Origin: Nitrosomonas communis
GTDB taxonomy: Bacteria; Pseudomonadota; Gammaproteobacteria; Burkholderiales; Nitrosomonadaceae
Direction: 5' to 3'
Length of the DNA stretch: 64,000 nucleotides
Assembly: GCF_001007935.1 (NCBI RefSeq)
Contig: NZ_CP011451.1
Coordinates: 1,240,001-1,304,000 of the forward strand
Position numbers and translations under genes: made by a program. How positions within the stretch are numbered: the stretch's first letter is position 1; each line of letters starts with the position of its first letter. Shown piece after piece: positions 1 through 64,000 of this stretch. The notes below the pieces were generated by a model. It saw only the letters and a list, made by a program, of their open reading frames with translations, had not been told where the DNA came from and did not search any database.

Positions 1-2
1 GT

Positions 3-725
3 GAAATTCGGGACAATACCACGCCTCATCTTATCGAGGATATCGAAACATTGCGACAATATCTGAGTATCGAACAGTGGCTGGTATTCGGCGGCTCCTG
101 GGGCAGCACATTGGCGCTTGCATACGGAGAAGCACACCCTTCAAGTTGCCTGGGATTCATTCTGCGGGGGATCTTTCTTTGCCGCAAAAGCGAAATCGAC
201 TGGTTTCTTTATGGACTGCGCCATTTCTTTCCAGAAGCCTGGCAAGAGTTTGTGGCACCCCTCTCCCTGCATGAACGAAAAGATATCCTTGCCGCTTATT
301 ATCAGCGCCTGATGGACCCGGAGCCCGCCATCCATATGCCTGCCGCCCGTGCATGGGGTCGTTATGAAGGCAGATGCTCCACTTTGCTGCCCAGTCCGGA
401 AACCGTCAATTATTTTACAAGTGATACGGTTGCGCTCGGGCTTGCACGCATGGAAGCCCATTATTTCAGTCATGATATCTTCTTGCCACACAATGCGTTG
501 CTGGATAATGTCAAAAAACTGCACGGCATGCCTGCTACCATCGTGCAGGGACGTTATGATGCCGTTTGTCCCATCATCAGCGCAGATGACTTAACCCATG
601 CCTGGCCTCAAGCCGAATATGTCATTATCGAGGATGCAGGTCATTCTGCATGGGAACCCGGTATTCGCTCGGCGCTGGTGCAAGCAACCGATAAGTTCAA
701 AACCATGCTTAAGCCGCTAAAATAG
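3..725 (+). CDS. pip: Proline iminopeptidase, 5' end cut off by window
   Basis: Alpha/beta-hydrolase that removes N-terminal proline from peptides in the cytoplasm. The reading frame is open from base 3 with no start codon needed, so the N-terminal part lies before the window. The visible part holds the nucleophile elbow GGSWGS followed by TLALAYGEAHP, the acid-loop motif GRYDAVCP and the C-terminal DAGHSAWEPG histidine motif, in the order expected for the S33 peptidase family. The residues just before the elbow (NTTPHLIEDIETLR) match the usual context upstream of the catalytic serine. The stop is TAG at 723-725, and a family A repeat starts 20 bases downstream. The family call is firm; the physiological role is not shown by context. 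Confidence 0.88.
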   Translation, partial: EIRDNTTPHLIEDIETLRQYLSIEQWLVFGGSWGSTLALAYGEAHPSSCLGFILRGIFLCRKSEIDWFLYGLRHFFPEAWQEFVAPLSLHERKDILAAYYQRLMDPEPAIHMPAARAWGRYEGRCSTLLPSPETVNYFTSDTVALGLARMEAHYFSHDIFLPHNALLDNVKKLHGMPATIVQGRYDAVCPIISADDLTHAWPQAEYVIIEDAGHSAWEPGIRSALVQATDKFKTMLKPLK

Positions 726-744
726 CTCTGCTAACTGCTGCATT

Positions 745-845
745 ATTCCATCCCCCATCAAACCTGACGCGAAGGCAAAGCGCAAACCGTTCCATCATGC
801 GGCCTGGGGAAGCCGGCCAGGTCAGATTTGATTTGGCAATGGAAT
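745..845 (-). repeat. Family A miniature inverted-repeat element, copy 1
   Basis: About 101 bp, bounded by ATTCCATCCC and the inverted end GGCAATGGAAT. Its interior matches the reverse complement of the copies at 1517, 10209 and 18248, so it points the opposite way. It is the most diverged full copy. Its right part overlaps the last codons of bioD. No open frame of its own; it looks like a non-autonomous element (MITE) of unknown parent transposon. Confidence 0.8.
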
Positions 846-1508
846 AAGAAGCTGCGAGATATCGAGCAACTCAGCATATTCTCTTGCCTCTATTTGTTCA
901 TTAAACGGCAAAACACCAAGCAGAGGACAATTCAGGCGCTGTTGCAAGGCACGAATGTTTTCTGCTTGGCATTCCATATGAGGATCAATCTGGTTAGCTA
1001 CCCAGCCTGCCAGGGTTAACCCGCTTGCATGAATAGCCCGGGCAGTCAACAAGGCATGGTTGAGACAACCCAGCCGCAATCCTACTGTCAGTATCACAGG
1101 TAATTTCAATGCGCGCGCCAAATCGCTGCTATCGTAGCGGTCATCCAGCGGCACCAGAAATCCCCCGACCCCTTCGACAATGACCATTTCTGCCATTTGC
1201 CACAGCACTTGAAAAGCCCGTTGAACAGTTGCAATATCAATCACGAGACCCGCTTGCTCAGCTGCGATATGCGGTGCCATCGGCTGCACTAACGCATAAG
1301 GATTAATCCATTTACGTGCTGCTGATAGGTTGCTGGCTTCAACAAGACGTTCCACGTCCATCCATTTACCGTTTTCGCACCCTGCTGCGATTGGCTTCAT
1401 CCCAATCACCGATTTACCTGCCCTGGCAAATGCATATAGCAACGCGCAACTTGTGAGAGTTTTACCTACAGCGGTATCCGTACCGGTTACGAAGTAGCCT
1501 GCGGGCAT
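822..1508 (-). CDS. bioD: Dethiobiotin synthetase, with repeat-derived C-terminus
   Basis: Catalyses the ATP-dependent closure of the ureido ring of diaminopelargonic acid to dethiobiotin, the step before BioB. The P-loop GTDTAVGKT sits at residues 8-16, and EGVGGFLVPL lies near the middle, as in the family. The frame can be extended upstream to 1565, but those extra 19 residues are encoded by the family A repeat and do not resemble BioD. The start MPAGYFVTG at 1508 fits the family; no good Shine-Dalgarno sequence is visible. The last six codons (PLPNQI) and the stop lie inside repeat copy 1, so the original end has apparently been replaced. Last gene of bioBFHCD, separated from bioC by repeat copy 2. 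Confidence 0.92.
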   Translation of the reverse strand: MPAGYFVTGTDTAVGKTLTSCALLYAFARAGKSVIGMKPIAAGCENGKWMDVERLVEASNLSAARKWINPYALVQPMAPHIAAEQAGLVIDIATVQRAFQVLWQMAEMVIVEGVGGFLVPLDDRYDSSDLARALKLPVILTVGLRLGCLNHALLTARAIHASGLTLAGWVANQIDPHMECQAENIRALQQRLNCPLLGVLPFNEQIEAREYAELLDISQLLIPLPNQI

Positions 1509-1516
1509 AGTGTTTA

Positions 1517-1619
1517 ATTCCATTGCTAAATCAAAACCGACTTGGTCGGCTTCCCCTTGCCGCATGATGGATACTGTCTGCAGCTCGCCTTCGCGTCATG
1601 TTTGATTGGGGATTGAAAT
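1517..1619 (+). repeat. Family A miniature inverted-repeat element, copy 2
   Basis: About 103 bp between the bioC stop and the bioD start. The left end ATTCCATTGC and the degenerate right end GGGGATTGAAAT are inverted relative to each other. The interior (TTGGTCGGCTTCCCCTTGC and following) is nearly identical to the copies at 10209 and 18248. It faces copy 1 across bioD, so bioD is bracketed by two oppositely oriented copies. Reading frames through it give the same peptide fragment (MTRRRAADSI) as at 18248, which is a repeat shadow and not a gene. Confidence 0.85.
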
Positions 1620-1625
1620 AACCAT

Positions 1626-2507
1626 TTATTCCAGACCGAGCTTCCGTCTGGTTTCTGGATTGAGAACCGCTTGTCGTGGCTCTGGTTTCCAGGCATGCCC
1701 ATAGACCACTTCGAAGGTCGCCGGCAGCCTGCCAGCCTGACGGAATGATTCGTAATGTTTCACGACTTGCTGCCATCTCCCTTTCCCAGTCAGGCCTCGC
1801 TGTCTGCCATGTGTCACATTATGCGCACCGATGGTTTTAAGATCACGCATGATATCCATCACTTCCTGGTAAGTGAGCGTTATGTATTCCATATCCATGA
1901 CAGGCGTGGCAAAGCCGCTATACACCAGCAGATCGCCGATATCGTGCATATCCATAAAACGATTGATATGGTTGTAACTGTCCACTGTTTTAAAGGCCTG
2001 CTTTAATTCTTTCAAGGTATCCGGACCGAAAGTACTAAACATCAGCAGCCCCCCTTTTTTCAGAACACGATGGGTTTCCGCAAAGGTCTGCTTGAGATCG
2101 TTACACCACTGAATGGTTAGATTTGACCAAATCATATCGACACATGCATCGCGCAGTGGAAGCTGTTCGATATCCGCACCCACATAATGCGTCATAGCGC
2201 GCTTACCCAACGGTAACCATTGCTGCCATCGGGGAACAGGTTGACGTGCTTGCAAATGCATCGCGAGTGCGATATCCAAGGCCAGCAGTTTGCTATGCGG
2301 ATAGCGCTCAATAAGCTTACGGCTGCCATAGCCGGTACCGCTGCCCATATCCAGTATCCAATCGGGCGTATATTTGATGTAATCAAGGCGCGAGAGCATG
2401 CGTTCCCCCACTTCCCGCTGCAGAACGGCCGCTTGATCATAGCTGGCTGCAGCTCGTTCAAATGCTTGACGCAACTGACGCTTATCTAAAATGTGATCAT
2501 AAATCAT
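1626..2507 (-). CDS. bioC: Malonyl-ACP O-methyltransferase
   Basis: Methylates the free carboxyl of malonyl-ACP with S-adenosylmethionine, disguising it so that fatty acid synthesis can elongate it to pimeloyl-ACP methyl ester. The SAM-binding glycine motif ILDMGSGTGYG is at residues 51-61, preceded by the typical BioC N-terminus with RQAFERAAASYDQAAVLQ. The later DMIWSNLTIQWCNDL segment is the BioC form of motif II. At 293 residues it is somewhat longer than the E. coli protein (about 250). It overlaps the end of bioH by 11 bp, so the two are probably translationally coupled. The family A repeat begins 7 bp after the stop. Confidence 0.95.
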   Translation of the reverse strand: MIYDHILDKRQLRQAFERAAASYDQAAVLQREVGERMLSRLDYIKYTPDWILDMGSGTGYGSRKLIERYPHSKLLALDIALAMHLQARQPVPRWQQWLPLGKRAMTHYVGADIEQLPLRDACVDMIWSNLTIQWCNDLKQTFAETHRVLKKGGLLMFSTFGPDTLKELKQAFKTVDSYNHINRFMDMHDIGDLLVYSGFATPVMDMEYITLTYQEVMDIMRDLKTIGAHNVTHGRQRGLTGKGRWQQVVKHYESFRQAGRLPATFEVVYGHAWKPEPRQAVLNPETRRKLGLE

Positions 2508-3255
2508 ACAGGCTGGTTATAAATTGATTCGGATGCGATAAAAACGGGGCATGACCACAATGTGGAAAGCCGACTAATTTTGCGTGAGGCAATTGCTGGT
2601 GCATCCATCTGGCTGCATCCAGATGTGTGATCACATCATTTTCTCCATGCAACAGTAAGACAGGTTGAGAAATATCCGCTAATTTTCTCCGTAAATCGGT
2701 GGTCAGCAGGATCTGTAAACCGGCCCTGAGCGCGTGACCATCGGGTTGCCTATGTTGGAAAAAATGTTCACGTATTTGCGCTAATACATGTGTCATATCA
2801 CATCCACCATTGACCTGCAGGGTAAAAAAACGGTTGAGCGTCTGGGTATAATGATGCTCCAGATTTTCCATAAAAAGCAGCAGCGTAGATTGATCCATTC
2901 CCCACTGCCAATCCTCCCGTTTGACGAAACAAGGGGTGGTGGCGACCAAAACAAGCTGACTCACTTGCGTGGGAAAAGATAAAGCCAGCTTGAGGGCTAC
3001 TTGCCCACCGAGTGACCAACCACAAACGATGCTTTCCGCTGGCAAAATCTCCGCAACACTGGTTACGATGGCTTCGAGTGAATATGTTTCCCACATTGGA
3101 CTCTGGCCATGACCTGGCAGATCCACCAAATGCAGCCGGAAATGACGCGCCAGCTGATCGCGGATACTGCCCCAGATACCACTGTGCATTGCCCAGCCAT
3201 GCAACATCACGAGATCAGGCCCTTTGCCTGAAATTTCTACATGTAGCCGACTCAT
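2497..3255 (-). CDS. bioH: Pimeloyl-ACP methyl ester carboxylesterase
   Basis: Hydrolyses the methyl ester of pimeloyl-ACP, ending the BioC/BioH-dependent pimelate stage. Alpha/beta-hydrolase of 252 residues. The oxyanion motif LHGW is at 18-21, nucleophile Ser81 lies in CGWSLGG, the acid Asp207 in HGENDVIT and His235 in PHCGHAPF. It has the usual BioH length. It lies 16 bp after bioF and overlaps bioC, so it is an internal operon gene. All catalytic residues are present. Confidence 0.95.
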   Translation of the reverse strand: MSRLHVEISGKGPDLVMLHGWAMHSGIWGSIRDQLARHFRLHLVDLPGHGQSPMWETYSLEAIVTSVAEILPAESIVCGWSLGGQVALKLALSFPTQVSQLVLVATTPCFVKREDWQWGMDQSTLLLFMENLEHHYTQTLNRFFTLQVNGGCDMTHVLAQIREHFFQHRQPDGHALRAGLQILLTTDLRRKLADISQPVLLLHGENDVITHLDAARWMHQQLPHAKLVGFPHCGHAPFLSHPNQFITSLYDL

Positions 3256-3271
3256 ATCACATGACTATTTT

Positions 3272-4444
3272 TTATGATGAGATGATTTTTGCCAAATCAT
3301 GTAATGTTTCACTTAATTGCTCAACATCTTCCTCCCGGTGGGCAGCTGATAAGGAAATGCGCAAGCGCGCTTTTCCCTCCGGAACAGTAGGCGGGCGGAT
3401 GGCAGGCACCAGGATGCCTCTGTCACTTAACGCTGCACTTAAATGCATGGCCTCGTCATTGCCTCCTACCAACAATGGCTGAATGGGCGTCATGGAAGGC
3501 ATTAATGGCCAACGCAATGAGTGCAGGCTGGTTTTCAATTGCGTGATAAGTTTGATTAATTTTTCACGCCGCCATGCTTCCTGCTTGATCAATGACAAAC
3601 TGGTCATGAGGGTATGCGCCAATAACGCAGGCGTAGCAGTGGTATAACCATAAGAGCGCGCAAATTGGATAAGTGTTTCTATTATGTCGGATTGAGCCGC
3701 AACAAAAGCACCGGAAACACCCGCTGCTTTACCGAGTGTGGCCATGTAAACCAAGTGCGGTGAGCGCACATTAAATTTATCAAACGCATGCGTCACACCG
3801 TTACCGTTTTTGCCGAGCACGCCGAAGCCGTGAGCATCATCCAGTAACAACCAGGCACCATACTGCTCACATAGCGCCAATAGTTCAACGACAGGAGCGA
3901 TGTCACCGTCCATGCTGAACACGGCATCGGTGACGACGAGTTTACCACTTGCGTCTGAGTCCGCCAGATACCTTTCCAGCCTTGTCAAGTCAAGATGAGG
4001 ATAACGCTTAAAGGTTGCCTTGGAAAGCAGCGCTGCATCATTGAGAGAAGCATGATTGAGCCTGTCAGCGAAAATCGCATCACCACGACCGACCAACGAC
4101 GTGATCACCGCCATATTGGCCATATAGCCGGTAGAAAACAGTAATGCCTGGGGTAACCCTACAAAATGGGCCAACGCTTCCTCGAGCGTGTGATGGGCCA
4201 GAGAATGGCCGCAGATCAGATGGGATGCACCTGACCCCACGCCATAACGTTGGGCGCCCGCACAGGCCGCTTCAATTAATGCGGGGTGGCTAGCAAGGCC
4301 TAGATAATCATTGCTACAGAAAGCAAGATAATGCTTTCCCTCAATCGCAGCATGAACCATCTGAGGACCTTCGAGCATTAACCGGCGACGGTACAACCCC
4401 GCGTTTTCGCGCTCCCTCAGTTTGGCTGAGAGATGTGTTAGCAT
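3272..4444 (-). CDS. bioF: 8-amino-7-oxononanoate synthase
   Basis: PLP-dependent condensation of pimeloyl-ACP with L-alanine, releasing CO2. The 390-residue protein has the fold-I aminotransferase landmarks: SNDYLGL at 44-50, DDAHGFGVLG at 202-211 and the Schiff-base lysine Lys239 in MATLGKAAGVSG. It starts 12 bp after the bioB stop. The full length and motifs leave little doubt; the close relatives Kbl and serine palmitoyltransferase are excluded by the operon. Confidence 0.96.
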   Translation of the reverse strand: MLTHLSAKLRERENAGLYRRRLMLEGPQMVHAAIEGKHYLAFCSNDYLGLASHPALIEAACAGAQRYGVGSGASHLICGHSLAHHTLEEALAHFVGLPQALLFSTGYMANMAVITSLVGRGDAIFADRLNHASLNDAALLSKATFKRYPHLDLTRLERYLADSDASGKLVVTDAVFSMDGDIAPVVELLALCEQYGAWLLLDDAHGFGVLGKNGNGVTHAFDKFNVRSPHLVYMATLGKAAGVSGAFVAAQSDIIETLIQFARSYGYTTATPALLAHTLMTSLSLIKQEAWRREKLIKLITQLKTSLHSLRWPLMPSMTPIQPLLVGGNDEAMHLSAALSDRGILVPAIRPPTVPEGKARLRISLSAAHREEDVEQLSETLHDLAKIISS

Positions 4445-4456
4445 GCCTGTTCCCGG

Positions 4457-5464
4457 CTAGAGGGTGCGTAATCCCAATTTGTCAAATAAGGCTTTATCGC
4501 TTTCTGTTTCGGGATTACCTGTCGTCAGCAGCTTGTCTCCATAAAAAATGGAGTTAGCGCCCGCCAGAAAACATAATGCCTGCACAGCCTCTGACATTTG
4601 CCGTCTTCCTGCAGATAACCTGACCATCGCTTTCGGCATCGTAATACGAGCTGCTGCAATGGTACGTACAAACTCGAACGGATCAAGGGGATCCGTACCA
4701 TAAAGCGGGGTTCCTTCAACTTGCACCAGATAATTGATCGGCACTGATTCAGGATAAGGATCCAGATTGGCCAGCTGGGCAATCAATCCAGCGCGAGCCA
4801 GCCGGGATTCCCCCATACCCACAATCCCCCCGCAGCACACATTGATGCCTGCCTTGCGCACTTCCTCAAGGGTATCGAGGCGATGCTGGTAGTCGCGTGT
4901 GCTAATGATTTCTTCATAGAACTCGGGTGAGGTATCCAGGTTATGATTGTAATAATCCAGGCCAGCCTGTTTGAGCTGCTCGGCCTGCCCTGGTTTCAGC
5001 ATGCCCAAAGTCGCACAGGTTTCAAGTCCCAGCACCTTCACAGCCACAATGATCTCGCTCATTTTATCAATATCACGTTGTTTGGGGCCACGCCAGGCTG
5101 CTCCCATACAAAATCGTGTCGCACCTTCCGCCTTGGCTGCCTGGGCAGCGGCCACAACGGTATCCAGCGACAGCATATCCTGATTCTCCACCCCGGTATG
5201 ATAGCGCGCGGCCTGGGGACAGTAACCACAGTCTTCCGGGCAGCCACCTGTTTTAACAGAAATCAGCGTAGATAATTGAACGGCATTGGCATCATGGTAT
5301 TGCCGATGAATGGTTTGCGCTTGATGAACCAAATCAGTGAAAGGGAGATCCAGTAAGGCCTGGATTTGTGGAACGCTCCATAGTGCCATACGGCTGCGAT
5401 CCTGTTGTTCACCCATAGATTGCTTTTTTTCGTTTGCAATAGACTTGGTACTGGATTCAATCAT
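4457..5464 (-). CDS. bioB: Biotin synthase, radical SAM
   Basis: Inserts sulfur into dethiobiotin to make biotin, using a 4Fe-4S cluster with SAM and a sacrificial 2Fe-2S cluster. The radical SAM motif C-x3-C-x2-C reads CPEDCGYC within [21 protein letters not shown]. The frame is open to an upstream ATG at 5524, but the likely promoter lies between 5490 and 5517, so the ATG at 5464 (MIESSTKS) is preferred; MGEQQDRSR at 5416 is a further option. Neither has a clear ribosome binding site. First gene of bioB-F-H-C-D. bioA is not in the window. Confidence 0.95.
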
Positions 5465-5531
5465 GATAAGGTCAGAAAATTTTGCTCGATCTATAATATA
5501 GTGCCAGGAATCATCAAGGATCACGCTTCAA
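5465..5531. promoter_or_regulatory. Divergent bioB / comF promoter region
   Basis: Only 67 bp separate the preferred bioB start from comF. On the minus strand, TTGATG (5517-5512) and TATAGA (5495-5490) form a plausible sigma-70 pair with 16-bp spacing, giving a short bioB leader. On the plus strand, TATAAT at 5492-5497 is a candidate -10 for comF without a clear -35. The two -10 boxes overlap, so the promoters may compete. I did not see the classical TTGTAAACC / GGTTTACAA biotin operator here. Assigned by eye. Confidence 0.4.
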
Positions 5532-6284
5532 TTGTCAAATTTTCTTTCAAAATTTTTGAACAGGCGATTAAATTTTGTGCAAACCCTGTTCCCAACCAAT
5601 TGTCTTTTATGCCTGGCAGACTGCGAAAGCGATCTGTGTCGTGCCTGTCGTGAGAGCTTACCCCAATTACCTTCTGAACATTGTTCTTTGTGCTTATTGC
5701 CCACAAAAGATTCCTGTATTTGTGGTAATTGCCTCAAGCATCCGCCAGTATGGACACAGGCGCTTGCAGCACTACAATACGTTTTTCCCATCGATGCCAT
5801 GATTCATTCGCTTAAATATCAAGGTAACCTGACTGTGGCGCCCATCTTGGCCAATCTATTGCTCGCAAAAATGAATCACTGCCCTCTACCCGATGTCATC
5901 ATCCCTGTTCCGCTTCATCCGATTAAATTACAGGAGAGAGGCTTTAACCAGGCGCTAGAAATCAGTCGACATATATCCAGACAAATCAATGTTCCCTTGC
6001 TGCCTCATGCTTGTGTGCGTACCAGAGACACGTTTTCTCAAACTGAGTTATCCTGGAAGAAACGGCTAACTAATATGCAAAATGCGTTTGAATGTACTAC
6101 GAGTCTCGCACATAAGCAGGTTGCCTTACTGGATGATGTCATGACAAGCGGTGCCACACTGAATGAATTGGACAAGGTGGTACGTAAACACGGCGCAACC
6201 CGGGTAAGTGTATGGGTGATCGCTAGAGCAATGCCGTCATCCGCTTTAATCAAAGCTACTGAGCATCATCAGACTATGTTATAG
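5532..6284 (+). CDS. comF: ComF/GntX-family phosphoribosyltransferase-like protein
   Basis: Double zinc-ribbon plus type I phosphoribosyltransferase protein; the family takes part in DNA uptake in competent bacteria. Cysteine pairs C24-x2-C27, C36-x2-C39, C51-x2-C54 and C64-x2-C67 form the N-terminal zinc region. The PRPP-binding loop VALLDDVMTSGAT is at 197-209. The start is TTG with AAGGA about 10 bases upstream, so the start is uncertain. It is divergent from bioB, the common arrangement near bio genes in beta- and gammaproteobacteria. Together with the pil operon 1.4 kb away it hints at transformation ability, which is inference. Confidence 0.88.
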   Translation: MSNFLSKFLNRRLNFVQTLFPTNCLLCLADCESDLCRACRESLPQLPSEHCSLCLLPTKDSCICGNCLKHPPVWTQALAALQYVFPIDAMIHSLKYQGNLTVAPILANLLLAKMNHCPLPDVIIPVPLHPIKLQERGFNQALEISRHISRQINVPLLPHACVRTRDTFSQTELSWKKRLTNMQNAFECTTSLAHKQVALLDDVMTSGATLNELDKVVRKHGATRVSVWVIARAMPSSALIKATEHHQTML

Positions 6285-6294
6285 AATATGCCTT

Positions 6295-6765
6295 ATGCTG
6301 AACGTTATTCTCTATCAACCTGAGATTCCTCCTAATACGGGCAATATCATCCGGCTCTGTGCCAATACAGGCGCTACACTTCATCTGATCAAACCGTTAG
6401 GGTTTCTTCTGAATGACAGGCAGCTGCTCCGGGCCGGACTCGACTATCATGAATTTGCTCATGTCGTGCTACACAAAGGTTGGGAAGAATGTATGCATAG
6501 CTTACCAGGACGGCGTATTTTTGCTGTGTCCACCAAAGGAACCCAACGCTATGATCAGGTTAAGTATCACCCTGAAGATGTTTTTCTGTTTGGTACAGAA
6601 ACCCGTGGATTACCGATTGAAATTCTGGAGAGCTTTTCCAATACGCAACGTATTCATATTCCCATGCTGCCTGACCGTCGCAGCTTGAATCTTGCTAATG
6701 CTGTTTCCATCGTAATCTACGAAGCTTGGCGACAGCTTGGGTTTATCGCAAACGGGAAATGTTAG
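6295..6765 (+). CDS. trmL: tRNA (cytidine/uridine-34-2'-O)-methyltransferase
   Basis: SPOUT-class enzyme that 2'-O-methylates the wobble base of tRNA-Leu isoacceptors. At 156 residues it is full length. It contains the N-terminal NVILYQPEIPPNTGNIIRLC, the LFGTETRGLP loop and the C-terminal knot IPMLPDRRSLNLANAVSIV, all characteristic of TrmL. It begins 10 bp after comF and is probably co-transcribed with it. Confidence 0.94.
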   Translation: MLNVILYQPEIPPNTGNIIRLCANTGATLHLIKPLGFLLNDRQLLRAGLDYHEFAHVVLHKGWEECMHSLPGRRIFAVSTKGTQRYDQVKYHPEDVFLFGTETRGLPIEILESFSNTQRIHIPMLPDRRSLNLANAVSIVIYEAWRQLGFIANGKC

Positions 6766-6827
6766 CCTCGATTTCTGAGCCGGCTGTGGTGACATATCGG
6801 TACAGCAGCGGAAACAGGAGGATAAGC

Positions 6828-6905
6828 ATGCAATTGATAAGAAAGGCTATTATATGGATCATCTTAACAACCGAGCTAGCCATTAGCTGCAAAGTCCAGC
6901 TTTAA
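6828..6905 (+). CDS. Possible 25-residue membrane or lipoprotein-like peptide
   Basis: A very short frame (MQLIRKAIIWIILTTELAIS plus five residues, ending CKVQL) preceded by a perfect AGGAGG at 6816-6821, six bases before the ATG. The peptide has a positive start, a hydrophobic stretch and one cysteine, resembling a tiny secreted or lipoprotein-type peptide. It follows trmL by 62 bp and ends 4 bp before the convergent pilQ stop. No family recognised. The strong ribosome binding site is the main argument; chance is possible. Confidence 0.35.
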   Translation: MQLIRKAIIWIILTTELAISCKVQL

Positions 6906-6909
6906 TTGT

Positions 6910-9042
6910 TTAGCGTATGCTTAAATTTTCATTCAAAATCCGAGGGGTGACAAAAATCAGAAGCTCCCGCTTATCATCCCGCCTTGAATTATTCTTGAAG
7001 ATATTACCGAGTATCGGCACGTCACCGAGCAAAGGCACCTTGTTATTCGCTATATTTTCTGCTCGCTCGAAAATCCCACCAATTACTACGGTGCCACCAT
7101 TCTCAATGAGTACTTCAGTCGTAATTTGTTTGGTGTCAATCGCTGGACCAGCAGGTGTATCTTGACCACGGGTGTCCTGATTAACTTGCAGCTTCATGAT
7201 AATGTTGTCATCTGGAGTAATCTGTGGCGTTACCCTGAGAGCTAGTACAGCTTTTTTGAACTGAATCTGCGGCCTTCCAAGCTGGCTGACAATCTGGAAA
7301 GGTATTTCGGTCCCCTGCTCAATGGTTGCTTCTACGCGGTTAGCTGTGACCAGGCGTGGACTGGCAATCACTCTACCTTTACTGTCTGATTCCAGTGCAG
7401 ATAATTCCAAATTGATTAGCGAATCATCATTGATCTTGATTAAACTCAGCGCTAAAGCAGCCGGTCCCCCTGCTGCACCCGCAATCGCAGCAGCTGGTAA
7501 ATTGACGTTAAGATTCTGACCACCGCCCGGGGCAGCGCCAGTAGCAAGTGAGCTGGAGCTGTCCAGATTGCCGGAGATTCCCAGATTACGGTTTCCAATC
7601 TGATGAGCACTTTGTACGCCAAACCGGGCGCCTAGATTGCGACTAAAGGTATCCGTTGCGACCACGATACGGGACTCGATCATGACTTGACGCACAGGAG
7701 TGTCAAGATTTCTGATATGTTTGGCGACCTCTGCCAGTCTGATAGGAATATCGGTGACGGTCAAAGTATTACTGATATCGTCAACTTCTACCGTTCCACG
7801 TTGACTCAAAATCCCTTTGAGAGGAATTGAACTGGCTGTCCGATAATTTAATCTGAAAGTCTCAGTATGCAAAGGTTCTAATTCAGTAATTTGCTGACGA
7901 GACTCCAGTTCGGTTTTTTCCCTGGCAGCTAATTCCTCACGTGGAGCAATAAAAATGACGTTACCTACTCGACGTTTATCGAGCTCCTGGGACTGAAGCA
8001 CAATATCCAAAGCTTGGTCCCAGGGGACATCTTTCAGACGCAAAGTAAGACTTCCTTTAACTGAGTCGCTGGCAATAATATTCAGATTAGTAAAATCAGC
8101 CAGAACCTGCAAAACTGAGCGGACTTCCACATTCTGAAAATCAAGCGATAGTTTCTCGCCAGTATACCCTCCTGTGAGCAATTTCCTGTGGGCAGGCACA
8201 TCTTCGCTTTCAACAATCGGTTTGACATCCAGAATAAATCTCGCCCCTGCATGATAGGAAGTATGCTCCCACCGTCCTTTGGATTTGATGACCATCTGTA
8301 CGTTATTATCTTTGGTCATGGTTTCTATGGTTTGCACCGGTGTGGCAAAATCTACCACATCCACACGCCGCTCTAAATGAGGAGGCAAATAAGCGTTGAT
8401 AAATTCGATCATGATCCAGTTATCCTGTTGACGAACATCGACGCCGATGCCTGGGGCGGAAAGGTCGACTTCCACACGGCCCTCGCCATTCAGGCCACGC
8501 TTGAAATCGATATCTTGCAGGCTCAACAGCTTTTTCTCCTGCATATCTACGCTGTTAAAAGGATAAACGGGAGTATGGACAGTTTTTTTTGCATTGAGTC
8601 CATTTAGTGAAATAAACAGTTGATTTCCTACCATTTTAGTCTCATAGGTCATCGGCTTTAACAAGTTCATCACCAGGCGGGTACGGTTTTCAGTTTGAAC
8701 AATGTCAATGCTCTTCAAATCTCCTTCCCCTACTGCTTGTACTCTTTTACCAAGTGCATTAACCGTATTGATAAAATCAAAATAAATTCTATCCGGATTG
8801 TTTAAAGAAATGCCTACAGGAGCCGTATCAAGCAGTTGATCAAGCGATACTTTCACTATGATTTGTCTGTTTCGATTACTAACCACATCGATTGCATTGA
8901 TTCTGTTCTGCTGCATTGATGTCACACGCGCCGGATTATCGGCCGCGACGATGGAAACCTGAAATAATATCAATAATAGTATGAGTTGGGAGGCAGCATA
9001 TCGCCACCCGTAGAAAAGCTCTCTTGCTATCATCCTTCTCAT
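6910..9042 (-). CDS. pilQ: Type IV pilus secretin
   Basis: Outer-membrane secretin through which the type IV pilus is extruded; also the DNA uptake channel in competent species. The order is a signal sequence (hydrophobic LILLLILFQVSIVAA), two AMIN-type domains, a short STN-like segment (LSLDFQNVEVRSVLQVLAD), a secretin N-domain and the C-terminal secretin barrel ending VPLLGDVPILGNIF and LLIFVTPRIL. A glycine/alanine-rich insert lies in the central part. The open frame begins at 9093 inside pilP, but the ATG at 9042 overlaps the pilP stop as TAATG and is the better start, giving 710 residues. Confidence 0.95.
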   Translation of the reverse strand: MRRMIARELFYGWRYAASQLILLLILFQVSIVAADNPARVTSMQQNRINAIDVVSNRNRQIIVKVSLDQLLDTAPVGISLNNPDRIYFDFINTVNALGKRVQAVGEGDLKSIDIVQTENRTRLVMNLLKPMTYETKMVGNQLFISLNGLNAKKTVHTPVYPFNSVDMQEKKLLSLQDIDFKRGLNGEGRVEVDLSAPGIGVDVRQQDNWIMIEFINAYLPPHLERRVDVVDFATPVQTIETMTKDNNVQMVIKSKGRWEHTSYHAGARFILDVKPIVESEDVPAHRKLLTGGYTGEKLSLDFQNVEVRSVLQVLADFTNLNIIASDSVKGSLTLRLKDVPWDQALDIVLQSQELDKRRVGNVIFIAPREELAAREKTELESRQQITELEPLHTETFRLNYRTASSIPLKGILSQRGTVEVDDISNTLTVTDIPIRLAEVAKHIRNLDTPVRQVMIESRIVVATDTFSRNLGARFGVQSAHQIGNRNLGISGNLDSSSSLATGAAPGGGQNLNVNLPAAAIAGAAGGPAALALSLIKINDDSLINLELSALESDSKGRVIASPRLVTANRVEATIEQGTEIPFQIVSQLGRPQIQFKKAVLALRVTPQITPDDNIIMKLQVNQDTRGQDTPAGPAIDTKQITTEVLIENGGTVVIGGIFERAENIANNKVPLLGDVPILGNIFKNNSRRDDKRELLIFVTPRILNENLSIR

Positions 9043-9569
9043 TATTTCTGCACCTGCACTTGCAATACGAGCGTACTCAGGCGCTCGATCCAAACATGGA
9101 CACCATCTTGCACGATTTCTTTTAGCTTGATTTCTGTCTCGGAAATATCGGTAATCAATCCAAAATTCTGGCCTAAGTAATTACCAGCCTTGACACGATG
9201 CACGGTATTATCAGGCGTCCTCACTAATGCAAAAATTTGCTTGTTTCGCTGCAATGTTCCAACCATGGTCAGATTTTCCAGCGGAAAATTCTCCAACGCT
9301 TCCTTGCGCCGTTTCAGATCAGGCTGAAGCGTGTCATGCTTGCTGGATGGAATGTTTTTTTGTGCATTGAAAGGATCGGAAACGTTAAATGCTTCATAAT
9401 TGAACTGAGCAAAAGGCCTGATCTGAGGTAATGGATCGACCTTGCCACGCAACCCTTCTCCAGATTGGTTCACAAACTCTTCAAGATCATTGTAGGTACC
9501 TTCACTACAGGCCGAGGCCGAAACAATAACAAGCCACACACGCCATAAATGAGGAAACCACTTGATCAT
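9042..9569 (-). CDS. pilP: Type IV pilus inner-membrane lipoprotein PilP
   Basis: Links the PilNO alignment complex to the PilQ secretin. A 175-residue protein with a lipoprotein signal ending at SASAC, a flexible linker and the compact beta-domain (NLTMVGTLQRNKQIFALVR followed by VHRVKAGNYLGQNFG) of the PilP/GspC-like fold. It overlaps pilO by 4 bp and pilQ by 1 bp, showing tight translational coupling. Confidence 0.93.
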   Translation of the reverse strand: MIKWFPHLWRVWLVIVSASACSEGTYNDLEEFVNQSGEGLRGKVDPLPQIRPFAQFNYEAFNVSDPFNAQKNIPSSKHDTLQPDLKRRKEALENFPLENLTMVGTLQRNKQIFALVRTPDNTVHRVKAGNYLGQNFGLITDISETEIKLKEIVQDGVHVWIERLSTLVLQVQVQK

Positions 9570-10198
9570 TTATTTCCCCCACTGTTGCTCTTGACCTGAT
9601 TAGCAAGCTCTTCATCATCAAGATAGCGAAAGGTCTTTGCGACAGCGTTCAACACCAGATTTTGCTCCTTCCCGGGAGTAATATTAATATCATTTAACGT
9701 TACAATCCGTGGTAATTGGGCAACATCACTGGCAAAAGCACCGATGTCATGATAGTTACCGATGACACGTACCGTTACGGGTAATTCAGCATAAATTTCT
9801 TTGATCGTTTCGCTCGCTGCGGGCTTGAATAACTCAAATTGCAATCCCCGTCCTAAACCAGCCCGATTAATATCTACCAGCAAAGCATCTATTTCAGATT
9901 TATTGGGTAATTGTTTCAACATCAAACTTAGTGTCTGCTCGATCTCCTGTAATTGCTGCCGCATAATATCCAAATTGACAGCGCTTCTTTTTTTGATCAG
10001 ATAAGTTTCTTTAAGCGTCACTTCTTCTGCTTCAGCCCTTTCAAACATTTCTGACTGCTCCTGCCAATCCAGAAAATAACCTACCGCGACAATTGCCACC
10101 AGCAAGCTGATCAATGTACAGACCTTGATGGCTAGCGGCCAGCTACCGGGATCATTGGGGTTAAGTAGCCGCAATTGTTCTGATAAATTCATCCTCAT
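9566..10198 (-). CDS. pilO: Type IV pilus inner-membrane protein PilO
   Basis: Bitopic protein that pairs with PilN in the inner-membrane alignment complex. 210 residues: a cytoplasmic N-terminus, one membrane span (VCTLISLLVAIVAVGYFL), a periplasmic coiled coil (around residues 35-95) and a ferredoxin-like C-terminal domain with the typical LPVTVRVIGNYHDIGAF strand. Overlaps pilP by 4 bp. The gap to pilN, normally an overlap, is 116 bp here and is filled by a family A repeat. Confidence 0.94.
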   Translation of the reverse strand: MRMNLSEQLRLLNPNDPGSWPLAIKVCTLISLLVAIVAVGYFLDWQEQSEMFERAEAEEVTLKETYLIKKRSAVNLDIMRQQLQEIEQTLSLMLKQLPNKSEIDALLVDINRAGLGRGLQFELFKPAASETIKEIYAELPVTVRVIGNYHDIGAFASDVAQLPRIVTLNDINITPGKEQNLVLNAVAKTFRYLDDEELANQVKSNSGGNK

Positions 10199-10208
10199 CC
10201 ACCTTTTT

Positions 10209-10311
10209 ATTCCAGTTCTAAATCAAAACTGCCTTTGTCGGCTTCACCCTGCCGTATGATTGATACTGTCTGCGGCTCACCTTCGCGCCATTTTTGATTT
10301 GGAAATGGAAT
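10209..10311 (+). repeat. Family A miniature inverted-repeat element, copy 3, inside pil operon
   Basis: 103 bp with terminal inverted repeats ATTCCAGTTC and GGAAATGGAAT. Almost identical to the copy at 18248 along its whole length. It sits between the pilN stop (10315) and the pilO start (10198), which in this operon are normally adjacent or overlapping. On the pil mRNA its ends could pair into a hairpin of about 20 bp, possibly affecting pilO translation or RNA stability. Confidence 0.88.
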
Positions 10312-10314
10312 TAG

Positions 10315-10902
10315 CTAATTGGAAATATGCGCTGGCGTAGATCCATTATCCCAGCTAGTCAATAACTCGGTGAGCCTCACATTCAAATCAAATTCATTCA
10401 TACGCACATTATTGACATTAACTGCCTTGATCTCGATCAATAGAGGAGATTCAAATATGGGTGACGCGTCCAAATTCCGCATTAAGGTAGATACCCATGC
10501 ATTTGATTGCGCATAGCCAGAAAGATGGATGTGCTCATTAGTTTGCTTGAGACTCTTGAGATATACCCCATCTGGCACTAGTCTAGCCAGCTGATCTAAC
10601 ATATAAACAACATGAGTGCGATTGACTTGTAATGCCTCCACGACCTCTTTGCGTGCGAGCACTTCCTTGAGTTGCTGCTTGATTTGTTTGATTTCTACAA
10701 TTTGCTTATCAAGAATAGCAATTTGACTCTGCAGGTATTGATTACGCCTATTCTGATACTCAATCTTTCCCAGGATAGCCTCATGCCCTGCCCAGACAAT
10801 CAGTATGCCAAGAACACAAGCGGCTCCAGCCAGTATGGCAAACTGCTGCTGGCGTGCCTTACGTTTAAGTTCACGGTGCGGAAGTAAATTAATGCGAATC
10901 AT
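10315..10902 (-). CDS. pilN: Type IV pilus inner-membrane protein PilN
   Basis: Binds PilM with its cytoplasmic N-terminus and PilO through its periplasmic domain. The PilM-binding motif INLLPHRE is at residues 4-11, followed by one membrane span (FAILAGAACVLGILIVWAG), a coiled coil and a ferredoxin-like domain. 195 residues, normal length. Overlaps pilM by 4 bp. The stop lies 4 bp from the family A repeat, so the last residues may have been changed by the insertion. Confidence 0.94.
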   Translation of the reverse strand: MIRINLLPHRELKRKARQQQFAILAGAACVLGILIVWAGHEAILGKIEYQNRRNQYLQSQIAILDKQIVEIKQIKQQLKEVLARKEVVEALQVNRTHVVYMLDQLARLVPDGVYLKSLKQTNEHIHLSGYAQSNAWVSTLMRNLDASPIFESPLLIEIKAVNVNNVRMNEFDLNVRLTELLTSWDNGSTPAHISN

Positions 10903-12002
10903 GAGGGATCAAAGCCCCGCATTGCTAATCCACAGGCAGTCATTAATAAGGGTGCATCTACTTTCAGCTGCTTGAGGGGGATACGATTAGATAGCTCCAT
11001 ATTGACAAAAGGGTTAGCGATTTGTGTCATCACTTGGGTACATTCAGTCATCATCTCCCCCAAACCAGGAACTGTTGCGCATCCACCACAAAGAAAAATA
11101 TAATCAATCCGAGTATATTGGGTAGAAGTAAAAAAGAACTGCAAAGCACGTTTCACCTCCTGCGCAAGTGTTTCGCAGAAAGGTTGCAACACATTCGTCT
11201 GATAGCTGTTGGGTAAACTCCCATTGCGCTTGGCTGCTTCTGCTTCTTCATATGTCAAATTAAACTGATTCTGAATTTCCTGAGTTAACTGAGCTCCCCC
11301 GAACGGTTGATTCCGTGTATACACAAATTCACCATTGCAAAGAACATTTAGACGGGTAGTACTCGCACCGATATCGACCAGTGCAATCACTTGATCCTTG
11401 CCTCCTCCAGGTAACTGACGCTCAATTAACTCAAAAGAAGTTTGGGCAGCGAAGTGCTCGACATCGATTACGACTGCTTTTAGACCAGCCGTTAATGCAG
11501 CAGCAACCCGATCTTCCACTTTTTCCTTGCGTGCAGCAGCGATCAGGACTTCTACCTCATTTGGATTCTCAGGTATTGCTCTGATGACCTGAAAATCGAG
11601 ATTTACTTCGTCCAGTGTAAATGGAATATATTGATTCGCCTCTGTTTCAACTTGAAAGACCAAATCATCTTCTCGTTGGCCAACGGACATGATGATTTTT
11701 TTGGTAATGACAGCAGCCGCGGGCAGTGCAAGGGCGATATTTTTTACACGTGTCTCCATACGCTTCCATGCACGATGAAGGCTATCTCCCACTTCCTTGA
11801 GATCATTGATATTTCCATCAAGAATAGCTTCTTTCGGCATTGGTTCAATGACATATCGCTCAAGGCATAATGTGTTCTCAGCTTTGTTAGTCATGGAAAG
11901 CTCGATCATTTTCACCGACGAAGCACTGATATCGACCCCTAAGAGTCGTGACGATCTGGTAGAAAAGAAATTGAGATTGATATCAAAGCTTTTATTCAAC
12001 AT
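10899..12002 (-). CDS. pilM: Type IV pilus assembly protein PilM
   Basis: Actin-like ATPase-fold protein on the cytoplasmic side of the pilus alignment complex. 367 residues with LLGVDISASSVKMIEL near residue 20 (phosphate 1 motif), ALVDIGASTTRLNVL in the middle (phosphate 2) and FLCGGCATVPGL near the C-terminus (adenosine motif). First gene of pilMNOPQ, divergent from mrcA, the conserved arrangement in proteobacteria. Confidence 0.95.
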   Translation of the reverse strand: MLNKSFDINLNFFSTRSSRLLGVDISASSVKMIELSMTNKAENTLCLERYVIEPMPKEAILDGNINDLKEVGDSLHRAWKRMETRVKNIALALPAAAVITKKIIMSVGQREDDLVFQVETEANQYIPFTLDEVNLDFQVIRAIPENPNEVEVLIAAARKEKVEDRVAAALTAGLKAVVIDVEHFAAQTSFELIERQLPGGGKDQVIALVDIGASTTRLNVLCNGEFVYTRNQPFGGAQLTQEIQNQFNLTYEEAEAAKRNGSLPNSYQTNVLQPFCETLAQEVKRALQFFFTSTQYTRIDYIFLCGGCATVPGLGEMMTECTQVMTQIANPFVNMELSNRIPLKQLKVDAPLLMTACGLAMRGFDPS

Positions 12003-12238
12003 TGATTTATTAGAAACAATATTTTAAAGTGCGGTATTGTAATTATCAGATGACATGCAAAAATTTTCATCGGCATGTTTAATCCTTCGAGTCAATCTAA
12101 CTTTCTTTAGCAAACTGATATGCTGGGTAAACTATTCTGGCAGATTCCAAAAGAGTTTGATTTATACAAAAACAGCAGATATACCCTCTATAATTAGCAA
12201 TTGATTTTTATTCCTCATAGTTAGAAATTTTATATCTC
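12003..12238. promoter_or_regulatory. Divergent pilM / mrcA promoter region
   Basis: 236 bp between the divergent pilM and mrcA genes. On the plus strand a perfect TATAAT at 12189-12194, 45 bp before the mrcA ATG, is a good -10 box; no convincing -35 is placed 16-18 bp upstream. No clear minus-strand promoter was assigned. No gene or repeat seen here. Confidence 0.4.
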
Positions 12239-14554
12239 ATGTTATTTCGTTGGCTGGCCTATCTCTTTCTAGCAGTGCTGGGAGCAAGCATGATTGGTGT
12301 TTTACTAATCGTTTTTGCAGCACTCGTTGTTATCCCGACATTACCTTCGCTCGAAGTTTTGATGGATTATCGGCCTAAGATACCGTTACGGATCTATAGC
12401 GCGGAAGGGTTACTCATCGGTGAATTTGGAGAAGAGCGTAGAAATTTTGTAAAAATTAACGAAACGCCCACCTATCTTAAACAAGCCATCGTGGCCGCTG
12501 AGGATGACCGTTTCTATCAGCACGGCGGGGTGGATTATATTGGTATTCTGCGAGCTGCTTATTCCAATTTCAGTGGAGGAGGCGCGCTTCAAGGTGGCAG
12601 TACGATTACGATGCAGGTTGCACGTAATTTTTTTCTGACTAAAGAAAAAACTTTGACGAGAAAATTCAGCGAAGCCTTACTGGCATTTAAAATTGAGCAC
12701 AGTCTAAGTAAAGATAAAATTCTAGAACTCTATATTAATCAGATATATCTGGGTCAAAGAAGCTATGGGTTCTCAGCCGCAGCTCAAACTTATTTTGGAA
12801 AATCGCTCGATGAAATTAATTTAGCGGAAGCAGCCATGCTGGCAGGATTACCCAAGGCCCCCTCAAGATTTAACCCAGTCGTTAATCCAGAGCGCGCAAA
12901 GATACGCCAGCGTTATGTGTTGAAGCGGATGCACGAGCTTGACTATATTTCCGACGAACAATTAGCCAAGTCAGAAAAGCAACCGTTACCCATACACCGC
13001 CAAGTACGGAATTCTGCCATGCCCGCTGAGTACGTGGTTGAAATGGCCAGACAAGCGGTATATCAACGCTTTGGTGAAGAAGCCTATACACGTGGCATTA
13101 AAGTCTATACCACTGTAAGAAAATCAGATCAAGAGGCCGCGAATCAGGCACTGCGTAAAGGCGCATTAGAATATGATAGCCGTCATGGTTATCGAGGCCC
13201 AGAAGGTTTCATTGATTTACCCAGAAATGATGCCAACCTGAAAAAAAATCTGGAAGAAGCGCTGCAACCATTTCATGATAGCTACGATATGTTCATTGCT
13301 GTAGTGCTAACCACCAGCTTAAATTCTGTTAAAGCTTATCATAAGGGTGGAGAAGTGATACAGATTAGCGGAGATGGACTCAAGTTTGCCAAAAGATTTC
13401 TTACCGATGACCCTAAGATTGGTAATCAGCGAATTCGTCCAGGAGCATTAATTCGGATACAAAAGAATGAGAAAAATGTCTGGCAAATTGTCCAACTTCC
13501 CGAAATTGAAGCCGCACTCGTTGCCATTGATCCGATTGATGGGATGATTCGTGCTCTGGCCGGAGGATTTGATTTCAATCTCAATCAGTTTAATCATGTC
13601 ACCCAAGCATGGAGACAACCAGGCTCCAGCTTCAAACCATTCATTTACTCCGCTTCACTGGAAAAAGGATTTACACCCGCAACGATTATCAATGATGCGC
13701 CTTTATTTTTCGATGCGGCGCAAACGGGTAGCAAGTCTTGGGAACCTAAAAATTTTGATGGCAAGTTCAGCGGTCCAATACGCATGCGTGTTGCACTGAC
13801 TCATTCAAAAAACCTGGCATCCGTTCGAATTCTTCAATCCATTGGACTGCGCTACGCCCAAGATTATATTACTCGCTTTGGTTTTGATAGTGATCGTCAC
13901 CCTCCTTTTTTACCCATGGCGCTGGGAGCAGGCTCTGTGACACCCTTGCAAATGGCCGTTGGGTATGCCACTTTTGCTAACGGCGGTTTTCGCATTCATC
14001 CTTACTTCATCGAAAGAATAGAAGATGATGAGGGTAGAATTCTTGAACATGCTCAACCTGTTATTGCCGGGATGAATGCCAAGCAGGTGATTGATCCACG
14101 GAATGCCTTTCTGATGACCAGTATGATGCAAGATGTGATTCAACGAGGAACAGCCACCATGGCAAAAAGACTCGGTCGCAAGGATATCGCAGGAAAAACA
14201 GGCACAACCAGTAATTTTATTGATACCTGGTTTTGTGGTTTTCAGAAGAATTTGGTCACGGTAAGCTGGGCAGGTTTTGATGAACCTAAAACATTGGGTA
14301 AGAATGAAACTGGAGGACGTGTCGCTTTACCCATCTGGATAAACTATATGGAAAAGGCGTTAAAAAATATCCCTGTTGCGACTTATACTCCTCCCCAAGG
14401 CATCATGGTAGCCAGAATTAATCCGGAAACCGGTTTGAGAGATGAGAGAGGAGCGATGAGTGAATATTTTTTCAACGAACAGCTCCCCCCTCAGGCCGAG
14501 TTACCTACTGAGGATTTTGACTCGATAGAAGCGCTGTGGAATCAGTTATACTGA
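12239..14554 (+). CDS. mrcA: Penicillin-binding protein 1A, bifunctional murein synthase
   Basis: Inner-membrane enzyme that polymerises lipid II and cross-links peptidoglycan. 771 residues: an N-terminal membrane anchor (1-33), a GT51 transglycosylase with catalytic Glu88 in AAEDDRFYQHGG and the QGGSTITMQ motif, then the PBP1A OB-like insert (roughly 290-420) and the transpeptidase with SxxK (Ser463, in PGSSFKPF), SxN (Ser523-Lys-Asn525) and KTG (653-655). All catalytic motifs are intact. Divergent from pilM as in many proteobacteria. Confidence 0.95.
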   Translation: MLFRWLAYLFLAVLGASMIGVLLIVFAALVVIPTLPSLEVLMDYRPKIPLRIYSAEGLLIGEFGEERRNFVKINETPTYLKQAIVAAEDDRFYQHGGVDYIGILRAAYSNFSGGGALQGGSTITMQVARNFFLTKEKTLTRKFSEALLAFKIEHSLSKDKILELYINQIYLGQRSYGFSAAAQTYFGKSLDEINLAEAAMLAGLPKAPSRFNPVVNPERAKIRQRYVLKRMHELDYISDEQLAKSEKQPLPIHRQVRNSAMPAEYVVEMARQAVYQRFGEEAYTRGIKVYTTVRKSDQEAANQALRKGALEYDSRHGYRGPEGFIDLPRNDANLKKNLEEALQPFHDSYDMFIAVVLTTSLNSVKAYHKGGEVIQISGDGLKFAKRFLTDDPKIGNQRIRPGALIRIQKNEKNVWQIVQLPEIEAALVAIDPIDGMIRALAGGFDFNLNQFNHVTQAWRQPGSSFKPFIYSASLEKGFTPATIINDAPLFFDAAQTGSKSWEPKNFDGKFSGPIRMRVALTHSKNLASVRILQSIGLRYAQDYITRFGFDSDRHPPFLPMALGAGSVTPLQMAVGYATFANGGFRIHPYFIERIEDDEGRILEHAQPVIAGMNAKQVIDPRNAFLMTSMMQDVIQRGTATMAKRLGRKDIAGKTGTTSNFIDTWFCGFQKNLVTVSWAGFDEPKTLGKNETGGRVALPIWINYMEKALKNIPVATYTPPQGIMVARINPETGLRDERGAMSEYFFNEQLPPQAELPTEDFDSIEALWNQLY

Positions 14555-14572
14555 AAAGAGGATTTCTCAGGT

Positions 14573-15586
<1,014 letters not shown>

Positions 15587-15654
15587 TCATCAAAAAATAA
15601 AATATTAATATGGAACTTACTAAGAAATCTTGCCTCTTAAGGGGAGGCGATATT

Positions 15655-16377
15655 TTAACTCGTCTCTCGCCTTCCCTCCCTGAGGCGGGGCCTTTGATAT
15701 AAGGCGATTCCCCCCGGTTTTTCCCCTTTAACCGGGGTTTTTTTTGCCTCTAATTCAATATGATGCTGATCAATCTTTGCTCCGGCTGGCCCAAACCAAT
15801 CCGTTAAAATTGCGGTGGCCTCTTCAATACCATACCCCATCATGCTGGAAAAAAGCTGCACTGTACAGTGTGGATATCGTTCAGTTAAAAAATGTCTTAC
15901 ATTTTTCAGCACGCAAGCCGCTTGATTGCGACTCAATTTATCTGCTTTGGTTAATAGAATATGCACTGGTTTTTTTGTGAGCGAAAACCACTCCAGCATC
16001 TGGAGATCAAGCTTGGTTAAAGGGTGACGAATATCCATAATGAGCACCATGCCGTATAGCACATCACGAGTCTGCAGATAAGTGCTGAGGAGATGCTCCC
16101 AATGCTGACGGATGGCTAAAGGCACTTTGGCATAACCATAGCCAGGAAGATCAACCAGAAAGTGACTATCCCCAAGTTGAAAAAAGTTGATATGCTGGGT
16201 TCGGCCGGGTGTTTTACTGACATAAGCAAGACGACCACGTTTGGCAAGCGTATTAATGGCACTGGATTTACCCGCATTTGAACGTCCAGCAAAAGCAACC
16301 TCCAGACCAGATGCTCGAGGTAAATCTACCAAACGATTGACGGTAGTATAAAAATGGATATTTTGAAATAATGACAT
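15655..16377 (-). CDS. engB: Ribosome biogenesis GTPase EngB/YihA
   Basis: GTPase needed for assembly of the large ribosomal subunit. G1 [10 protein letters not shown]3 DLPGYGYAK and G4 LTKADKLS are all present. The frame extends to 16395 (MVENKYM) and overlaps coaX there, but family members start close to MSLFQNIHF at 16377. The C-terminal tail of about 30 residues ([14 protein letters not shown] and following) is basic, longer than usual and carries a terminator-like hairpin on the opposite strand. Confidence 0.93.
15712..15745 (+). terminator. Rho-independent terminator shape on + strand inside engB
   Basis: CCCCGGTT at 15712-15719 pairs with AACCGGGG at 15730-15737, followed at once by eight T (15738-15745). 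The T-run is on the plus strand, so it would stop transcripts coming from mrcA or antisense to hemB and engB, not engB itself. It lies entirely within the engB 3' coding region. Confidence 0.6.
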
Positions 16378-16388
16378 ATACTTATTTT

Positions 16389-17138
16389 CTACCAAGCTAT
16401 TTCAGGTTTTTCTTGGGCAATTATCTTTAATCCTTCCAGCACCAAATTATCCGCACTCATGGTAGGAATTTTAATATAAGGTAACAATAAAGCAGCGCCT
16501 CCACCGCTAATAATACAGTGGATAGTATCGCGATCCAGATAAGTGGAAAGCAATGTATACATATGGTCAAGCGTACCTGTCAATGCATGAACTATTCCGC
16601 TGTGAATAGCATCTGCCGTGTTAACCGGAAAATCTTGAAAGCGACCTTCTTTTAAAGTTAACAATGCCGTGTGGTGTGCTAATACCTGTTTCATTAATTC
16701 AAAGCCAGGCAAAATAATTCCACCCAAAAACTCTCCTCTATCAGAGAGGGTATCGACTGTCATAGCAGTCCCTACATTGACCACCAGACAGCCCTGTTGT
16801 TTCATTCTCCATGCAGCGATCAAAGCTGCCCAGCGGTCGCTACCCAATTGCGCTGGATTTGAGTAGCGATTCTTAACACCACATTGATCAGCAGCCGCTG
16901 AGATCCAATGCGGGATGGCTTTCCAAATAGCAAACAAATTTAACAGTGCCGATTCAGCTGAAGGCCCTGCCACATTGGAAACAATAATAGCGGATGGCTC
17001 CGGCACATCTCGCCAAATTTGGCTCAGCAATACACGTTGATTCTGAGTAACGCTTCCGCGCTCATGCCAGTCATTACCATTGTGTAACCCCCACTTGATA
17101 GCAGTATTACCCGAATCGATAGCTAGAAGATAAGGCAT
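16389..17138 (-). CDS. coaX: Type III pantothenate kinase
   Basis: First step of coenzyme A synthesis, phosphorylation of pantothenate, in the acetate-kinase-like CoaX family (Baf in Bordetella). N-terminal phosphate motif [14 protein letters not shown], central [11 protein letters not shown] and [11 protein letters not shown], and C-terminal [10 protein letters not shown]. 249 residues. It lies 10 bp after birA, a frequent pairing in betaproteobacteria. Confidence 0.94.
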
Positions 17139-17148
17139 GGAATTTATT

Positions 17149-18174
17149 TCAGTCTAATTTACGCAGACTGATCTCGCCACCATGGAAGCTTTGCTCGCCC
17201 ATTAAAGTATTTACCAGTAATGATCCATCAGGCGCAACACCACGGGCAATACCTAACTGTATAGAGCCATTTGGTAGATGCAACTCAATCAGTTTATTCT
17301 CAAAGGCATGATAACGTATCCATTCATCCTTAAATAGCGAGAAGCCCTTCTGATCAAATATATTTAATGTCGCCACCAATTCTCCCAATAAAACAGCCAA
17401 CAATTTATTGCGATCAGGAACTTCCTGAACAATAGAATAGAGATCAGTCGTCTCTTGGTCTATCTTATTTTTAATATGATCAGGCAATCTTAGATTGATT
17501 CCGATACCAATAACTGCCGTAGCCGGTCCAAGCATGTCACCCTGCAACTCAATTAACACACCTCCAAGCTTGATAAACTCAAACAGCAGATCGTTAGGCC
17601 ATTTTAGCGTCACACCCTTGATCCCGACTACCATTAATGCTCGAACAATTGCTACACCTATGGCTAAACTTAAGCCAGAGAGAAAATTGACCCCTCGCTG
17701 GAACTGCCACGATAACGAAAAAGTCAGACTGTCTCCTAAGCCTGTATACCATTGCCGTCCTCGGCGTCCCCGTCCCTGAGTTTGTAACTCAGCAGCAATG
17801 ACATGAATTTTTCCATCATGCATGATATGGTTTCTTGTGATCTCATGCAGCAATAAAGTGTTAGTAGATTCTGTAATGTCGATGACCTGAATATGAAAGC
17901 GATCTGACTCCCCCGCAAGATGCGTCTGAATCATGGCTGTGTTCAGCCATTGCACGGGATTAAGCCAGCGATAACCACGGCCTTGAATTTTGTGAATAAC
18001 CAGCCCTAATCGATCAAGATCATGCAAAGCATTTGAGATGCTGGAGCGTGACATCCCCAGAATTTGAGAAAGCTCTGTTCCTGAATGAAACTCGCCATCA
18101 CTTAATCGTCTTAAAATAGCAAATGTAAGTGATTTCACATTGAGATCGATGTAAAAATTTGCGAGCATTCCCAA
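17149..18174 (-). CDS. birA: Biotin-protein ligase with N-terminal HTH (bifunctional BirA)
   Basis: Attaches biotin to the carboxyl carrier protein of acetyl-CoA carboxylase via biotinyl-AMP. Residues about 20-70 form a winged helix-turn-helix (SGTELSQILGMSRSSISNAL), and the ligase domain has GRGRRGRQWYTGLGDSLTFS and KWPNDLL. The HTH means it could also repress biotin genes; the bioB operon is about 12 kb away. Starts MGM at 18174 or the second Met at 18168. Upstream lies a family A repeat and the tRNAs. Confidence 0.93.
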   Translation of the reverse strand: MGMLANFYIDLNVKSLTFAILRRLSDGEFHSGTELSQILGMSRSSISNALHDLDRLGLVIHKIQGRGYRWLNPVQWLNTAMIQTHLAGESDRFHIQVIDITESTNTLLLHEITRNHIMHDGKIHVIAAELQTQGRGRRGRQWYTGLGDSLTFSLSWQFQRGVNFLSGLSLAIGVAIVRALMVVGIKGVTLKWPNDLLFEFIKLGGVLIELQGDMLGPATAVIGIGINLRLPDHIKNKIDQETTDLYSIVQEVPDRNKLLAVLLGELVATLNIFDQKGFSLFKDEWIRYHAFENKLIELHLPNGSIQLGIARGVAPDGSLLVNTLMGEQSFHGGEISLRKLD

Positions 18175-18247
18175 GAACGCTCTTATTCAGGTGAAGTGGA
18201 AAGCGAAGTAGTTGCTTGATTGGGTATTCATGCTAAGGTTTAATCTT

Positions 18248-18350
18248 ATTCCATTTCTAGATCAAAACTGACTTTGTCGGCTTCACCTTGCCGTATGATT
18301 GATACTGTCTGCGGCTCGCCTTCGCGTCATTTTTGATTTGGAAATGGAAT
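18248..18350 (+). repeat. Family A miniature inverted-repeat element, copy 4
   Basis: 103 bp with ends ATTCCATTTC and GGAAATGGAAT, the best-preserved copy. The 25-bp ends pair with about four mismatches. It lies between birA and the tRNA-Glu 3' end, 23 bp from the CCA. No coding capacity; an open frame running through it into the tRNAs is a shadow. Confidence 0.88.
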
Positions 18351-18372
18351 TCCCATGAATACCTTCATATAG

Positions 18373-18448
18373 TGGCGTCCCCAAGGGGATTCGAACCCCT
18401 GTACTCACCGTGAAAGGGTGATGTCCTAGGCCTCTAGACGATGGGGAC
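18373..18448 (-). tRNA. tRNA-Glu (anticodon UUC)
   Basis: 76 nt with CCA encoded. On the minus strand the acceptor begins GTCCCC and ends GGGGACGCCA. The anticodon loop is CTTTCAC with TTC, and the T-loop is GTTCGAATC. It follows gltX and tRNA-Ala in the same direction, so tRNA-Glu and its synthetase may share a transcript. Confidence 0.97.
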
Positions 18449-18481
18449 CAGAATATATTTACAACGACTAGCGAGAGATAC

Positions 18482-18557
<76 letters not shown>

Positions 18558-18610
18558 GACTGAAGGAGAAAGGATTATACTGGGACACTTGGTTATTGTA
18601 AAGTTGAAGA

Positions 18611-20002
18611 TCAATCTGGAAAGTAAGATATTTGTTGATTTATTCGCTTAAGGGTTTCTGTTCTGCCGAGTAACTCCAATATGGCATCTATTGAAGGCGT
18701 TTGTGCCTCGCCTGTGATCACTATACGCAAAGGCATCGCTACCTTTGGTAATTTGACATTAAATGTTGCCGCTGCTTTCTTAATTTCATCCTGGATAGCC
18801 TGACGGTTCCAATCAAGCGAGTTAAATTTATCGATTAAATAAAGCAGGATGGATTTTGCCTCCGGATTGAAATACTGCGCTTTGAGGTCATAAGAGGGCT
18901 CTAGTGGGCGAAAAAAATAGACAGCCGCATCGGCAAGTTCGCTAATCGTATTGACTCTTTCTTTCAGCAGATTAATTACTTTTAATAAATATTGCTGATT
19001 TGGGATATGACAGCCGTCTTGCTCAAGAAACGGCGTCATCAATTCGGCTATATGCACCTCTTCTTTGTTTTTAAGATAGTGCTGATTCAGCCACATCAGC
19101 TTTTCCGGGTTAAACTTTGCTGGAGAACGACTTATTGTGGCTAAATCAAACCACTCAATCAACTGATCAGTACTGAATATTTCTTCATCACCATGAGACC
19201 ATCCAAGTCGTGCAAGATAATTTATCATAGCCTCAGGTAAATAGCCTTCTTCATGATAATGCATCACTGAAACGGCCCCATGCCGTTTAGATAATCTTTC
19301 ACCATCTGCTCCTAATATCATGGGTACATGCGCATACTGAGGTATAGGAGCGTCCAGTGCTTTAAGGATATTAATTTGCCGTGGTGTATTGTTGACATGA
19401 TCATCACCACGAATGACATGACTGATGTTCATATCCAGATCATCCACTATCACACCAAAATTATAAGTCGGGATGCCATCACTTCTCAGCAGAACCAGAT
19501 CATCAAGCTCGCTGTTCGCTACCACAATTTTACCCTTGACCAGATCATCAAAGACAACATGTCCCTCTGTGGGATTCTTAAAGCGGATAACTGGCTTGAC
19601 TTCGGCTGGGGGGGGCTGTTTTGCATCCCGCCAACGTCCATCGTATCTTGGTTTTAACCCTGCAGCACGTTGTTGTTCTCGCAACAAATCCAGCTCCTCT
19701 TTGCTGGCGTAGCAGCGATAAGCAAGATTGTTTTGCAGCAATTGTTCAGCCACTTCATGATAACGCGCCAATCTCTGCATTTGATAAAAGGGGCCTTCAT
19801 CATAATCAAGACCTAACCATGCCATCCCATCAAGGATGGCTTGCACTGATAGTTGAGTTGAGCGTTCAAGATCGGTATCTTCAATTCTTAAAATAAATTT
19901 ACCGCCATGTTTACGGGCAAATGCCCAGGAAAAAAGGGCTGTCCTGGCCCCTCCAATATGAAGATAGCCTGTAGGGCTAGGTGCAAATCGTGTACGTACC
20001 AT
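18611..20002 (-). CDS. gltX: Glutamyl-tRNA synthetase
   Basis: Charges tRNA-Glu. Class I synthetase, 463 residues. The HIGH-like motif SPTGYLHIGGAR is at 9-20 and the KMSKS-like motif LSKRHG at 237-242. The C-terminal anticodon-binding domain is complete. Lies 53 bp upstream of tRNA-Ala and tRNA-Glu on the same strand. There is no sign of a second discriminating paralogue in the window. Confidence 0.96.
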   Translation of the reverse strand: MVRTRFAPSPTGYLHIGGARTALFSWAFARKHGGKFILRIEDTDLERSTQLSVQAILDGMAWLGLDYDEGPFYQMQRLARYHEVAEQLLQNNLAYRCYASKEELDLLREQQRAAGLKPRYDGRWRDAKQPPPAEVKPVIRFKNPTEGHVVFDDLVKGKIVVANSELDDLVLLRSDGIPTYNFGVIVDDLDMNISHVIRGDDHVNNTPRQINILKALDAPIPQYAHVPMILGADGERLSKRHGAVSVMHYHEEGYLPEAMINYLARLGWSHGDEEIFSTDQLIEWFDLATISRSPAKFNPEKLMWLNQHYLKNKEEVHIAELMTPFLEQDGCHIPNQQYLLKVINLLKERVNTISELADAAVYFFRPLEPSYDLKAQYFNPEAKSILLYLIDKFNSLDWNRQAIQDEIKKAAATFNVKLPKVAMPLRIVITGEAQTPSIDAILELLGRTETLKRINQQISYFPD

Positions 20003-20152
20003 TGTGAAAATGCGATGAGTAATGTCAATTAGAAACAGAACAATGCTTGCAATTACGCAAGATAGTGTTCTGGTGGAATATATTTCTTAGCTTATATTTT
20101 TATTTTTAACAAAAAAAACCGAAATCAATACAGCTTACTGATCTTGCTTTGA

Positions 20153-20331
20153 GGCACCTCTAAAAATTCATATTTGCGAGCATCCACTTCGCGGATTGCC
20201 TGCTTACCCCGCTTCGCCACCATACTTCGTTGTTCACAAAAAATGTTTCCTTACCTATCAGTGATAGGCTGTGGCAACATTTTTGGTGCTCACCTTGTCT
20301 TGTTTAGATCTTTGATTTTTTAGAGGCGTCC
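20153..20331 (+). repeat. Family B miniature element, copy 1
   Basis: About 179 bp with ends GGCACCTCTAAAAATTC and TTTTTTAGAGGCGTCC. It contains CATCCACTTCGCGGATTGCC, shared with the copies at 34757 and 45176, and an internal palindrome CCTATCAGTGATAGG flanked by AAAAAATGTT and AACATTTTT, which extend the hairpin. Inserted between gltX and the metK promoter. No open frame. Confidence 0.85.
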
Positions 20332-20340
20332 TTTATTCTT

Positions 20341-20369
20341 TTATTTAATTTCAAACTATTTGCTATACT
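20341..20369 (+). promoter_or_regulatory. Candidate metK promoter
   Basis: TGCTATACT at 20361-20369 is an extended -10 (TGC before TATACT), 30 bp before the metK ATG. The position 17 bp upstream holds TTATTT, a weak -35. It sits just outside the family B repeat, whose end is 10 bp upstream. Confidence 0.4.
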
Positions 20370-20398
20370 GAGCAACTTTAAAAAAAATTTCTAATAAC

Positions 20399-21562
20399 AT
20401 GAGTGAATATCTTTTTACTTCTGAATCTGTTTCTGAAGGACACCCTGACAAGGTTGCAGACCAAATATCAGATGCAGTTTTAGATGCTATATTAAGTCAT
20501 GATACAAACGCACGCGTCGCCTGTGAAACAATGTGTAGCACAGGTCTAATTGTTCTATCAGGTGAAATTACAACACATGCGTCAGTCGATTACAATGTAA
20601 TTGCGCGTGAAACCGTTAAAAAAATAGGTTATACCAGCTCTGAGATTGGTTTTGATTGGAATACCTGTGCTGTATTAACCGCATTTAATAGACAATCACC
20701 TGACATTGCACAAGGCGTTAACCGTAGTAAAGAAGAAGAAATGGATCAGGGTGCAGGTGATCAGGGATTAATGTTTGGTTTCGCATGTGCGGAAACCCCA
20801 CAATTAATGCCGATGCCCATTTATTATGCTCATCGTTTGATGGAACGACAATCACAATTAAGAAAAACCGGGCGTTTACCCTGGTTGCGGCCTGATGCCA
20901 AATCTCAAGTATCGGTCAAATATATCGGCGGTAAGCCGCAGCGGATAGATACAGTTGTCATCTCCACTCAACATGATCCAGATATTTCTTATGCTGCCCT
21001 GAGTGAGGCAGTTATCGAAGAAATCATTAAGCCAGTACTTCCCAAAGAAATGTTGAATGGAAATACTCGGTATCTGATTAATCCGACAGGACGTTTTGTG
21101 GTCGGTGGACCGATGGGTGATTGTGGTTTAACAGGCCGCAAGATCATTGTCGATACCTATGGTGGTGCTGCGCATCATGGTGGCGGTGCTTTCTCGGGTA
21201 AAGATCCCTCTAAGGTAGACCGTTCCGCTGCTTATGCTGTACGTCATGTTGCAAAAAATATCGTGGCAGCTGGACTTGCCTCTAAATGTGAAGTCCAGGT
21301 CGCGTATGCTATTGGTGTTGCTCGACCGGTCTCTCTGATGGTTGAAACTTTTGGTACCGGGAAAATTTCAGATGAAAAGCTTGCCAAGCTAATAGAACAA
21401 CATTTTGATTTGCGTCCAAGAGCCATTATCCATCAACTTAATCTGTTACGACCGATTTATACGAAAACTGCTGCCTATGGTCATTTTGGACGGGATGATC
21501 CGGATTTTACCTGGGAAGCAACGGATATGGCTGCCCAGCTTCGTGCTGATGCTGGCATTTAA
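20399..21562 (+). CDS. metK: S-adenosylmethionine synthetase
   Basis: Makes S-adenosylmethionine from methionine and ATP. 387 residues with [19 protein letters not shown] near the N-terminus, the [12 protein letters not shown] signature and the C-terminal [19 protein letters not shown] signature. First of the metK-ahcY-metF group. No SAM riboswitch was seen upstream. Confidence 0.97.
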
Positions 21563-21567
21563 TTGAT

Positions 21568-21593
21568 TTCATTTCTAGAATAAAATCGACTAG
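21568..21593 (+). repeat. Possible decayed end of a family A repeat
   Basis: TTCATTTCTAGAATAAAATCGACT resembles the family A left end ATTCCATTTCTAGATCAAAA with a few changes. No matching right end was found, and it lies right after the metK stop. It may be chance. Confidence 0.3.
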
Positions 21594-21644
21594 CTGAGAA
21601 TTACCCCTACCTTATTTAAGTATAAGCTTAATTTTTCCTGTAGA

Positions 21645-21713
21645 CTGAGGAGCGCTGCAACGGGCATCTATCCGTGAGGCTCAGTATATGAGGATAGCAA
21701 CCTAACGGCGCTC
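21645..21713 (+). ncRNA. SAH riboswitch upstream of ahcY
   Basis: The segment reads CTGAGGAGCGCTGCAACGG, then a loop and CCGTGAGGCTCAG, and after a variable stretch TAACGGCGCTC. Visible pairings are CTGAG (21645-21649) with CTCAG (21680-21684), ACGG with CCGT, and GAGCGC (21650-21655) with GCGCTC (21708-21713), which gives the H-type pseudoknot layout of S-adenosylhomocysteine riboswitches. The conserved GAGGAGCGCUGC and GGCUC blocks match that class. It ends 23 bp before the ahcY ATG. The class normally switches expression on when SAH is high. Confidence 0.9.
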
Positions 21714-21736
21714 GTTCATTTTTGGAGATGTTAACT

Positions 21737-23188
21737 ATGAACGGCCAATCTACTGATTTGAAAATTGCTGATATTTCTCGAAGCCAATTTACTGATTACA
21801 AAGTTGCTGATATTTCCCTGGCAGAGTGGGGAAGAAAAGAAATAGCTATTGCTGAAACCGAAATGCCAGGCTTGATGGCATTGCGTCATGAATATGCAGA
21901 CCAGAAACCGCTGAGAGGGGCGCGCATCGCGGGATCTTTACATATGACGATTCAGACAGCAGTATTGATTGAAACACTTGTTACTTTAGGCGCTGAGGTA
22001 CGCTGGGCCTCTTGCAATATCTTTTCAACGCAAGATCATGCAGCAGCAGCCATTGCGGCAAAAAATATCCCGGTTTTTGCGTATAAAGGTGAATCACTGG
22101 AAGATTACTGGGAATATGCTCACCGTATTTTTGAATGGTCGCAAGATGGCAAAACCGGTAACGCAAATATGATTCTGGATGATGGGGGAGATGCGACCTT
22201 ACTCCTAACACTTGGAAGTAAAGCCGAGAAAGAACCTTCTGTTATTGCAAATCCCACCAACGAAGAAGAGCGTGCATTGTTTGCAGCGATCAAATCACGA
22301 ATTAACAGTCAACCTAACTGGTATTCTGAAAAGCTTGCCAGCATCAGAGGCGTCACGGAGGAAACGACCACAGGGGTCCATCGTTTGTATGAAATGCAAA
22401 AAAGGGAAGCTTTACCATTCCCCGCGTTTAATGTTAACGATTCAGTCACCAAATCAAAATTTGATAACTTATATGGCTGCCGGGAATCGCTAGTGGACGG
22501 TATCAAGCGTGCCACCGACGTCATGATTGCCGGGAAAATTGCAGTAATATGTGGCTATGGTGATGTGGGCAAAGGCTGCGCACAATCACTGCGGGGTTTA
22601 GGGGCCACTGTCTGGATTACTGAAATCGACCCAATCTGTGCATTGCAAGCCGCTATGGAAGGTTATCGTGTGGTAACGATGGAGGATGCATGCGATCAGG
22701 CGGATATTTTTGTGACGGCAACGGGTAATATTCGTGTGATTGGTCATGATCATATGCTGAAAATGAAAGACCAGGCTATTATTTGTAACATTGGACATTT
22801 TGATTCTGAAATCGATATTGCTTCAATTCAGCAATATCAATGGGAAAATATCAAACCGCAGGTTGATCATGTCATTTTCCCGACAGGTCGTCGGATCATT
22901 GTATTGGCACAAGGTAGGTTAGTCAACCTGGGCTGTGCAACGGGTCATCCTTCCTTCGTCATGTCCAGCTCCTTTACCAACCAGGTATTGGCGCAAATTG
23001 AGCTTTGGCAAAATGGAGAAAGTTATCAGAAAAAAGTGTATGTACTTCCTAAGCATCTGGATGAAAGAGTAGCGCGCCTACACCTTGGCAAGCTGGGTGC
23101 AAAACTGACCGAACTAACCAGCGAACAAGCGCAATACCTTAACCTGGACAAAAAGGGACCTTTCAAACCAGAAGCATATCGTTATTAA
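21737..23188 (+). CDS. ahcY: Adenosylhomocysteinase with duplicated N-terminal segment
   Basis: Hydrolyses S-adenosylhomocysteine to homocysteine and adenosine, with bound NAD. The NAD motif [15 protein letters not shown] and the catalytic region DDGGDATL are present, and the C-terminal KPEAYRY is typical. The ATG at 21737 is chosen because GGAG at 21724-21727 lies 9 bases upstream; TTG at 21722 and ATG at 21728 are less likely. Residues 6-18 ([13 protein letters not shown]) are an imperfect tandem copy of 19-27 onwards (TDYKVADIS). Relatives normally have only the second unit. Directly under the SAH riboswitch. Confidence 0.96.
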
Positions 23189-23278
23189 TCACGGATTAAA
23201 AGCACGAGCAGTTTAAATATAATAAGATGCTTGCTTAAATCTAAAAAACTACTTTCAGGTTAAGCATGGTTTCCAATA

Positions 23279-23325
23279 GAGGGGGCAATCATCCATTTTA
23301 ATATCTTAGTAAGATTACCCCCTTA
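23279..23325 (+). terminator. Possible ahcY terminator hairpin
   Basis: GGGGGCAATC near 23281 pairs with GATTACCCCC ending near 23322, with one mismatch, followed by TTAATTTA rather than a clean T-run. It lies 92 bp after ahcY and before metF, so it may separate the two or attenuate read-through. Confidence 0.4.
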
Positions 23326-23353
23326 ATTTAGTAATGATCACAGATACAATAAG

Positions 23354-24199
23354 TTGAAATCACAGAAAGCTTTTTCGCCCACTTTTAGCTTTGAACTTTT
23401 TCCTCCACAAACTCCAGAAGGGGTAGAGAAATTACGCGCTGCGCGCCATCAGCTCTCCCAGTTTAAGCCAAAGTTTTTCTCGGTCACCTTCGGTGCAGGA
23501 GGGTCCACTCGCGATCGGACATTTGATACAGTATCAGAAATGCTGGCAGAAGGTCATCCTGTTGCGCCACACCTTTCCTGTATCGGTTCTACTCGTGAAA
23601 ATATTTATTCAATCTTGAGAAAGTACCAGGAAAGCGGCATTCGCCACATCGTGGCTCTGCGTGGAGATTTACCTTCTGGAATGGCTCAACCGGGTGAATT
23701 CCGTTATGCCAATGAATTGGTAACCTTCATTCGCAAAGAATTTGGTAATACCTTCGAGATGGATGTGGCAGCTTATCCAGAATATCATCCACAGTCCCGA
23801 TCTGCTCAAGAAGATTTCAGGAATTTTAGAAATAAAATAGAAGCCGGCGCAGACTCTGCAATTACGCAGTTCTTTTATAATGCAGATGCTTATTTTCATT
23901 TTGTTGATATGTGCGAGACAGCCAATCTGAATGTGCCGATTGTCCCTGGTATTATGCCTATTAACAAATTTTCTCAACTGGTTAGGTTTGCAGATAATTG
24001 TGGTACTGAAATTCCGCGCTGGATCAGAAAAAAACTGGAAGGGTATGGGGATGATATTGCGTCTATCCATGCTTTTGGGCTAGACGTGGTAACCGATTTA
24101 TGTGAGCGATTACTTAAAGCAGGTGCGCCGGGACTCCATTTTTACACGCTTAACTCAGCTTTCCTGACAACAAAAATTTGGCAACGCCTTGGTTTATAG
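23354..24199 (+). CDS. metF: 5,10-methylenetetrahydrofolate reductase
   Basis: FAD enzyme that makes 5-methyltetrahydrofolate for methionine regeneration. 281 residues with FSFELFPPQTPEG at the N-terminus, TFGAGGSTRDRT, HLSCIGSTRENI, ALRGDLP and PGIMPINKFSQL, all MetF landmarks. The start is TTG at 23354, with no strong ribosome binding site. Follows ahcY, completing the methyl cycle with metK. Confidence 0.94.
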   Translation: MKSQKAFSPTFSFELFPPQTPEGVEKLRAARHQLSQFKPKFFSVTFGAGGSTRDRTFDTVSEMLAEGHPVAPHLSCIGSTRENIYSILRKYQESGIRHIVALRGDLPSGMAQPGEFRYANELVTFIRKEFGNTFEMDVAAYPEYHPQSRSAQEDFRNFRNKIEAGADSAITQFFYNADAYFHFVDMCETANLNVPIVPGIMPINKFSQLVRFADNCGTEIPRWIRKKLEGYGDDIASIHAFGLDVVTDLCERLLKAGAPGLHFYTLNSAFLTTKIWQRLGL

Positions 24200-24317
24200 C
24201 ATTATCGCTGCTCTTCACCGGAATCTTCTTAATTCGGCCATATCCATAAGTTGAAGGAAGTTATAGGCAGAAAGAATTAATATAGCACGCGAGTTGAATA
24301 TTATTCTATAACACGCA

Positions 24318-25766
24318 ATGACAACATTATATTGGCATGATTATGAGACCTTCGGCTCGGATCCCAGATGGGACCGTCCAGCTCAGTTTGCCGGTTTAAG
24401 GACTGATGAAGCACTGAATGAAATTGGCGATCCACTCGTTATCTATTGCAAACCACCCAAAGATATTTTGCCTCAACCCGATGCCTGTTTACTGACTGGC
24501 ATTACGCCGCAAATAGCCGATAACCAGGGTCTCCCTGAGCCAGAATTTATTGCAAGAATTCATAACGAACTGGCACAGCCCAAGACCTGTGGTGTTGGCT
24601 ACAATACATTGCGCTTTGATGATGAAGTGACGCGCTTTACCCTCTATCGGAATTTTTATGATCCTTATGGGCGTGAATGGCAACAAGGGAACTCGCGCTG
24701 GGATCTCATCGATTTGGTGCGTATGACTTATGCGCTCAGGCCGGAAGGTATTATATGGCCCAGGCATGATGGCAGACCCAGCTTTCGTCTTGAGCATCTC
24801 ACAACAGCCAATAATATTCATCATGATGCTGCCCATGATGCACTATCAGATGTTAAAGCAACGATCAAGCTGGCGCGTTTGTTACATGATAGACAACCGC
24901 GTCTTTATAGCTGGTTTTTTCGACTTCGCAACAAGCATAATGCCGCTTTATTATTGGATTTAATCAATCATACCCCGGTTATCCATACTTCTCGTATGTA
25001 TCCCTCAGAAACTGGCTGCACTACAGTAGTGATGCCCATGATTCAAGAGCAGGGAAACGGGAACAGTATTTTGGTTTATGATCTGCGCCATAATCCGTCC
25101 CCTTTTATGGAATTAAGTGTCGAGGAACTGGCAACGTGCTTGTTTACACCGCAATCCACATTACCTGAGGAAATGCCACGCTTGCCGGTAAAATCAGTAA
25201 AGATTAACAAGTGTCCTGCACTTGCTCCTCAGAATGTGCTTGATAAATCCATTATCTCCCGAATTAACCTTAATATAGAAGCTTGCCAGCAACATTGGCA
25301 ATTGTTGCATAAAAATACCGCATTTATGCAGCGGGTAGCGCAGGCCTATTCCAGTATGGAATTTGAAGCATCTAAAGATGTCGATCTGGCGCTTTATGAC
25401 AATTTTTTCAGTGAGAATGATCGCATCCTCATGTCAGCAGTGCGTAATGCTTCACCCCGGCAGCTTACGCATCATCATTTTGAGTTCCAGGATAAGCGAC
25501 TTCATGAATTATTGTTTCGATATCGTGCACGTAATTGGCCAGATACTTTATCGGCAAATGAATTGCAGCGATGGAGAAATCTATGCCGTCAGCATCTTAT
25601 GGAGAAAAACTGCGATAATAGCATGATTTTAACTAAATTCGCTGATAAAATTAAGGCATTACGTGACGCTCATAAAGAAAATGCTCATATTGTGCAAATA
25701 TTGAACGCCATTGAAACATGGGGTAGAGAATTAGCTACAGCAAATAACATACCTTGGGATTTTTGA
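24318..25766 (+). CDS. sbcB: Exodeoxyribonuclease I
   Basis: Processive 3'-5' single-strand DNA exonuclease used in recombination and mismatch repair. The DEDD exonuclease fold is visible: first motif YWHDYETFGSDPRWDRPAQF, then GVGYNTLRFDDEVTRF and the last motif HDAAHDALSDVKAT. The SH3-like and helical C-terminal domains follow. 482 residues, full length. Stands alone, 118 bp after metF. Confidence 0.94.
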   Translation: MTTLYWHDYETFGSDPRWDRPAQFAGLRTDEALNEIGDPLVIYCKPPKDILPQPDACLLTGITPQIADNQGLPEPEFIARIHNELAQPKTCGVGYNTLRFDDEVTRFTLYRNFYDPYGREWQQGNSRWDLIDLVRMTYALRPEGIIWPRHDGRPSFRLEHLTTANNIHHDAAHDALSDVKATIKLARLLHDRQPRLYSWFFRLRNKHNAALLLDLINHTPVIHTSRMYPSETGCTTVVMPMIQEQGNGNSILVYDLRHNPSPFMELSVEELATCLFTPQSTLPEEMPRLPVKSVKINKCPALAPQNVLDKSIISRINLNIEACQQHWQLLHKNTAFMQRVAQAYSSMEFEASKDVDLALYDNFFSENDRILMSAVRNASPRQLTHHHFEFQDKRLHELLFRYRARNWPDTLSANELQRWRNLCRQHLMEKNCDNSMILTKFADKIKALRDAHKENAHIVQILNAIETWGRELATANNIPWDF

Positions 25767-25824
25767 TATAAAAGAATAACTTCCCTAGTGAATTCACATT
25801 CCTTAGAATTGCCCACTCCTCACA

Positions 25825-27228
25825 TCATTCTCCAACAGAATCACATACAGGTTCAAACCAGGCTAGTTTTTGATGTAATCTGACCACTTCCCCGACAATA
25901 ATGAGCGTTGGAGGCACCAAGTTAGCGGCCGAAGCAAGAGCAGGTAATGTTTCGAGTGAACCAATCACGACACGCTGTTTATAAGTAGTTCCCTGCTGTA
26001 CAATGGCTGCAGGGGTTGATGCTGGAAGACCATGCGCAATAAGCTGCTTGCACAATACAGGTAATCCAAGCAACCCCATATAAATTACGATAGTCTGCTG
26101 TGGTCTGGCTAACACCTGCCAATCCAAATTGATGGTATTGTTTTTGAGATGGCCTGTAACGAAAATGCAGGATTGAGCATAATCGCGATGGGTAAGCGGA
26201 ATACCCGCATAGGAAGCCACACCTGATGCTGCTGTAATCCCTGGTACCACCTGGAAAGGAATGTGATGCTGGGATAATGTTTCAATTTCTTCGCCACCTC
26301 GGCCAAAAATAAAAGGATCGCCTCCTTTTAGTCGAAGCACTCGCTTTCCTTCTTTGGCTAGTCTTACCAATAAATGGTTGATTGATTCTTGTGGCAAGGT
26401 ATGCTGATTGCGCTCCTTCCCCGCATAGATACGCGTTGCGTCGCGTCTTACCATATCGAGTATGGCTGGAGATACTAAGCGGTCGTATACGACAACATCA
26501 GCTTGCTGCATCAAGCGCATGGCACGAAAAGTCAGTAAATCAGAATTACCTGGCCCGGCACCTACCAAATAGACTTCTCCCCAAAGTGGTTCGTTTGTTT
26601 CGTGCTCAAGAGAACTTAATAAAAATGCTTCTGCCTCCCGATTTTTTCCCGAAAAAACCATTTCAGCAAATGGACCTTGTAACACTTTTTCCCAGAATAA
26701 GCGACGCTTCTTGGGAGAACTGAAACGGTGCTTGACATGCTCACGGAATTTACCAGCATAATAAGCCAAACGGCCATAAGCTTCTGGTATCAAAGTTTCC
26801 AGCTGTGCGCGTAACAACCTTGCTAGTACTGGTGATGTTCCCCCACTAGAAATGGCGATGAGAATAGGTGAACGATTGAGTATCGATGGCATGATAAATG
26901 AACACAATGCGGGATTATCAGCGATATTAACTGGTATACCCAGTCCATTCGCGGCTTCAGAAACATATTGATTGATTGAGCGTTCATTCGTTGCAGCAAA
27001 CACCAGCACCACATCTTTCAGCTGCACGGGGTCAAAAGTTTCTGCATGATAAATAATGCTGCCTCGTTGGAGAAGATTATTTAGTTCATCATTAAGATGT
27101 GGCGATACGACTCTGACTTGTGCCCCCGCTTTCAATAATAATATCGTCTTCCTGGCTGCAACCTCTCCCCCACCTACGACGAGGCAGTTACGGTCTTTAA
27201 TATTAAGAAAAATGGGTAGAAAATCCAT
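25825..27228 (-). CDS. cysG: Siroheme synthase, trifunctional
   Basis: Converts uroporphyrinogen III to siroheme for sulfite and nitrite reductases. The N-terminal half (CLVVGGGEVAARK) is the NAD-dependent precorrin-2 dehydrogenase/ferrochelatase. The C-terminal half, beginning VYLVGAGPGNSDLLTFRA, is the SAM-dependent uroporphyrinogen methyltransferase with RLKGGDPFIFGRGGEE. 467 residues, as in E. coli. No sulfite reductase gene is nearby. Confidence 0.95.
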   Translation of the reverse strand: MDFLPIFLNIKDRNCLVVGGGEVAARKTILLLKAGAQVRVVSPHLNDELNNLLQRGSIIYHAETFDPVQLKDVVLVFAATNERSINQYVSEAANGLGIPVNIADNPALCSFIMPSILNRSPILIAISSGGTSPVLARLLRAQLETLIPEAYGRLAYYAGKFREHVKHRFSSPKKRRLFWEKVLQGPFAEMVFSGKNREAEAFLLSSLEHETNEPLWGEVYLVGAGPGNSDLLTFRAMRLMQQADVVVYDRLVSPAILDMVRRDATRIYAGKERNQHTLPQESINHLLVRLAKEGKRVLRLKGGDPFIFGRGGEEIETLSQHHIPFQVVPGITAASGVASYAGIPLTHRDYAQSCIFVTGHLKNNTINLDWQVLARPQQTIVIYMGLLGLPVLCKQLIAHGLPASTPAAIVQQGTTYKQRVVIGSLETLPALASAANLVPPTLIIVGEVVRLHQKLAWFEPVCDSVGE

Positions 27229-27728
27229 AGAACTGAGGAATTTTTCATTTTGATTATTGCTTGTTATAACGTGCTCATATTTCGTATATTAAAATTTCTT
27301 GAACTTTAATTTCCTCTGATAAACAGATTTAATAGCGATAGATTAATTAACAATATACTCAAAGAGTTATTCCATTTGCAAATCAAAACTGGAGTTGGCA
27401 CTATAACAAAAATGATAATTTTGAAAATAACTGATTTAAAAGCGAATCTCTTTACCCCAAATCAGATCTGCAGATTATTGAGATAGCGTTATAAAGCTTA
27501 AACAGGAAAATAATTTATAAATAAGGTATAGAATAATGGCAAACTATTGCTGATTGAATAACCAATTGATTTATTAGCCAATCATACTTATGGTGATCAA
27601 AAACTGCAATTTATTGGTCATCAATCAGCAAGTCCTTCATATTAGTTTAATAATAAATTCTTTATAAAATATTCAGCATTACTGAATATAGGTGCTGAGG
27701 TAAGATTCTTCACTATTGCAGCTCTCTT
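27229..27728. other. 500-bp AT-rich gap between glmM and cysG
   Basis: No coding frame with gene character. It contains ATTCCATTTGCAAATCAAAA starting at 27369, a close match to one end of the family A repeat, but the interior that follows is unrelated and no second end is found. It therefore looks like a solo or decayed repeat end. The stretch nearest cysG probably holds its promoter; none was assigned. Confidence 0.6.
27369..27393 (+). repeat. Solo end of family A repeat
   Basis: ATTCCATTTGCAAATCAAAA followed by CTGG matches the 25-bp terminal repeat of family A with two or three differences. The element core is missing, so this is a remnant or a partial insertion. Confidence 0.5.
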
Positions 27729-29093
27729 CTATTGTAAATTAGCAGCATGCTGAACCGCAGTAGCAATCTGTTCTGCCCAATGATCAACTTTCTGCTTCAT
27801 CCTGCCTTCCACCATTACTCTGATCAGTGGTTCAGTCCCAGATGCACGCAGCAATATTCTTCCATCGTTTCCAAGATCACTTTCTGCCTGCTGTGTAGAT
27901 GAGTTAATCGTTAAGTCATTACGGAAATCGAAGCCTTTGGGAACATTCACATTAATCAATCGTTGCGGAAATAGTACCATATCTTGCGTAAACTCCGCCA
28001 ATGTCAAAGAAGTATCACGTAATGCATACAAAACTTGCAGCGCAGTAATGATGCCATCACCAGTCGTATGCCTGTCGAGACATAGAATATGCCCGGATCC
28101 TTCTCCACCTAATTGCCAGTTATTCTTTATCAGTAATTCAAGCACATGACGATCCCCAACGCGTGCTCTCTTAAAAGGAATATTAAGCTCCCCAAAAGCT
28201 TTCTCAATAGCAAGGTTGGTCATCAATGTGCCGACCACCCCCCCTTTCAGAATATTTTTTTGCTTACGATGTTTAGCAATAATATAGAGCAACATATCTC
28301 CATCATAGACAATTCCCTCTTTATCGACCATTAAGGCGCGATCACCATCCCCATCCAGTGCAATACCAAGGTCAGCTTCATGTTGTATAACTGCATTCTG
28401 TAACGCTGCAATATGTGTCGCTCCGCATTCATGATTGATATTGAAACCATCTGGTTTCGCACAAATCGTGATGACATCTGCTCCTAGCTCGAGCATCACG
28501 TGCCCAGCAATATGATAGGTAGCACCGTGAGCACAATCAACCACGATACGCAAACCACGAAGGTCAAGATCATAAGGAAAAGTACCTTTACAAAACTCGA
28601 TATAACGGCCTGTTGCATCTTTAAGACGCTGCACTTTCCCAAGCCCTGCTGAAGGCATGGTTTGAATTGGGTTATTTAATCCCGCCTCAATTTCAATTTC
28701 TATGTCATCCGGCAGTTTGGTCCCTCCTGATGAAAAAAACTTGAAGCCATTGTCTTCAAAGGGATTATGTGATGCCGAAATAACAATTCCAGCTTGTAAA
28801 CGAAGAGCTCGAGTTAGATAAGCAATAGCAGAAGTAGGTAATGGTCCGGATAATAACACATCGACCCCAGCAGCAGAGAACCCTGCTTCTAGAGCAGATT
28901 CAAGCATATAGCCTGATACCCGGGTGTCTTTTCCTATTAAAACTGTAGGTCGTTCTCCTTTTGCAAGGTGCCAATCAGTGGTCGCTATTATTCTTCCAGC
29001 TGAATAACCAAGGTGCATGATAAATTCAGGCGTAATGGGGAATTCACCGACTCTTCCCCGAATCCCATCGGTACCAAAGTACTTCTTATCCAT
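27729..29093 (-). CDS. glmM: Phosphoglucosamine mutase
   Basis: Interconverts glucosamine 6- and 1-phosphate for UDP-GlcNAc synthesis. Phosphoserine loop GIVISASHNPFEDNG (Ser108), metal motif DGDGDRALMVD, sugar-binding GEGSGHI and the C-terminal phosphate site RASGTEPLIRVM. 454 residues. Last of rlmE-ftsH-folP-glmM, the same order as in E. coli. Confidence 0.96.
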   Translation of the reverse strand: MDKKYFGTDGIRGRVGEFPITPEFIMHLGYSAGRIIATTDWHLAKGERPTVLIGKDTRVSGYMLESALEAGFSAAGVDVLLSGPLPTSAIAYLTRALRLQAGIVISASHNPFEDNGFKFFSSGGTKLPDDIEIEIEAGLNNPIQTMPSAGLGKVQRLKDATGRYIEFCKGTFPYDLDLRGLRIVVDCAHGATYHIAGHVMLELGADVITICAKPDGFNINHECGATHIAALQNAVIQHEADLGIALDGDGDRALMVDKEGIVYDGDMLLYIIAKHRKQKNILKGGVVGTLMTNLAIEKAFGELNIPFKRARVGDRHVLELLIKNNWQLGGEGSGHILCLDRHTTGDGIITALQVLYALRDTSLTLAEFTQDMVLFPQRLINVNVPKGFDFRNDLTINSSTQQAESDLGNDGRILLRASGTEPLIRVMVEGRMKQKVDHWAEQIATAVQHAANLQ

Positions 29094-29129
29094 TTTGTGA
29101 ATTAACTCCTTGAAGTTTGAGATTAATTA

Positions 29130-29957
29130 TTAGCAATACTCTTCATTAACTAATGCATTATGAATCATAATAGCGTCTTTTGTAGCCTTAACATCATGTA
29201 CACGTAGAATTTTGGCCCCTTTGGTCACAGCAAACAAGGCTGCTGCCACGCTAGCATGAACTCGGTTATCCACATTATTTCCTGTAATCGTTCCCAACAT
29301 AGATTTTCGCGAAAGTCCTACCAAGACAGGTACATTTATCTGCACAAATTGATCAAGATGCCTGAGTAGCTCAAGATTATGTTTGAGCGTTTTACCAAAA
29401 CCAAACCCAGGATCTATGATGAGACGATGGTATGGAATACCACTTGAAATTGCAATATCAATACGATGCTGGAGAAAGCTTTTAACTTCAGAAACCACAT
29501 CAACATAATGAGGGCTGTTTTGCATACTTCTTGGGTTACCCTGCATATGCATTAAACAGATAGTTGCCTTGCTTCTTGCAGCAATTTCGATTGCACCTGG
29601 TGCTTGCAAGGCATTCACATCATTTATTATGGAAGCACCCGCGCTTATTGCAGCTTGCATGACTTCAGGCTTAGAGGTATCGACAGAGATGGGAATATTT
29701 TTTTGAGATAGAATCTCTACTACAGGTATTACTCGGCGTAGTTCTTCTTCAAGAGTAGTGCCTAAACTTCCAGGTCGCGTTGATTCTCCTCCAATATCTA
29801 ATATATCTGCGCCTTCTTTAATTAAGCGCTCAGCAAGCTCAAGAGCCTTATCTGTTGTTGCGTAGAGACCGTGATCAGAAAAAGAATCAGATGTTACATT
29901 GATAATCCCCATTATATATGGGCCATCAATCAGTTTTAGTTGTTGCAATTGGCTCAT
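29130..29957 (-). CDS. folP: Dihydropteroate synthase
   Basis: Condenses p-aminobenzoate with the pterin pyrophosphate in folate synthesis; target of sulfonamides. Motifs IMGIINVTSDSFSD, DIGGESTRPG, SVDTSKPEV and DPGFGFGKTL are intact. The frame begins at 29981, but MSQLQQLKL at 29957 is closer to family N-termini. Between ftsH and glmM. Confidence 0.95.
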   Translation of the reverse strand: MSQLQQLKLIDGPYIMGIINVTSDSFSDHGLYATTDKALELAERLIKEGADILDIGGESTRPGSLGTTLEEELRRVIPVVEILSQKNIPISVDTSKPEVMQAAISAGASIINDVNALQAPGAIEIAARSKATICLMHMQGNPRSMQNSPHYVDVVSEVKSFLQHRIDIAISSGIPYHRLIIDPGFGFGKTLKHNLELLRHLDQFVQINVPVLVGLSRKSMLGTITGNNVDNRVHASVAAALFAVTKGAKILRVHDVKATKDAIMIHNALVNEEYC

Positions 29958-30081
29958 TATAAAAATAACAAAACTGGGCAACCTAGCAAAATATCAACAG
30001 AAATATACCATGTTGATAAAAATATGGCCTGCGTATCAATTAATACGCAGGCCATATTGAATCGGGAAAAACTATTATGGG

Positions 30082-31986
30082 TTACACTTCAGCTTCTTGT
30101 GCCGGTGTTTCAGTTGCAACCGTTCCTGCCGGTTGCTTACTTTCTTTCTCCTTAACTGAAGCTGGAGATTGTGGTGATTGAGGTGGCCGTGGTGGCCGTC
30201 CATCCATAATATCTTTGATTTGCTCGCTATCGATCGTTTCCCACTCAAGCAGGGCTTTAGTCATAGCTTCTACTTTATCCCTATTCTCTTCTATAAGTTT
30301 ACGAGCAAGCGCATACTGTTCATCAACGATACGACGAATTTCCATATCAACTTTCTGCATAGTTGCTTCACTTACATTTTTATGAGTAGTTACCGATCGC
30401 CCAAGGAATACTTCGCTTTCATTTTCACCGTAAACCATCGGTCCCAGTGTATCTGACATACCCCATTGAGTTACCATTCTTCTAGCCGTTTCAGTGGCAC
30501 GCTCAAAGTCGTTGGAAGCACCTGTCGTCATTTGATTCATAAATATCTCTTCTGCGATACGCCCACCAAACATGACCGCGATAGTTTGTAGAATCTGGTC
30601 ACGATCCATACTATATCTATCCTCCGCTGGTAACTGCATCGTCACACCCAGTGCTCGTCCACGAGGAATGATTGAAACTTTGTGCACTGGATCAGTTTTT
30701 GGTAAAAGATAAGCAACCACAGCATGCCCCGATTCATGATAAGCAGTATTACGACGCTCATTTTCAGGCATTACGACCGAGCGTCGCTCAGTACCCATGA
30801 GGATCTTATCTTTTGCGCGTTCAAAATCCTCCATATCCACTAAACGTTTGTTAGCCCGTGCCGCAAACAATGCTGCTTCGTTAACCAGATTGGCAAGATC
30901 TGCACCTGACATACCAGGGGTTCCCCTTGCAATTACATCCGCATGAACATTCGGAGAGATGGGCACCTTTCTCATATGAACCTGAAGAATTTGCTCACGA
31001 CCTCGAATATCAGGAAGTGGCACAGTAACTTGCCGATCAAAACGACCTGGACGCAATAAAGCGGGATCAAGCACATCAGGACGATTGGTTGCTGCAATCA
31101 CGATTACACCCATATTGCCTTCAAAACCATCCATCTCTACCAGCAATTGATTCAGTGTTTGCTCACGTTCATCATTACCACCCCCTAGACCAGCGCCGCG
31201 TTGCCGACCAACTGCATCAATCTCATCAATAAAAATAATGCAGGGTGCATGCTTCTTAGCCTGCTCAAACATGTCTCTTACCCTGGATGCACCAACACCC
31301 ACGAACATCTCGACAAAATCAGAACCCGAAATACTGAAAAAAGGAACTTTCGCTTCTCCTGCTATAGCCCGAGCTAATAGTGTTTTTCCAGTTCCTGGAT
31401 TACCTACCATGAGCACACCTCGCGGGATACGCCCACCTAATTTTTGGAATTTTGTAGGATCCCTCAGAAATTCGACCAATTCGGCTACTTCTTCTTTTGC
31501 TTCTTCGCAACCTGCAACATCTGCAAAGGTCACATGATTACTATTTTTGTCCAACATCCTGGCTTTACTTTTACCAAAAGAAAATGCTCCGCCACTTCGC
31601 CCACCGCCTTGCATTTGACGCATGAAGAAAATCCATACTGCAATCAGCAATAGCATAGGGAACCATGAAACAAAAATACTCATGAGCATAGAGGGCTCCT
31701 CTTCTGGCTTAGCTTCGACGATCACCCCTGCTCTGAGCAGGTCACTGACTAACCACGGATCTGACGGGGCATAAGTTATAAATTGCCGACCATCTGATTT
31801 AGTACCTTTAAGTGTGCGCCCATCAATAATCACTTTCGCAATCCTGCCTTGATTCATTTCATTGATGAACTGAGAGTACTCCAGCGGCGCCTGTAATGAT
31901 TGACGTACAGTGAATTGATTGAATACGGTCATTAGCACCAACGCAATCACCAGCCAAATAGCCATATTTTTAATTAAATTATTCAT
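30082..31986 (-). CDS. ftsH: ATP-dependent zinc metalloprotease FtsH
   Basis: Membrane-anchored AAA+ protease that degrades misfolded membrane proteins and regulators. 634 residues: membrane span 1 (8-24), a small periplasmic domain, span 2 (about 104-122), Walker A GNPGTGKT at 195-202, Walker [15 protein letters not shown] arginines in [17 protein letters not shown] and the zinc site HESGH at 417-421. The C-terminal tail is Pro/Gln-rich. Expected place between rlmE and folP. Confidence 0.97.
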
Positions 31987-32143
31987 GACAGCTCCTTGGT
32001 TTGCAGCTTAATAATGTACCAGAATATTAAGTTTCTCATTCTAATCCTATTTTGTAATATTTGTGACAAAACCGGTTATTTGAAAATATCTGATTGAATA
32101 AAATTTAATATCCGCCATTTAATTAACAAAACGTATATTCAGT

Positions 32144-32767
32144 CTAACAGATTTTTTCTAACCCTAATAAATATAGTTCGCTACTTCGATCTCGTGACGC
32201 CTTGGGTTTACGAACAACCACCTTTTTAAAGCTTGCTCGCATATCCTTCAGATATTGATCGAAATTACTCCCTTGAAAAAATTTGACAAGAAAATTGCCA
32301 CCAGGGTTCAATTGTTCCCTGGAGAACACCAATGCCAATTCAGCAAGATAAGAACTACGTGCATGGTCACTGACTCCAATACCAGCTATATTGGGTGACA
32401 TATCTGAAATCACAAGATCTATCGAACAATTTCCAAGACAAGTTTTAAATTCTCTCAGAATCGCTTCTTCGCTGAAATCACCCTGAATAAAAGTAACACC
32501 TCTCAAGGAAGGCATCTCGAGTATATCCAGCGCAAAAACTTTCCCATTTTTTCCTATTTTTTCAATGGCTACTTGTGACCAGCCACCAGGTGCTGCTCCT
32601 AAATCTATAACCGTCATTCCAGGTTTAAAAAGTTGATCTCGCTCAGCTATTTCTTTTAATTTATAGGCTGCTCTTGAGCGGTAACCTTCTTTTCTTGCTT
32701 GTTTAACAAAAAAGTCATTAACATGTTCTTTCATCCATGCTTTACTAGTTTTAGCAGACTTCATCAA
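32144..32767 (-). CDS. rlmE: 23S rRNA (uridine-2552-2'-O)-methyltransferase
   Basis: FtsJ/RrmJ enzyme that methylates U2552 of 23S rRNA late in assembly. 207 residues with the SAM motif VIDLGAAPGGWSQVA, catalytic lysine context near the N-terminus (RSRAAYKLKEI), DLVISDMSPNIAGI and FLVKFFQGSNF. Divergent from yhbY with a 34-bp gap. Confidence 0.96.
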   Translation of the reverse strand: MMKSAKTSKAWMKEHVNDFFVKQARKEGYRSRAAYKLKEIAERDQLFKPGMTVIDLGAAPGGWSQVAIEKIGKNGKVFALDILEMPSLRGVTFIQGDFSEEAILREFKTCLGNCSIDLVISDMSPNIAGIGVSDHARSSYLAELALVFSREQLNPGGNFLVKFFQGSNFDQYLKDMRASFKKVVVRKPKASRDRSSELYLLGLEKIC

Positions 32768-32801
32768 GTAGTAAAATATAATTTTAGGAAAAATTTATTC
32801 T

Positions 32802-33095
32802 ATGTTGAAACTTAATAGCTCCCAACGCCGATCGCTTGCTGCGCGAGCTCATCACATTAACCCAATCGTGATGATAGGTAAAGACGGTCTATCAGCAGGC
32901 GTAATGAGCGAACTCGATAAAGGGCTTTCAAACCACGAACTCATCAAAATTAAAATATTGAATGGAGATAGGAAAGCGAGAGCCTTGTTGCTAGAAGAAA
33001 TCTGCCAGCAATTGGAAGCCTTTCCGGTCAATCATATCGGCAAAATTCTAGTAATTTATCGTCCAGAAACCGAAGGAAAGGAACCTGCCTGCTAA
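32802..33095 (+). CDS. yhbY: YhbY-family RNA-binding protein (CRM domain)
   Basis: 97-residue CRS1-YhbY domain protein, associated with pre-50S ribosomes in E. coli. LNSSQRRSLAARAHHINPIV with MIGKDGLSAGVM and the GxxG-like loop ILNGDRKARALL identify it. It is normally next to greA and rlmE; here the greA side is separated by an IS110-type insertion. Confidence 0.92.
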   Translation: MLKLNSSQRRSLAARAHHINPIVMIGKDGLSAGVMSELDKGLSNHELIKIKILNGDRKARALLLEEICQQLEAFPVNHIGKILVIYRPETEGKEPAC

Positions 33096-33104
33096 GCCTT
33101 GTCT

Positions 33105-34745
33105 CAAAAAATTACCTTAATCACAAAGGCATCTTTCAAGAAACAAATGTAACACAATGGTTTTACAGCAAATATTAAGTAGCCTCAGGAACAGGGGTAA
33201 GATTAAACCCCAGCTTCCGAGCGCGAACAGTCAGATGATGCAACACGCGTTGACGATATCGCTCCTCATAGTACTCCTGCCCTTTATCGACGTACTCGGT
33301 TCCTTTCGTTAGCATCGTGTAGATCAAGCGCGCCAGTTTGTGTGCTGTCGCTGTGATTGCCTTTGCCTTGTCGAGTCTGCCACATAATCTTCTGTAATAG
33401 GCACCCAGTGCAGACTGGCTGGATTTCAATGAAACTGCCGCCATGCGCAGTGCCTGAGCCGCACGGTTCGCTGTGCGCTTGCTTGCCCCCGATAGCACTT
33501 TTCCGCCCGATATCTTTGTTCCAGGACACAACCCAAGCCACGAGGCAAACTGCTTCGCACTCTTGAACCTGCTCATGTCAGCGCCCACTTCACTCAGGAC
33601 TTTCATCGCAGTCGTCACTTCGATGCCGTCAATTCGCGTCAAATCAACCCCACACATGCCAATCAGATGGGCACGCAAATCAAATTTGGGAGCGTTCTTG
33701 ACATTGGAGCGGCGCTTCTTCTGGCAGATCTCTACCTTGTGCACCTGAAGTGCCGCCAGCATGGTTTCAAGCTGCCGGTCACATTCGGTGAGTCGTTCGC
33801 TGTAGGCGTCATAGAGTGACATCGCTTGCTTGAGTGCAAACAGGTGTTCTTCCCGCCAATTCCCGATTAACGATTTCTCAATCTCGTCTTTGCCAGCCCG
33901 GATGCGATTGCTCTTGAGATTCGCCAGGATGTGCCCATCTCTCTCACCAGTAATGATGGCACGAACGATCTTTTGACCGGTTTCGCCCACAATATCCGAA
34001 ATCACGTTCGCCAATTGTATGTTCATTTGCGCCAGAGCCTTTTGCATATGTTGCACATGTCGCGCCTGATAACGGATCAGCATATCGCGTTGACGAGATA
34101 TGGCTCGTAGTGCACATATCTCATCTTTCGGACGGAATGCGCCAGACAACAACCCAAAGCTCATCAGTTGCTGTAACCATTGGCAGTCCAGTACATCCGA
34201 CTTCCGGCCAGAAACATTTCTAACGTGCCGCGCATTTACTAGATACACAGTCAGCCCGCGCGACTCCAAAAGTTCATACAGTGGAATCCAGTATACCCCC
34301 GTCGATTCCATTGCCACAGTGTCAATTTCACAGGCCTCTAACCAGTCCGCTAAACCATTCAGGTCTGCGGTGAAACTCTTGAATTCCCTTACCGGCTTGT
34401 TATCTCGATCCGGCGGTACCGCCACAAAATGGCTCGCAGAGCCAATATCAATCCCCGCTGCATTCGGATGGATTAACTCCAATTTACTTCGCTTGAACTT
34501 TGCCATGACATCCTCCATTATCTCTATTGGAATGTCGCGCTGGTTCAGGTACGTCGTTGTACTCACTCTTTCAAACGGGATGTCCGTTGCCACGGACTCA
34601 CCAATGTCGCCGACGTGACCCATGACCACGCTAAAAAACGGGCGGATTAGCACCAGTGATGTGTCGGTCTTCTCCAGCGCGACATTCCAACTTTACTCCT
34701 CAAGCTCTGACGCCGCTTGTTTCTTCTGCGCGCCTTGCCGCCTCT
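33105..34745 (-). mobile_element. IS110-family insertion sequence (ends estimated)
   Basis: A single transposase gene with short flanks, inserted between yhbY and greA, genes usually adjacent in betaproteobacteria. IS110 elements lack long terminal inverted repeats, so the ends are estimates only. A family B repeat borders the greA side. The GC content is visibly higher than that of its neighbours, which suggests recent arrival. The gene is intact, so the element may still be active. Confidence 0.75.
33175..34506 (-). CDS. IS110-family transposase
   Basis: DEDD recombinase. The N-terminal RuvC-like domain has AGIDIGSASHFVAVP, VAMESTGVYWIPLYELL and GRKSDVLDCQWLQQL. The C-terminal transposase_20 domain has IGMCGVDLTRIDGI and FASWLGLCPGTKISGGKVL with the conserved serine region. 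The frame opens at 34653, but the ATG at 34506 (MAKFKRSKLEL) has GGAGG about 5 bases upstream and matches family starts, giving 443 residues. No frameshift. Confidence 0.9.
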   Translation of the reverse strand: MAKFKRSKLELIHPNAAGIDIGSASHFVAVPPDRDNKPVREFKSFTADLNGLADWLEACEIDTVAMESTGVYWIPLYELLESRGLTVYLVNARHVRNVSGRKSDVLDCQWLQQLMSFGLLSGAFRPKDEICALRAISRQRDMLIRYQARHVQHMQKALAQMNIQLANVISDIVGETGQKIVRAIITGERDGHILANLKSNRIRAGKDEIEKSLIGNWREEHLFALKQAMSLYDAYSERLTECDRQLETMLAALQVHKVEICQKKRRSNVKNAPKFDLRAHLIGMCGVDLTRIDGIEVTTAMKVLSEVGADMSRFKSAKQFASWLGLCPGTKISGGKVLSGASKRTANRAAQALRMAAVSLKSSQSALGAYYRRLCGRLDKAKAITATAHKLARLIYTMLTKGTEYVDKGQEYYEERYRQRVLHHLTVRARKLGFNLTPVPEAT

Positions 34746-34756
34746 AGCGGATTACT

Positions 34757-34934
34757 ACGCTAAAAATCCATATTTGATAGCGAGCATCCGCTTCGCGGAT
34801 TGCCTGCTTACCCCGTTTCGTCACAATACTTCGTTATTCACCAACAATGTTTCCTTACCTATCAGTTATAGGCTGCGTCAACATTTTTTGTTCTCGCCTT
34901 GTCTTGTTTAGAACTCCGAATTTTTAGAGGTGCC
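34757..34934 (+). repeat. Family B miniature element, copy 2
   Basis: About 178 bp ending AATTTTTAGAGGTGCC. The shared core CATCCGCTTCGCGGATTGCC and the CCTATCAGTTATAGG palindrome are present. The left end is ambiguous because it abuts the IS110 right flank (CGCTAAAAATCC replaces CTCTAAAAATTC). Same orientation as the copy at 20153. Confidence 0.8.
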
Positions 34935-34980
34935 GACAAGAAATTAATCTTTATTCTTCTAGCAGGAATTAATCAATATT

Positions 34981-35457
34981 CTAAATATATTTTACATCTA
35001 GAATTTCATATTCCCTGATACCGCCTGGTGCTTCTACTACTGCGATATCACCCGCATACTTACCAATCAAGGCGCGAGAAATTGGAGAACTGATAGAAAT
35101 TTTTCCTTCTTTAATATCAGCCTCGTCATCTCCTACGATTTGGTAGGTTACTGCCACATCACTGTCCATATCCTTAAGATCGATCGTCGCACCAAAAACA
35201 CAGGCACCATCCGCATTTAGCAGTGTAGGGTTGATAATCTGAGCGTTTGAAAGCTTGGCCTCCAGTTCAGCAATACGTCCTTCAATAAACCCTTGCTTTT
35301 CCTTTGCCGCTTCATATTCAGCATTCTCAGAAAGATCACCATGTGCACGTGCTTCTGCAATAGCGGCAATAACAGCAGGGCGCTGGACAGTTTTCATCTC
35401 ATGTAATTCTGCACGCAGTTTTTCTGCGCCTCTCACGGTTAAGGGAACTGGACTCAT
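34981..35457 (-). CDS. greA: Transcription elongation factor GreA
   Basis: Rescues backtracked RNA polymerase by stimulating transcript cleavage. 158 residues: N-terminal coiled coil with [20 protein letters not shown], which carries the acidic tip, then the FKBP-like domain. 61 bp after carB on the same strand, the usual carAB-greA order. Confidence 0.96.
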
Positions 35458-35518
35458 AATACTTTTCCACCTTTTATTATCGATTTTATATTATTTATTT
35501 GGAATTCATTCTTTCTCA

Positions 35519-38500
35519 TTATGCATGTAGTTTTTGTAAGTTATAGGCTTGCAACTCGCGCATTTCAGCGATACCAATACATGCTGCACGAGCTCCAGCC
35601 ATAGTCGTGTAATAGGTCACTCTTGCTTGTAACGCAGCATGCCGGATCGAATATGAATCCTGAACTGCGCTGCGTTTATCGGAGACAGTATTAATAATGA
35701 GACAAATTTCTCCATTCTTGATCATATCCACGATATGCGGCCGACCCTCTGCAACTTTATTTATTTTATTAACCACTAAGCCAGCCTCAGCTATCGCTTC
35801 AGCAGTACCATGAGTGGCATAAATAGTGAATCCTAACTTTGCAAATTTTTGAGCAATACTGACAGCCTCTGGTTTGTCACTGCGTCGCACGCTGATAAAA
35901 ACTTTGCCAGTCATGGGTAACCGAACACCGGTAGCAAGTTGCGATTTAACGAATGCCTCTGCAAAAGTAGAGCCTACCCCCATGACTTCACCTGTAGATT
36001 TCATTTCAGGTCCCAATATAGTATCTACGCCAGAAAGTTTAGCAAAAGGGAAAACCGCTTCTTTTACTGAAAAATAAGAGGGTTTGACCTCATGTAAAAT
36101 ACCTTGATCGGCTATTTTCTTACCAACCATGCAACGCGCAGCAATTTTTGCTAACTGAAGGCCAGTTGCCTTAGAGACAAAGGGAACCGTACGAGATGCT
36201 CTGGGATTGACCTCTAATACGTATACAGTCTCATTCTGGATAGCAAACTGTACATTCATTAATCCTTTCACATTGAGCGCACGAGCCATGATGCCGGTTT
36301 GTCGGCGCAGTTCATCTTGCATGACCGAAGAGAGAGTAAAGGGAGGTAGAGAACAAGCAGAGTCTCCTGAATGGACACCTGCCTGCTCAATATGTTCCAT
36401 TATTCCACCAATTAAAACGGTTTCTCCATCAAATATTGCATCGATATCCACTTCAGTTGCATTGGTAAGAAAATTATCTAGCAGAACTGGTGAATCATTG
36501 GATACCTTGACGGCTTCACGCATATAGCGCTCGAGCTCACGCTGCTCATGAACAATTTCCATCGCACGACCGCCCAGCACATAGCTGGGACGAACAACTA
36601 AAGGATAACCAATGTCATTTGCTGCTGACAAGGCAGCCTCCGCACTGCGCACTGTACGGTTAGGTGGCTGTTTTAATCCTAATGTGTGAAGCATTGCTTG
36701 AAAGCGTTCACGATCTTCAGCACAATCGATCATATCTGGACTGGTACCGATAATAGGCACACCATTTGCTTCAAGTTCTCGCGCAAGCTTAAGAGGTGTT
36801 TGACCACCATATTGCACAATAACGCCCACCGGTTTTTCTATCGCAACAATTTCAAGCACATCCTCCAGTGTAAGGGGTTCAAAATACAATCGATCAGAAA
36901 TATCATAATCTGTGGAGACCGTTTCTGGATTACAATTGATCATGATTGTTTCATATCCATCTTCACGTAGAGCAAGCGATGCGTGAACACAGCAATAATC
37001 AAATTCAATCCCTTGACCAATTCGATTAGGACCGCCGCCCAGCACAATAATTTTCTTGCTGTCACTGGGGTTTGCTTCACACTCTTCTTCATAAGTAGAA
37101 TATAAATAACTCGTATAGGTAGCAAATTCTGCTGCACAGGTATCCACATGCTTGTAAACGGGACGTAAATTTTCTTGATGCCGGCGTGCTCGTACAGCTG
37201 CCTCAGTGGTATTGAGCAATTTGGCCAGCCGTCGATCAGAAAAACCACATCGCTTTAATTTACGCAGCGCCTGTAAATCGAGTGCATCTAACTTTTTGTC
37301 TCCAAGCGCTTCTTCTTTTCTAACTAAATCCTCAATTTGTGAGAGAAACCAAGGGTCAATGTGTGTAAGATGATGAATCTCATCAAATGAAATATTGCAA
37401 CGGAATGCATCAGCAATATACCAGATACGTTCAGAACCAGGGTGTCCCAACTCAGTTTCAATCGTTTCGGTATTAGTAGTTTTTTCATCCAAACCATCTA
37501 TACCCGTTTCCAATCCGCGCAATGCCTTTTGTAGGGATTCCTGAAAAGTGCGCCCCATAGCCATCACTTCTCCTACGGATTTCATCTGGGTAGTTAGACG
37601 ATCATTGGCTTGAGGAAATTTTTCAAAAGCAAAGCGTGGAATCTTAGTGACCACATAATCAATGGTTGGCTCAAAAGAAGCAGGCGTCATCCCTCCGGTA
37701 ATATCGTTACCAAGTTCATTGAGCGTATATCCGATCGCAAGCTTAGCAGCGATTTTAGCGATGGGAAACCCTGTCGCTTTGGACGCCAAAGCGGAAGAGC
37801 GTGAGACACGTGGATTCATTTCAATCACTAACATACGGCCATCTTGCGGATTGATGGCAAATTGCACATTCGAACCACCTGTCTCCACACCAATTTCACG
37901 CAATACCGCAATAGATGCATCTCGCATACACTGATACTCTTTGTCAGTAAGCGTTTGTGCCGGCGCAACTGTAATTGAGTCACCGGTATGAATACCCATT
38001 GGATCAAAATTCTCAATAGAGCATATTATAATGCAGTTGTCATTTTTATCGCGCACCACCTCCATTTCAAATTCTTTCCAGCCAATGACTGATTCTTCGA
38101 TAAGGAGTTCCTTTGTTGGAGAAATATCCAGGCCACGCTCGCAAATTTCAATAAATTCTTCGCGGTTATATGCAATACCTCCTCCGCTGCCACCTAAAGT
38201 AAATGATGGCCGAATAATAGCAGGATAACCAATCATGGCCTGGACTTGCAATGCTTCTTCCAGACTATGCGCGACTGCAGAACGGGCTGAATTTAACCCA
38301 ATTCGCGACATCGCTTCTTTAAATTTTTCCCGATCTTCAGCTTTATCAATGGCCTCACGGGACGCGCCAATAAGCTCCACGCCATATTTTTCGAGAACAC
38401 CATGTTTCACTAAATCAAGCGCGCAATTTAGGGCTGTTTGCCCCCCCATTGTTGGCAATAAGGCATCAGGGCGCTCAATCTCAATAATTTTCTCAACCAT

Positions 38501-38716
38501 TGTCCAGGTGATGGGTTCGATATAGGTGGCATCGGCCATTTCTGGATCAGTCATAATAGTGGCAGGGTTGGAATTAATCAGAACAATACGGTAACCTTCT
38601 TCACGCAAGGCTTTGCATGCCTGCACACCGGAGTAATCAAATTCGCAGGCCTGACCAATGACAATTGGCCCAGCTCCAATGATGAGAATGGATTTTAAGT
38701 CAGTACGTTTAGGCAT
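35519..38716 (-). CDS. carB: Carbamoyl phosphate synthase large subunit
   Basis: Makes carbamoyl phosphate for arginine and pyrimidines. 1065 residues with two ATP-grasp halves: [17 protein letters not shown] starts the first and [16 protein letters not shown] the second. The C-terminal MGS-like allosteric domain begins around residue 935. Starts 39 bp after carA. Confidence 0.97.
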
Positions 38717-38755
38717 ATTCCTCTAACCAGGCAGTAAAACTGAATGTGATACAAG

Positions 38756-39916
38756 CTAGTATGACGCAAATTGGCTTTTTTTTCGCTGATTCATCTGATC
38801 GATAAAACGATCAAATAAATAATCCACATCGTTTGGACCAGGGCTCGCTTCTGGATGCCCTTGAAAAGTAAAAGCCATATTTTCAGCAAGTTCAAAACCT
38901 TGCAGACTATCATCAAATAGCGATCGATGGGTAACGCGTGCGTGGGATGGGAGCGTATTGATATCTACGGCGAATCCATGGTTCTGGCTTGTGATGATCA
39001 CCCGACCACTATCCAGATCCTGGACAGGGTGATTTGCCCCATGGTGACCAAATTTCATTTTGATGGTTTTAGCGCCCACGGCAAGTGCAAGTATCTGGTG
39101 TCCTAGGCAAATACCAAAAAGTGGGATTTTTTCTTCCAGCAATTTCTGGGTCATCTTAATCGCATAATTACAGGGCTCTGGATCACCAGGCCCATTTGAT
39201 AAGAATACACCATCGGGCTGCGAGGCTAGAATTTCATTCACCGGTGTTTGCGCTGGAAATACTGTTACCTTGCAATGACGCTGCACCAACTTCCTCAATA
39301 TGTTGCGTTTGATCCCGAAGTCGAGCGCAGCAACATGGAAATGTGTTGTTGGTTGAATATGATATCCCACCCCCAACTTCCATTCCCCCTCTTTCCATTC
39401 GTACCTTTGATCACAGCTAACGACCTGCGCCAAATCCATGCCTGCTAACCCTGGGAATGTTCTAGCTTCCTGCAATGCTTCGGATTCATTGATCCTCCCA
39501 GCCATAATACAGCCGGCCTGAGCCCCTTTTTGCCTTAAAATACGTGTAAGCTTACGCGTATCAATCTCAGCAATAGCAATAACGTTATAATTCTTGAGAA
39601 AAGTAGGAAGTGATTCAGTTTTTCGCCAATTACTAGGAACGGGAGGCAAATCTCTCACTACCAAACCAGCAGCAAAGACTTTGTTGATATTTGAAGATTC
39701 TATATCCTCTAAATTAGTCCCAGTGTTACCAATGTGGGGATAAGTAAGAGTAATAATTTGGCGACAATATGAGGGATCAGTCAGAATTTCTTGATAACCT
39801 GTCATAGCTGTATTAAAAGCCACCTCACCAGTAGTTACCCCTTCAACACCGACAGAAATACCATGAAAAACGGTGCCATCTTCTAAAACGAGGATAGCAC
39901 GTGGATGTTGTGACAC
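38756..39916 (-). CDS. carA: Carbamoyl phosphate synthase small subunit
   Basis: Glutaminase subunit that supplies ammonia to CarB. Class I amidotransferase with nucleophile Cys in [11 protein letters not shown] and His/Glu in [11 protein letters not shown]. 386 residues. The start is GTG at 39916, supported by AAGGAG about 8 bases upstream. Confidence 0.96.
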
Positions 39917-39995
39917 AAAAAGACTCCTTATGGATCTGACCAGACTTAAAGACAGACGCAGACTCGTATATTGTCTACGTGCAAAATCTCTATAG

Positions 39996-40001
39996 ATTAT
40001 A
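39996..40001 (-). promoter_or_regulatory. Candidate carA -10 box
   Basis: A perfect TATAAT on the minus strand, 80 bp before the carA start, in the context CACGTATAATCTATAG. No good -35 is placed at the usual distance. No arginine operator or pyrimidine attenuator recognised. Confidence 0.35.
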
Positions 40002-40116
40002 CGTGAGATAAAGTGCGTTTTCTATGAATAGCCAAGCATACTGCCAAACAAACAAAATTATAACATTATCAATAAAACACTTTATAGTTATTATCCATTA
40101 TCTAACAGATCTAACC

Positions 40117-40230
40117 GGCTGTTGAAAAAACGCATTTGAGCAGTCGAGATCGGCAGAAGAGAGGTAAAAACAAGTGAAAAAGCAAAGTTATACTTGATCA
40201 ATGAGCATTTTGAGCCAGTTTTTAACAGCG
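40117..40230. repeat. Element C: 114-bp inverted-repeat element
   Basis: Bounded by GGCTGTTGAAAAA and the near-inverse GTTTTTAACAGCG. No coding capacity. The end sequence resembles those of several insertion-sequence families, so it may be a MITE or an internally deleted IS. It lies in the 425-bp gap between carA and the glycolate operon; nothing else is seen there except the promoters. Confidence 0.55.
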
Positions 40231-40341
40231 CAGCGGCAACGGAGCGAAGAGATATTTTTATCAGCCTGCTAATTCAGGTAGGATCAGATCGATTTGTTAA
40301 CATAAAGAGAATAACATCCTTAGAGGATTAGAGGAGACTAA

Positions 40342-41238
40342 GTGATAAATAATATTGGCTTTATTGGCTTGGGTATCATGGGCAAGCCCATGGCAGGACA
40401 TCTTATTCGAGGTGGGCATAAATTATTTCTACACTCTCGTAGCGGCGTACCTGAAGAACTTATCAAAGAAGGCGGTAAGCGTTGTGCCACACCCAAAGAA
40501 GTCACCCAAAATGCAGAAATTATTTTTCTGATGTTACCCGATGCGCCTGATGTTGAAAAAGTTTTATTTGGTCACAGTGGAATCGCTGATAATTTAAATG
40601 AACATCCTGCAAAAAAAATAATCGTGGATATGAGCTCTATCTCCCCTCTCCAAACCATAAAATTTGCGGATAGGATCAATCAGTTAGGTTGCGATTATGT
40701 GGATGCTCCTGTTTCGGGAGGAGAGGTCGGCGCGAAAAACGCTACACTCACCATTATGGTGGGAGCTGACGAAAGTGTATTTGAAAAAATAAAACCCATA
40801 CTTGGTTTGATGGGACAAACCATCACGCTGATAGGGGCGAATGGCGCGGGTCAAATTTGCAAGGTGGCTAACCAGATTATAGTTGCGCTTACAATAGAAG
40901 CGGTAGGAGAGGCGCTCCTGTTTGCATCCAAGGCAGGTGCTGATCCTGCAAGAGTACGACAAGCTTTGCTCGGAGGGTTCGCTTGCTCACGTGTTCTTGA
41001 GGTTCATGGAGACCGTATGATCAAGCGTTCATTTGACCCAGGATTTCGGATCGAATTGCAACAAAAAGATCTTGCTATCGCTCTTTCATGCGCATCTGAC
41101 TTAGGCGTCAGTTTACCCAATACAGCTATAACCCAATCGCTTTATAATGCATGTATTGCTCATGAAGGCGGCAAGTGGGATAACTCCGCCATTGTTTGCA
41201 TACTTGAAAAATTAAGCAATCATCAAATAAAGAATTAA
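40342..41238 (+). CDS. glxR: 2-hydroxy-3-oxopropionate (tartronate semialdehyde) reductase
   Basis: Reduces tartronate semialdehyde to D-glycerate with NAD(P)H. The beta-hydroxyacid dehydrogenase signature FIGLGIMGKPMAGHL is at residues 6-20, DAPVSGGEVGA follows, and the catalytic lysine is in GAGQICKVANQI. 298 residues. The start is GTG with GAGGAGA just upstream. Leads glcDEF by 9 bp, so glyoxylate made by glycolate oxidase could enter the glycerate pathway if a glyoxylate carboligase exists elsewhere. 3-hydroxyisobutyrate dehydrogenase is the alternative, less likely by context. Confidence 0.85.
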   Translation: MINNIGFIGLGIMGKPMAGHLIRGGHKLFLHSRSGVPEELIKEGGKRCATPKEVTQNAEIIFLMLPDAPDVEKVLFGHSGIADNLNEHPAKKIIVDMSSISPLQTIKFADRINQLGCDYVDAPVSGGEVGAKNATLTIMVGADESVFEKIKPILGLMGQTITLIGANGAGQICKVANQIIVALTIEAVGEALLFASKAGADPARVRQALLGGFACSRVLEVHGDRMIKRSFDPGFRIELQQKDLAIALSCASDLGVSLPNTAITQSLYNACIAHEGGKWDNSAIVCILEKLSNHQIKN

Positions 41239-41247
41239 TACCGATTT

Positions 41248-42702
41248 ATGTCTCGCTCCGAATTAGTCAGTAAATTGCGCTCTTTCCTTCCTCGTGATGC
41301 TGTTTTATATGAAACGGAGGATTTAAAGCCGTACGAATGCGATGGCCTATCGGCATACCGGCAAACACCGATGATCGTTGCGCTCCCTCAAACAGAAGAA
41401 GAAGTGGCCAAAATTCTACAGATTTGCCATGCCACCCAAATTCCGGTAGTTGCACGTGGCGCAGGAACAGGCCTATCGGGTGGCGCGCTGCCTCATAATG
41501 AAGGTATTCTGCTATCGCTTGCCAAATTGAAACGAATACTTGAAATCGATCCAATAGCACGCACGGCACGCGTACAACCGGGGGTAAGGAATTTGGCGAT
41601 TAGCGAAGCAGTTGCGCCATACAGTTTGTATTACGCGCCTGATCCTTCATCACAAATAGCTTGCACGATTGGTGGCAATGTAGCTGAGAATTCTGGCGGA
41701 GTACATTGCCTGAAATATGGATTGACCGTTCATAATATTCTTAAGTTACGCGTACTCACCATGGAAGGTCAAGCAATCGAAATTGGGAGCAGTGCGCTCG
41801 ATAGTCCCGGCTATGATTTGCTGGCCTTAATGACTGGCAGCGAGGGAATGCTAGGCATCATTACCGAGATCACGGTTAAGCTCACTCCAAAACCTGAAAA
41901 AGCACAGTTAGTAATGGCAGCATTTAATGATATTCAAAAAGCTGCAGACGCTGTGGCTAATATCATCAGTGCCGGAATTATTCCTGCCGGCATGGAGATG
42001 ATGGATAAGATTACTATCCATGCTGTTGAGGATTTTTTGCATGCAGGCTATGATTTAGATGCTGCTGCTATCCTATTATGTGAAGCCGATGGCATGACAG
42101 AAGAGGTAGCAGATGAAATTCAAAAGATAAGCACCATCATGCAAGAGAGTGGCGCAATTAAAATCAGCATCTCACGCAATGAAACAGAGCGGCTTTGTTT
42201 TTGGGCAGGCCGCAAAGCTGCTTTTCCTGCTGCCGGCAGGGTATCCCCCGATTACTACTGTATGGATGGAACGATTCCTCGCAAGCGTTTAGCGCAAGTA
42301 CTACATGATATTGAAACTCTTTCTGCTGAATATGGCTTGCGTTGCATGAATGTTTTCCATGCCGGCGATGGTAATTTACATCCATTAATACTTTATGATG
42401 CCAATCAACCTGGAGAATTAGAGAAAACTGAAGCTTTCGGCGCTAGAATATTGGAAATATGTATTGAGGCTGGCGGAACGATCACTGGAGAGCATGGCGT
42501 TGGAATAGAAAAGCTAGATCAAATGTGTCTTCAATTTAAATCTGCCGAACGAAACCTATTTCATGCGATCAAACATGCTTTTGATCCAGCCGGCTTACTC
42601 AATCCCGGGAAAGCGATTCCATCGCTCCATCGTTGCGCAGAATTAGGAGCCATGCATGTACATCGTAGCGAAAATAAATTTCCAACGATCCCTAGATTTT
42701 AA
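41248..42702 (+). CDS. glcD: Glycolate oxidase, FAD-binding subunit GlcD
   Basis: Oxidises glycolate to glyoxylate. The FAD-binding PCMH domain has PVVARGAGTGLSGGALP and the later IGGNVAENSGGVHCLKYG, and the C-terminal FAD-oxidase domain ends with GTITGEHGVGIEKL and DPAGLLNPGKAIP. 484 residues. The same fold serves D-lactate dehydrogenases; co-location with glcE and glcF favours glycolate. Confidence 0.93.
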   Translation: MSRSELVSKLRSFLPRDAVLYETEDLKPYECDGLSAYRQTPMIVALPQTEEEVAKILQICHATQIPVVARGAGTGLSGGALPHNEGILLSLAKLKRILEIDPIARTARVQPGVRNLAISEAVAPYSLYYAPDPSSQIACTIGGNVAENSGGVHCLKYGLTVHNILKLRVLTMEGQAIEIGSSALDSPGYDLLALMTGSEGMLGIITEITVKLTPKPEKAQLVMAAFNDIQKAADAVANIISAGIIPAGMEMMDKITIHAVEDFLHAGYDLDAAAILLCEADGMTEEVADEIQKISTIMQESGAIKISISRNETERLCFWAGRKAAFPAAGRVSPDYYCMDGTIPRKRLAQVLHDIETLSAEYGLRCMNVFHAGDGNLHPLILYDANQPGELEKTEAFGARILEICIEAGGTITGEHGVGIEKLDQMCLQFKSAERNLFHAIKHAFDPAGLLNPGKAIPSLHRCAELGAMHVHRSENKFPTIPRF

Positions 42703-42754
42703 TTAAGCAATAAACTGGGTAAATTCCTCCAAACTATATTATTTTTTTACTTTT

Positions 42755-43828
42755 ATGCCAAAAGCAGTTGAACACTTTATTCATACTATCAATGCTGCGG
42801 TAAAAAACAAAAAACCGATTTATATCCGTGGCGGTAACAGCAAATATTTTTATGGTGGTCAGCTAACTAGTCAAACATACGAAATACTTGATGCCGCAGC
42901 ATATTCTGGCATTGTCAATTACGAGCCGAGCGAACTTATCATAACCGCACGTGCAGGCACACGCTTGTCTGATCTTGAAGCAACATTATCCGAACATCAT
43001 CAGATGCTGGCTTTTGAGCCGCCTCATTTTGATGAAAATGCCACATTAGGTGGCTGTATCGCCACCGGTCTTTCTGGACCCCGAAGAGCCTATACGGGAG
43101 CAGTTCGTGATTTTGTGCTCGGGGTACGCATGCTGGATGGCAAAGGGGATGATTTACATTTTGGCGGACAGGTCATGAAAAATGTGGCTGGTTATGATGT
43201 TTCACGTCTTGTAACCGGCGCGATGGGGACCTTGGGAGTTCTGCTGGAAGTTTCACTCAAGGTATTGCCGCTACCATCAATGGAAATAACGCTAGGCATG
43301 CAGATGACAAAACCCGAAGCAATTGACAAAATGCATCATTGGGCAAGCAAACCATTACCTATTTCTGCTACCTGTTTTTATAATGACCATCTTTTTGTAA
43401 GACTCTCTGGTGCCGAATCTGCGGTGCATGCCGCTCGCCTTAAACTGGGTGGAGAAGAAATTAAACAAGCCAAATCGTTCTGGCAATCCATACGCGAGCA
43501 TACCCATCCTTTCTTTCATTCAGGAACGAGACTGTGGCGCTTATCACTCAAATCTTCTACCCCGAAGCTATCACTGCCAGGAGAACAATTATTAGAATGG
43601 GGGGGCGCATTGCGCTGGCTGGCGAGCGACGAAAATTTAAATGAAAATACTATTCGGGCGCAAGCAGAAGCAGCAGGTGGACATGCTACTTTGTTTTCTG
43701 GTAACAAATCCTCTGCACAGATTTTTCATCCCTTAACATCTTATATGATGACACTCCATAAACGCTTGAAACAAAAATTTGATCCTGCGGGAATATTTAA
43801 CCCAGGACGAATGTATCCAGAGTACTAA
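42755..43828 (+). CDS. glcE: Glycolate oxidase subunit GlcE
   Basis: Second FAD-binding subunit of the membrane-associated glycolate oxidase. 357 residues, shorter than GlcD, with IYIRGGNSKYFYGG, ATLGGCIATGLSGPRR and VMKNVAGYDVSRLVTGAMG, which are GlcE landmarks. It ends DPAGIFNPGRMYPEY, 3 bp before glcF. Confidence 0.93.
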   Translation: MPKAVEHFIHTINAAVKNKKPIYIRGGNSKYFYGGQLTSQTYEILDAAAYSGIVNYEPSELIITARAGTRLSDLEATLSEHHQMLAFEPPHFDENATLGGCIATGLSGPRRAYTGAVRDFVLGVRMLDGKGDDLHFGGQVMKNVAGYDVSRLVTGAMGTLGVLLEVSLKVLPLPSMEITLGMQMTKPEAIDKMHHWASKPLPISATCFYNDHLFVRLSGAESAVHAARLKLGGEEIKQAKSFWQSIREHTHPFFHSGTRLWRLSLKSSTPKLSLPGEQLLEWGGALRWLASDENLNENTIRAQAEAAGGHATLFSGNKSSAQIFHPLTSYMMTLHKRLKQKFDPAGIFNPGRMYPEY

Positions 43829-43831
43829 AAA

Positions 43832-45106
43832 ATGCAGACGAATCTTGCTGATTTTATTAAACATACCCCGGATGGCCAGGAAGCTGATGCGATATTGAGA
43901 TCCTGTGTACATTGCGGTTTTTGCCTGGCCACATGCCCTACTTACCAGTTATTGGGCGATGAATTGGATAGCCCACGCGGTCGCATTTATTTGATGAAGC
44001 AAGTCTTGGAAGGGCAGCCAGCCACGCAGAAAACACAACAGCATCTGGATAGGTGCCTTACTTGCCGTGCTTGTGAAACAACCTGCCCTTCTGGCGTTCG
44101 ATATGGTCGACTAATCGATATTGGGCGAGGTGTGATTCACAAAAAGGTAACACGCAGTACGCGCGAGAGAAGCATGCGCTATCTATTGAACAAAATCTTG
44201 CCTAATCGATCTTTATTTACCTCATTATTTAAAATAGGCCAATTTTTCCGCCCTTTAATTTTGGGCAAATTAAAAAAATCAATCCCTGCCAAGATTCCAA
44301 ATAGCAGAAAGTGGCCCACAAAAAAACATCAACGAACTATGCTTGTACTCGATGGATGCGTGCAACCGGAGTTTTCTCCTAACATCAATATTGCTACTGC
44401 GCGCGTTCTCGATAAGCTTGGAATTTCGCTGATTACAGCGGAAAAAGCAGGCTGCTGTGGTGCGCTCTCTTATCATCTTGATGCTCAGCAAGACGGATTG
44501 AATTACATGCGTCGCAATATCGATGCTTGGTGGTCACTTATTGATGAAAAAAAGAACACACAGCCGATAGAAGCCATTGTGATAACAGCAAGTGGTTGCG
44601 GAGTCACTGTCAAGGATTATGGGCATTTACTACGCAACGATCCAGCTTATGCAGAAAAAGCCAAACAAATTTCAGCATTAACTAAAGATATCAGTGAAAT
44701 ATTAGCCGCAGAAACAGTTAATTTGGCTACTCTTCTTGAAAAATCTGGACAATATGACAAAACAAAGCTTGCGTTTCATTCTCCCTGCACACTTCAGCAT
44801 GGCATGCAGATCCGGGGTGTCGTCGAAAAAATACTCGGCATGACTGGTTTTACACTTTGTGCGGTTAAAGATGCCCACCTTTGCTGTGGTTCTGCTGGCA
44901 CTTACTCCATCCTTCAGCCAATATTGTCTCAACAATTGCTCAAAGAGAAATTAATCAATCTTACTGCCGAGAAACCAGATCAGCTTGTAACTGCAAATAT
45001 TGGTTGCTTAATGCATCTACAAAGCGGTACATCATTACCCGTCAGGCACTGGATAGAAGTTTTGGATGATATATTAAGTAATCATTCTACCCAAAATCAC
45101 AAATAA
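43832..45106 (+). CDS. glcF: Glycolate oxidase iron-sulfur subunit GlcF
   Basis: Passes electrons from the FAD subunits to the quinone pool. Two 4Fe-4S sites, CVHCGFCLATCP and CLTCRACETTCP, are in the first 90 residues. Two CCG domains follow (AGCCGAL and HLCCGSAGTY). 424 residues. Last gene of the operon. Confidence 0.94.
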   Translation: MQTNLADFIKHTPDGQEADAILRSCVHCGFCLATCPTYQLLGDELDSPRGRIYLMKQVLEGQPATQKTQQHLDRCLTCRACETTCPSGVRYGRLIDIGRGVIHKKVTRSTRERSMRYLLNKILPNRSLFTSLFKIGQFFRPLILGKLKKSIPAKIPNSRKWPTKKHQRTMLVLDGCVQPEFSPNINIATARVLDKLGISLITAEKAGCCGALSYHLDAQQDGLNYMRRNIDAWWSLIDEKKNTQPIEAIVITASGCGVTVKDYGHLLRNDPAYAEKAKQISALTKDISEILAAETVNLATLLEKSGQYDKTKLAFHSPCTLQHGMQIRGVVEKILGMTGFTLCAVKDAHLCCGSAGTYSILQPILSQQLLKEKLINLTAEKPDQLVTANIGCLMHLQSGTSLPVRHWIEVLDDILSNHSTQNHK

Positions 45107-45175
45107 TCTCCTTATGCTTTTATCGCAGTTTTGAACGGTATTTATATATCTTTTATTATCTTATTTTTATAATAG

Positions 45176-45352
45176 GGCGCCTCTAGAAATTCAGAATTCT
45201 AAATAAGACAGGCGAGAACTAAAAATGTTGGCGCAGCCTATAACTGTTAGGCAAGTAAACATTTTTTGTAAACAACGAAGTATTGTGACGAAACGGGAAA
45301 AGCAGGCAATCCGCGAAGCGGATGCTCGCAAATATGAATTTTTAGCGGCACC
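45176..45352 (-). repeat. Family B miniature element, copy 3 (inverted)
   Basis: About 177 bp, reading as the reverse complement of the copies at 20153 and 34757. Ends GGCGCCTCTAGAAATTC and GAATTTTTAGCGGCACC. Contains GGCAATCCGCGAAGCGGATG. The palindrome is degenerate (GCCTATAACTGTTAGGC). Located 69 bp after glcF. Confidence 0.83.
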
Positions 45353-45411
45353 CAATATTCTTTCTTTGTAATCTATTTCTTATTAACCTCGTCACCGCAT
45401 TCAGCAGTAGA

Positions 45412-45446
45412 GATAGGAATGCCGGATAATGAACAGCATTCCTATC
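45412..45446. terminator. Perfect 11-bp hairpin downstream of glcF
   Basis: GATAGGAATGC (45412-45422) and GCATTCCTATC (45436-45446) pair perfectly around a 13-base loop. There is no T-run on either side, so it may be a factor-dependent terminator, an RNA stability element or an operator. The rest of the 635-bp gap (45107-45741), apart from the family B copy, shows no gene. Confidence 0.45.
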
Positions 45447-45741
45447 ACTGCCCATTCAACTCGTCCTACACCCCAAAATTTTCCTTACAATTTTTTCACA
45501 TTCATTCAGGTAAAGTTTGTAATCTCAGCTCTAGTTATATAACGCAAATCGCAAGTTTATTATCATGAGATTAGCTTAGTAACTAAAATAATCTGAGTTA
45601 ATCGAATCAATAACTATTTATTCAATAAAAATAAAATATTAGGAGCGATTTCAGTTTATTATTAAAAGTACCTATGATAAAGTTTTTGCGTGTATCAAAA
45701 TAAATTTTTAAGCAATTTTATTTAGAGAGGAGAATTTCAGC

Positions 45742-46326
45742 ATGAAAATAAAAACTGCTAATCTGATAATGATAATTTTTTCAATATCGCTTGCATTTGG
45801 CTTAATGGGCTGCCAACCGAGAGGAAAAATTGTAGATGCAAAGCAAGGCAATTCAGAAGTTCTCCAGAAAGATGAGAAGAAAGCCGAGGCAAAAGCCGAG
45901 CCTGATAAAACCGCAGATACTACAAAAGACACGCCTGAATCAATTCCAGATGAAAGTGATGAAGCTTCTAAAGAGACAATTATATCCGCTGATCAAACCA
46001 TTGATACTATGCCAAACGAATCAATTGAATCTGAAGACCCTTTATCTGCATTCAGTAACGAAATTCCGCCACCAGCGAAAAAATCAGAACAGCACATTGA
46101 AAAGTATGAGGATTTGAGCGAAGTTGTCAAGGCAACTCCTGAATTAACTCGTAAAGTTCAACAGGCTCTAGCTGATGCTGGATTTAATCCCGGTGCAATT
46201 GATGGAAAAAGCGGGGCTAAAACTATCACTGCATTGAAAAACTTTCAGAAACAGAACAATATTACTATGGGCTATGGCCAGCTAACCAAAGAAACGCTGC
46301 AAAAGCTTGGCGTATCCTATCAATAG
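45742..46326 (+). CDS. Lipoprotein with C-terminal peptidoglycan-binding domain
   Basis: 194 residues: signal peptide with lipobox LMGC (Cys at 24), a long acidic, Pro/Ser/Thr-rich linker (about 30-125) likely to span the periplasm, and a PG_binding_1 domain at the C-terminus (TRKVQQALADAGFNPGAIDG, then GAKTITALKNFQKQ). AGAGGAGA lies upstream of the ATG. The layout suggests an outer-membrane lipoprotein that tethers to the cell wall. It stands alone; the family is recognised by domain only. Confidence 0.85.
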   Translation: MKIKTANLIMIIFSISLAFGLMGCQPRGKIVDAKQGNSEVLQKDEKKAEAKAEPDKTADTTKDTPESIPDESDEASKETIISADQTIDTMPNESIESEDPLSAFSNEIPPPAKKSEQHIEKYEDLSEVVKATPELTRKVQQALADAGFNPGAIDGKSGAKTITALKNFQKQNNITMGYGQLTKETLQKLGVSYQ

Positions 46327-46341
46327 AAATTCATAACCAAT

Positions 46342-46432
46342 ACAGACCGGAAAGAGATAATTGCAGATTACTCTGAAAGCATCGCTCGAATAAGAAAATT
46401 TATTTATGATAAAAATCTATTTTCCGGTCTGT
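46342..46432. repeat. 12-bp perfect inverted repeat after the lipoprotein gene
   Basis: ACAGACCGGAAA (46342-46353) and TTTCCGGTCTGT (46421-46432) are exact inverses, 67 bases apart, and the second arm is followed by TTCCTTC. It could be a long-loop terminator or the ends of a small element. The rest of 46327-46826 is AT-rich with no gene. Confidence 0.5.
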
Positions 46433-46740
46433 TTCCTTCATCCATTATTTATTGCCACTAGTAAATTTAGCATATAAATATAAATATGCTAAAAGTAGAT
46501 TGTCAGATTTCTAAATAAATTCAGGAATTAGAAGAGTTAATATTTTTATTCTAAAATCATTGCTTTGGTTTATAAAATATACATGCTAGCATATCGCCAC
46601 TTAGTAGAATAACAAATAGAATAGCGGTTTTATTTAAAGCATTTTTATCTATAGCTCTCACTAAGCTATATTGAGACTTTTTTCTTTTCACAAAAAAGAA
46701 ATGATATTGCATCAAATTAACTAGAATAAGAAAAAGATAG

Positions 46741-46757
46741 TGTTCAAATTGTGAACA
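46741..46757. promoter_or_regulatory. Palindromic site upstream of hpnH
   Basis: TGTTCAAATTGTGAACA is a perfect inverted repeat of two 6-base arms with a 5-base centre, about 70 bp before the hpnH start. The shape suits a dimeric regulator; none is identified. Could be chance in AT-rich DNA. Confidence 0.3.
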
Positions 46758-46826
46758 AGTTGAGAATTCCTAATTTATCGTGCGATAAAAATAAAATTGG
46801 TACTAAAAATAACGGAGAGAAATTAA

Positions 46827-47999
46827 ATGGGCGTCCCTTTTTTACAAAAATACCGTGTAGGTAGTTATATATTAAAGCAGAAGCTTCAGGGTAATAAACG
46901 TTATCCTTTAGTACTAATGTTGGAGCCTTTATTTCAATGTAATCTGGCGTGCGCTGGTTGTGGCAAGATTGATTATCCAGATGATACCTTACGTCGCCGA
47001 ATGAGCGTTCAAGAGTGTCTATCAGCTGTGGATGAATGTGGAGCACCAGTTGTTTCAATCGCTGGTGGAGAGCCACTCATCCATAAAGAAATGCCTCAAA
47101 TTGTAGAGGGTATCATCGAGCGAAAAAAATTCGTCTATTTATGTACCAATGCATTATTGCTAGAAGATCGAATGGATGATTACCGCCCATCCCCTTATTT
47201 TACTTTTTCAATCCATCTTGATGGTAATAAAGAACGTCATGACGCATCTGTTTGTCGTGAAGGAGTTTATGATAAAGTCATTCCAGCTATTCAAAAAGCG
47301 CTCAAGCGCGGCTTCAGGGTCACGGTAAACTGCACACTTTTTCAAAATGAAACGGCAGAAGAAGTTGCAGCTTTTTTTGACACGGCTACTGAATTAGGAG
47401 TGGAAGGGATCAATGTATCCCCGGGGTTCAGTTATGAACATGCTCCACGTCAGGATGTATTTTTGCAACGATCGGTTAGCAAGCGACTTTTTCGAGCGAT
47501 CTTTCAAGAAGGAAAAAAAAGAAAGCAACCATGGAGATTCAACCATTCCGGTCTTTATTTAGATTTCCTCGCAGGCAATCAGAATTATCAATGTACTGCA
47601 TGGGGTAATCCCACACGCAACCTATTTGGATGGCAACGTCCTTGTTATTTATTGGTAGATGAAGGTTATGCAGCCAGCTTCCGTGAATTAATGGAGGAAA
47701 CAGATTGGGATAAATACGGTGTAGGCAATAATCCGAAATGTGCTAATTGTATGGCTCACTGCGGATTTGAGCCAACTGCGATTAACGATACATTTGCTCA
47801 TCCGCTTAAAGCAATGCGTGTAAGCCTGCGTGGGCCGCGTCTTGACGGCCCTATGGCACCCGACCCTTCTCAAAAGAACTTAACCTCCCTGAGAGAAAGT
47901 ACCTCGTCGCAGAAGGAATTTCCAATACCCGTCACAGTTGAACAAACAACAAGTGCCCCAACCGCTTCATCAAGTAATCTAACTCGCTCTGATAGTTAG
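46827..47999 (+). CDS. hpnH: Hopanoid biosynthesis radical SAM protein HpnH
   Basis: Adds an adenosyl group to diploptene to make adenosylhopane, the first step to extended hopanoids. The radical SAM cluster motif C38-x3-C42-x2-C45 reads CNLACAGCG, with SIAGGEPL next, and the HpnH-specific NPKCANCMAHCGFEPTAI near the C-terminus. 390 residues, including a Ser/Thr-rich tail of about 40 residues. GGAGAG lies upstream of the ATG. Squalene-hopene cyclase is not in the window. Confidence 0.93.
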   Translation: MGVPFLQKYRVGSYILKQKLQGNKRYPLVLMLEPLFQCNLACAGCGKIDYPDDTLRRRMSVQECLSAVDECGAPVVSIAGGEPLIHKEMPQIVEGIIERKKFVYLCTNALLLEDRMDDYRPSPYFTFSIHLDGNKERHDASVCREGVYDKVIPAIQKALKRGFRVTVNCTLFQNETAEEVAAFFDTATELGVEGINVSPGFSYEHAPRQDVFLQRSVSKRLFRAIFQEGKKRKQPWRFNHSGLYLDFLAGNQNYQCTAWGNPTRNLFGWQRPCYLLVDEGYAASFRELMEETDWDKYGVGNNPKCANCMAHCGFEPTAINDTFAHPLKAMRVSLRGPRLDGPMAPDPSQKNLTSLRESTSSQKEFPIPVTVEQTTSAPTASSSNLTRSDS

Positions 48000-48086
48000 T
48001 ATAGTAGAGCCTATTTTTAACCTATTATATAAAGGTACAAAGAACAATATTTACCTTGAATTAATTCCGTTAATTGAGATCAGACG

Positions 48087-49208
48087 ATGATAGAGCTTGC
48101 TACGTTTCTAGCTTTTATAGGTACTTTTCTTTGGTGGATAATAGTGCTGGTTCCTTGGCAACCATGGGGTACACAAGAGTCTTTAGATACAATAAATGAT
48201 GAAAAGCAATCATTGGATGAAATTACCGTGCTTATTCCTGCACGCAATGAAGGAGCATTTATTCAGCAAACATTAACAGCGCTCAGCACTCAAGGATTAA
48301 ACCTACAAATCATCGTTATAGATGATCAATCAGATGATAATACTGCTGAGCAAGCACAGGAATGGGGAGCAACAGTATTATCCGGTACACCACTGCCCAC
48401 TGGCTGGAGTGGAAAATTATGGGCTTTAGAACAAGGACTCAGTAAAGTTCGTACGCCTTATACATTATTACTGGACGCAGACATTACCCTTACACAAGGA
48501 ATTATTGCTGCTTTACTCAAAAAAGCGCGTGTAGAGAATCTAGCTTTTGTATCTTTAATGGCACAACCCTCTCTTCACCATTTTATTGAGCGTTTATTGA
48601 TGCCTGCCTTTGTGTTCTTCTTTAAATTGCTTTATCCCTTCCAGCTTGCTAATAAACCTGGCTCGCGAATTGCTGCTGCAGCTGGCGGGTGTATATTGGT
48701 CAAGACGAATGTGCTGCGAACAATAGGCGCATTTGACAGTTTACGTGATGCACTGATTGATGATTGTACGCTGGCATCCCGCATCAAGCATACTGGTTTG
48801 CTTACCTGGACCGGTCTCAGTCATTCTGCTTGCAGTCATCGAGTTTATGATGATATGAAAACAATTTGGAATATGGTGGCACGAACGGCTTATACACAAT
48901 TACATTACTCTTCTTTATTACTTTTTGCTTGTACATTGATTATGGTAAGCATGTTCTGGTTTGCTCCATTTATATCTTTATTTCTTCCGTTAACTACTTA
49001 TTTAATTATTACTGCCGTATTAACGTGGACTGCCATGATCATCGTTTATCTGCCCATTTTACGTTATTACCAATGCTCCTCGCTTTGGATAGCTGCACTT
49101 CCTCTTATCGGTACCTTGTTTTTACTGATGACATGGACGTCAGCATTCCGGTTCTGGCGTGGTGAGCGTGCTCAATGGAAAAATCGTCGATATGAGATCT
49201 CTGCTTGA
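48087..49208 (+). CDS. hpnB: Hopene-associated glycosyltransferase HpnB
   Basis: Family 2 glycosyltransferase, a membrane protein found in hopanoid loci. One N-terminal span (LATFLAFIGTFLWWIIVLV), then the catalytic domain with VLIPARNEGAFI, VIDDQSDDNT and the metal motif LLLDADIT, then ALIDDCTLASRI, and three C-terminal spans. 373 residues. It follows hpnH by 87 bp. The natural acceptor is not established. Confidence 0.88.
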   Translation: MIELATFLAFIGTFLWWIIVLVPWQPWGTQESLDTINDEKQSLDEITVLIPARNEGAFIQQTLTALSTQGLNLQIIVIDDQSDDNTAEQAQEWGATVLSGTPLPTGWSGKLWALEQGLSKVRTPYTLLLDADITLTQGIIAALLKKARVENLAFVSLMAQPSLHHFIERLLMPAFVFFFKLLYPFQLANKPGSRIAAAAGGCILVKTNVLRTIGAFDSLRDALIDDCTLASRIKHTGLLTWTGLSHSACSHRVYDDMKTIWNMVARTAYTQLHYSSLLLFACTLIMVSMFWFAPFISLFLPLTTYLIITAVLTWTAMIIVYLPILRYYQCSSLWIAALPLIGTLFLLMTWTSAFRFWRGERAQWKNRRYEISA

Positions 49209-49821
49209 ATTTAGAAACCTCAAATATGTCTTAATTACGCTAATTTTATTGCCGCTGGTTGCTGTGACTAGCGCTCAGGATTTTCAATCTGACACCCCTG
49301 AATACGTCATCCATGGTTTACAGGAAACATTCATTCAGGCGATGAAAAAAGGGGATGAATTAGGCTATCGCGGACGCCTAGAGCTTATGACACCTATTAT
49401 CAATCGCTCGCATGATATAGATACTATAATACGTTCAATACTAGGAGCTAATTGGAACAAGCTAGATGGGGAACAACAACAAAAAATCACTGAAACCTTC
49501 CGTAAGCTCAGTATTGCTACTTATGCTGAAAGATTTGATCACTATGAGGGGGAACGTTTTGAAGTTATAGAACGGCGCTCATTACCACGCGATCAGATAT
49601 TAGTACGTAGTAAATTGATTCCGGCAGATGGTAATCCTATAAATTTTGATTATGTATTGCATCAGAGTAAAGACGGTTGGCGTATTATTAATATTCTCGT
49701 GGACGGTGTCAGTGATCTCGCCCTGAAGCGAGCTGAATATAATGCAATCTTAAAGCGTGATGGCTTCCAGGCCTTGATTTCAATGCTTGAACAAAAAATT
49801 CTTCAATCGGAGCACAATTAG
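49192..49821 (+). CDS. hpnM: HpnM/MlaC-family periplasmic lipid-binding protein
   Basis: Periplasmic protein of the MlaC (Ttg2D) family; in hopanoid loci HpnM is thought to work with HpnN in moving hopanoids. N-terminal signal sequence (YVLITLILLPLVAVTSA), then the MlaC fold with MTPIINRSHDIDTIIRSILG and DGWRIINILVDGVSDLALKR. The frame opens at a GTG at 49159, but the ATG at 49192, overlapping hpnB by 17 bp, is the natural start. 209 residues. Confidence 0.85.
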   Translation: MRSLLEFRNLKYVLITLILLPLVAVTSAQDFQSDTPEYVIHGLQETFIQAMKKGDELGYRGRLELMTPIINRSHDIDTIIRSILGANWNKLDGEQQQKITETFRKLSIATYAERFDHYEGERFEVIERRSLPRDQILVRSKLIPADGNPINFDYVLHQSKDGWRIINILVDGVSDLALKRAEYNAILKRDGFQALISMLEQKILQSEHN

Positions 49822-49934
49822 CAAGGAAAATTCTTGTCTCCGCGAGAACACCCTGCAAGCATGTCACCTGGTTGGTTATTTATTCATCCCTTACCCTGGC
49901 TAAGCATTAATAGCAATTTGTACTGGACTTGAAT

Positions 49935-50335
49935 TCAAGTAATAAATGCATATCCCACCAATTTTTCAGCATCTTTGCCTGATAATTCGCGGGATACCTC
50001 GTAAGGCGGCCTAAACCTCAAGCACTTTCTTGGCCTGCTGTTTAGTTTGAGGACAACCTTCAACACCTGCTGGGTAGTCACATCCAGCAGCCCCACTGCT
50101 TTGGGAAAGTACTGACGTAACAGCCCGTTGACGTGCTCATTCTGGCCACGCTCCCACGAGTAGCAGGGTTTGGCAAAATATGTTTCATTCAATAGTATCC
50201 GCTACCTGTTCATGCTTAGCAAACTCCTTGCCATTGTCAAAGGTAAGGGTATGCACCCAGTCCTTGAATACACCCAGCATATTGATGCCCCCAAGAATGC
50301 CGTTGGTCAGACGAGATTCAACAAAGTGGAATCAT
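49935..50335 (-). pseudogene. IS30-family transposase, C-terminal remnant
   Basis: The minus strand encodes the end of an IS30 transposase: LTFDNGKEFAKHEQVADTI in one frame, then after a frameshift near 50190 FAKPCYSWERGQNEHVNGLLRQYFPK with the usual C-terminal extension. The N-terminal and first catalytic part are missing here. It joins ISL3-derived sequence at about 50335. Confidence 0.8.
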
Positions 50336-51180
50336 CCCACTCCAATAAGAAATGATCGTGTTAGCAAAAGTATGGAAAGCTGGAATGCCAGCTTGCTTGA
50401 CTTCCTCGCACCACTGCGTGAGAAAAGCATGAGCACTGGGTTTCTCCGGCATACTCCATAGCTCATTGAACAGTATTTTGAGGCGGTAGGCCTCTCCCAA
50501 AGTAGGATAGAGGCGAAGCATGCTGGCTAATTGTTGCTGTTGTGTTTCTGAGAGCGACTGAGGGTTTTTTAGAAAAGTGTATTGGTGGCCTTTAAGGGCA
50601 TCGTGTTCCTTGCGTTCAGCTTTGCGCACTGCATCCACTGCTTGATTGAGCAGTTTGACGATATGGATACAATCGAAGGGAATCTGTGCACCAGGGAAAG
50701 TAGCTTTGACGCCAGCAATGGAAGCAGGCGATAGCTCCATGCTGACCTGCTGAATTTGCTCTGCCCGAGCCCCTTTCGCTTGTAAATGCCTGCCAATGGC
50801 TTGCACAGCTTGTTTGCCTTTTCCTTTATTCGCATACATCACACGTTCACTTTCCATATCAACCCCCACTGTAACATAGAATGGCTGAATATCATCCAGA
50901 TGTGTTGTAGATTGACTTGCATTAGCTCAGCAACATGATTGATCGGCATTTCCCGTTCAATCATCGCTAAAGTCAAAGCTTCAAACAACAAGGTAAAACC
51001 ACTATTGGCGCCGCGTGCCCACGGCACCGCGACATTAACTACGTTACTTGACGAGGTTGTAATGCGGGCAACCGCGCAATGCAAATAACAAGCATGCTCA
51101 AAGAAGTTAAGGTGCTGCCATGTCTGCTCCACTGTGTCATAAACACAGCAAAGATTTCCTGACTCATCTGCAAATCGTGC
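50336..51180 (-). pseudogene. ISL3-family transposase, frameshifted and truncated
   Basis: Read from 51180 downwards: CCVYDTVEQTWQHLNFFEHA and VPWARGANSGFTLLFEALTL match the N-terminal zinc region and start of ISL3 transposases. After a frameshift near 50860, GVDMESERVMYANKGKGKQ, IPFDCIHIVKLLNQAVDAV and LNQAVDAVRKAERK continue the DDE domain. The C-terminal part with the last acidic residue is lost at the IS30 junction, so it is inactive. Confidence 0.78.
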
Positions 51181-51368
51181 TCCTACTACAAACCAATCTT
51201 TTGGTGTTATTCTTTTTGCTTTTATTCAGCATGAACAAACTTTATTTCTCTAACTTCCTAAGGAGGCTGAAGGCCTAAAGCCAAACTAAACAAGGTTTCC
51301 CTATTTATTACTTAATAATGCCATACCCACTAAAATTCATATAGAGCCCCATTAGCTCCATTGTCATT

Positions 51369-51584
51369 TTAATGGCTTTGGGTTTGTCTGTATGGCGTTG
51401 TTTGGCCTTCCTGTTCGCTTGCGTATGGCGATAACCGCGCATCTCTGTGTTCCGGCGCAAGTTCCCGACTAATGGTGGATTGAAAACGGTTCATATCCCG
51501 TGCAATCCGATTCTGCGAATCCCCATGTTTCAGACGCATTTCGATATAATTCCTCTCCGCAAGGGTAAGTTGTGCATAAGCCAA
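51369..51584 (-). pseudogene. IS30-family transposase, N-terminal remnant
   Basis: MAYAQLTLAERNYIEMRLKH followed by SQNRIARDMNRFQSTISREL is the N-terminal HTH of IS30 transposases. The frame decays after about 50 residues. It may be the other half of the remnant at 49935-50335, split by the ISL3 sequence, but the middle of the transposase is missing. Confidence 0.75.
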
Positions 51585-51710
51585 TAAGGTCTCCTGTCAG
51601 TTGTATATCGGAATGCCTTTTATCATATCTTGCTCTTGACTGCCTCGGCTGGCAAGCATCCCGGTTTGATAAACGGGTTATGCACTTATAATACGAATTC
51701 ATCACCTGGA

Positions 51711-52146
51711 AGCAGACAGAATTGTACAGCAGGTATCGAGACTATCTGCAGTCGAGAAAGCCGTCACCACCGCTGATTTTGTATCTGAAGAACAAGAAGA
51801 GAAACAACTATTACTTGTCGATGATATTTTGCCTTGGCTGTTGGACCTTTTTTACTGTCTGACACAGCCTCAACTGCAAGTGATCACTCGCTAGTTCAGC
51901 AACGATTAGCCTTGATTGAATTAGAAGAAGGGCTGGCACGCTTTGTCACAAAGAAGCCCGATCACCCCATTTTGCTTTCTGCCAATCAGTTGAGTTTATC
52001 CATCAACATGCTATGAGTTTAACTTAAGACAGGAAATGATCGTAACCACAGAGTATTACTTGATGATAGAGATATCGATTTAATCAAATTTTTGCCAGAT
52101 GTGTTGAAATGTTTACAAACAGCGATTGAACCTGAACTTATCACGT
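51711..52146 (+). pseudogene. Decayed coding region of unknown origin
   Basis: Open, coding-like stretches in shifting frames on the plus strand: VQQVSRLSAVEKAVTTADF and LVDDILPWLLDLFYCLTQ, then SLVQQRLALIELEEGLARF in another frame, then NDRNHRVLLDDRDIDLIKF before a stop near 52148. No start with a ribosome binding site. I do not recognise the family. 52147-52439 shows nothing further. Confidence 0.35.
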
Positions 52147-52439
52147 GATAAGAACGGCCAGAAACGCTACGAAAATGATGGCTTGATGAAAAAGGTGCCT
52201 ATCTGATCGCCATTTGTCCAAAAGATAACTAATGGTAATCAAGCATTACCACATTTTGTACGCGCTGCACAACAATTTTCTCCCTCAGCAAGCGGGACAC
52301 CTCCCAATGTCCTCGAGGACGGGTCTGTGTTTTTAATTTTACCTGCGCAGATGCATACGTTCGGACCGAGTCTAAACGATAAAAAACTCATCTCCACAAG
52401 GCGCTCCTGCTCCCAATTTACCCGTTAACCTGTTGCTGC

Positions 52440-53402
52440 CTATGTTCGGCGGTCATGTACACATCTTTCCAGCGCATCAATCATTACTCCTGCGACGTTA
52501 AAGCCAGTCTGATTGGTGATTTCTTGCATTCCTGTGGGACTAGTAACATTGATTTCAGTCAATGAGTCACCGATCACATCAAGCCCTACCAATATCAATC
52601 CCTGCTCGTACAGTTGTGGACCTATAGTATTTGCAATCTCAAGATCGCGTTCAGATAATGGCTGAGCTATACCAATACCACCTGCAGCAAGATTGCCCCG
52701 CGTCTCGCCCGGTTTGGGTTTACGGGCGAGTGCGAAAGGGAGAGGCTTTCCAGCAATAAGTAAAATGCGTTTGTCACCTTGGCTGATCTCGGGTAGAAAA
52801 CGCTGTGCCATAATAGTGCGCTTACTGTAATGCGTAAGCATTTCCAAAATCACGCTAATATTATGATCAGCGCTATGAACACGAAACACGCTAGCACCTC
52901 CCATTCCATCAAGTGGTTTTAACACGATATCTCCATGCTTATCGAGAAACTTCCGCAGCAGAGACTCTTGTCTGGTTACCAACGTGGCTGGAATAAATTG
53001 AGAAAATTTTGCAATGGCAAGCTTTTCATTATAATCTCGTATACTTTTTGGTCTGTTGACAATCAATGCACCCTGCTGCTCAGCAAGCTCCAATAGATAA
53101 GTGCTGTATACATACTCCATGTCAAAGGGTGGATCTTTACGCATTAATACGGCATCAAATTCTTGTAGTAGTATGTTCTTCGGAGGGCCTTCCTGATACC
53201 AACGGTGGTTTTGCTCCTTTTGATGCGTAAGTGTCAATTCTCGTGAAAATCCGGTTACTAAGCCTTCATTCAAGATAAGATCTCCTTGTTGCATGACAAA
53301 CAATTGATGATCACGGCCAGCAGCTTCACGCATCATCACATAACTGGAATCTTTCTCTATTTTAATTGAATCAAGCTGATCTACGATGAAAGCAAATTTC
53401 AT
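52440..53402 (-). CDS. gshB: Glutathione synthetase
   Basis: ATP-grasp ligase that joins gamma-glutamylcysteine and glycine. 320 residues with MKFAFIVDQLDSIK at the start, VLKPLDGMGGASVFRV (ATP-grasp loop) and GDKRILLIAGKPLPFALARKP. Starts 5 bp after gshA, a two-gene operon. Confidence 0.95.
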   Translation of the reverse strand: MKFAFIVDQLDSIKIEKDSSYVMMREAAGRDHQLFVMQQGDLILNEGLVTGFSRELTLTHQKEQNHRWYQEGPPKNILLQEFDAVLMRKDPPFDMEYVYSTYLLELAEQQGALIVNRPKSIRDYNEKLAIAKFSQFIPATLVTRQESLLRKFLDKHGDIVLKPLDGMGGASVFRVHSADHNISVILEMLTHYSKRTIMAQRFLPEISQGDKRILLIAGKPLPFALARKPKPGETRGNLAAGGIGIAQPLSERDLEIANTIGPQLYEQGLILVGLDVIGDSLTEINVTSPTGMQEITNQTGFNVAGVMIDALERCVHDRRT

Positions 53403-53407
53403 TGGAA

Positions 53408-54718
53408 CTAACTCTGCAATGCTTCTAAAGAGGGGTCAGAAATATCTGCCAAATACCGCTCCAACTCTAGCGCAGCTGCCAATAATGCCAATCGAGCTAC
53501 TACGCCATAAGCATAAAACCGATTTACCGCGGCATCTGGGAGCGCGGTGTGGTTAGGTAAAACACAGGAAGTGTTAAAAGCCAACGGGACAAAATGCATC
53601 CCTGGAGCATTCAGATTCTCGTCAGCTCCTCTACTAGTATGAACTCGATAAAATCCACCCACCACATAGCGGTCTATCATGTAGATCACAGGCTCCGCAA
53701 CGGCATGATTGATGCTCTCGAAGGTATATACTCCTTCTTGTACCAATAAACGGGTGACTGGCAGGCCTTCTTTGATTTTAGTCATTTTGTTGCGCTGCTT
53801 ACGATTAAGCTTATAGACATCTGCGCTATCTTTAACCGTCATAATACCCATGCCATAAGTACCGGAATCAGCTTTGACAATTACGAATGGCTTTTCTTTG
53901 ACACCATATTGAGCATATTTCTCCTGCAGATCTTTCAATATCTCATCTACGGCAGCAGCAACGCATTCCTCACCTTTTTTCTCTCGAAAATCAATTTTGC
54001 CACAAGAGCTAAAATAAGGATTGATAAGCCATGGATCAATTCCGATTAATTCAGCAAATTCTTGGGCCACACTATCATAAGCAAAGAAATGCTGAGACTT
54101 TCTGCGCGTCGACCAACCTGCAGATAATGGCGGGATAACAATCTGCTCAAGATCCTTCAATATATCAGGAATACCACTAGAAAGATCGTTATTAAGCAGA
54201 ACAGCACAGGGATCGAAATTGTCCACCCCCAACCTATTATTTGTGCGCTGTATCGGTTCCAAAACAAGAGTATTTCCATCTGGAAGAGAAATTGTGGTCG
54301 CACTGGTTATTTCCGGCATCAGAGAACCAATACGAACATGCATACCGGCATGCCGCATAATGTCTCGTAATACGGCAACATTCTGTAAGTAGAAGATATT
54401 GCGAGTATGGCTTTCCGGTATCAACAATATGCTATGTGCATCAGGACAAATTTTTTCAACGGCAGCCATCATCGCTTGAACACAGAGTGGTAAAAATTCT
54501 GGGTTAAGATTATTGAATCCACCCGGAAAGAGATTAGTATCAACCGGCGCGAGTTTAAAACCACTGTTACGCAAGTCGACCGAACAATAAAAAGGAATGC
54601 TGTAATTCTGCCATTTACCACGTAGCCAGTGCTCAATCGTAGGCATAGCTTCCAGAATACGTCTTTCCAGTTCAAGAATCGGACCACGTAATGCAGTGGT
54701 AAGATGAGGTACCGACAT
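53408..54718 (-). CDS. gshA: Glutamate-cysteine ligase, GshA ferrooxidans-type
   Basis: First step of glutathione synthesis. It belongs to the proteobacterial GshA type first defined from acidithiobacilli, not the E. coli type: SVPHLTTALRGPILELERRI at the start, YCSVDLRNSGFKLAPVDTNL with the FPGGFNNL motif, then VKADSGTYGMGIMTV and RYVVGGFYRVHT. The frame opens at 54748, but MSVPHLTT at 54718 matches family starts; no strong ribosome binding site at either. Confidence 0.9.
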   Translation of the reverse strand: MSVPHLTTALRGPILELERRILEAMPTIEHWLRGKWQNYSIPFYCSVDLRNSGFKLAPVDTNLFPGGFNNLNPEFLPLCVQAMMAAVEKICPDAHSILLIPESHTRNIFYLQNVAVLRDIMRHAGMHVRIGSLMPEITSATTISLPDGNTLVLEPIQRTNNRLGVDNFDPCAVLLNNDLSSGIPDILKDLEQIVIPPLSAGWSTRRKSQHFFAYDSVAQEFAELIGIDPWLINPYFSSCGKIDFREKKGEECVAAAVDEILKDLQEKYAQYGVKEKPFVIVKADSGTYGMGIMTVKDSADVYKLNRKQRNKMTKIKEGLPVTRLLVQEGVYTFESINHAVAEPVIYMIDRYVVGGFYRVHTSRGADENLNAPGMHFVPLAFNTSCVLPNHTALPDAAVNRFYAYGVVARLALLAAALELERYLADISDPSLEALQS

Positions 54719-54748
54719 AGAGTAATTTATGTAATAAGAATAATTCAT

Positions 54749-55166
54749 TATAGCATCTGAGGTCTTACAAACTAATTATTGCCATTGCACCGAGTTAGGT
54801 CAGCTCAGTCTTGTGTCTATTACGCCTGTATCAATATAGATTGACTACATAGTATTTGACTCGATAAAATAAGCTATTCATCGGAAGGATCGCCACAAGA
54901 GCTCAGTCAAACAGCGCCACCCTTTGTCGCAGGTAAAGACAACAGTTTTACCACGAAATTCTGGCAGATAAATAATATATATATTCCTCAGTCAAATATC
55001 GACGTCAACGAATTTGATCTAGCACTTTCAGTGACTTAACATATAAAAGAGCAGAATACTTGCTTGCCGCCTCCTCCAAGATGTGGCAGAATCCTTGTCT
55101 ATCATGCATCAGCTTGCGTGAGACAACGGTCAGAATTTCCTTCATTAACGTTATCTAATAGAAAAA
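54749..55166. other. 418-bp gap upstream of gshA and the FNT channel
   Basis: No complete gene. On the plus strand a frame of about 65 codons without a start runs to a TAA at 55037-55039 and reads like coding sequence (for example APPFVAGKDNSFTTKFWQIN); it may be a gene remnant. Divergent promoters for gshA and the FNT gene must lie here, but none was assigned. Confidence 0.4.
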
Positions 55167-56069
55167 ATGAAAGTATCCGAACAACCTTCGATTAGCTCAA
55201 TCGAACAGTCTATTCAGTCCAGTATTGTCGCCGAGACCATGTCAGCTGGCGGGAGTGCGACTCCGCCTAAAACAAGTAATTCACCTATCATCGATAGCGT
55301 TCCTCCGGTACAGATGGGACGTGACCTTGTCGAGGATGCAGTTAAAAAAAGCAAGTTTAACGTTTCTCAGATATTGGTGCGGGGATTTTTGTGTACACCC
55401 TTTCTCGCCTATGCCACGGCATTGTCTGCATTGTTGGTTGCGCAAGGGTGGCCAACAGCAGCTGCTGGCCTACTTTTCCCGGTTGGTTATATCATGCTGG
55501 CGATGCTTGGCCTTGAGATGGCCACAGGAAGCTTTTCCGTCATGCCTATGGCCCTGCTTGCAGGCAAAATTAAATTGCCAAGTGTGATTCGTAACTGGAC
55601 ATGGACTTTCCTGGCTAATCTAGCTGGCGGTATTTTCTTTGCTTGGTTGCTTTGGTTTGCATTGACCAAGGGGGGCGCAGGCGAAATTCCTCCCGTATTA
55701 ACCACATTAGCTCATCTCGCAGAAAAGAAAGCTTCTTATTCAGGATACGGTTTAACCGGCTGGTTTGCAGCCATTGGCATGGGTGTGTTATGTAACTGGT
55801 TAGTCAGCCTCGGTCCGGTTTTTTCGAAAGCATCACGTAGTGTTTCGGGCAAGGTGATGTTAATCTGGTTACCAATAGCAACCTTTTTTGCACTTGGTTT
55901 TGAGCATGCTGTCGTGAATATGTTTGTCTTTCCAGTAGGAATTCTATCTGGAGCGGATGTTACCGTTTCGCAATGGTGGTTATGGAATCAAATTCCAGTA
56001 ACGATAGGTAACATTATAGGCGCAGTAATATTTAACTCATTGTTGTGGTACCGTACGCACAGCGCATAA
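55167..56069 (+). CDS. Formate/nitrite transporter (FNT) family channel
   Basis: Pentameric inner-membrane channel for formate, nitrite or similar small anions. Six spans are visible between residues 70 and 295, with the family landmarks MLGLEMATGSFSVMP, LGFEHAVVNMFVFPVGIL and IPVTIGNIIGA. The first 65-70 residues are a soluble Ser/Pro-rich extension not usual in FocA or NirC. Specificity cannot be read from sequence; in a nitrifier nitrite export is an attractive guess. Confidence 0.88.
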   Translation: MKVSEQPSISSIEQSIQSSIVAETMSAGGSATPPKTSNSPIIDSVPPVQMGRDLVEDAVKKSKFNVSQILVRGFLCTPFLAYATALSALLVAQGWPTAAAGLLFPVGYIMLAMLGLEMATGSFSVMPMALLAGKIKLPSVIRNWTWTFLANLAGGIFFAWLLWFALTKGGAGEIPPVLTTLAHLAEKKASYSGYGLTGWFAAIGMGVLCNWLVSLGPVFSKASRSVSGKVMLIWLPIATFFALGFEHAVVNMFVFPVGILSGADVTVSQWWLWNQIPVTIGNIIGAVIFNSLLWYRTHSA

Positions 56070-57207
56070 AACACAACCTAAGACAAGTAGTAATGCGCGA
56101 TCACAACCAGTTAATTTCCTAAATAACCTCAGATATCATATATGAAGACGGGCGTAACCTGATGTAAGTCTTGACCATGCTTTTAGGTAGTATAGTAGGT
56201 TAAGGATAGTTTGCCATTAATCTTCTATACGAGTGGTTTTTGCTACTGGCACCTTGCATGATAGTATGCTTGAGATTGCCCCCAGGTCTTTCTCACGAGC
56301 AAGGGGGTTCTATCTAATTTGATAGAACTCCCCGCCCTCTATCACTTCCTTGTGTTCTTCCAACCGGGTTTTAGCCTGTTTTAAAGATCAATCCCGCAGT
56401 TAGCCAAAAACAGTAGGATCTTTTTGCTGGCTTTCTTAAATCCACAAAGCAAATGTTCGAATAAGTTGCTCGAAGATAGACTGGGCCACTGATTCTCGCC
56501 GGATAAGTTAGCTTATCTAGCTTATCAGTTCGATAGACCCGATCCACGTCAGCTTTGTCTGGAGCAATACCCGTCAGTTTGTAAATTTACTCCAATGATA
56601 CTCTAAGTATCGGGCCCATAAAATGGATTGCAATAAAGGAGTGTTCTACCGAATACAGCCGTTCAAATGCTCTTCCATACAGATCAGCCATTCCCCTGCT
56701 AATCGGTACGGCTTGTGACGCTGAGTCAACACTTGTTTACATGAAAAAGATTATCACCAAGATTGTTGTGTTCTTGCTTCTTTGGTTTGGTCAGATTCAT
56801 CAGAAAACGATATTACTATCATTGGACGCTTTAACAGTGCGAATACAATTTCATTTGCTTCTTTTAAGCACAAGCAATGGGGACGGGCTCATGCAGCTCA
56901 ATTCTTGCTTCCTGCGCAGGGATTCAATTCTTGCTTGCACTTGTTATTCTGACCGTGTTTTAATAGCATCAATATTTTCACTACTTGTACCTTCGGCCGC
57001 CGATTATGGCGCAGGCTACTTTTCTTCTGTCATTGCGATAGGTTCGGTCAATCCCTTTTAGGCACCAGAAATAGCATGTTACTTGGGCTTGTTTTGCTCA
57101 ATGGAGCAGAAGCTATCAAGATCTTCTTCTTTTCTTTTCCCCATCTGATACGGCAAGCGAAAATAACCAAGCTTTTTTGCCTGATCGATAAATACCCTGT
57201 TGCATTT
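56070..57207. other. 1.1-kb gap, mostly decayed sequence, with one strong hairpin
   Basis: No gene is supported. A hairpin at 56303-56333 pairs GTTCTATC with GATAGAAC around TAATTT and extends with GGGG/CCCC over a bulge; there is no T-run. The minus strand between about 56290 and 56740 shows short coding-like pieces with several stops, probably a dead insertion. A 106-codon plus-strand frame (56741-57061, MKKIITKIVVFLLLWFG) lacks a ribosome binding site and recognisable features. Confidence 0.5.
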
Positions 57208-57777
57208 TCAGGTATTGATAATTTTAATTCCAAACATAATGCGAAATACCCAAGCTATGGCCCAGGCACTTCCGCCTAACAAAAGTAACTGACCCAAAAT
57301 GCGCTGGTCACTCAACAGATAGTTTGCACAAAGGCGATCAGGTAGGTCTAAATACAACCAACCTAGACGCATAAAGGTAGCCCAAAATTCCAGTTTGAAA
57401 ACCCCTTGCGCAATAGGATGAAGCAATGGCCAGCTCAAACTAAGCGACATACCCATTATAAAGATAGTAACAAATTTTATTAGCTCGAAATACCATTCTG
57501 ATATTGCAGCATCGAGGGCGCGCGGCAACATCCAGTAAGTCATGATAACAATAGCAAGCGCCATGCCTGTTATTCCCCACTGATTCCATGACGCTATCTT
57601 ATTTTTCCAATTTTCAGGTAGTGATTTTCCAATCATCCACCCTATTATCGCTAATATCGGGATTTGGACCAGCATGTGTGTCACCATGCTCTGTTCCAGA
57701 AATTGCCGCAAGGGAGGTAAAGCCAGTGCAATAAATGCTGCCAGCAGCAGCCATTCCCGCTTAATCTTGTTGAACAT
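57208..57777 (-). CDS. Small integral membrane protein of the sNOR-like cluster (orf1)
   Basis: 189 residues, hydrophobic, with about five predicted spans (for example LLLAAFIALALPPLRQFL, GITGMALAIVIMTYWML and LLLLGGSAWAIAWVF). No enzymatic motif seen. It overlaps the senC-like gene by 17 bp, so translation is coupled. Its place corresponds to orf1 of the norSY-senC-orf1 cluster of Nitrosomonas; a role in assembly or membrane insertion is inference. Confidence 0.72.
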   Translation of the reverse strand: MFNKIKREWLLLAAFIALALPPLRQFLEQSMVTHMLVQIPILAIIGWMIGKSLPENWKNKIASWNQWGITGMALAIVIMTYWMLPRALDAAISEWYFELIKFVTIFIMGMSLSLSWPLLHPIAQGVFKLEFWATFMRLGWLYLDLPDRLCANYLLSDQRILGQLLLLGGSAWAIAWVFRIMFGIKIINT

Positions 57778-58387
57778 TTTCTTTATTTAATGATTGGGTT
57801 AAATATTCTTTTAGCTCATTAAGCTGCTCAACACCAAAAATAGCAACTAATCTACCCGCTCGATCGATGACGTGATAACCTGCAGAATGCGTATAACCGC
57901 CATACTCATCAGGAATAACGATTACCTTAAAGAAATCAAGGATGGCTTCCTTCTGAGGTGAACTTGTGGGGCGTGCTGCCATCCAGTATCTAAGGTTGGC
58001 AGAAAAATGGGAAAGATGCTCTCTCAGTTTCTGAGGAGTATCTTTCTCTGGGTCAAAACTGATACTTATAAGCTGCAAATTATTTTTCTCTAATTCCGAA
58101 GAAAAATCTTTTTGCAAGTCTTTCAGGCTACTGCCAAGTATCAAACATACACTTGGGCAGCTGGTATAAATAAAATCAATAACTATAAATTGATTACGAA
58201 AATCGTGTAAAGCAATCATCTCCGAATCTTGATTCTGTAACCGCCAGTTAGGGATAGGACGAGGATTCTCGCGTACCTCAAGGCGGCGCGCTTCTTCAAC
58301 AGTATAAGCGCGCCCCCCATCTGTACTTATCCAGAGAATGAGTAATCCAGCTATGACTATCAAGGTCGTTGCCAGGAATGTTCTCAT
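57761..58387 (-). CDS. senC: SCO1/SenC-family copper chaperone
   Basis: Membrane-anchored thioredoxin-fold protein that delivers copper to CuA or CuB centres. One N-terminal anchor (residues 5-20), the copper-binding C77-x3-C81 in YTSCPSVCLI and a histidine (His167, in GYTHSAGY). 208 residues. AAGGAGA precedes the ATG. Lies 144 bp after the coxA-like gene, as expected for an assembly factor of a CuA-containing complex. Confidence 0.9.
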   Translation of the reverse strand: MRTFLATTLIVIAGLLILWISTDGGRAYTVEEARRLEVRENPRPIPNWRLQNQDSEMIALHDFRNQFIVIDFIYTSCPSVCLILGSSLKDLQKDFSSELEKNNLQLISISFDPEKDTPQKLREHLSHFSANLRYWMAARPTSSPQKEAILDFFKVIVIPDEYGGYTHSAGYHVIDRAGRLVAIFGVEQLNELKEYLTQSLNKENVQQD

Positions 58388-58531
58388 GCTTTTTTGATTC
58401 TCCTTAGAAGAAAAAGCCGGAAATATCTTATATCAGACGCTTTGTCTGCTTACAACCAGTTTGCATTGACTCCTTAATGATACTTCAGGCACTTCTCTTA
58501 TAATTCTCCCTGATAAGGGAGAATTATAATT

Positions 58532-60013
58532 CTAGCGTGGCTCAGCAGCTTTAGGCAAACTGAAGAGCGCACGGAAAGTAAATACTAACATGCCCAGCAC
58601 AACCAATGCAGCCGCAACTGTGCCCACCTGCGCAAAAGTTACCCACTCTGCCATATGTGTTGCCCAGCGGCGAGGAATGCTGCTTGCACCGCTGGCAAGA
58701 AACACCATAGATGTCAAGAAGGCGCCTATTAAATAGGCGTAAAAACCCACGTTATCGGCCGCTTTAGGTTGCTCGCCTTGACGTCCTTCACCCGTCAAGT
58801 GATAGATAAAGCCGAACATCATTGGCAGTAATCCGAGTAACAAGTAGAAATGGAAATGCCCCGGTACCCACATGGTGTTATGAAATACCCTGTTAACGGT
58901 AACCATAGCATCCAGAATAGCTGGAATTACACCGGCTGCCCAGCCAAACATCGATAAGAACAACAATTTTGTAGTAGTGCTCCATTGAATGCCAGAGCGA
59001 TAAACAATCATCAATGCACCGTAACCGGTAACGACCAGAACCGGTATACCGCTACCAAAAGAAAGCACTTGCCCCACTATCAATGCCCATTGCGGCATGG
59101 GGAAATCCATCATCAAATGATGTGGATAAACCGCCATCACCATGAACACAATAGCGAACCAGGCTGCATAAAACACTTTACTGGTTTTCCATGGACGCCC
59201 AGTATAACGAGGAAGCAATTCGTATACCGCGGTAACAGAAGCGTAAATAGTAGCGTTAATGAAGACATGACCAAAGAAATAAATCAAATTTTTCATCAGC
59301 AATGCATCAGGCTGAAATTCTGGGTTATATAGATTGATCAGGCCCATGACCAATACCACCGCTCCAACTGCAATCCCCAAGAAGTTGACAATGAGAACCA
59401 TGGTACCAGCTACGACAGTTGGTGGATGGGTAGTATCGACTGGCACTCTCCCAAAAAGTTGTGGGAGTCCGAGTGCTTTTGACAGGCTGCCAAAACTAGC
59501 CAGAATACCTCTGCCCATATCCAGGTAAAGAATCAAGAAGCCAGTTCCGATAATGAGCAATGCCAATTGAAAAACAGCTGCAGCACCAGTTGACCAGACC
59601 CCCATAGATTTTCCTGGCAAGGGATAGAGAAAGGTCCATGCACCGCCATAACCCCCTAGAAAAATAGAGCCCAAGAGCATGACCACGCCCGCCACAAAAA
59701 CGAAGAAATTGATCCAGAAGATGGTGTTGCTTAAGCGCACATATTGCCGCAGAAAATACCATAACACACCTGTGGAGCCAATTCCCGCAGCACCTACGAC
59801 TCCTACTCCATGGACTGTCATGATTTGATAAAACAAATCAGCGCCAATTTCCAGCCAAGTACCTTGTACTGCCCGCATGGTTAGCCCCGCTAACATCATC
59901 AACAGTAAGACTGCCAGACCCAAGATAAGATGCGCCTTGACCGCAATCAGAGCCTTTCTATTTTCTGATTCACTATATTCAATCTTTCTATTCGCTACTG
60001 CTGTACTACTCAT
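58532..60013 (-). CDS. norS: Heme-copper oxidase superfamily catalytic subunit, sNOR-like (NorS)
   Basis: Subunit I of a heme-copper enzyme; in Nitrosomonas the same arrangement encodes sNOR, which reduces nitric oxide to nitrous oxide. With the open frame counted from 60025, putative ligands are His72 (TVHGVG), His253 (FFGHVFINATIY), His302-His303 (YPHHLMMD) and His390/His392 (GHFHFYL): a low-spin heme pair, a high-spin heme ligand and a CuB site. After the first CuB histidine, oxidases have Tyr four residues on (HPEVY); here that position is Asn257. About twelve spans. The frame opens at a GTG at 60025, but ATG at 60013 (MSSTAVANRK) has GGAGGG six bases upstream. An oxidase function cannot be excluded by sequence alone. 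Confidence 0.85.
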   Translation of the reverse strand: MSSTAVANRKIEYSESENRKALIAVKAHLILGLAVLLLMMLAGLTMRAVQGTWLEIGADLFYQIMTVHGVGVVGAAGIGSTGVLWYFLRQYVRLSNTIFWINFFVFVAGVVMLLGSIFLGGYGGAWTFLYPLPGKSMGVWSTGAAAVFQLALLIIGTGFLILYLDMGRGILASFGSLSKALGLPQLFGRVPVDTTHPPTVVAGTMVLIVNFLGIAVGAVVLVMGLINLYNPEFQPDALLMKNLIYFFGHVFINATIYASVTAVYELLPRYTGRPWKTSKVFYAAWFAIVFMVMAVYPHHLMMDFPMPQWALIVGQVLSFGSGIPVLVVTGYGALMIVYRSGIQWSTTTKLLFLSMFGWAAGVIPAILDAMVTVNRVFHNTMWVPGHFHFYLLLGLLPMMFGFIYHLTGEGRQGEQPKAADNVGFYAYLIGAFLTSMVFLASGASSIPRRWATHMAEWVTFAQVGTVAAALVVLGMLVFTFRALFSLPKAAEPR

Positions 60014-60057
60014 AGTGCCCTCCACTCTTTAATTATCCTTGTTTACTGATGAACTGC

Positions 60058-60582
60058 TTATTTTACTGTTAGCTCGGTGATCATGGCATGATGAGCTACA
60101 CCACAATACTCAAGACAGAGAATTTTATATTTCCCTGGTTTGTCAAAGGTATGAATCAGTTTGTTAGTGTAGCCCGGCATTGCCTGAGTCTGTCCTAGTA
60201 ATTCCAGATTTTCATCATAAATACCGAAACCATGATTCACGTCTCCCGAGGTAACAAGGAATGTTACCGGTTTACCTGCTTCAACGGTGTTGGGTGTCAT
60301 TGTCCAATACCACTGATAGGAATCGACTTTAACGACTTGATACTCATTCTCTTGATAGCCTTTCTTCTGATCGGGAATCGGGAACGGACTAAGAGAAAGA
60401 TATGTAATGATAACCCCAAGTGTCAGTAGGAAAAAAAACCACTTGCCGCGGATCCCGTACCATTTTTTTGTAACTGTTGAATAATCTGCTTCAACCTTCT
60501 TTGAATTAACAAGGACGAAACAGAAAACTGCTGCTATTAAAGCCATGACCACAAGTGTAATGGCGTAGACTGTTGAGACCAT
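60058..60582 (-). CDS. norY: CuA subunit II, sNOR-like (NorY)
   Basis: Electron-input subunit facing the periplasm. 174 residues with two N-terminal spans (about 5-25 and 48-64) and a cupredoxin domain carrying a complete CuA site: His117 (DVNHGFG), Cys156, Cys160, His164 and Met167 (CLEYCGVAHHAM). It is much shorter than mitochondrial-type subunit II and has no fused cytochrome c domain, so a soluble cytochrome c would be the donor. GGAGGGAGA precedes the ATG. First gene of the cluster, 44 bp before norS. Confidence 0.87.
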   Translation of the reverse strand: MVSTVYAITLVVMALIAAVFCFVLVNSKKVEADYSTVTKKWYGIRGKWFFFLLTLGVIITYLSLSPFPIPDQKKGYQENEYQVVKVDSYQWYWTMTPNTVEAGKPVTFLVTSGDVNHGFGIYDENLELLGQTQAMPGYTNKLIHTFDKPGKYKILCLEYCGVAHHAMITELTVK

Positions 60583-60771
60583 TTTAAATTTCTCCCTCCA
60601 TTTTTATTGATATACAGAATCGCGAATCTACATTTGATATAAAGTGATGTCAACTTATTCTTTTCATTAAAAAAATCCCTTTTTGTTTTGTGGTTTATTT
60701 CAGTGTGTCAGGGATAGCTTTCCTTTCGTCGCAGTTGGAACCTAAATAATTGAAGAACCAAGCGAGAGGAG

Positions 60772-61078
60772 ATGAAACCAAAAAGTTATTCGCCAAAATT
60801 CAAGAGAGCAGTCATTTAGAAGATGATGTGACTCAATGCATTACTTGTTACAAAATTGCGTCAAGAAACAGGCATTATCTGATGTTACGCTGTACCATTG
60901 AAGAAAAACATACAAGTAACAGAGAAATCGCAGTGCCGGAAGATAACAGTCAAGCAGAGAATTGGTCAGCAGAAGATAATCTGGCTGTTATTATTGAAAC
61001 AGCTGGGTTGAATAGCGCATAACTGAGCGAGTATTACCTTAGTAAAGGTTTCTACCCAGAACAGATTAATTCCGTATT
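60772..61078 (+). pseudogene. IS3-type OrfA remnant
   Basis: GAGAGGAG precedes an ATG reading MKPKSYSPKFKRAVI, the start of an IS3-type orfA. After frameshifts another frame reads AENWSAEDNLAVIIETAGLN, then past a stop LSEYYLSKGFYPEQIN, the usual OrfA order. At least two frameshifts or stops, so it is dead. An open frame from 60750 to 61022 covers part of this and is not a separate gene. Confidence 0.65.
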
Positions 61079-61183
61079 TCCTATTAGAAAAATTTCCTAA
61101 TGGAAGCCATTAGAATAAGCTGTTAAAAACAAGGATAATTTGTTAAGCTAGGGTGGTTTGATTCATGTACGTTTTTCTTCTGG

Positions 61184-62525
61184 ATGATTCTCGTGGATTT
61201 TGATCTTCGCTTTACTAATAAAGAAATAACGGCCTGGAGTGGTATAGGATTGATAAATAAGATGCTGGGCCGAATTAGATTCAGTACCGCAATGGAAAGC
61301 TGTGGTTTGCCGCAGCCAGGCAGTAATCGTAGTTATGCACTGATTCAGCTACTTTTGCAGATCATGTTATCAAGTATGGTGTGGAGCAAACCGTTTTGAA
61401 CAGACAGAAGTCACTCGGCATGATGCGGCATGAAAAAATCTGTTCGGTTTCACGCGTATGGCCGATTTCAAAGCAATCATGCGTTTGTCTAGGAAGTTTT
61501 CACCAAGCTCTACCATCATCCAGGTATTTGGTCAGTTGTACCGCTTTTTTTTTGCAACTTCTACGTTGATGGTTTAATACTGGATCTGGATTCAACAGTG
61601 ATGATACGCTACCATCAGCAGGAAGGTGCGGCGCGCGGCTATAATCCACGTAAGCGCAGGCGCTATTTACACCATTCACGAACGGCCATGATTAGCAGAC
61701 ATTCGCATGGCAGGCAATTTATGGCTAAGGCCTGGCAACAGCCATAGCGCTAATAATCCATTGGCCTTTCTGAACGACAGTTTAGATAAGCTGGATGGCA
61801 ACGGGCTCGCATTGCTGCGGGCAGATAGTGGTTGCAGTGAGAGCGCGTTTCCGGATGATTTAGACCGGCATGGCATGCATTATTTGATTGCTTTGCGCCT
61901 TAATCACGGCCATTGCAGAGAGCGCTGGCAGAAGAAACAGGCTGGTGGGCACTGGATGATGGCATAGAGTTAATCACTTTTGACTACCAGGCGCCAAGCT
62001 GAATAATACCACGCGAGGCGGTCGGTATCCGGCAAAAAATCGAGGAGCGGCCTGATGCTGATGGCAAGACATCGTCTTTATTTGCCGATTATCCAGCTTT
62101 TGCTCACTACCGCTACAGTGCTCTGGTCACCGATATGGATTTACCTAAAACCAAACTTTGGCATTTGTATCGTGTGGCCGTTCTGACTGTGAGAACCGTA
62201 TCAAAGAAACTGAAATATGATTTTGGTTGAGAAAGCTTTAATCTCAAAGATTTCTGGGCCACTAAAGCTGTTTGTACTGACAGTGATGCCGGATTACAAT
62301 TCAATGAGTTTGTTTCGTCTAGCGATATTGAGGAGCGATGCTGTTTCAGGTAAGGGTTAATGTTCTGCATACCCTCAAAACGCTGCGCTATAAGCTCTTT
62401 GCCAAAGCTGACTATATGATACCCATGCGGGTCGAAAAAAGATTTTAAAAAGACTTTTAATCTGATTGTCGCCACGCAACAACGCAAACGAATTGATGGT
62501 GTATGGGATAGACCCAAAATGATTG
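61184..62525 (+). pseudogene. IS1380-family transposase, decayed
   Basis: Pieces of one transposase follow in order over three frames: DLRFTNKEITAWSGIGLINK, SCGLPQPGSNRSYALIQL, then a frame with MADFKAIMRL, the first DDE region ILDLDST, GNLWLRPGNSHSANNPLAFL, LALLRADSGCSES, then MARHRLYL and SPIWIYLKP, and RKKILKRLL at the end. At least five frameshifts or stops. Only the family call is firm; the ends are approximate. Confidence 0.8.
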
Positions 62526-62875
62526 GTCTTCCGTTAAATTAACTCAATATTTACACCTCAGCCAGTCCTAATGGAAAATCTGGAATGAAAATTATGTGAA
62601 CGTGCATCTCGCAGTCACCCACGGACATTATCCGCACGGTGCAGTGGTGGAGACACAGGATGAGGTAAGTGCATTCGCATCGTGAGGCAGACCGGCCGTT
62701 CTGTCTCCATAAATGTCACATACTCATTCTTGAGGTTTGCTTGAGTACAATAAAATTTACAGCCGCTGAAATTCATAAAGATATTTTCATAGAGAAGGGG
62801 ATACTTTGAACACAGGCTTGTCCAGCAACTAGTTCAGATTGTAGCTCGCTTCGCTCTCACAATCTAACAAAAAAT
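62526..62875. other. 350-bp gap with terminator-like hairpin
   Basis: No gene seen after the IS1380 remnant. AGATTGT (62838-62844) and ACAATCT (62862-62868) frame a GC-rich loop just downstream of the DUF721 gene stop on the minus strand; no T-run follows, so it is a weak terminator candidate. Confidence 0.4.
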
Positions 62876-63325
62876 TTAACATAATTCGTCAGGTTTGCAA
62901 TTATGGAGCAGTGACTCGACAGCAGTTCTAAGAGGCGACATGGGGATTACTAAAACTAATTCGCTCAAATTCTGAGCTGCTTTTTGGCTTAGTTGTGGCT
63001 TGTAGTTAGTTGAAAGACTAATAGCATTTTTATAACCTTGATTATTTACGATAACCTGGATTGTATTCACCTGTGAACCAAATTTCTTTAGCAATGACGG
63101 AGTAATATGTTTTAATTTGGCTGCTATAGCACTGCTGTCCACGTATATTACGAGTATTCCTTCGGAAAACTTACCAATAAGACATCGTTTAGCTAACTGA
63201 GGAGAAATAGTCTTTTGTAAAATACGTTGTATTTGAATTATTTGATTTGCTGAAACAAATAAATTCTGATGAGCTGGAGTTTTACTCAGGATATCAAGAA
63301 AATAACTTACTTTGCTTGCAGCCAT
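62876..63325 (-). CDS. DUF721 (DciA-like) protein
   Basis: 149 residues. The N-terminal part (NQIIQIQRILQKTISPQLAK, then GKFSEGILVIYVDSSAIAAK and ITPSLLKKFG) has the layout of DUF721, a small KH-like fold that in DciA loads the replicative helicase. The C-terminal tail is divergent. No ATPase motifs. Flanked by decayed IS material on one side and a SufR-like gene on the other. Confidence 0.7.
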   Translation of the reverse strand: MAASKVSYFLDILSKTPAHQNLFVSANQIIQIQRILQKTISPQLAKRCLIGKFSEGILVIYVDSSAIAAKLKHITPSLLKKFGSQVNTIQVIVNNQGYKNAISLSTNYKPQLSQKAAQNLSELVLVIPMSPLRTAVESLLHNCKPDELC

Positions 63326-63728
63326 ATATTGTTTTATAGTGCCAGTTTAATTTTTCTTCAGCTCTCTTTTTGATGAAATCGGTGCTCAATTAGAAGATCA
63401 AGGAAATAATTTATCAGGTTATCTTTAGTCAAACTAGTCAAGCAATTAATTCATTAATTCTAAGAAAGGTTTGAATAAGATAAGCGTCATCTCGTATCAT
63501 CTATAATTTCAAAACAGCAACGCGCCCCTTTCTTAACAATACATTCTTTATGCCCTTAGTATCTGCTTGCTTTTAGCAGAAAAGCTAGGAAGCTTAAATC
63601 AAGCGTGCAAATTCCTTAACATTGATTAGCCAGTTCGTGAAAAATACAGTTATTAACAATAATCTTCGCATACTGGTCAGTAATTTGACTCATATTTGCA
63701 TCATAACCAAGTTCACATATTATAGCGG
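63326..63728. other. 403-bp gap without recognisable gene
   Basis: AT-rich. A plus-strand frame (63622-63900) runs antisense over the regulator below and is a shadow. The promoter of the DUF721 gene should be near 63330-63400; no box was assigned. Confidence 0.5.
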
Positions 63729-64000
63729 TCACTTCGTGCAACCTATCATTTGGGAAAGAATATTTAGAGCTACACGATATTCAAATTCTTTTGCCATCTG
63801 CTCTCCAAGCCCAGCAAAACAGACTTTCAGCTCCTGTTCATCTAGATTTTTATCCATCCAAGATAGGAGTAGCTTAGCAAGAAATGAATATTGTCTCTGA
63901 AAAAGCTCTAAGCCACTTGACGTTAAGGTATATACTCTACTCGGTCTACCCCCTGTGCTTTCCAGCACAGTACTCTGAATAAAACTACTACCTCTCAGAC
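63729..64000 (-). CDS. SufR-like / ArsR-superfamily transcriptional regulator, 5' end outside window
   Basis: The frame is open to the window edge, so only the C-terminal 90 residues are seen. TGGRPSRVYTLTSSGLELFQ with RQYSFLAKLLLSWM is the wing and linker typical of SufR-type regulators (the GRP-x2-Y-LT-x2-G pattern), which repress iron-sulfur assembly genes. Only one late cysteine is visible (CFAGLGEQMA) plus one near the end (IGCTK), so a cluster-binding set is not evident and the specific SufR role is uncertain. Confidence 0.65.
   Translation of the reverse strand, partial: LRGSSFIQSTVLESTGGRPSRVYTLTSSGLELFQRQYSFLAKLLLSWMDKNLDEQELKVCFAGLGEQMAKEFEYRVALNILSQMIGCTK

Follow-up and report, generated by a model that had tools for sequence, protein, structure and literature searches.

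According to Table A4 of PMC8756737, in the part of that paper available, one active-site residue distinguishes the classes of heme-copper enzymes, being Tyr in oxygen reductases, Glu in cNOR/qNOR, Asn in sNOR, Gln in eNOR, Asp in gNOR and, again, Asn in the CuA-type NO reductase (NOR) of Bacillus. That NORs have Glu, Gln, Asp or Asn instead of the Tyr is also described in the available text of PMC3475470, where an Asn-type CuA enzyme is assigned to the NO reductase purified from Bacillus azotoformans. The closest described system to the locus presented here is sNOR, encoded in Nitrosomonas and Nitrosospira by the norSY-senC-orf1 cluster (for example, AAW31_05895-910 in Nitrosomonas communis Nm2 and NE0683-86 in N. 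europaea), which has the same gene order, CuA subunit, SCO protein, orf1 and active-site Asn (present comparison and the available portion of PMC4940428). The Bacillus enzyme (qCuANOR, bNOR) likewise joins an Asn at the Tyr position to a CuA subunit (PMC3475470 and PMC8756737, as far as available), although one proton channel is attributed to it and none to sNOR (PMC8756737, same part). As for cNOR, the same text gives it a heme c partner, in contrast to the CuA subunit of NorSY. At the genome level, N. communis Nm2 has been reported to carry norCBQD and norSY-senC-orf1 and to lack nirK (PMC4714114), and the accessible text of PMC4940428 singles it out as the one closed genome of an ammonia oxidiser that lacks nirK, with norCBQD under the locus tags AAW31_10555-70. 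Ammonia oxidisers emit N2O, and the literature is divided on whether their sNOR makes this gas or serves O2 respiration; it is as sequence-based support in this dispute that the present cluster retains its value.

The window, that is, the whole stretch of 64,000 nucleotides that was analysed, contains on its minus strand the genes norS, norY, senC/SCO and orf1 in this order, as seen in its list of open reading frames. These genes and their associated features are the following:

norS, 60058..60582, minus strand: CuA (cupredoxin) subunit II of 174 aa, with CoxB and PF00116 matches, a CuA motif at residues 156-167 and H117
norY, 58532..60025, minus strand: heme-copper catalytic subunit I of 497 aa, matching PF00115 (E 7.7e-53), with H72, H253, N257, Y261, H302, H303, H390 and H392
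senC/SCO, 57761..58387, minus strand: copper chaperone-like protein of 208 aa, matching PF02630 (E 8.9e-18), with the motif C77-x3-C81 plus H167
orf1, 57208..57777, minus strand: small membrane protein of 189 aa, with about five membrane segments predicted by a hydropathy scan
predicted norS promoter, 60625..60653, minus strand: TTGACA, 17 nt, TAGATT
hairpin directly after the norY stop and before senC, 58491..58530 (approximate limits), minus strand: from folding against shuffles
formate/nitrite transporter (FNT) family gene, 55167..56069, plus strand: convergent neighbour, matching PF01226 (E 1.8e-59) and adjacent in relatives

The first-pass annotation had recognised in this arrangement the order of the Nitrosomonas norSY-senC-orf1 cluster, and the order was indeed found in all 13 other Nitrosomonas loci compared with the window and is annotated likewise in the genus; orf1 lies beside norY in Nitrosomonas and in most other sNOR loci. 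Translation of norY probably starts at the ATG at 60013 and not at the GTG at 60025, which would give 493 aa, because the database copy (P0001) has this length. A motif scan of NorS revealed the pattern C156-x-E158-x-C160-x3-H164-x2-M167 together with H117, six residues that we take to act as ligands of CuA. In comparisons with solved chains, NorS resembles subunit II of cytochrome c oxidase, including that of the Thermus ba3 enzyme, and its motif and Pfam/NCBIfam matches identify the second subunit as a cupredoxin/CuA protein and not a heme c protein. With regard to its distribution, NorY is 99% identical to the copy of Nitrosomonas sp. Nm34, 88% to that of N. halophila, 81% to that of N. europaea, 79-80% to those of N. 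eutropha and 77% to that of N. mobilis, and no difference was found from the sNOR of these named genomes (77-99% identity overall). Within the genus (85 genomes), proteins at least 78% identical to NorY are encoded at 14 places spread over 13 genomes, one more genome has a copy at 52% and another at 33%, the other matches being weak. In a sample of 369 genomes of the class, 13 (the query's included) contain a match to NorY of at least 50% identity, and one contains a match of 34%.

The six histidines of the heme-copper site are all in place in NorY (H72, H253, H302/H303 and H390/H392), and the motif G252-H253-V-F-I-N257-A-T-I-Y261 brings Asn257 to the column (His+4) that holds the cross-link Tyr in the alignments of A- and B-type oxidases, just as had been noticed at first pass. 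The Tyr said to lie eight residues on does so when counted from His253, but only four separate it from Asn257. Both residues are invariant across the 121 aligned rows (NorY itself plus the best 120 of at least 2,484 matches), so their occurrence is not due to chance. In the 61-row set used for the tree described below, where group labels were set after motifs and loci had been seen and group counts are descriptive, the residue at His+4 is Asn in 31/31 Asn-type rows (sNOR and its sister group), Tyr in 17/17 A/B-type oxidase rows, Glu in 3/3 cNOR-like rows, Gln in 4/4 eNOR-like rows and Asp in the single gNOR-like row; where NorY has Tyr261, the 17 oxidase rows have Leu, Met or Ile. In all five C-type rows a Tyr, which we assume to be their cross-link Tyr, stands six residues ahead of the helix-VII His pair; it appears in none of the 31 Asn-type rows, NorY having Val at this point. 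The pattern by class obtained in the alignment matches that of Table A4 in the available part of PMC8756737. NorY, in its predicted function, is like eNOR and cNOR an NO reductase of the heme-copper superfamily with an active-site residue other than Tyr, from which it differs in carrying Asn257 in place of their Gln and Glu. The genome encodes four PF00115 proteins, namely two with the oxidase HPEVY motif, a NorB-like protein (L003) and NorY, and the Glu that L003 has where NorY has Asn257 confirms the previously noted lack of a NorB-type glutamate. Since Asn at this position is the published mark of sNOR and annotation of the cluster in this genome very probably dates back to 2016, the novelty that the first-pass annotation had implied does not hold: the cluster is an ordinary member of the known sNOR family.

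Taken together, the order of the genes, the Asn of the active site, the CuA partner and the phylogeny uphold the sNOR-type assignment, and norS-norY-senC-orf1 likely encodes a CuA-containing heme-copper enzyme of this published type, predicted to reduce NO to N2O because Asn257 replaces the cross-linked Tyr of oxygen reductases. By analogy with known heme-copper enzymes, a periplasmic cytochrome c would donate electrons to CuA, from where they would next reach the low-spin heme (H72/H392) and finally the high-spin heme (H390) with CuB (H253/H302/H303), the site at which 2 NO, 2 electrons and 2 protons would be converted into N2O and water. Efficient reduction of O2 by NorY would be unlikely, because it lacks the Tyr from which the breaking of the O-O bond draws an electron and a proton. 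As to the origin of the substrate, no protein of the genome lies above the family cut-off for NirK (296.3 bits, the best score being 20.8), so that NO would come mostly from the oxidation of hydroxylamine, and the likely role of NorSY would be the removal of NO as O2 runs low. It has been described, in the available text of PMC4940428, that strains without either NOR do not re-consume NO, and that N. communis and N. europaea, which both also have cNOR, re-consumed a little of it after anoxia. A Nitrosomonas strain with norSY and cNOR and without NirK may be a clean one in which to study sNOR on hydroxylamine-derived NO.

The main competing proposal, put forward for N. europaea, holds that NorSY is a high-affinity oxygen reductase, descended from B-type enzymes and functioning at low O2 without a cross-linked Tyr. 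According to the available text of PMC6967387, O2 limitation induced the N. europaea cluster 2.7- to 10.8-fold and did not significantly change cNOR, and its authors, who place NorY with B-type oxidases, favour this explanation. The similarity of NorS to CuA subunits, among them that of Thermus ba3, can be read in the same direction. B-type (ba3-like) oxygen reductases share with NorSY the fold, the six histidines, a similar CuA subunit and two K-pathway columns, and they differ from NorY by a Tyr at His+4, a Leu or Met at His+8 (in the four rows sampled) and their position in a separate clade. Among the four columns that presumably hold the K-pathway residues of ba3, NorY keeps two (Tyr268 and Thr333) and has lost the other two (Val264 replaces a Tyr and Val329 a Ser), the former counting for the B-type proposal and the latter against it. 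This pattern of two kept and two lost columns fits, but does not prove, the absence of proton channels published for sNOR (PMC8756737, available part).

The phylogeny also bears on the B-type proposal. The tree was built under LG+C20 from 61 rows (56 of the 101 distinct aligned rows plus five added from another set), with the two diagnostic columns (Asn257 and Tyr261) taken out; it contained four B-type rows (a CoxIIa search served to find oxidases of this type), one gNOR-like row and no identified bNOR, and the program flagged long branches. The NOR classes are reportedly those of Hemp and Gennis 2008 and Murali et al. 2024, and the labels NorB-like, eNOR-like, gNOR-like, C-type and B-type were given to rows by motif and not by a naming tool. 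In this tree, sNOR constitutes one clade of 23 rows (support 100/99) that includes NorY and the copies of N. europaea and N. eutropha; next to it stands a deeper group of eight Asn-type rows, itself moderately supported (90/86), most of which belong to the same phylum as a Thermomicrobiales genome, and both together make up a single Asn-type clade (100/100). The B-type oxygen reductases are joined by the eNOR-like rows (100/99) but not by sNOR. Clustering with canonical oxygen reductases, which the first-pass annotation had named as an outcome that would refute it, was not observed, NorY falling outside the sampled A-, B- and C-type groups. Forcing the Asn clade together with the four B-type rows alone was rejected (p-AU 0.0125), and its union with B-type plus eNOR (p-AU 0.272), with A-type (p-AU 0.115) or with gNOR (p-AU 0.333) was not, these groupings having been picked after the tree was seen and the B-type question itself coming from print. 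The affiliation of NorY with B-type oxidases proposed in PMC6967387 (available text) is therefore not borne out in its narrow sense by the sequences compared, but NorY may still share an ancestor with the broader B/eNOR lineage. The tree weakens, without settling, the published view of sNOR as a B-type high-affinity oxidase. The Asn that all examined Asn-type rows carry in place of the Tyr and the lack of a C-type replacement Tyr also stand against an oxidase, a function that we regard as improbable, and the invariant Asn, along with the separation of sNOR from B-type oxygen reductases, favours NO reduction.

A second alternative is that NorSY is bifunctional or oxidase-like, with the invariant Tyr261 assuming the redox role of the missing Tyr. 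Tyr261 is as invariant as Asn257 among the best-matching relatives and is replaced by aliphatic residues or Met in the A/B-type oxidases; nevertheless, eight residues, or about two helix turns, separate it from His253, seemingly too far for a His-Tyr bond, and such a takeover appears highly unlikely. Several further readings were discarded: a plain oxidase by the Asn in place of Tyr, a relocated C-type Tyr by the Val at that position, a cNOR/qNOR catalytic subunit by the missing Glu and the CuA partner, an eNOR by Asn257 instead of Gln, and a sequencing artefact by the recurrence of the Asn in the Nm34 copy (L005, 99% identity) and throughout the 120 best-listed relatives. At the structural level, comparisons with the predicted model of NorY (pLDDT 87.9, pTM 0.90) returned A-type oxidases first and C-type and B-type chains lower, a ranking that does not discriminate between classes; NOR chains were absent from the best 50 matches listed in each comparison, which excludes nothing.

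Beyond the assignment of this cluster as an sNOR, a wider interpretation can be advanced tentatively, and with considerable doubt. The Asn-type enzymes could represent a separate lineage of dedicated NO reductases and not altered B-type oxidases, characterised by the invariant Asn257/Tyr261, with Tyr261, one helix turn past the Asn, taking part in a proton or substrate route. Their genes could form a module with a formate/nitrite-family channel that recurs in different phyla and joins nitrite handling to NO removal. The FNT gene is associated with the cluster and is not part of its predicted operon. Of 14 Nitrosomonas loci, 13 have it next to the cluster, and such a neighbourhood in ammonia oxidisers is already in print (PMC4964001, available part). 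With the truncated locus L047 and the duplicates L136 and L137 left out of the count, it was also found in 6 of 26 other Asn-type loci (Ruegeria pomeroyi, the genus's 52%-identity copy, Thermomicrobium roseum and three others from the phylum of the latter), and not in the remaining 20, including all 11 class-sample loci, which were followed outwards for about 10 kb wherever the contig was long enough.

Regarding expression, the element TTGACA-17-TAGATT/TAAATT upstream of norS is kept in 14/14 Nitrosomonas loci, the window included, in a comparison of related loci, two of them from one MAG, for which the norS start was set by hand in some relatives. The promoter is predicted from this conservation and not from the scan of the window, where promoter matches were no more frequent than in shuffled sequence (12 against an expected 12.1). 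An A-rich stretch (AATAAACCACAA...GGATTTT in form) located some 20-45 nt above the -35 box is kept in most of these 14 loci and clearly missing in L012 and L017, and patterns like those of FNR, NnrR or NsrR gave no match upstream of norS in the 15 loci scanned. Further downstream, the stretch 58470-58540 containing the norY-3' hairpin folds at -23.5 kcal/mol (z -4.84 against 200 shuffles, a test applied to the window). The first 70 nt after the norY stop reach -16 kcal/mol or lower, as energies only, in 12 of the 14 Nitrosomonas loci (not in L010 and L013), with differing sequences. This hairpin may allow norSY to be expressed separately from senC-orf1. Lastly, a gene for an Rrf2-family regulator, mostly divergent, was observed near the Asn-type cluster in 6 of the 11 class-sample loci and in L043 and L138.

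Next to the predicted sNOR cluster, the window contains the following elements.

55167-56069, adjoining the cluster in convergent orientation: FNT (formate/nitrite transporter) gene
56070-57207 (6433-7678 in L005, Nitrosomonas sp. Nm34): FNT-orf1 spacer
53408-54748, minus strand: gshA (glutamate-cysteine ligase, TIGR02049)

Convergent adjacency of the FNT gene and the sNOR cluster was found in 13 of the 14 Nitrosomonas loci, and such adjacency has already been described for ammonia oxidisers in a published study (PMC4964001). Among the other Asn-type loci, an FNT gene adjoins in 6 of 26 (L042, L043, L045 and L142-L144), in all six on the same strand as the cluster. In Nm34, as in the window, the two genes are separated by 1.1-1.2 kb, but in the remaining 11 Nitrosomonas loci with this gene pair by 46-241 bp; the longer spacer looks as if something had been inserted. 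Immediately past the FNT gene lies gshA in the window, in L005 and in two further loci (L008, L009), and gshA is also close to the sNOR cluster in L045.

Two putative control elements were located in the window.

60625-60700, minus strand: predicted norS promoter region (TTGACA-17-TAGATT)
58491-58530, minus strand: strong hairpin 3' of the norY stop

The predicted promoter is conserved in all 14 Nitrosomonas loci, and the A-rich stretch above it in most of them. A stable fold follows the norY stop in 12 of the 14, with sequences that differ between loci.

At the protein level, a deep sister group of Asn-type proteins (L042, L044, L046 and L084-L088) shares 33-38% identity with NorY, and in all eight members position +4 is Asn and position +8 is Tyr. 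This group could correspond to the proposed nNOR. Variant residues were observed in two further proteins. The sNOR gene norY of a Phaeospirillum MAG (L018, 5010-6467) encodes, as assembled, Gln (codon CAG) at the CuB-ligand position His302 and Phe at that of Tyr268, substitutions reflecting either a real variant or else an assembly error. The gNOR-like heme-copper protein L090, from the same phylum as the Thermomicrobiales genome, bears Asp at both the first CuB-His and the Tyr positions.
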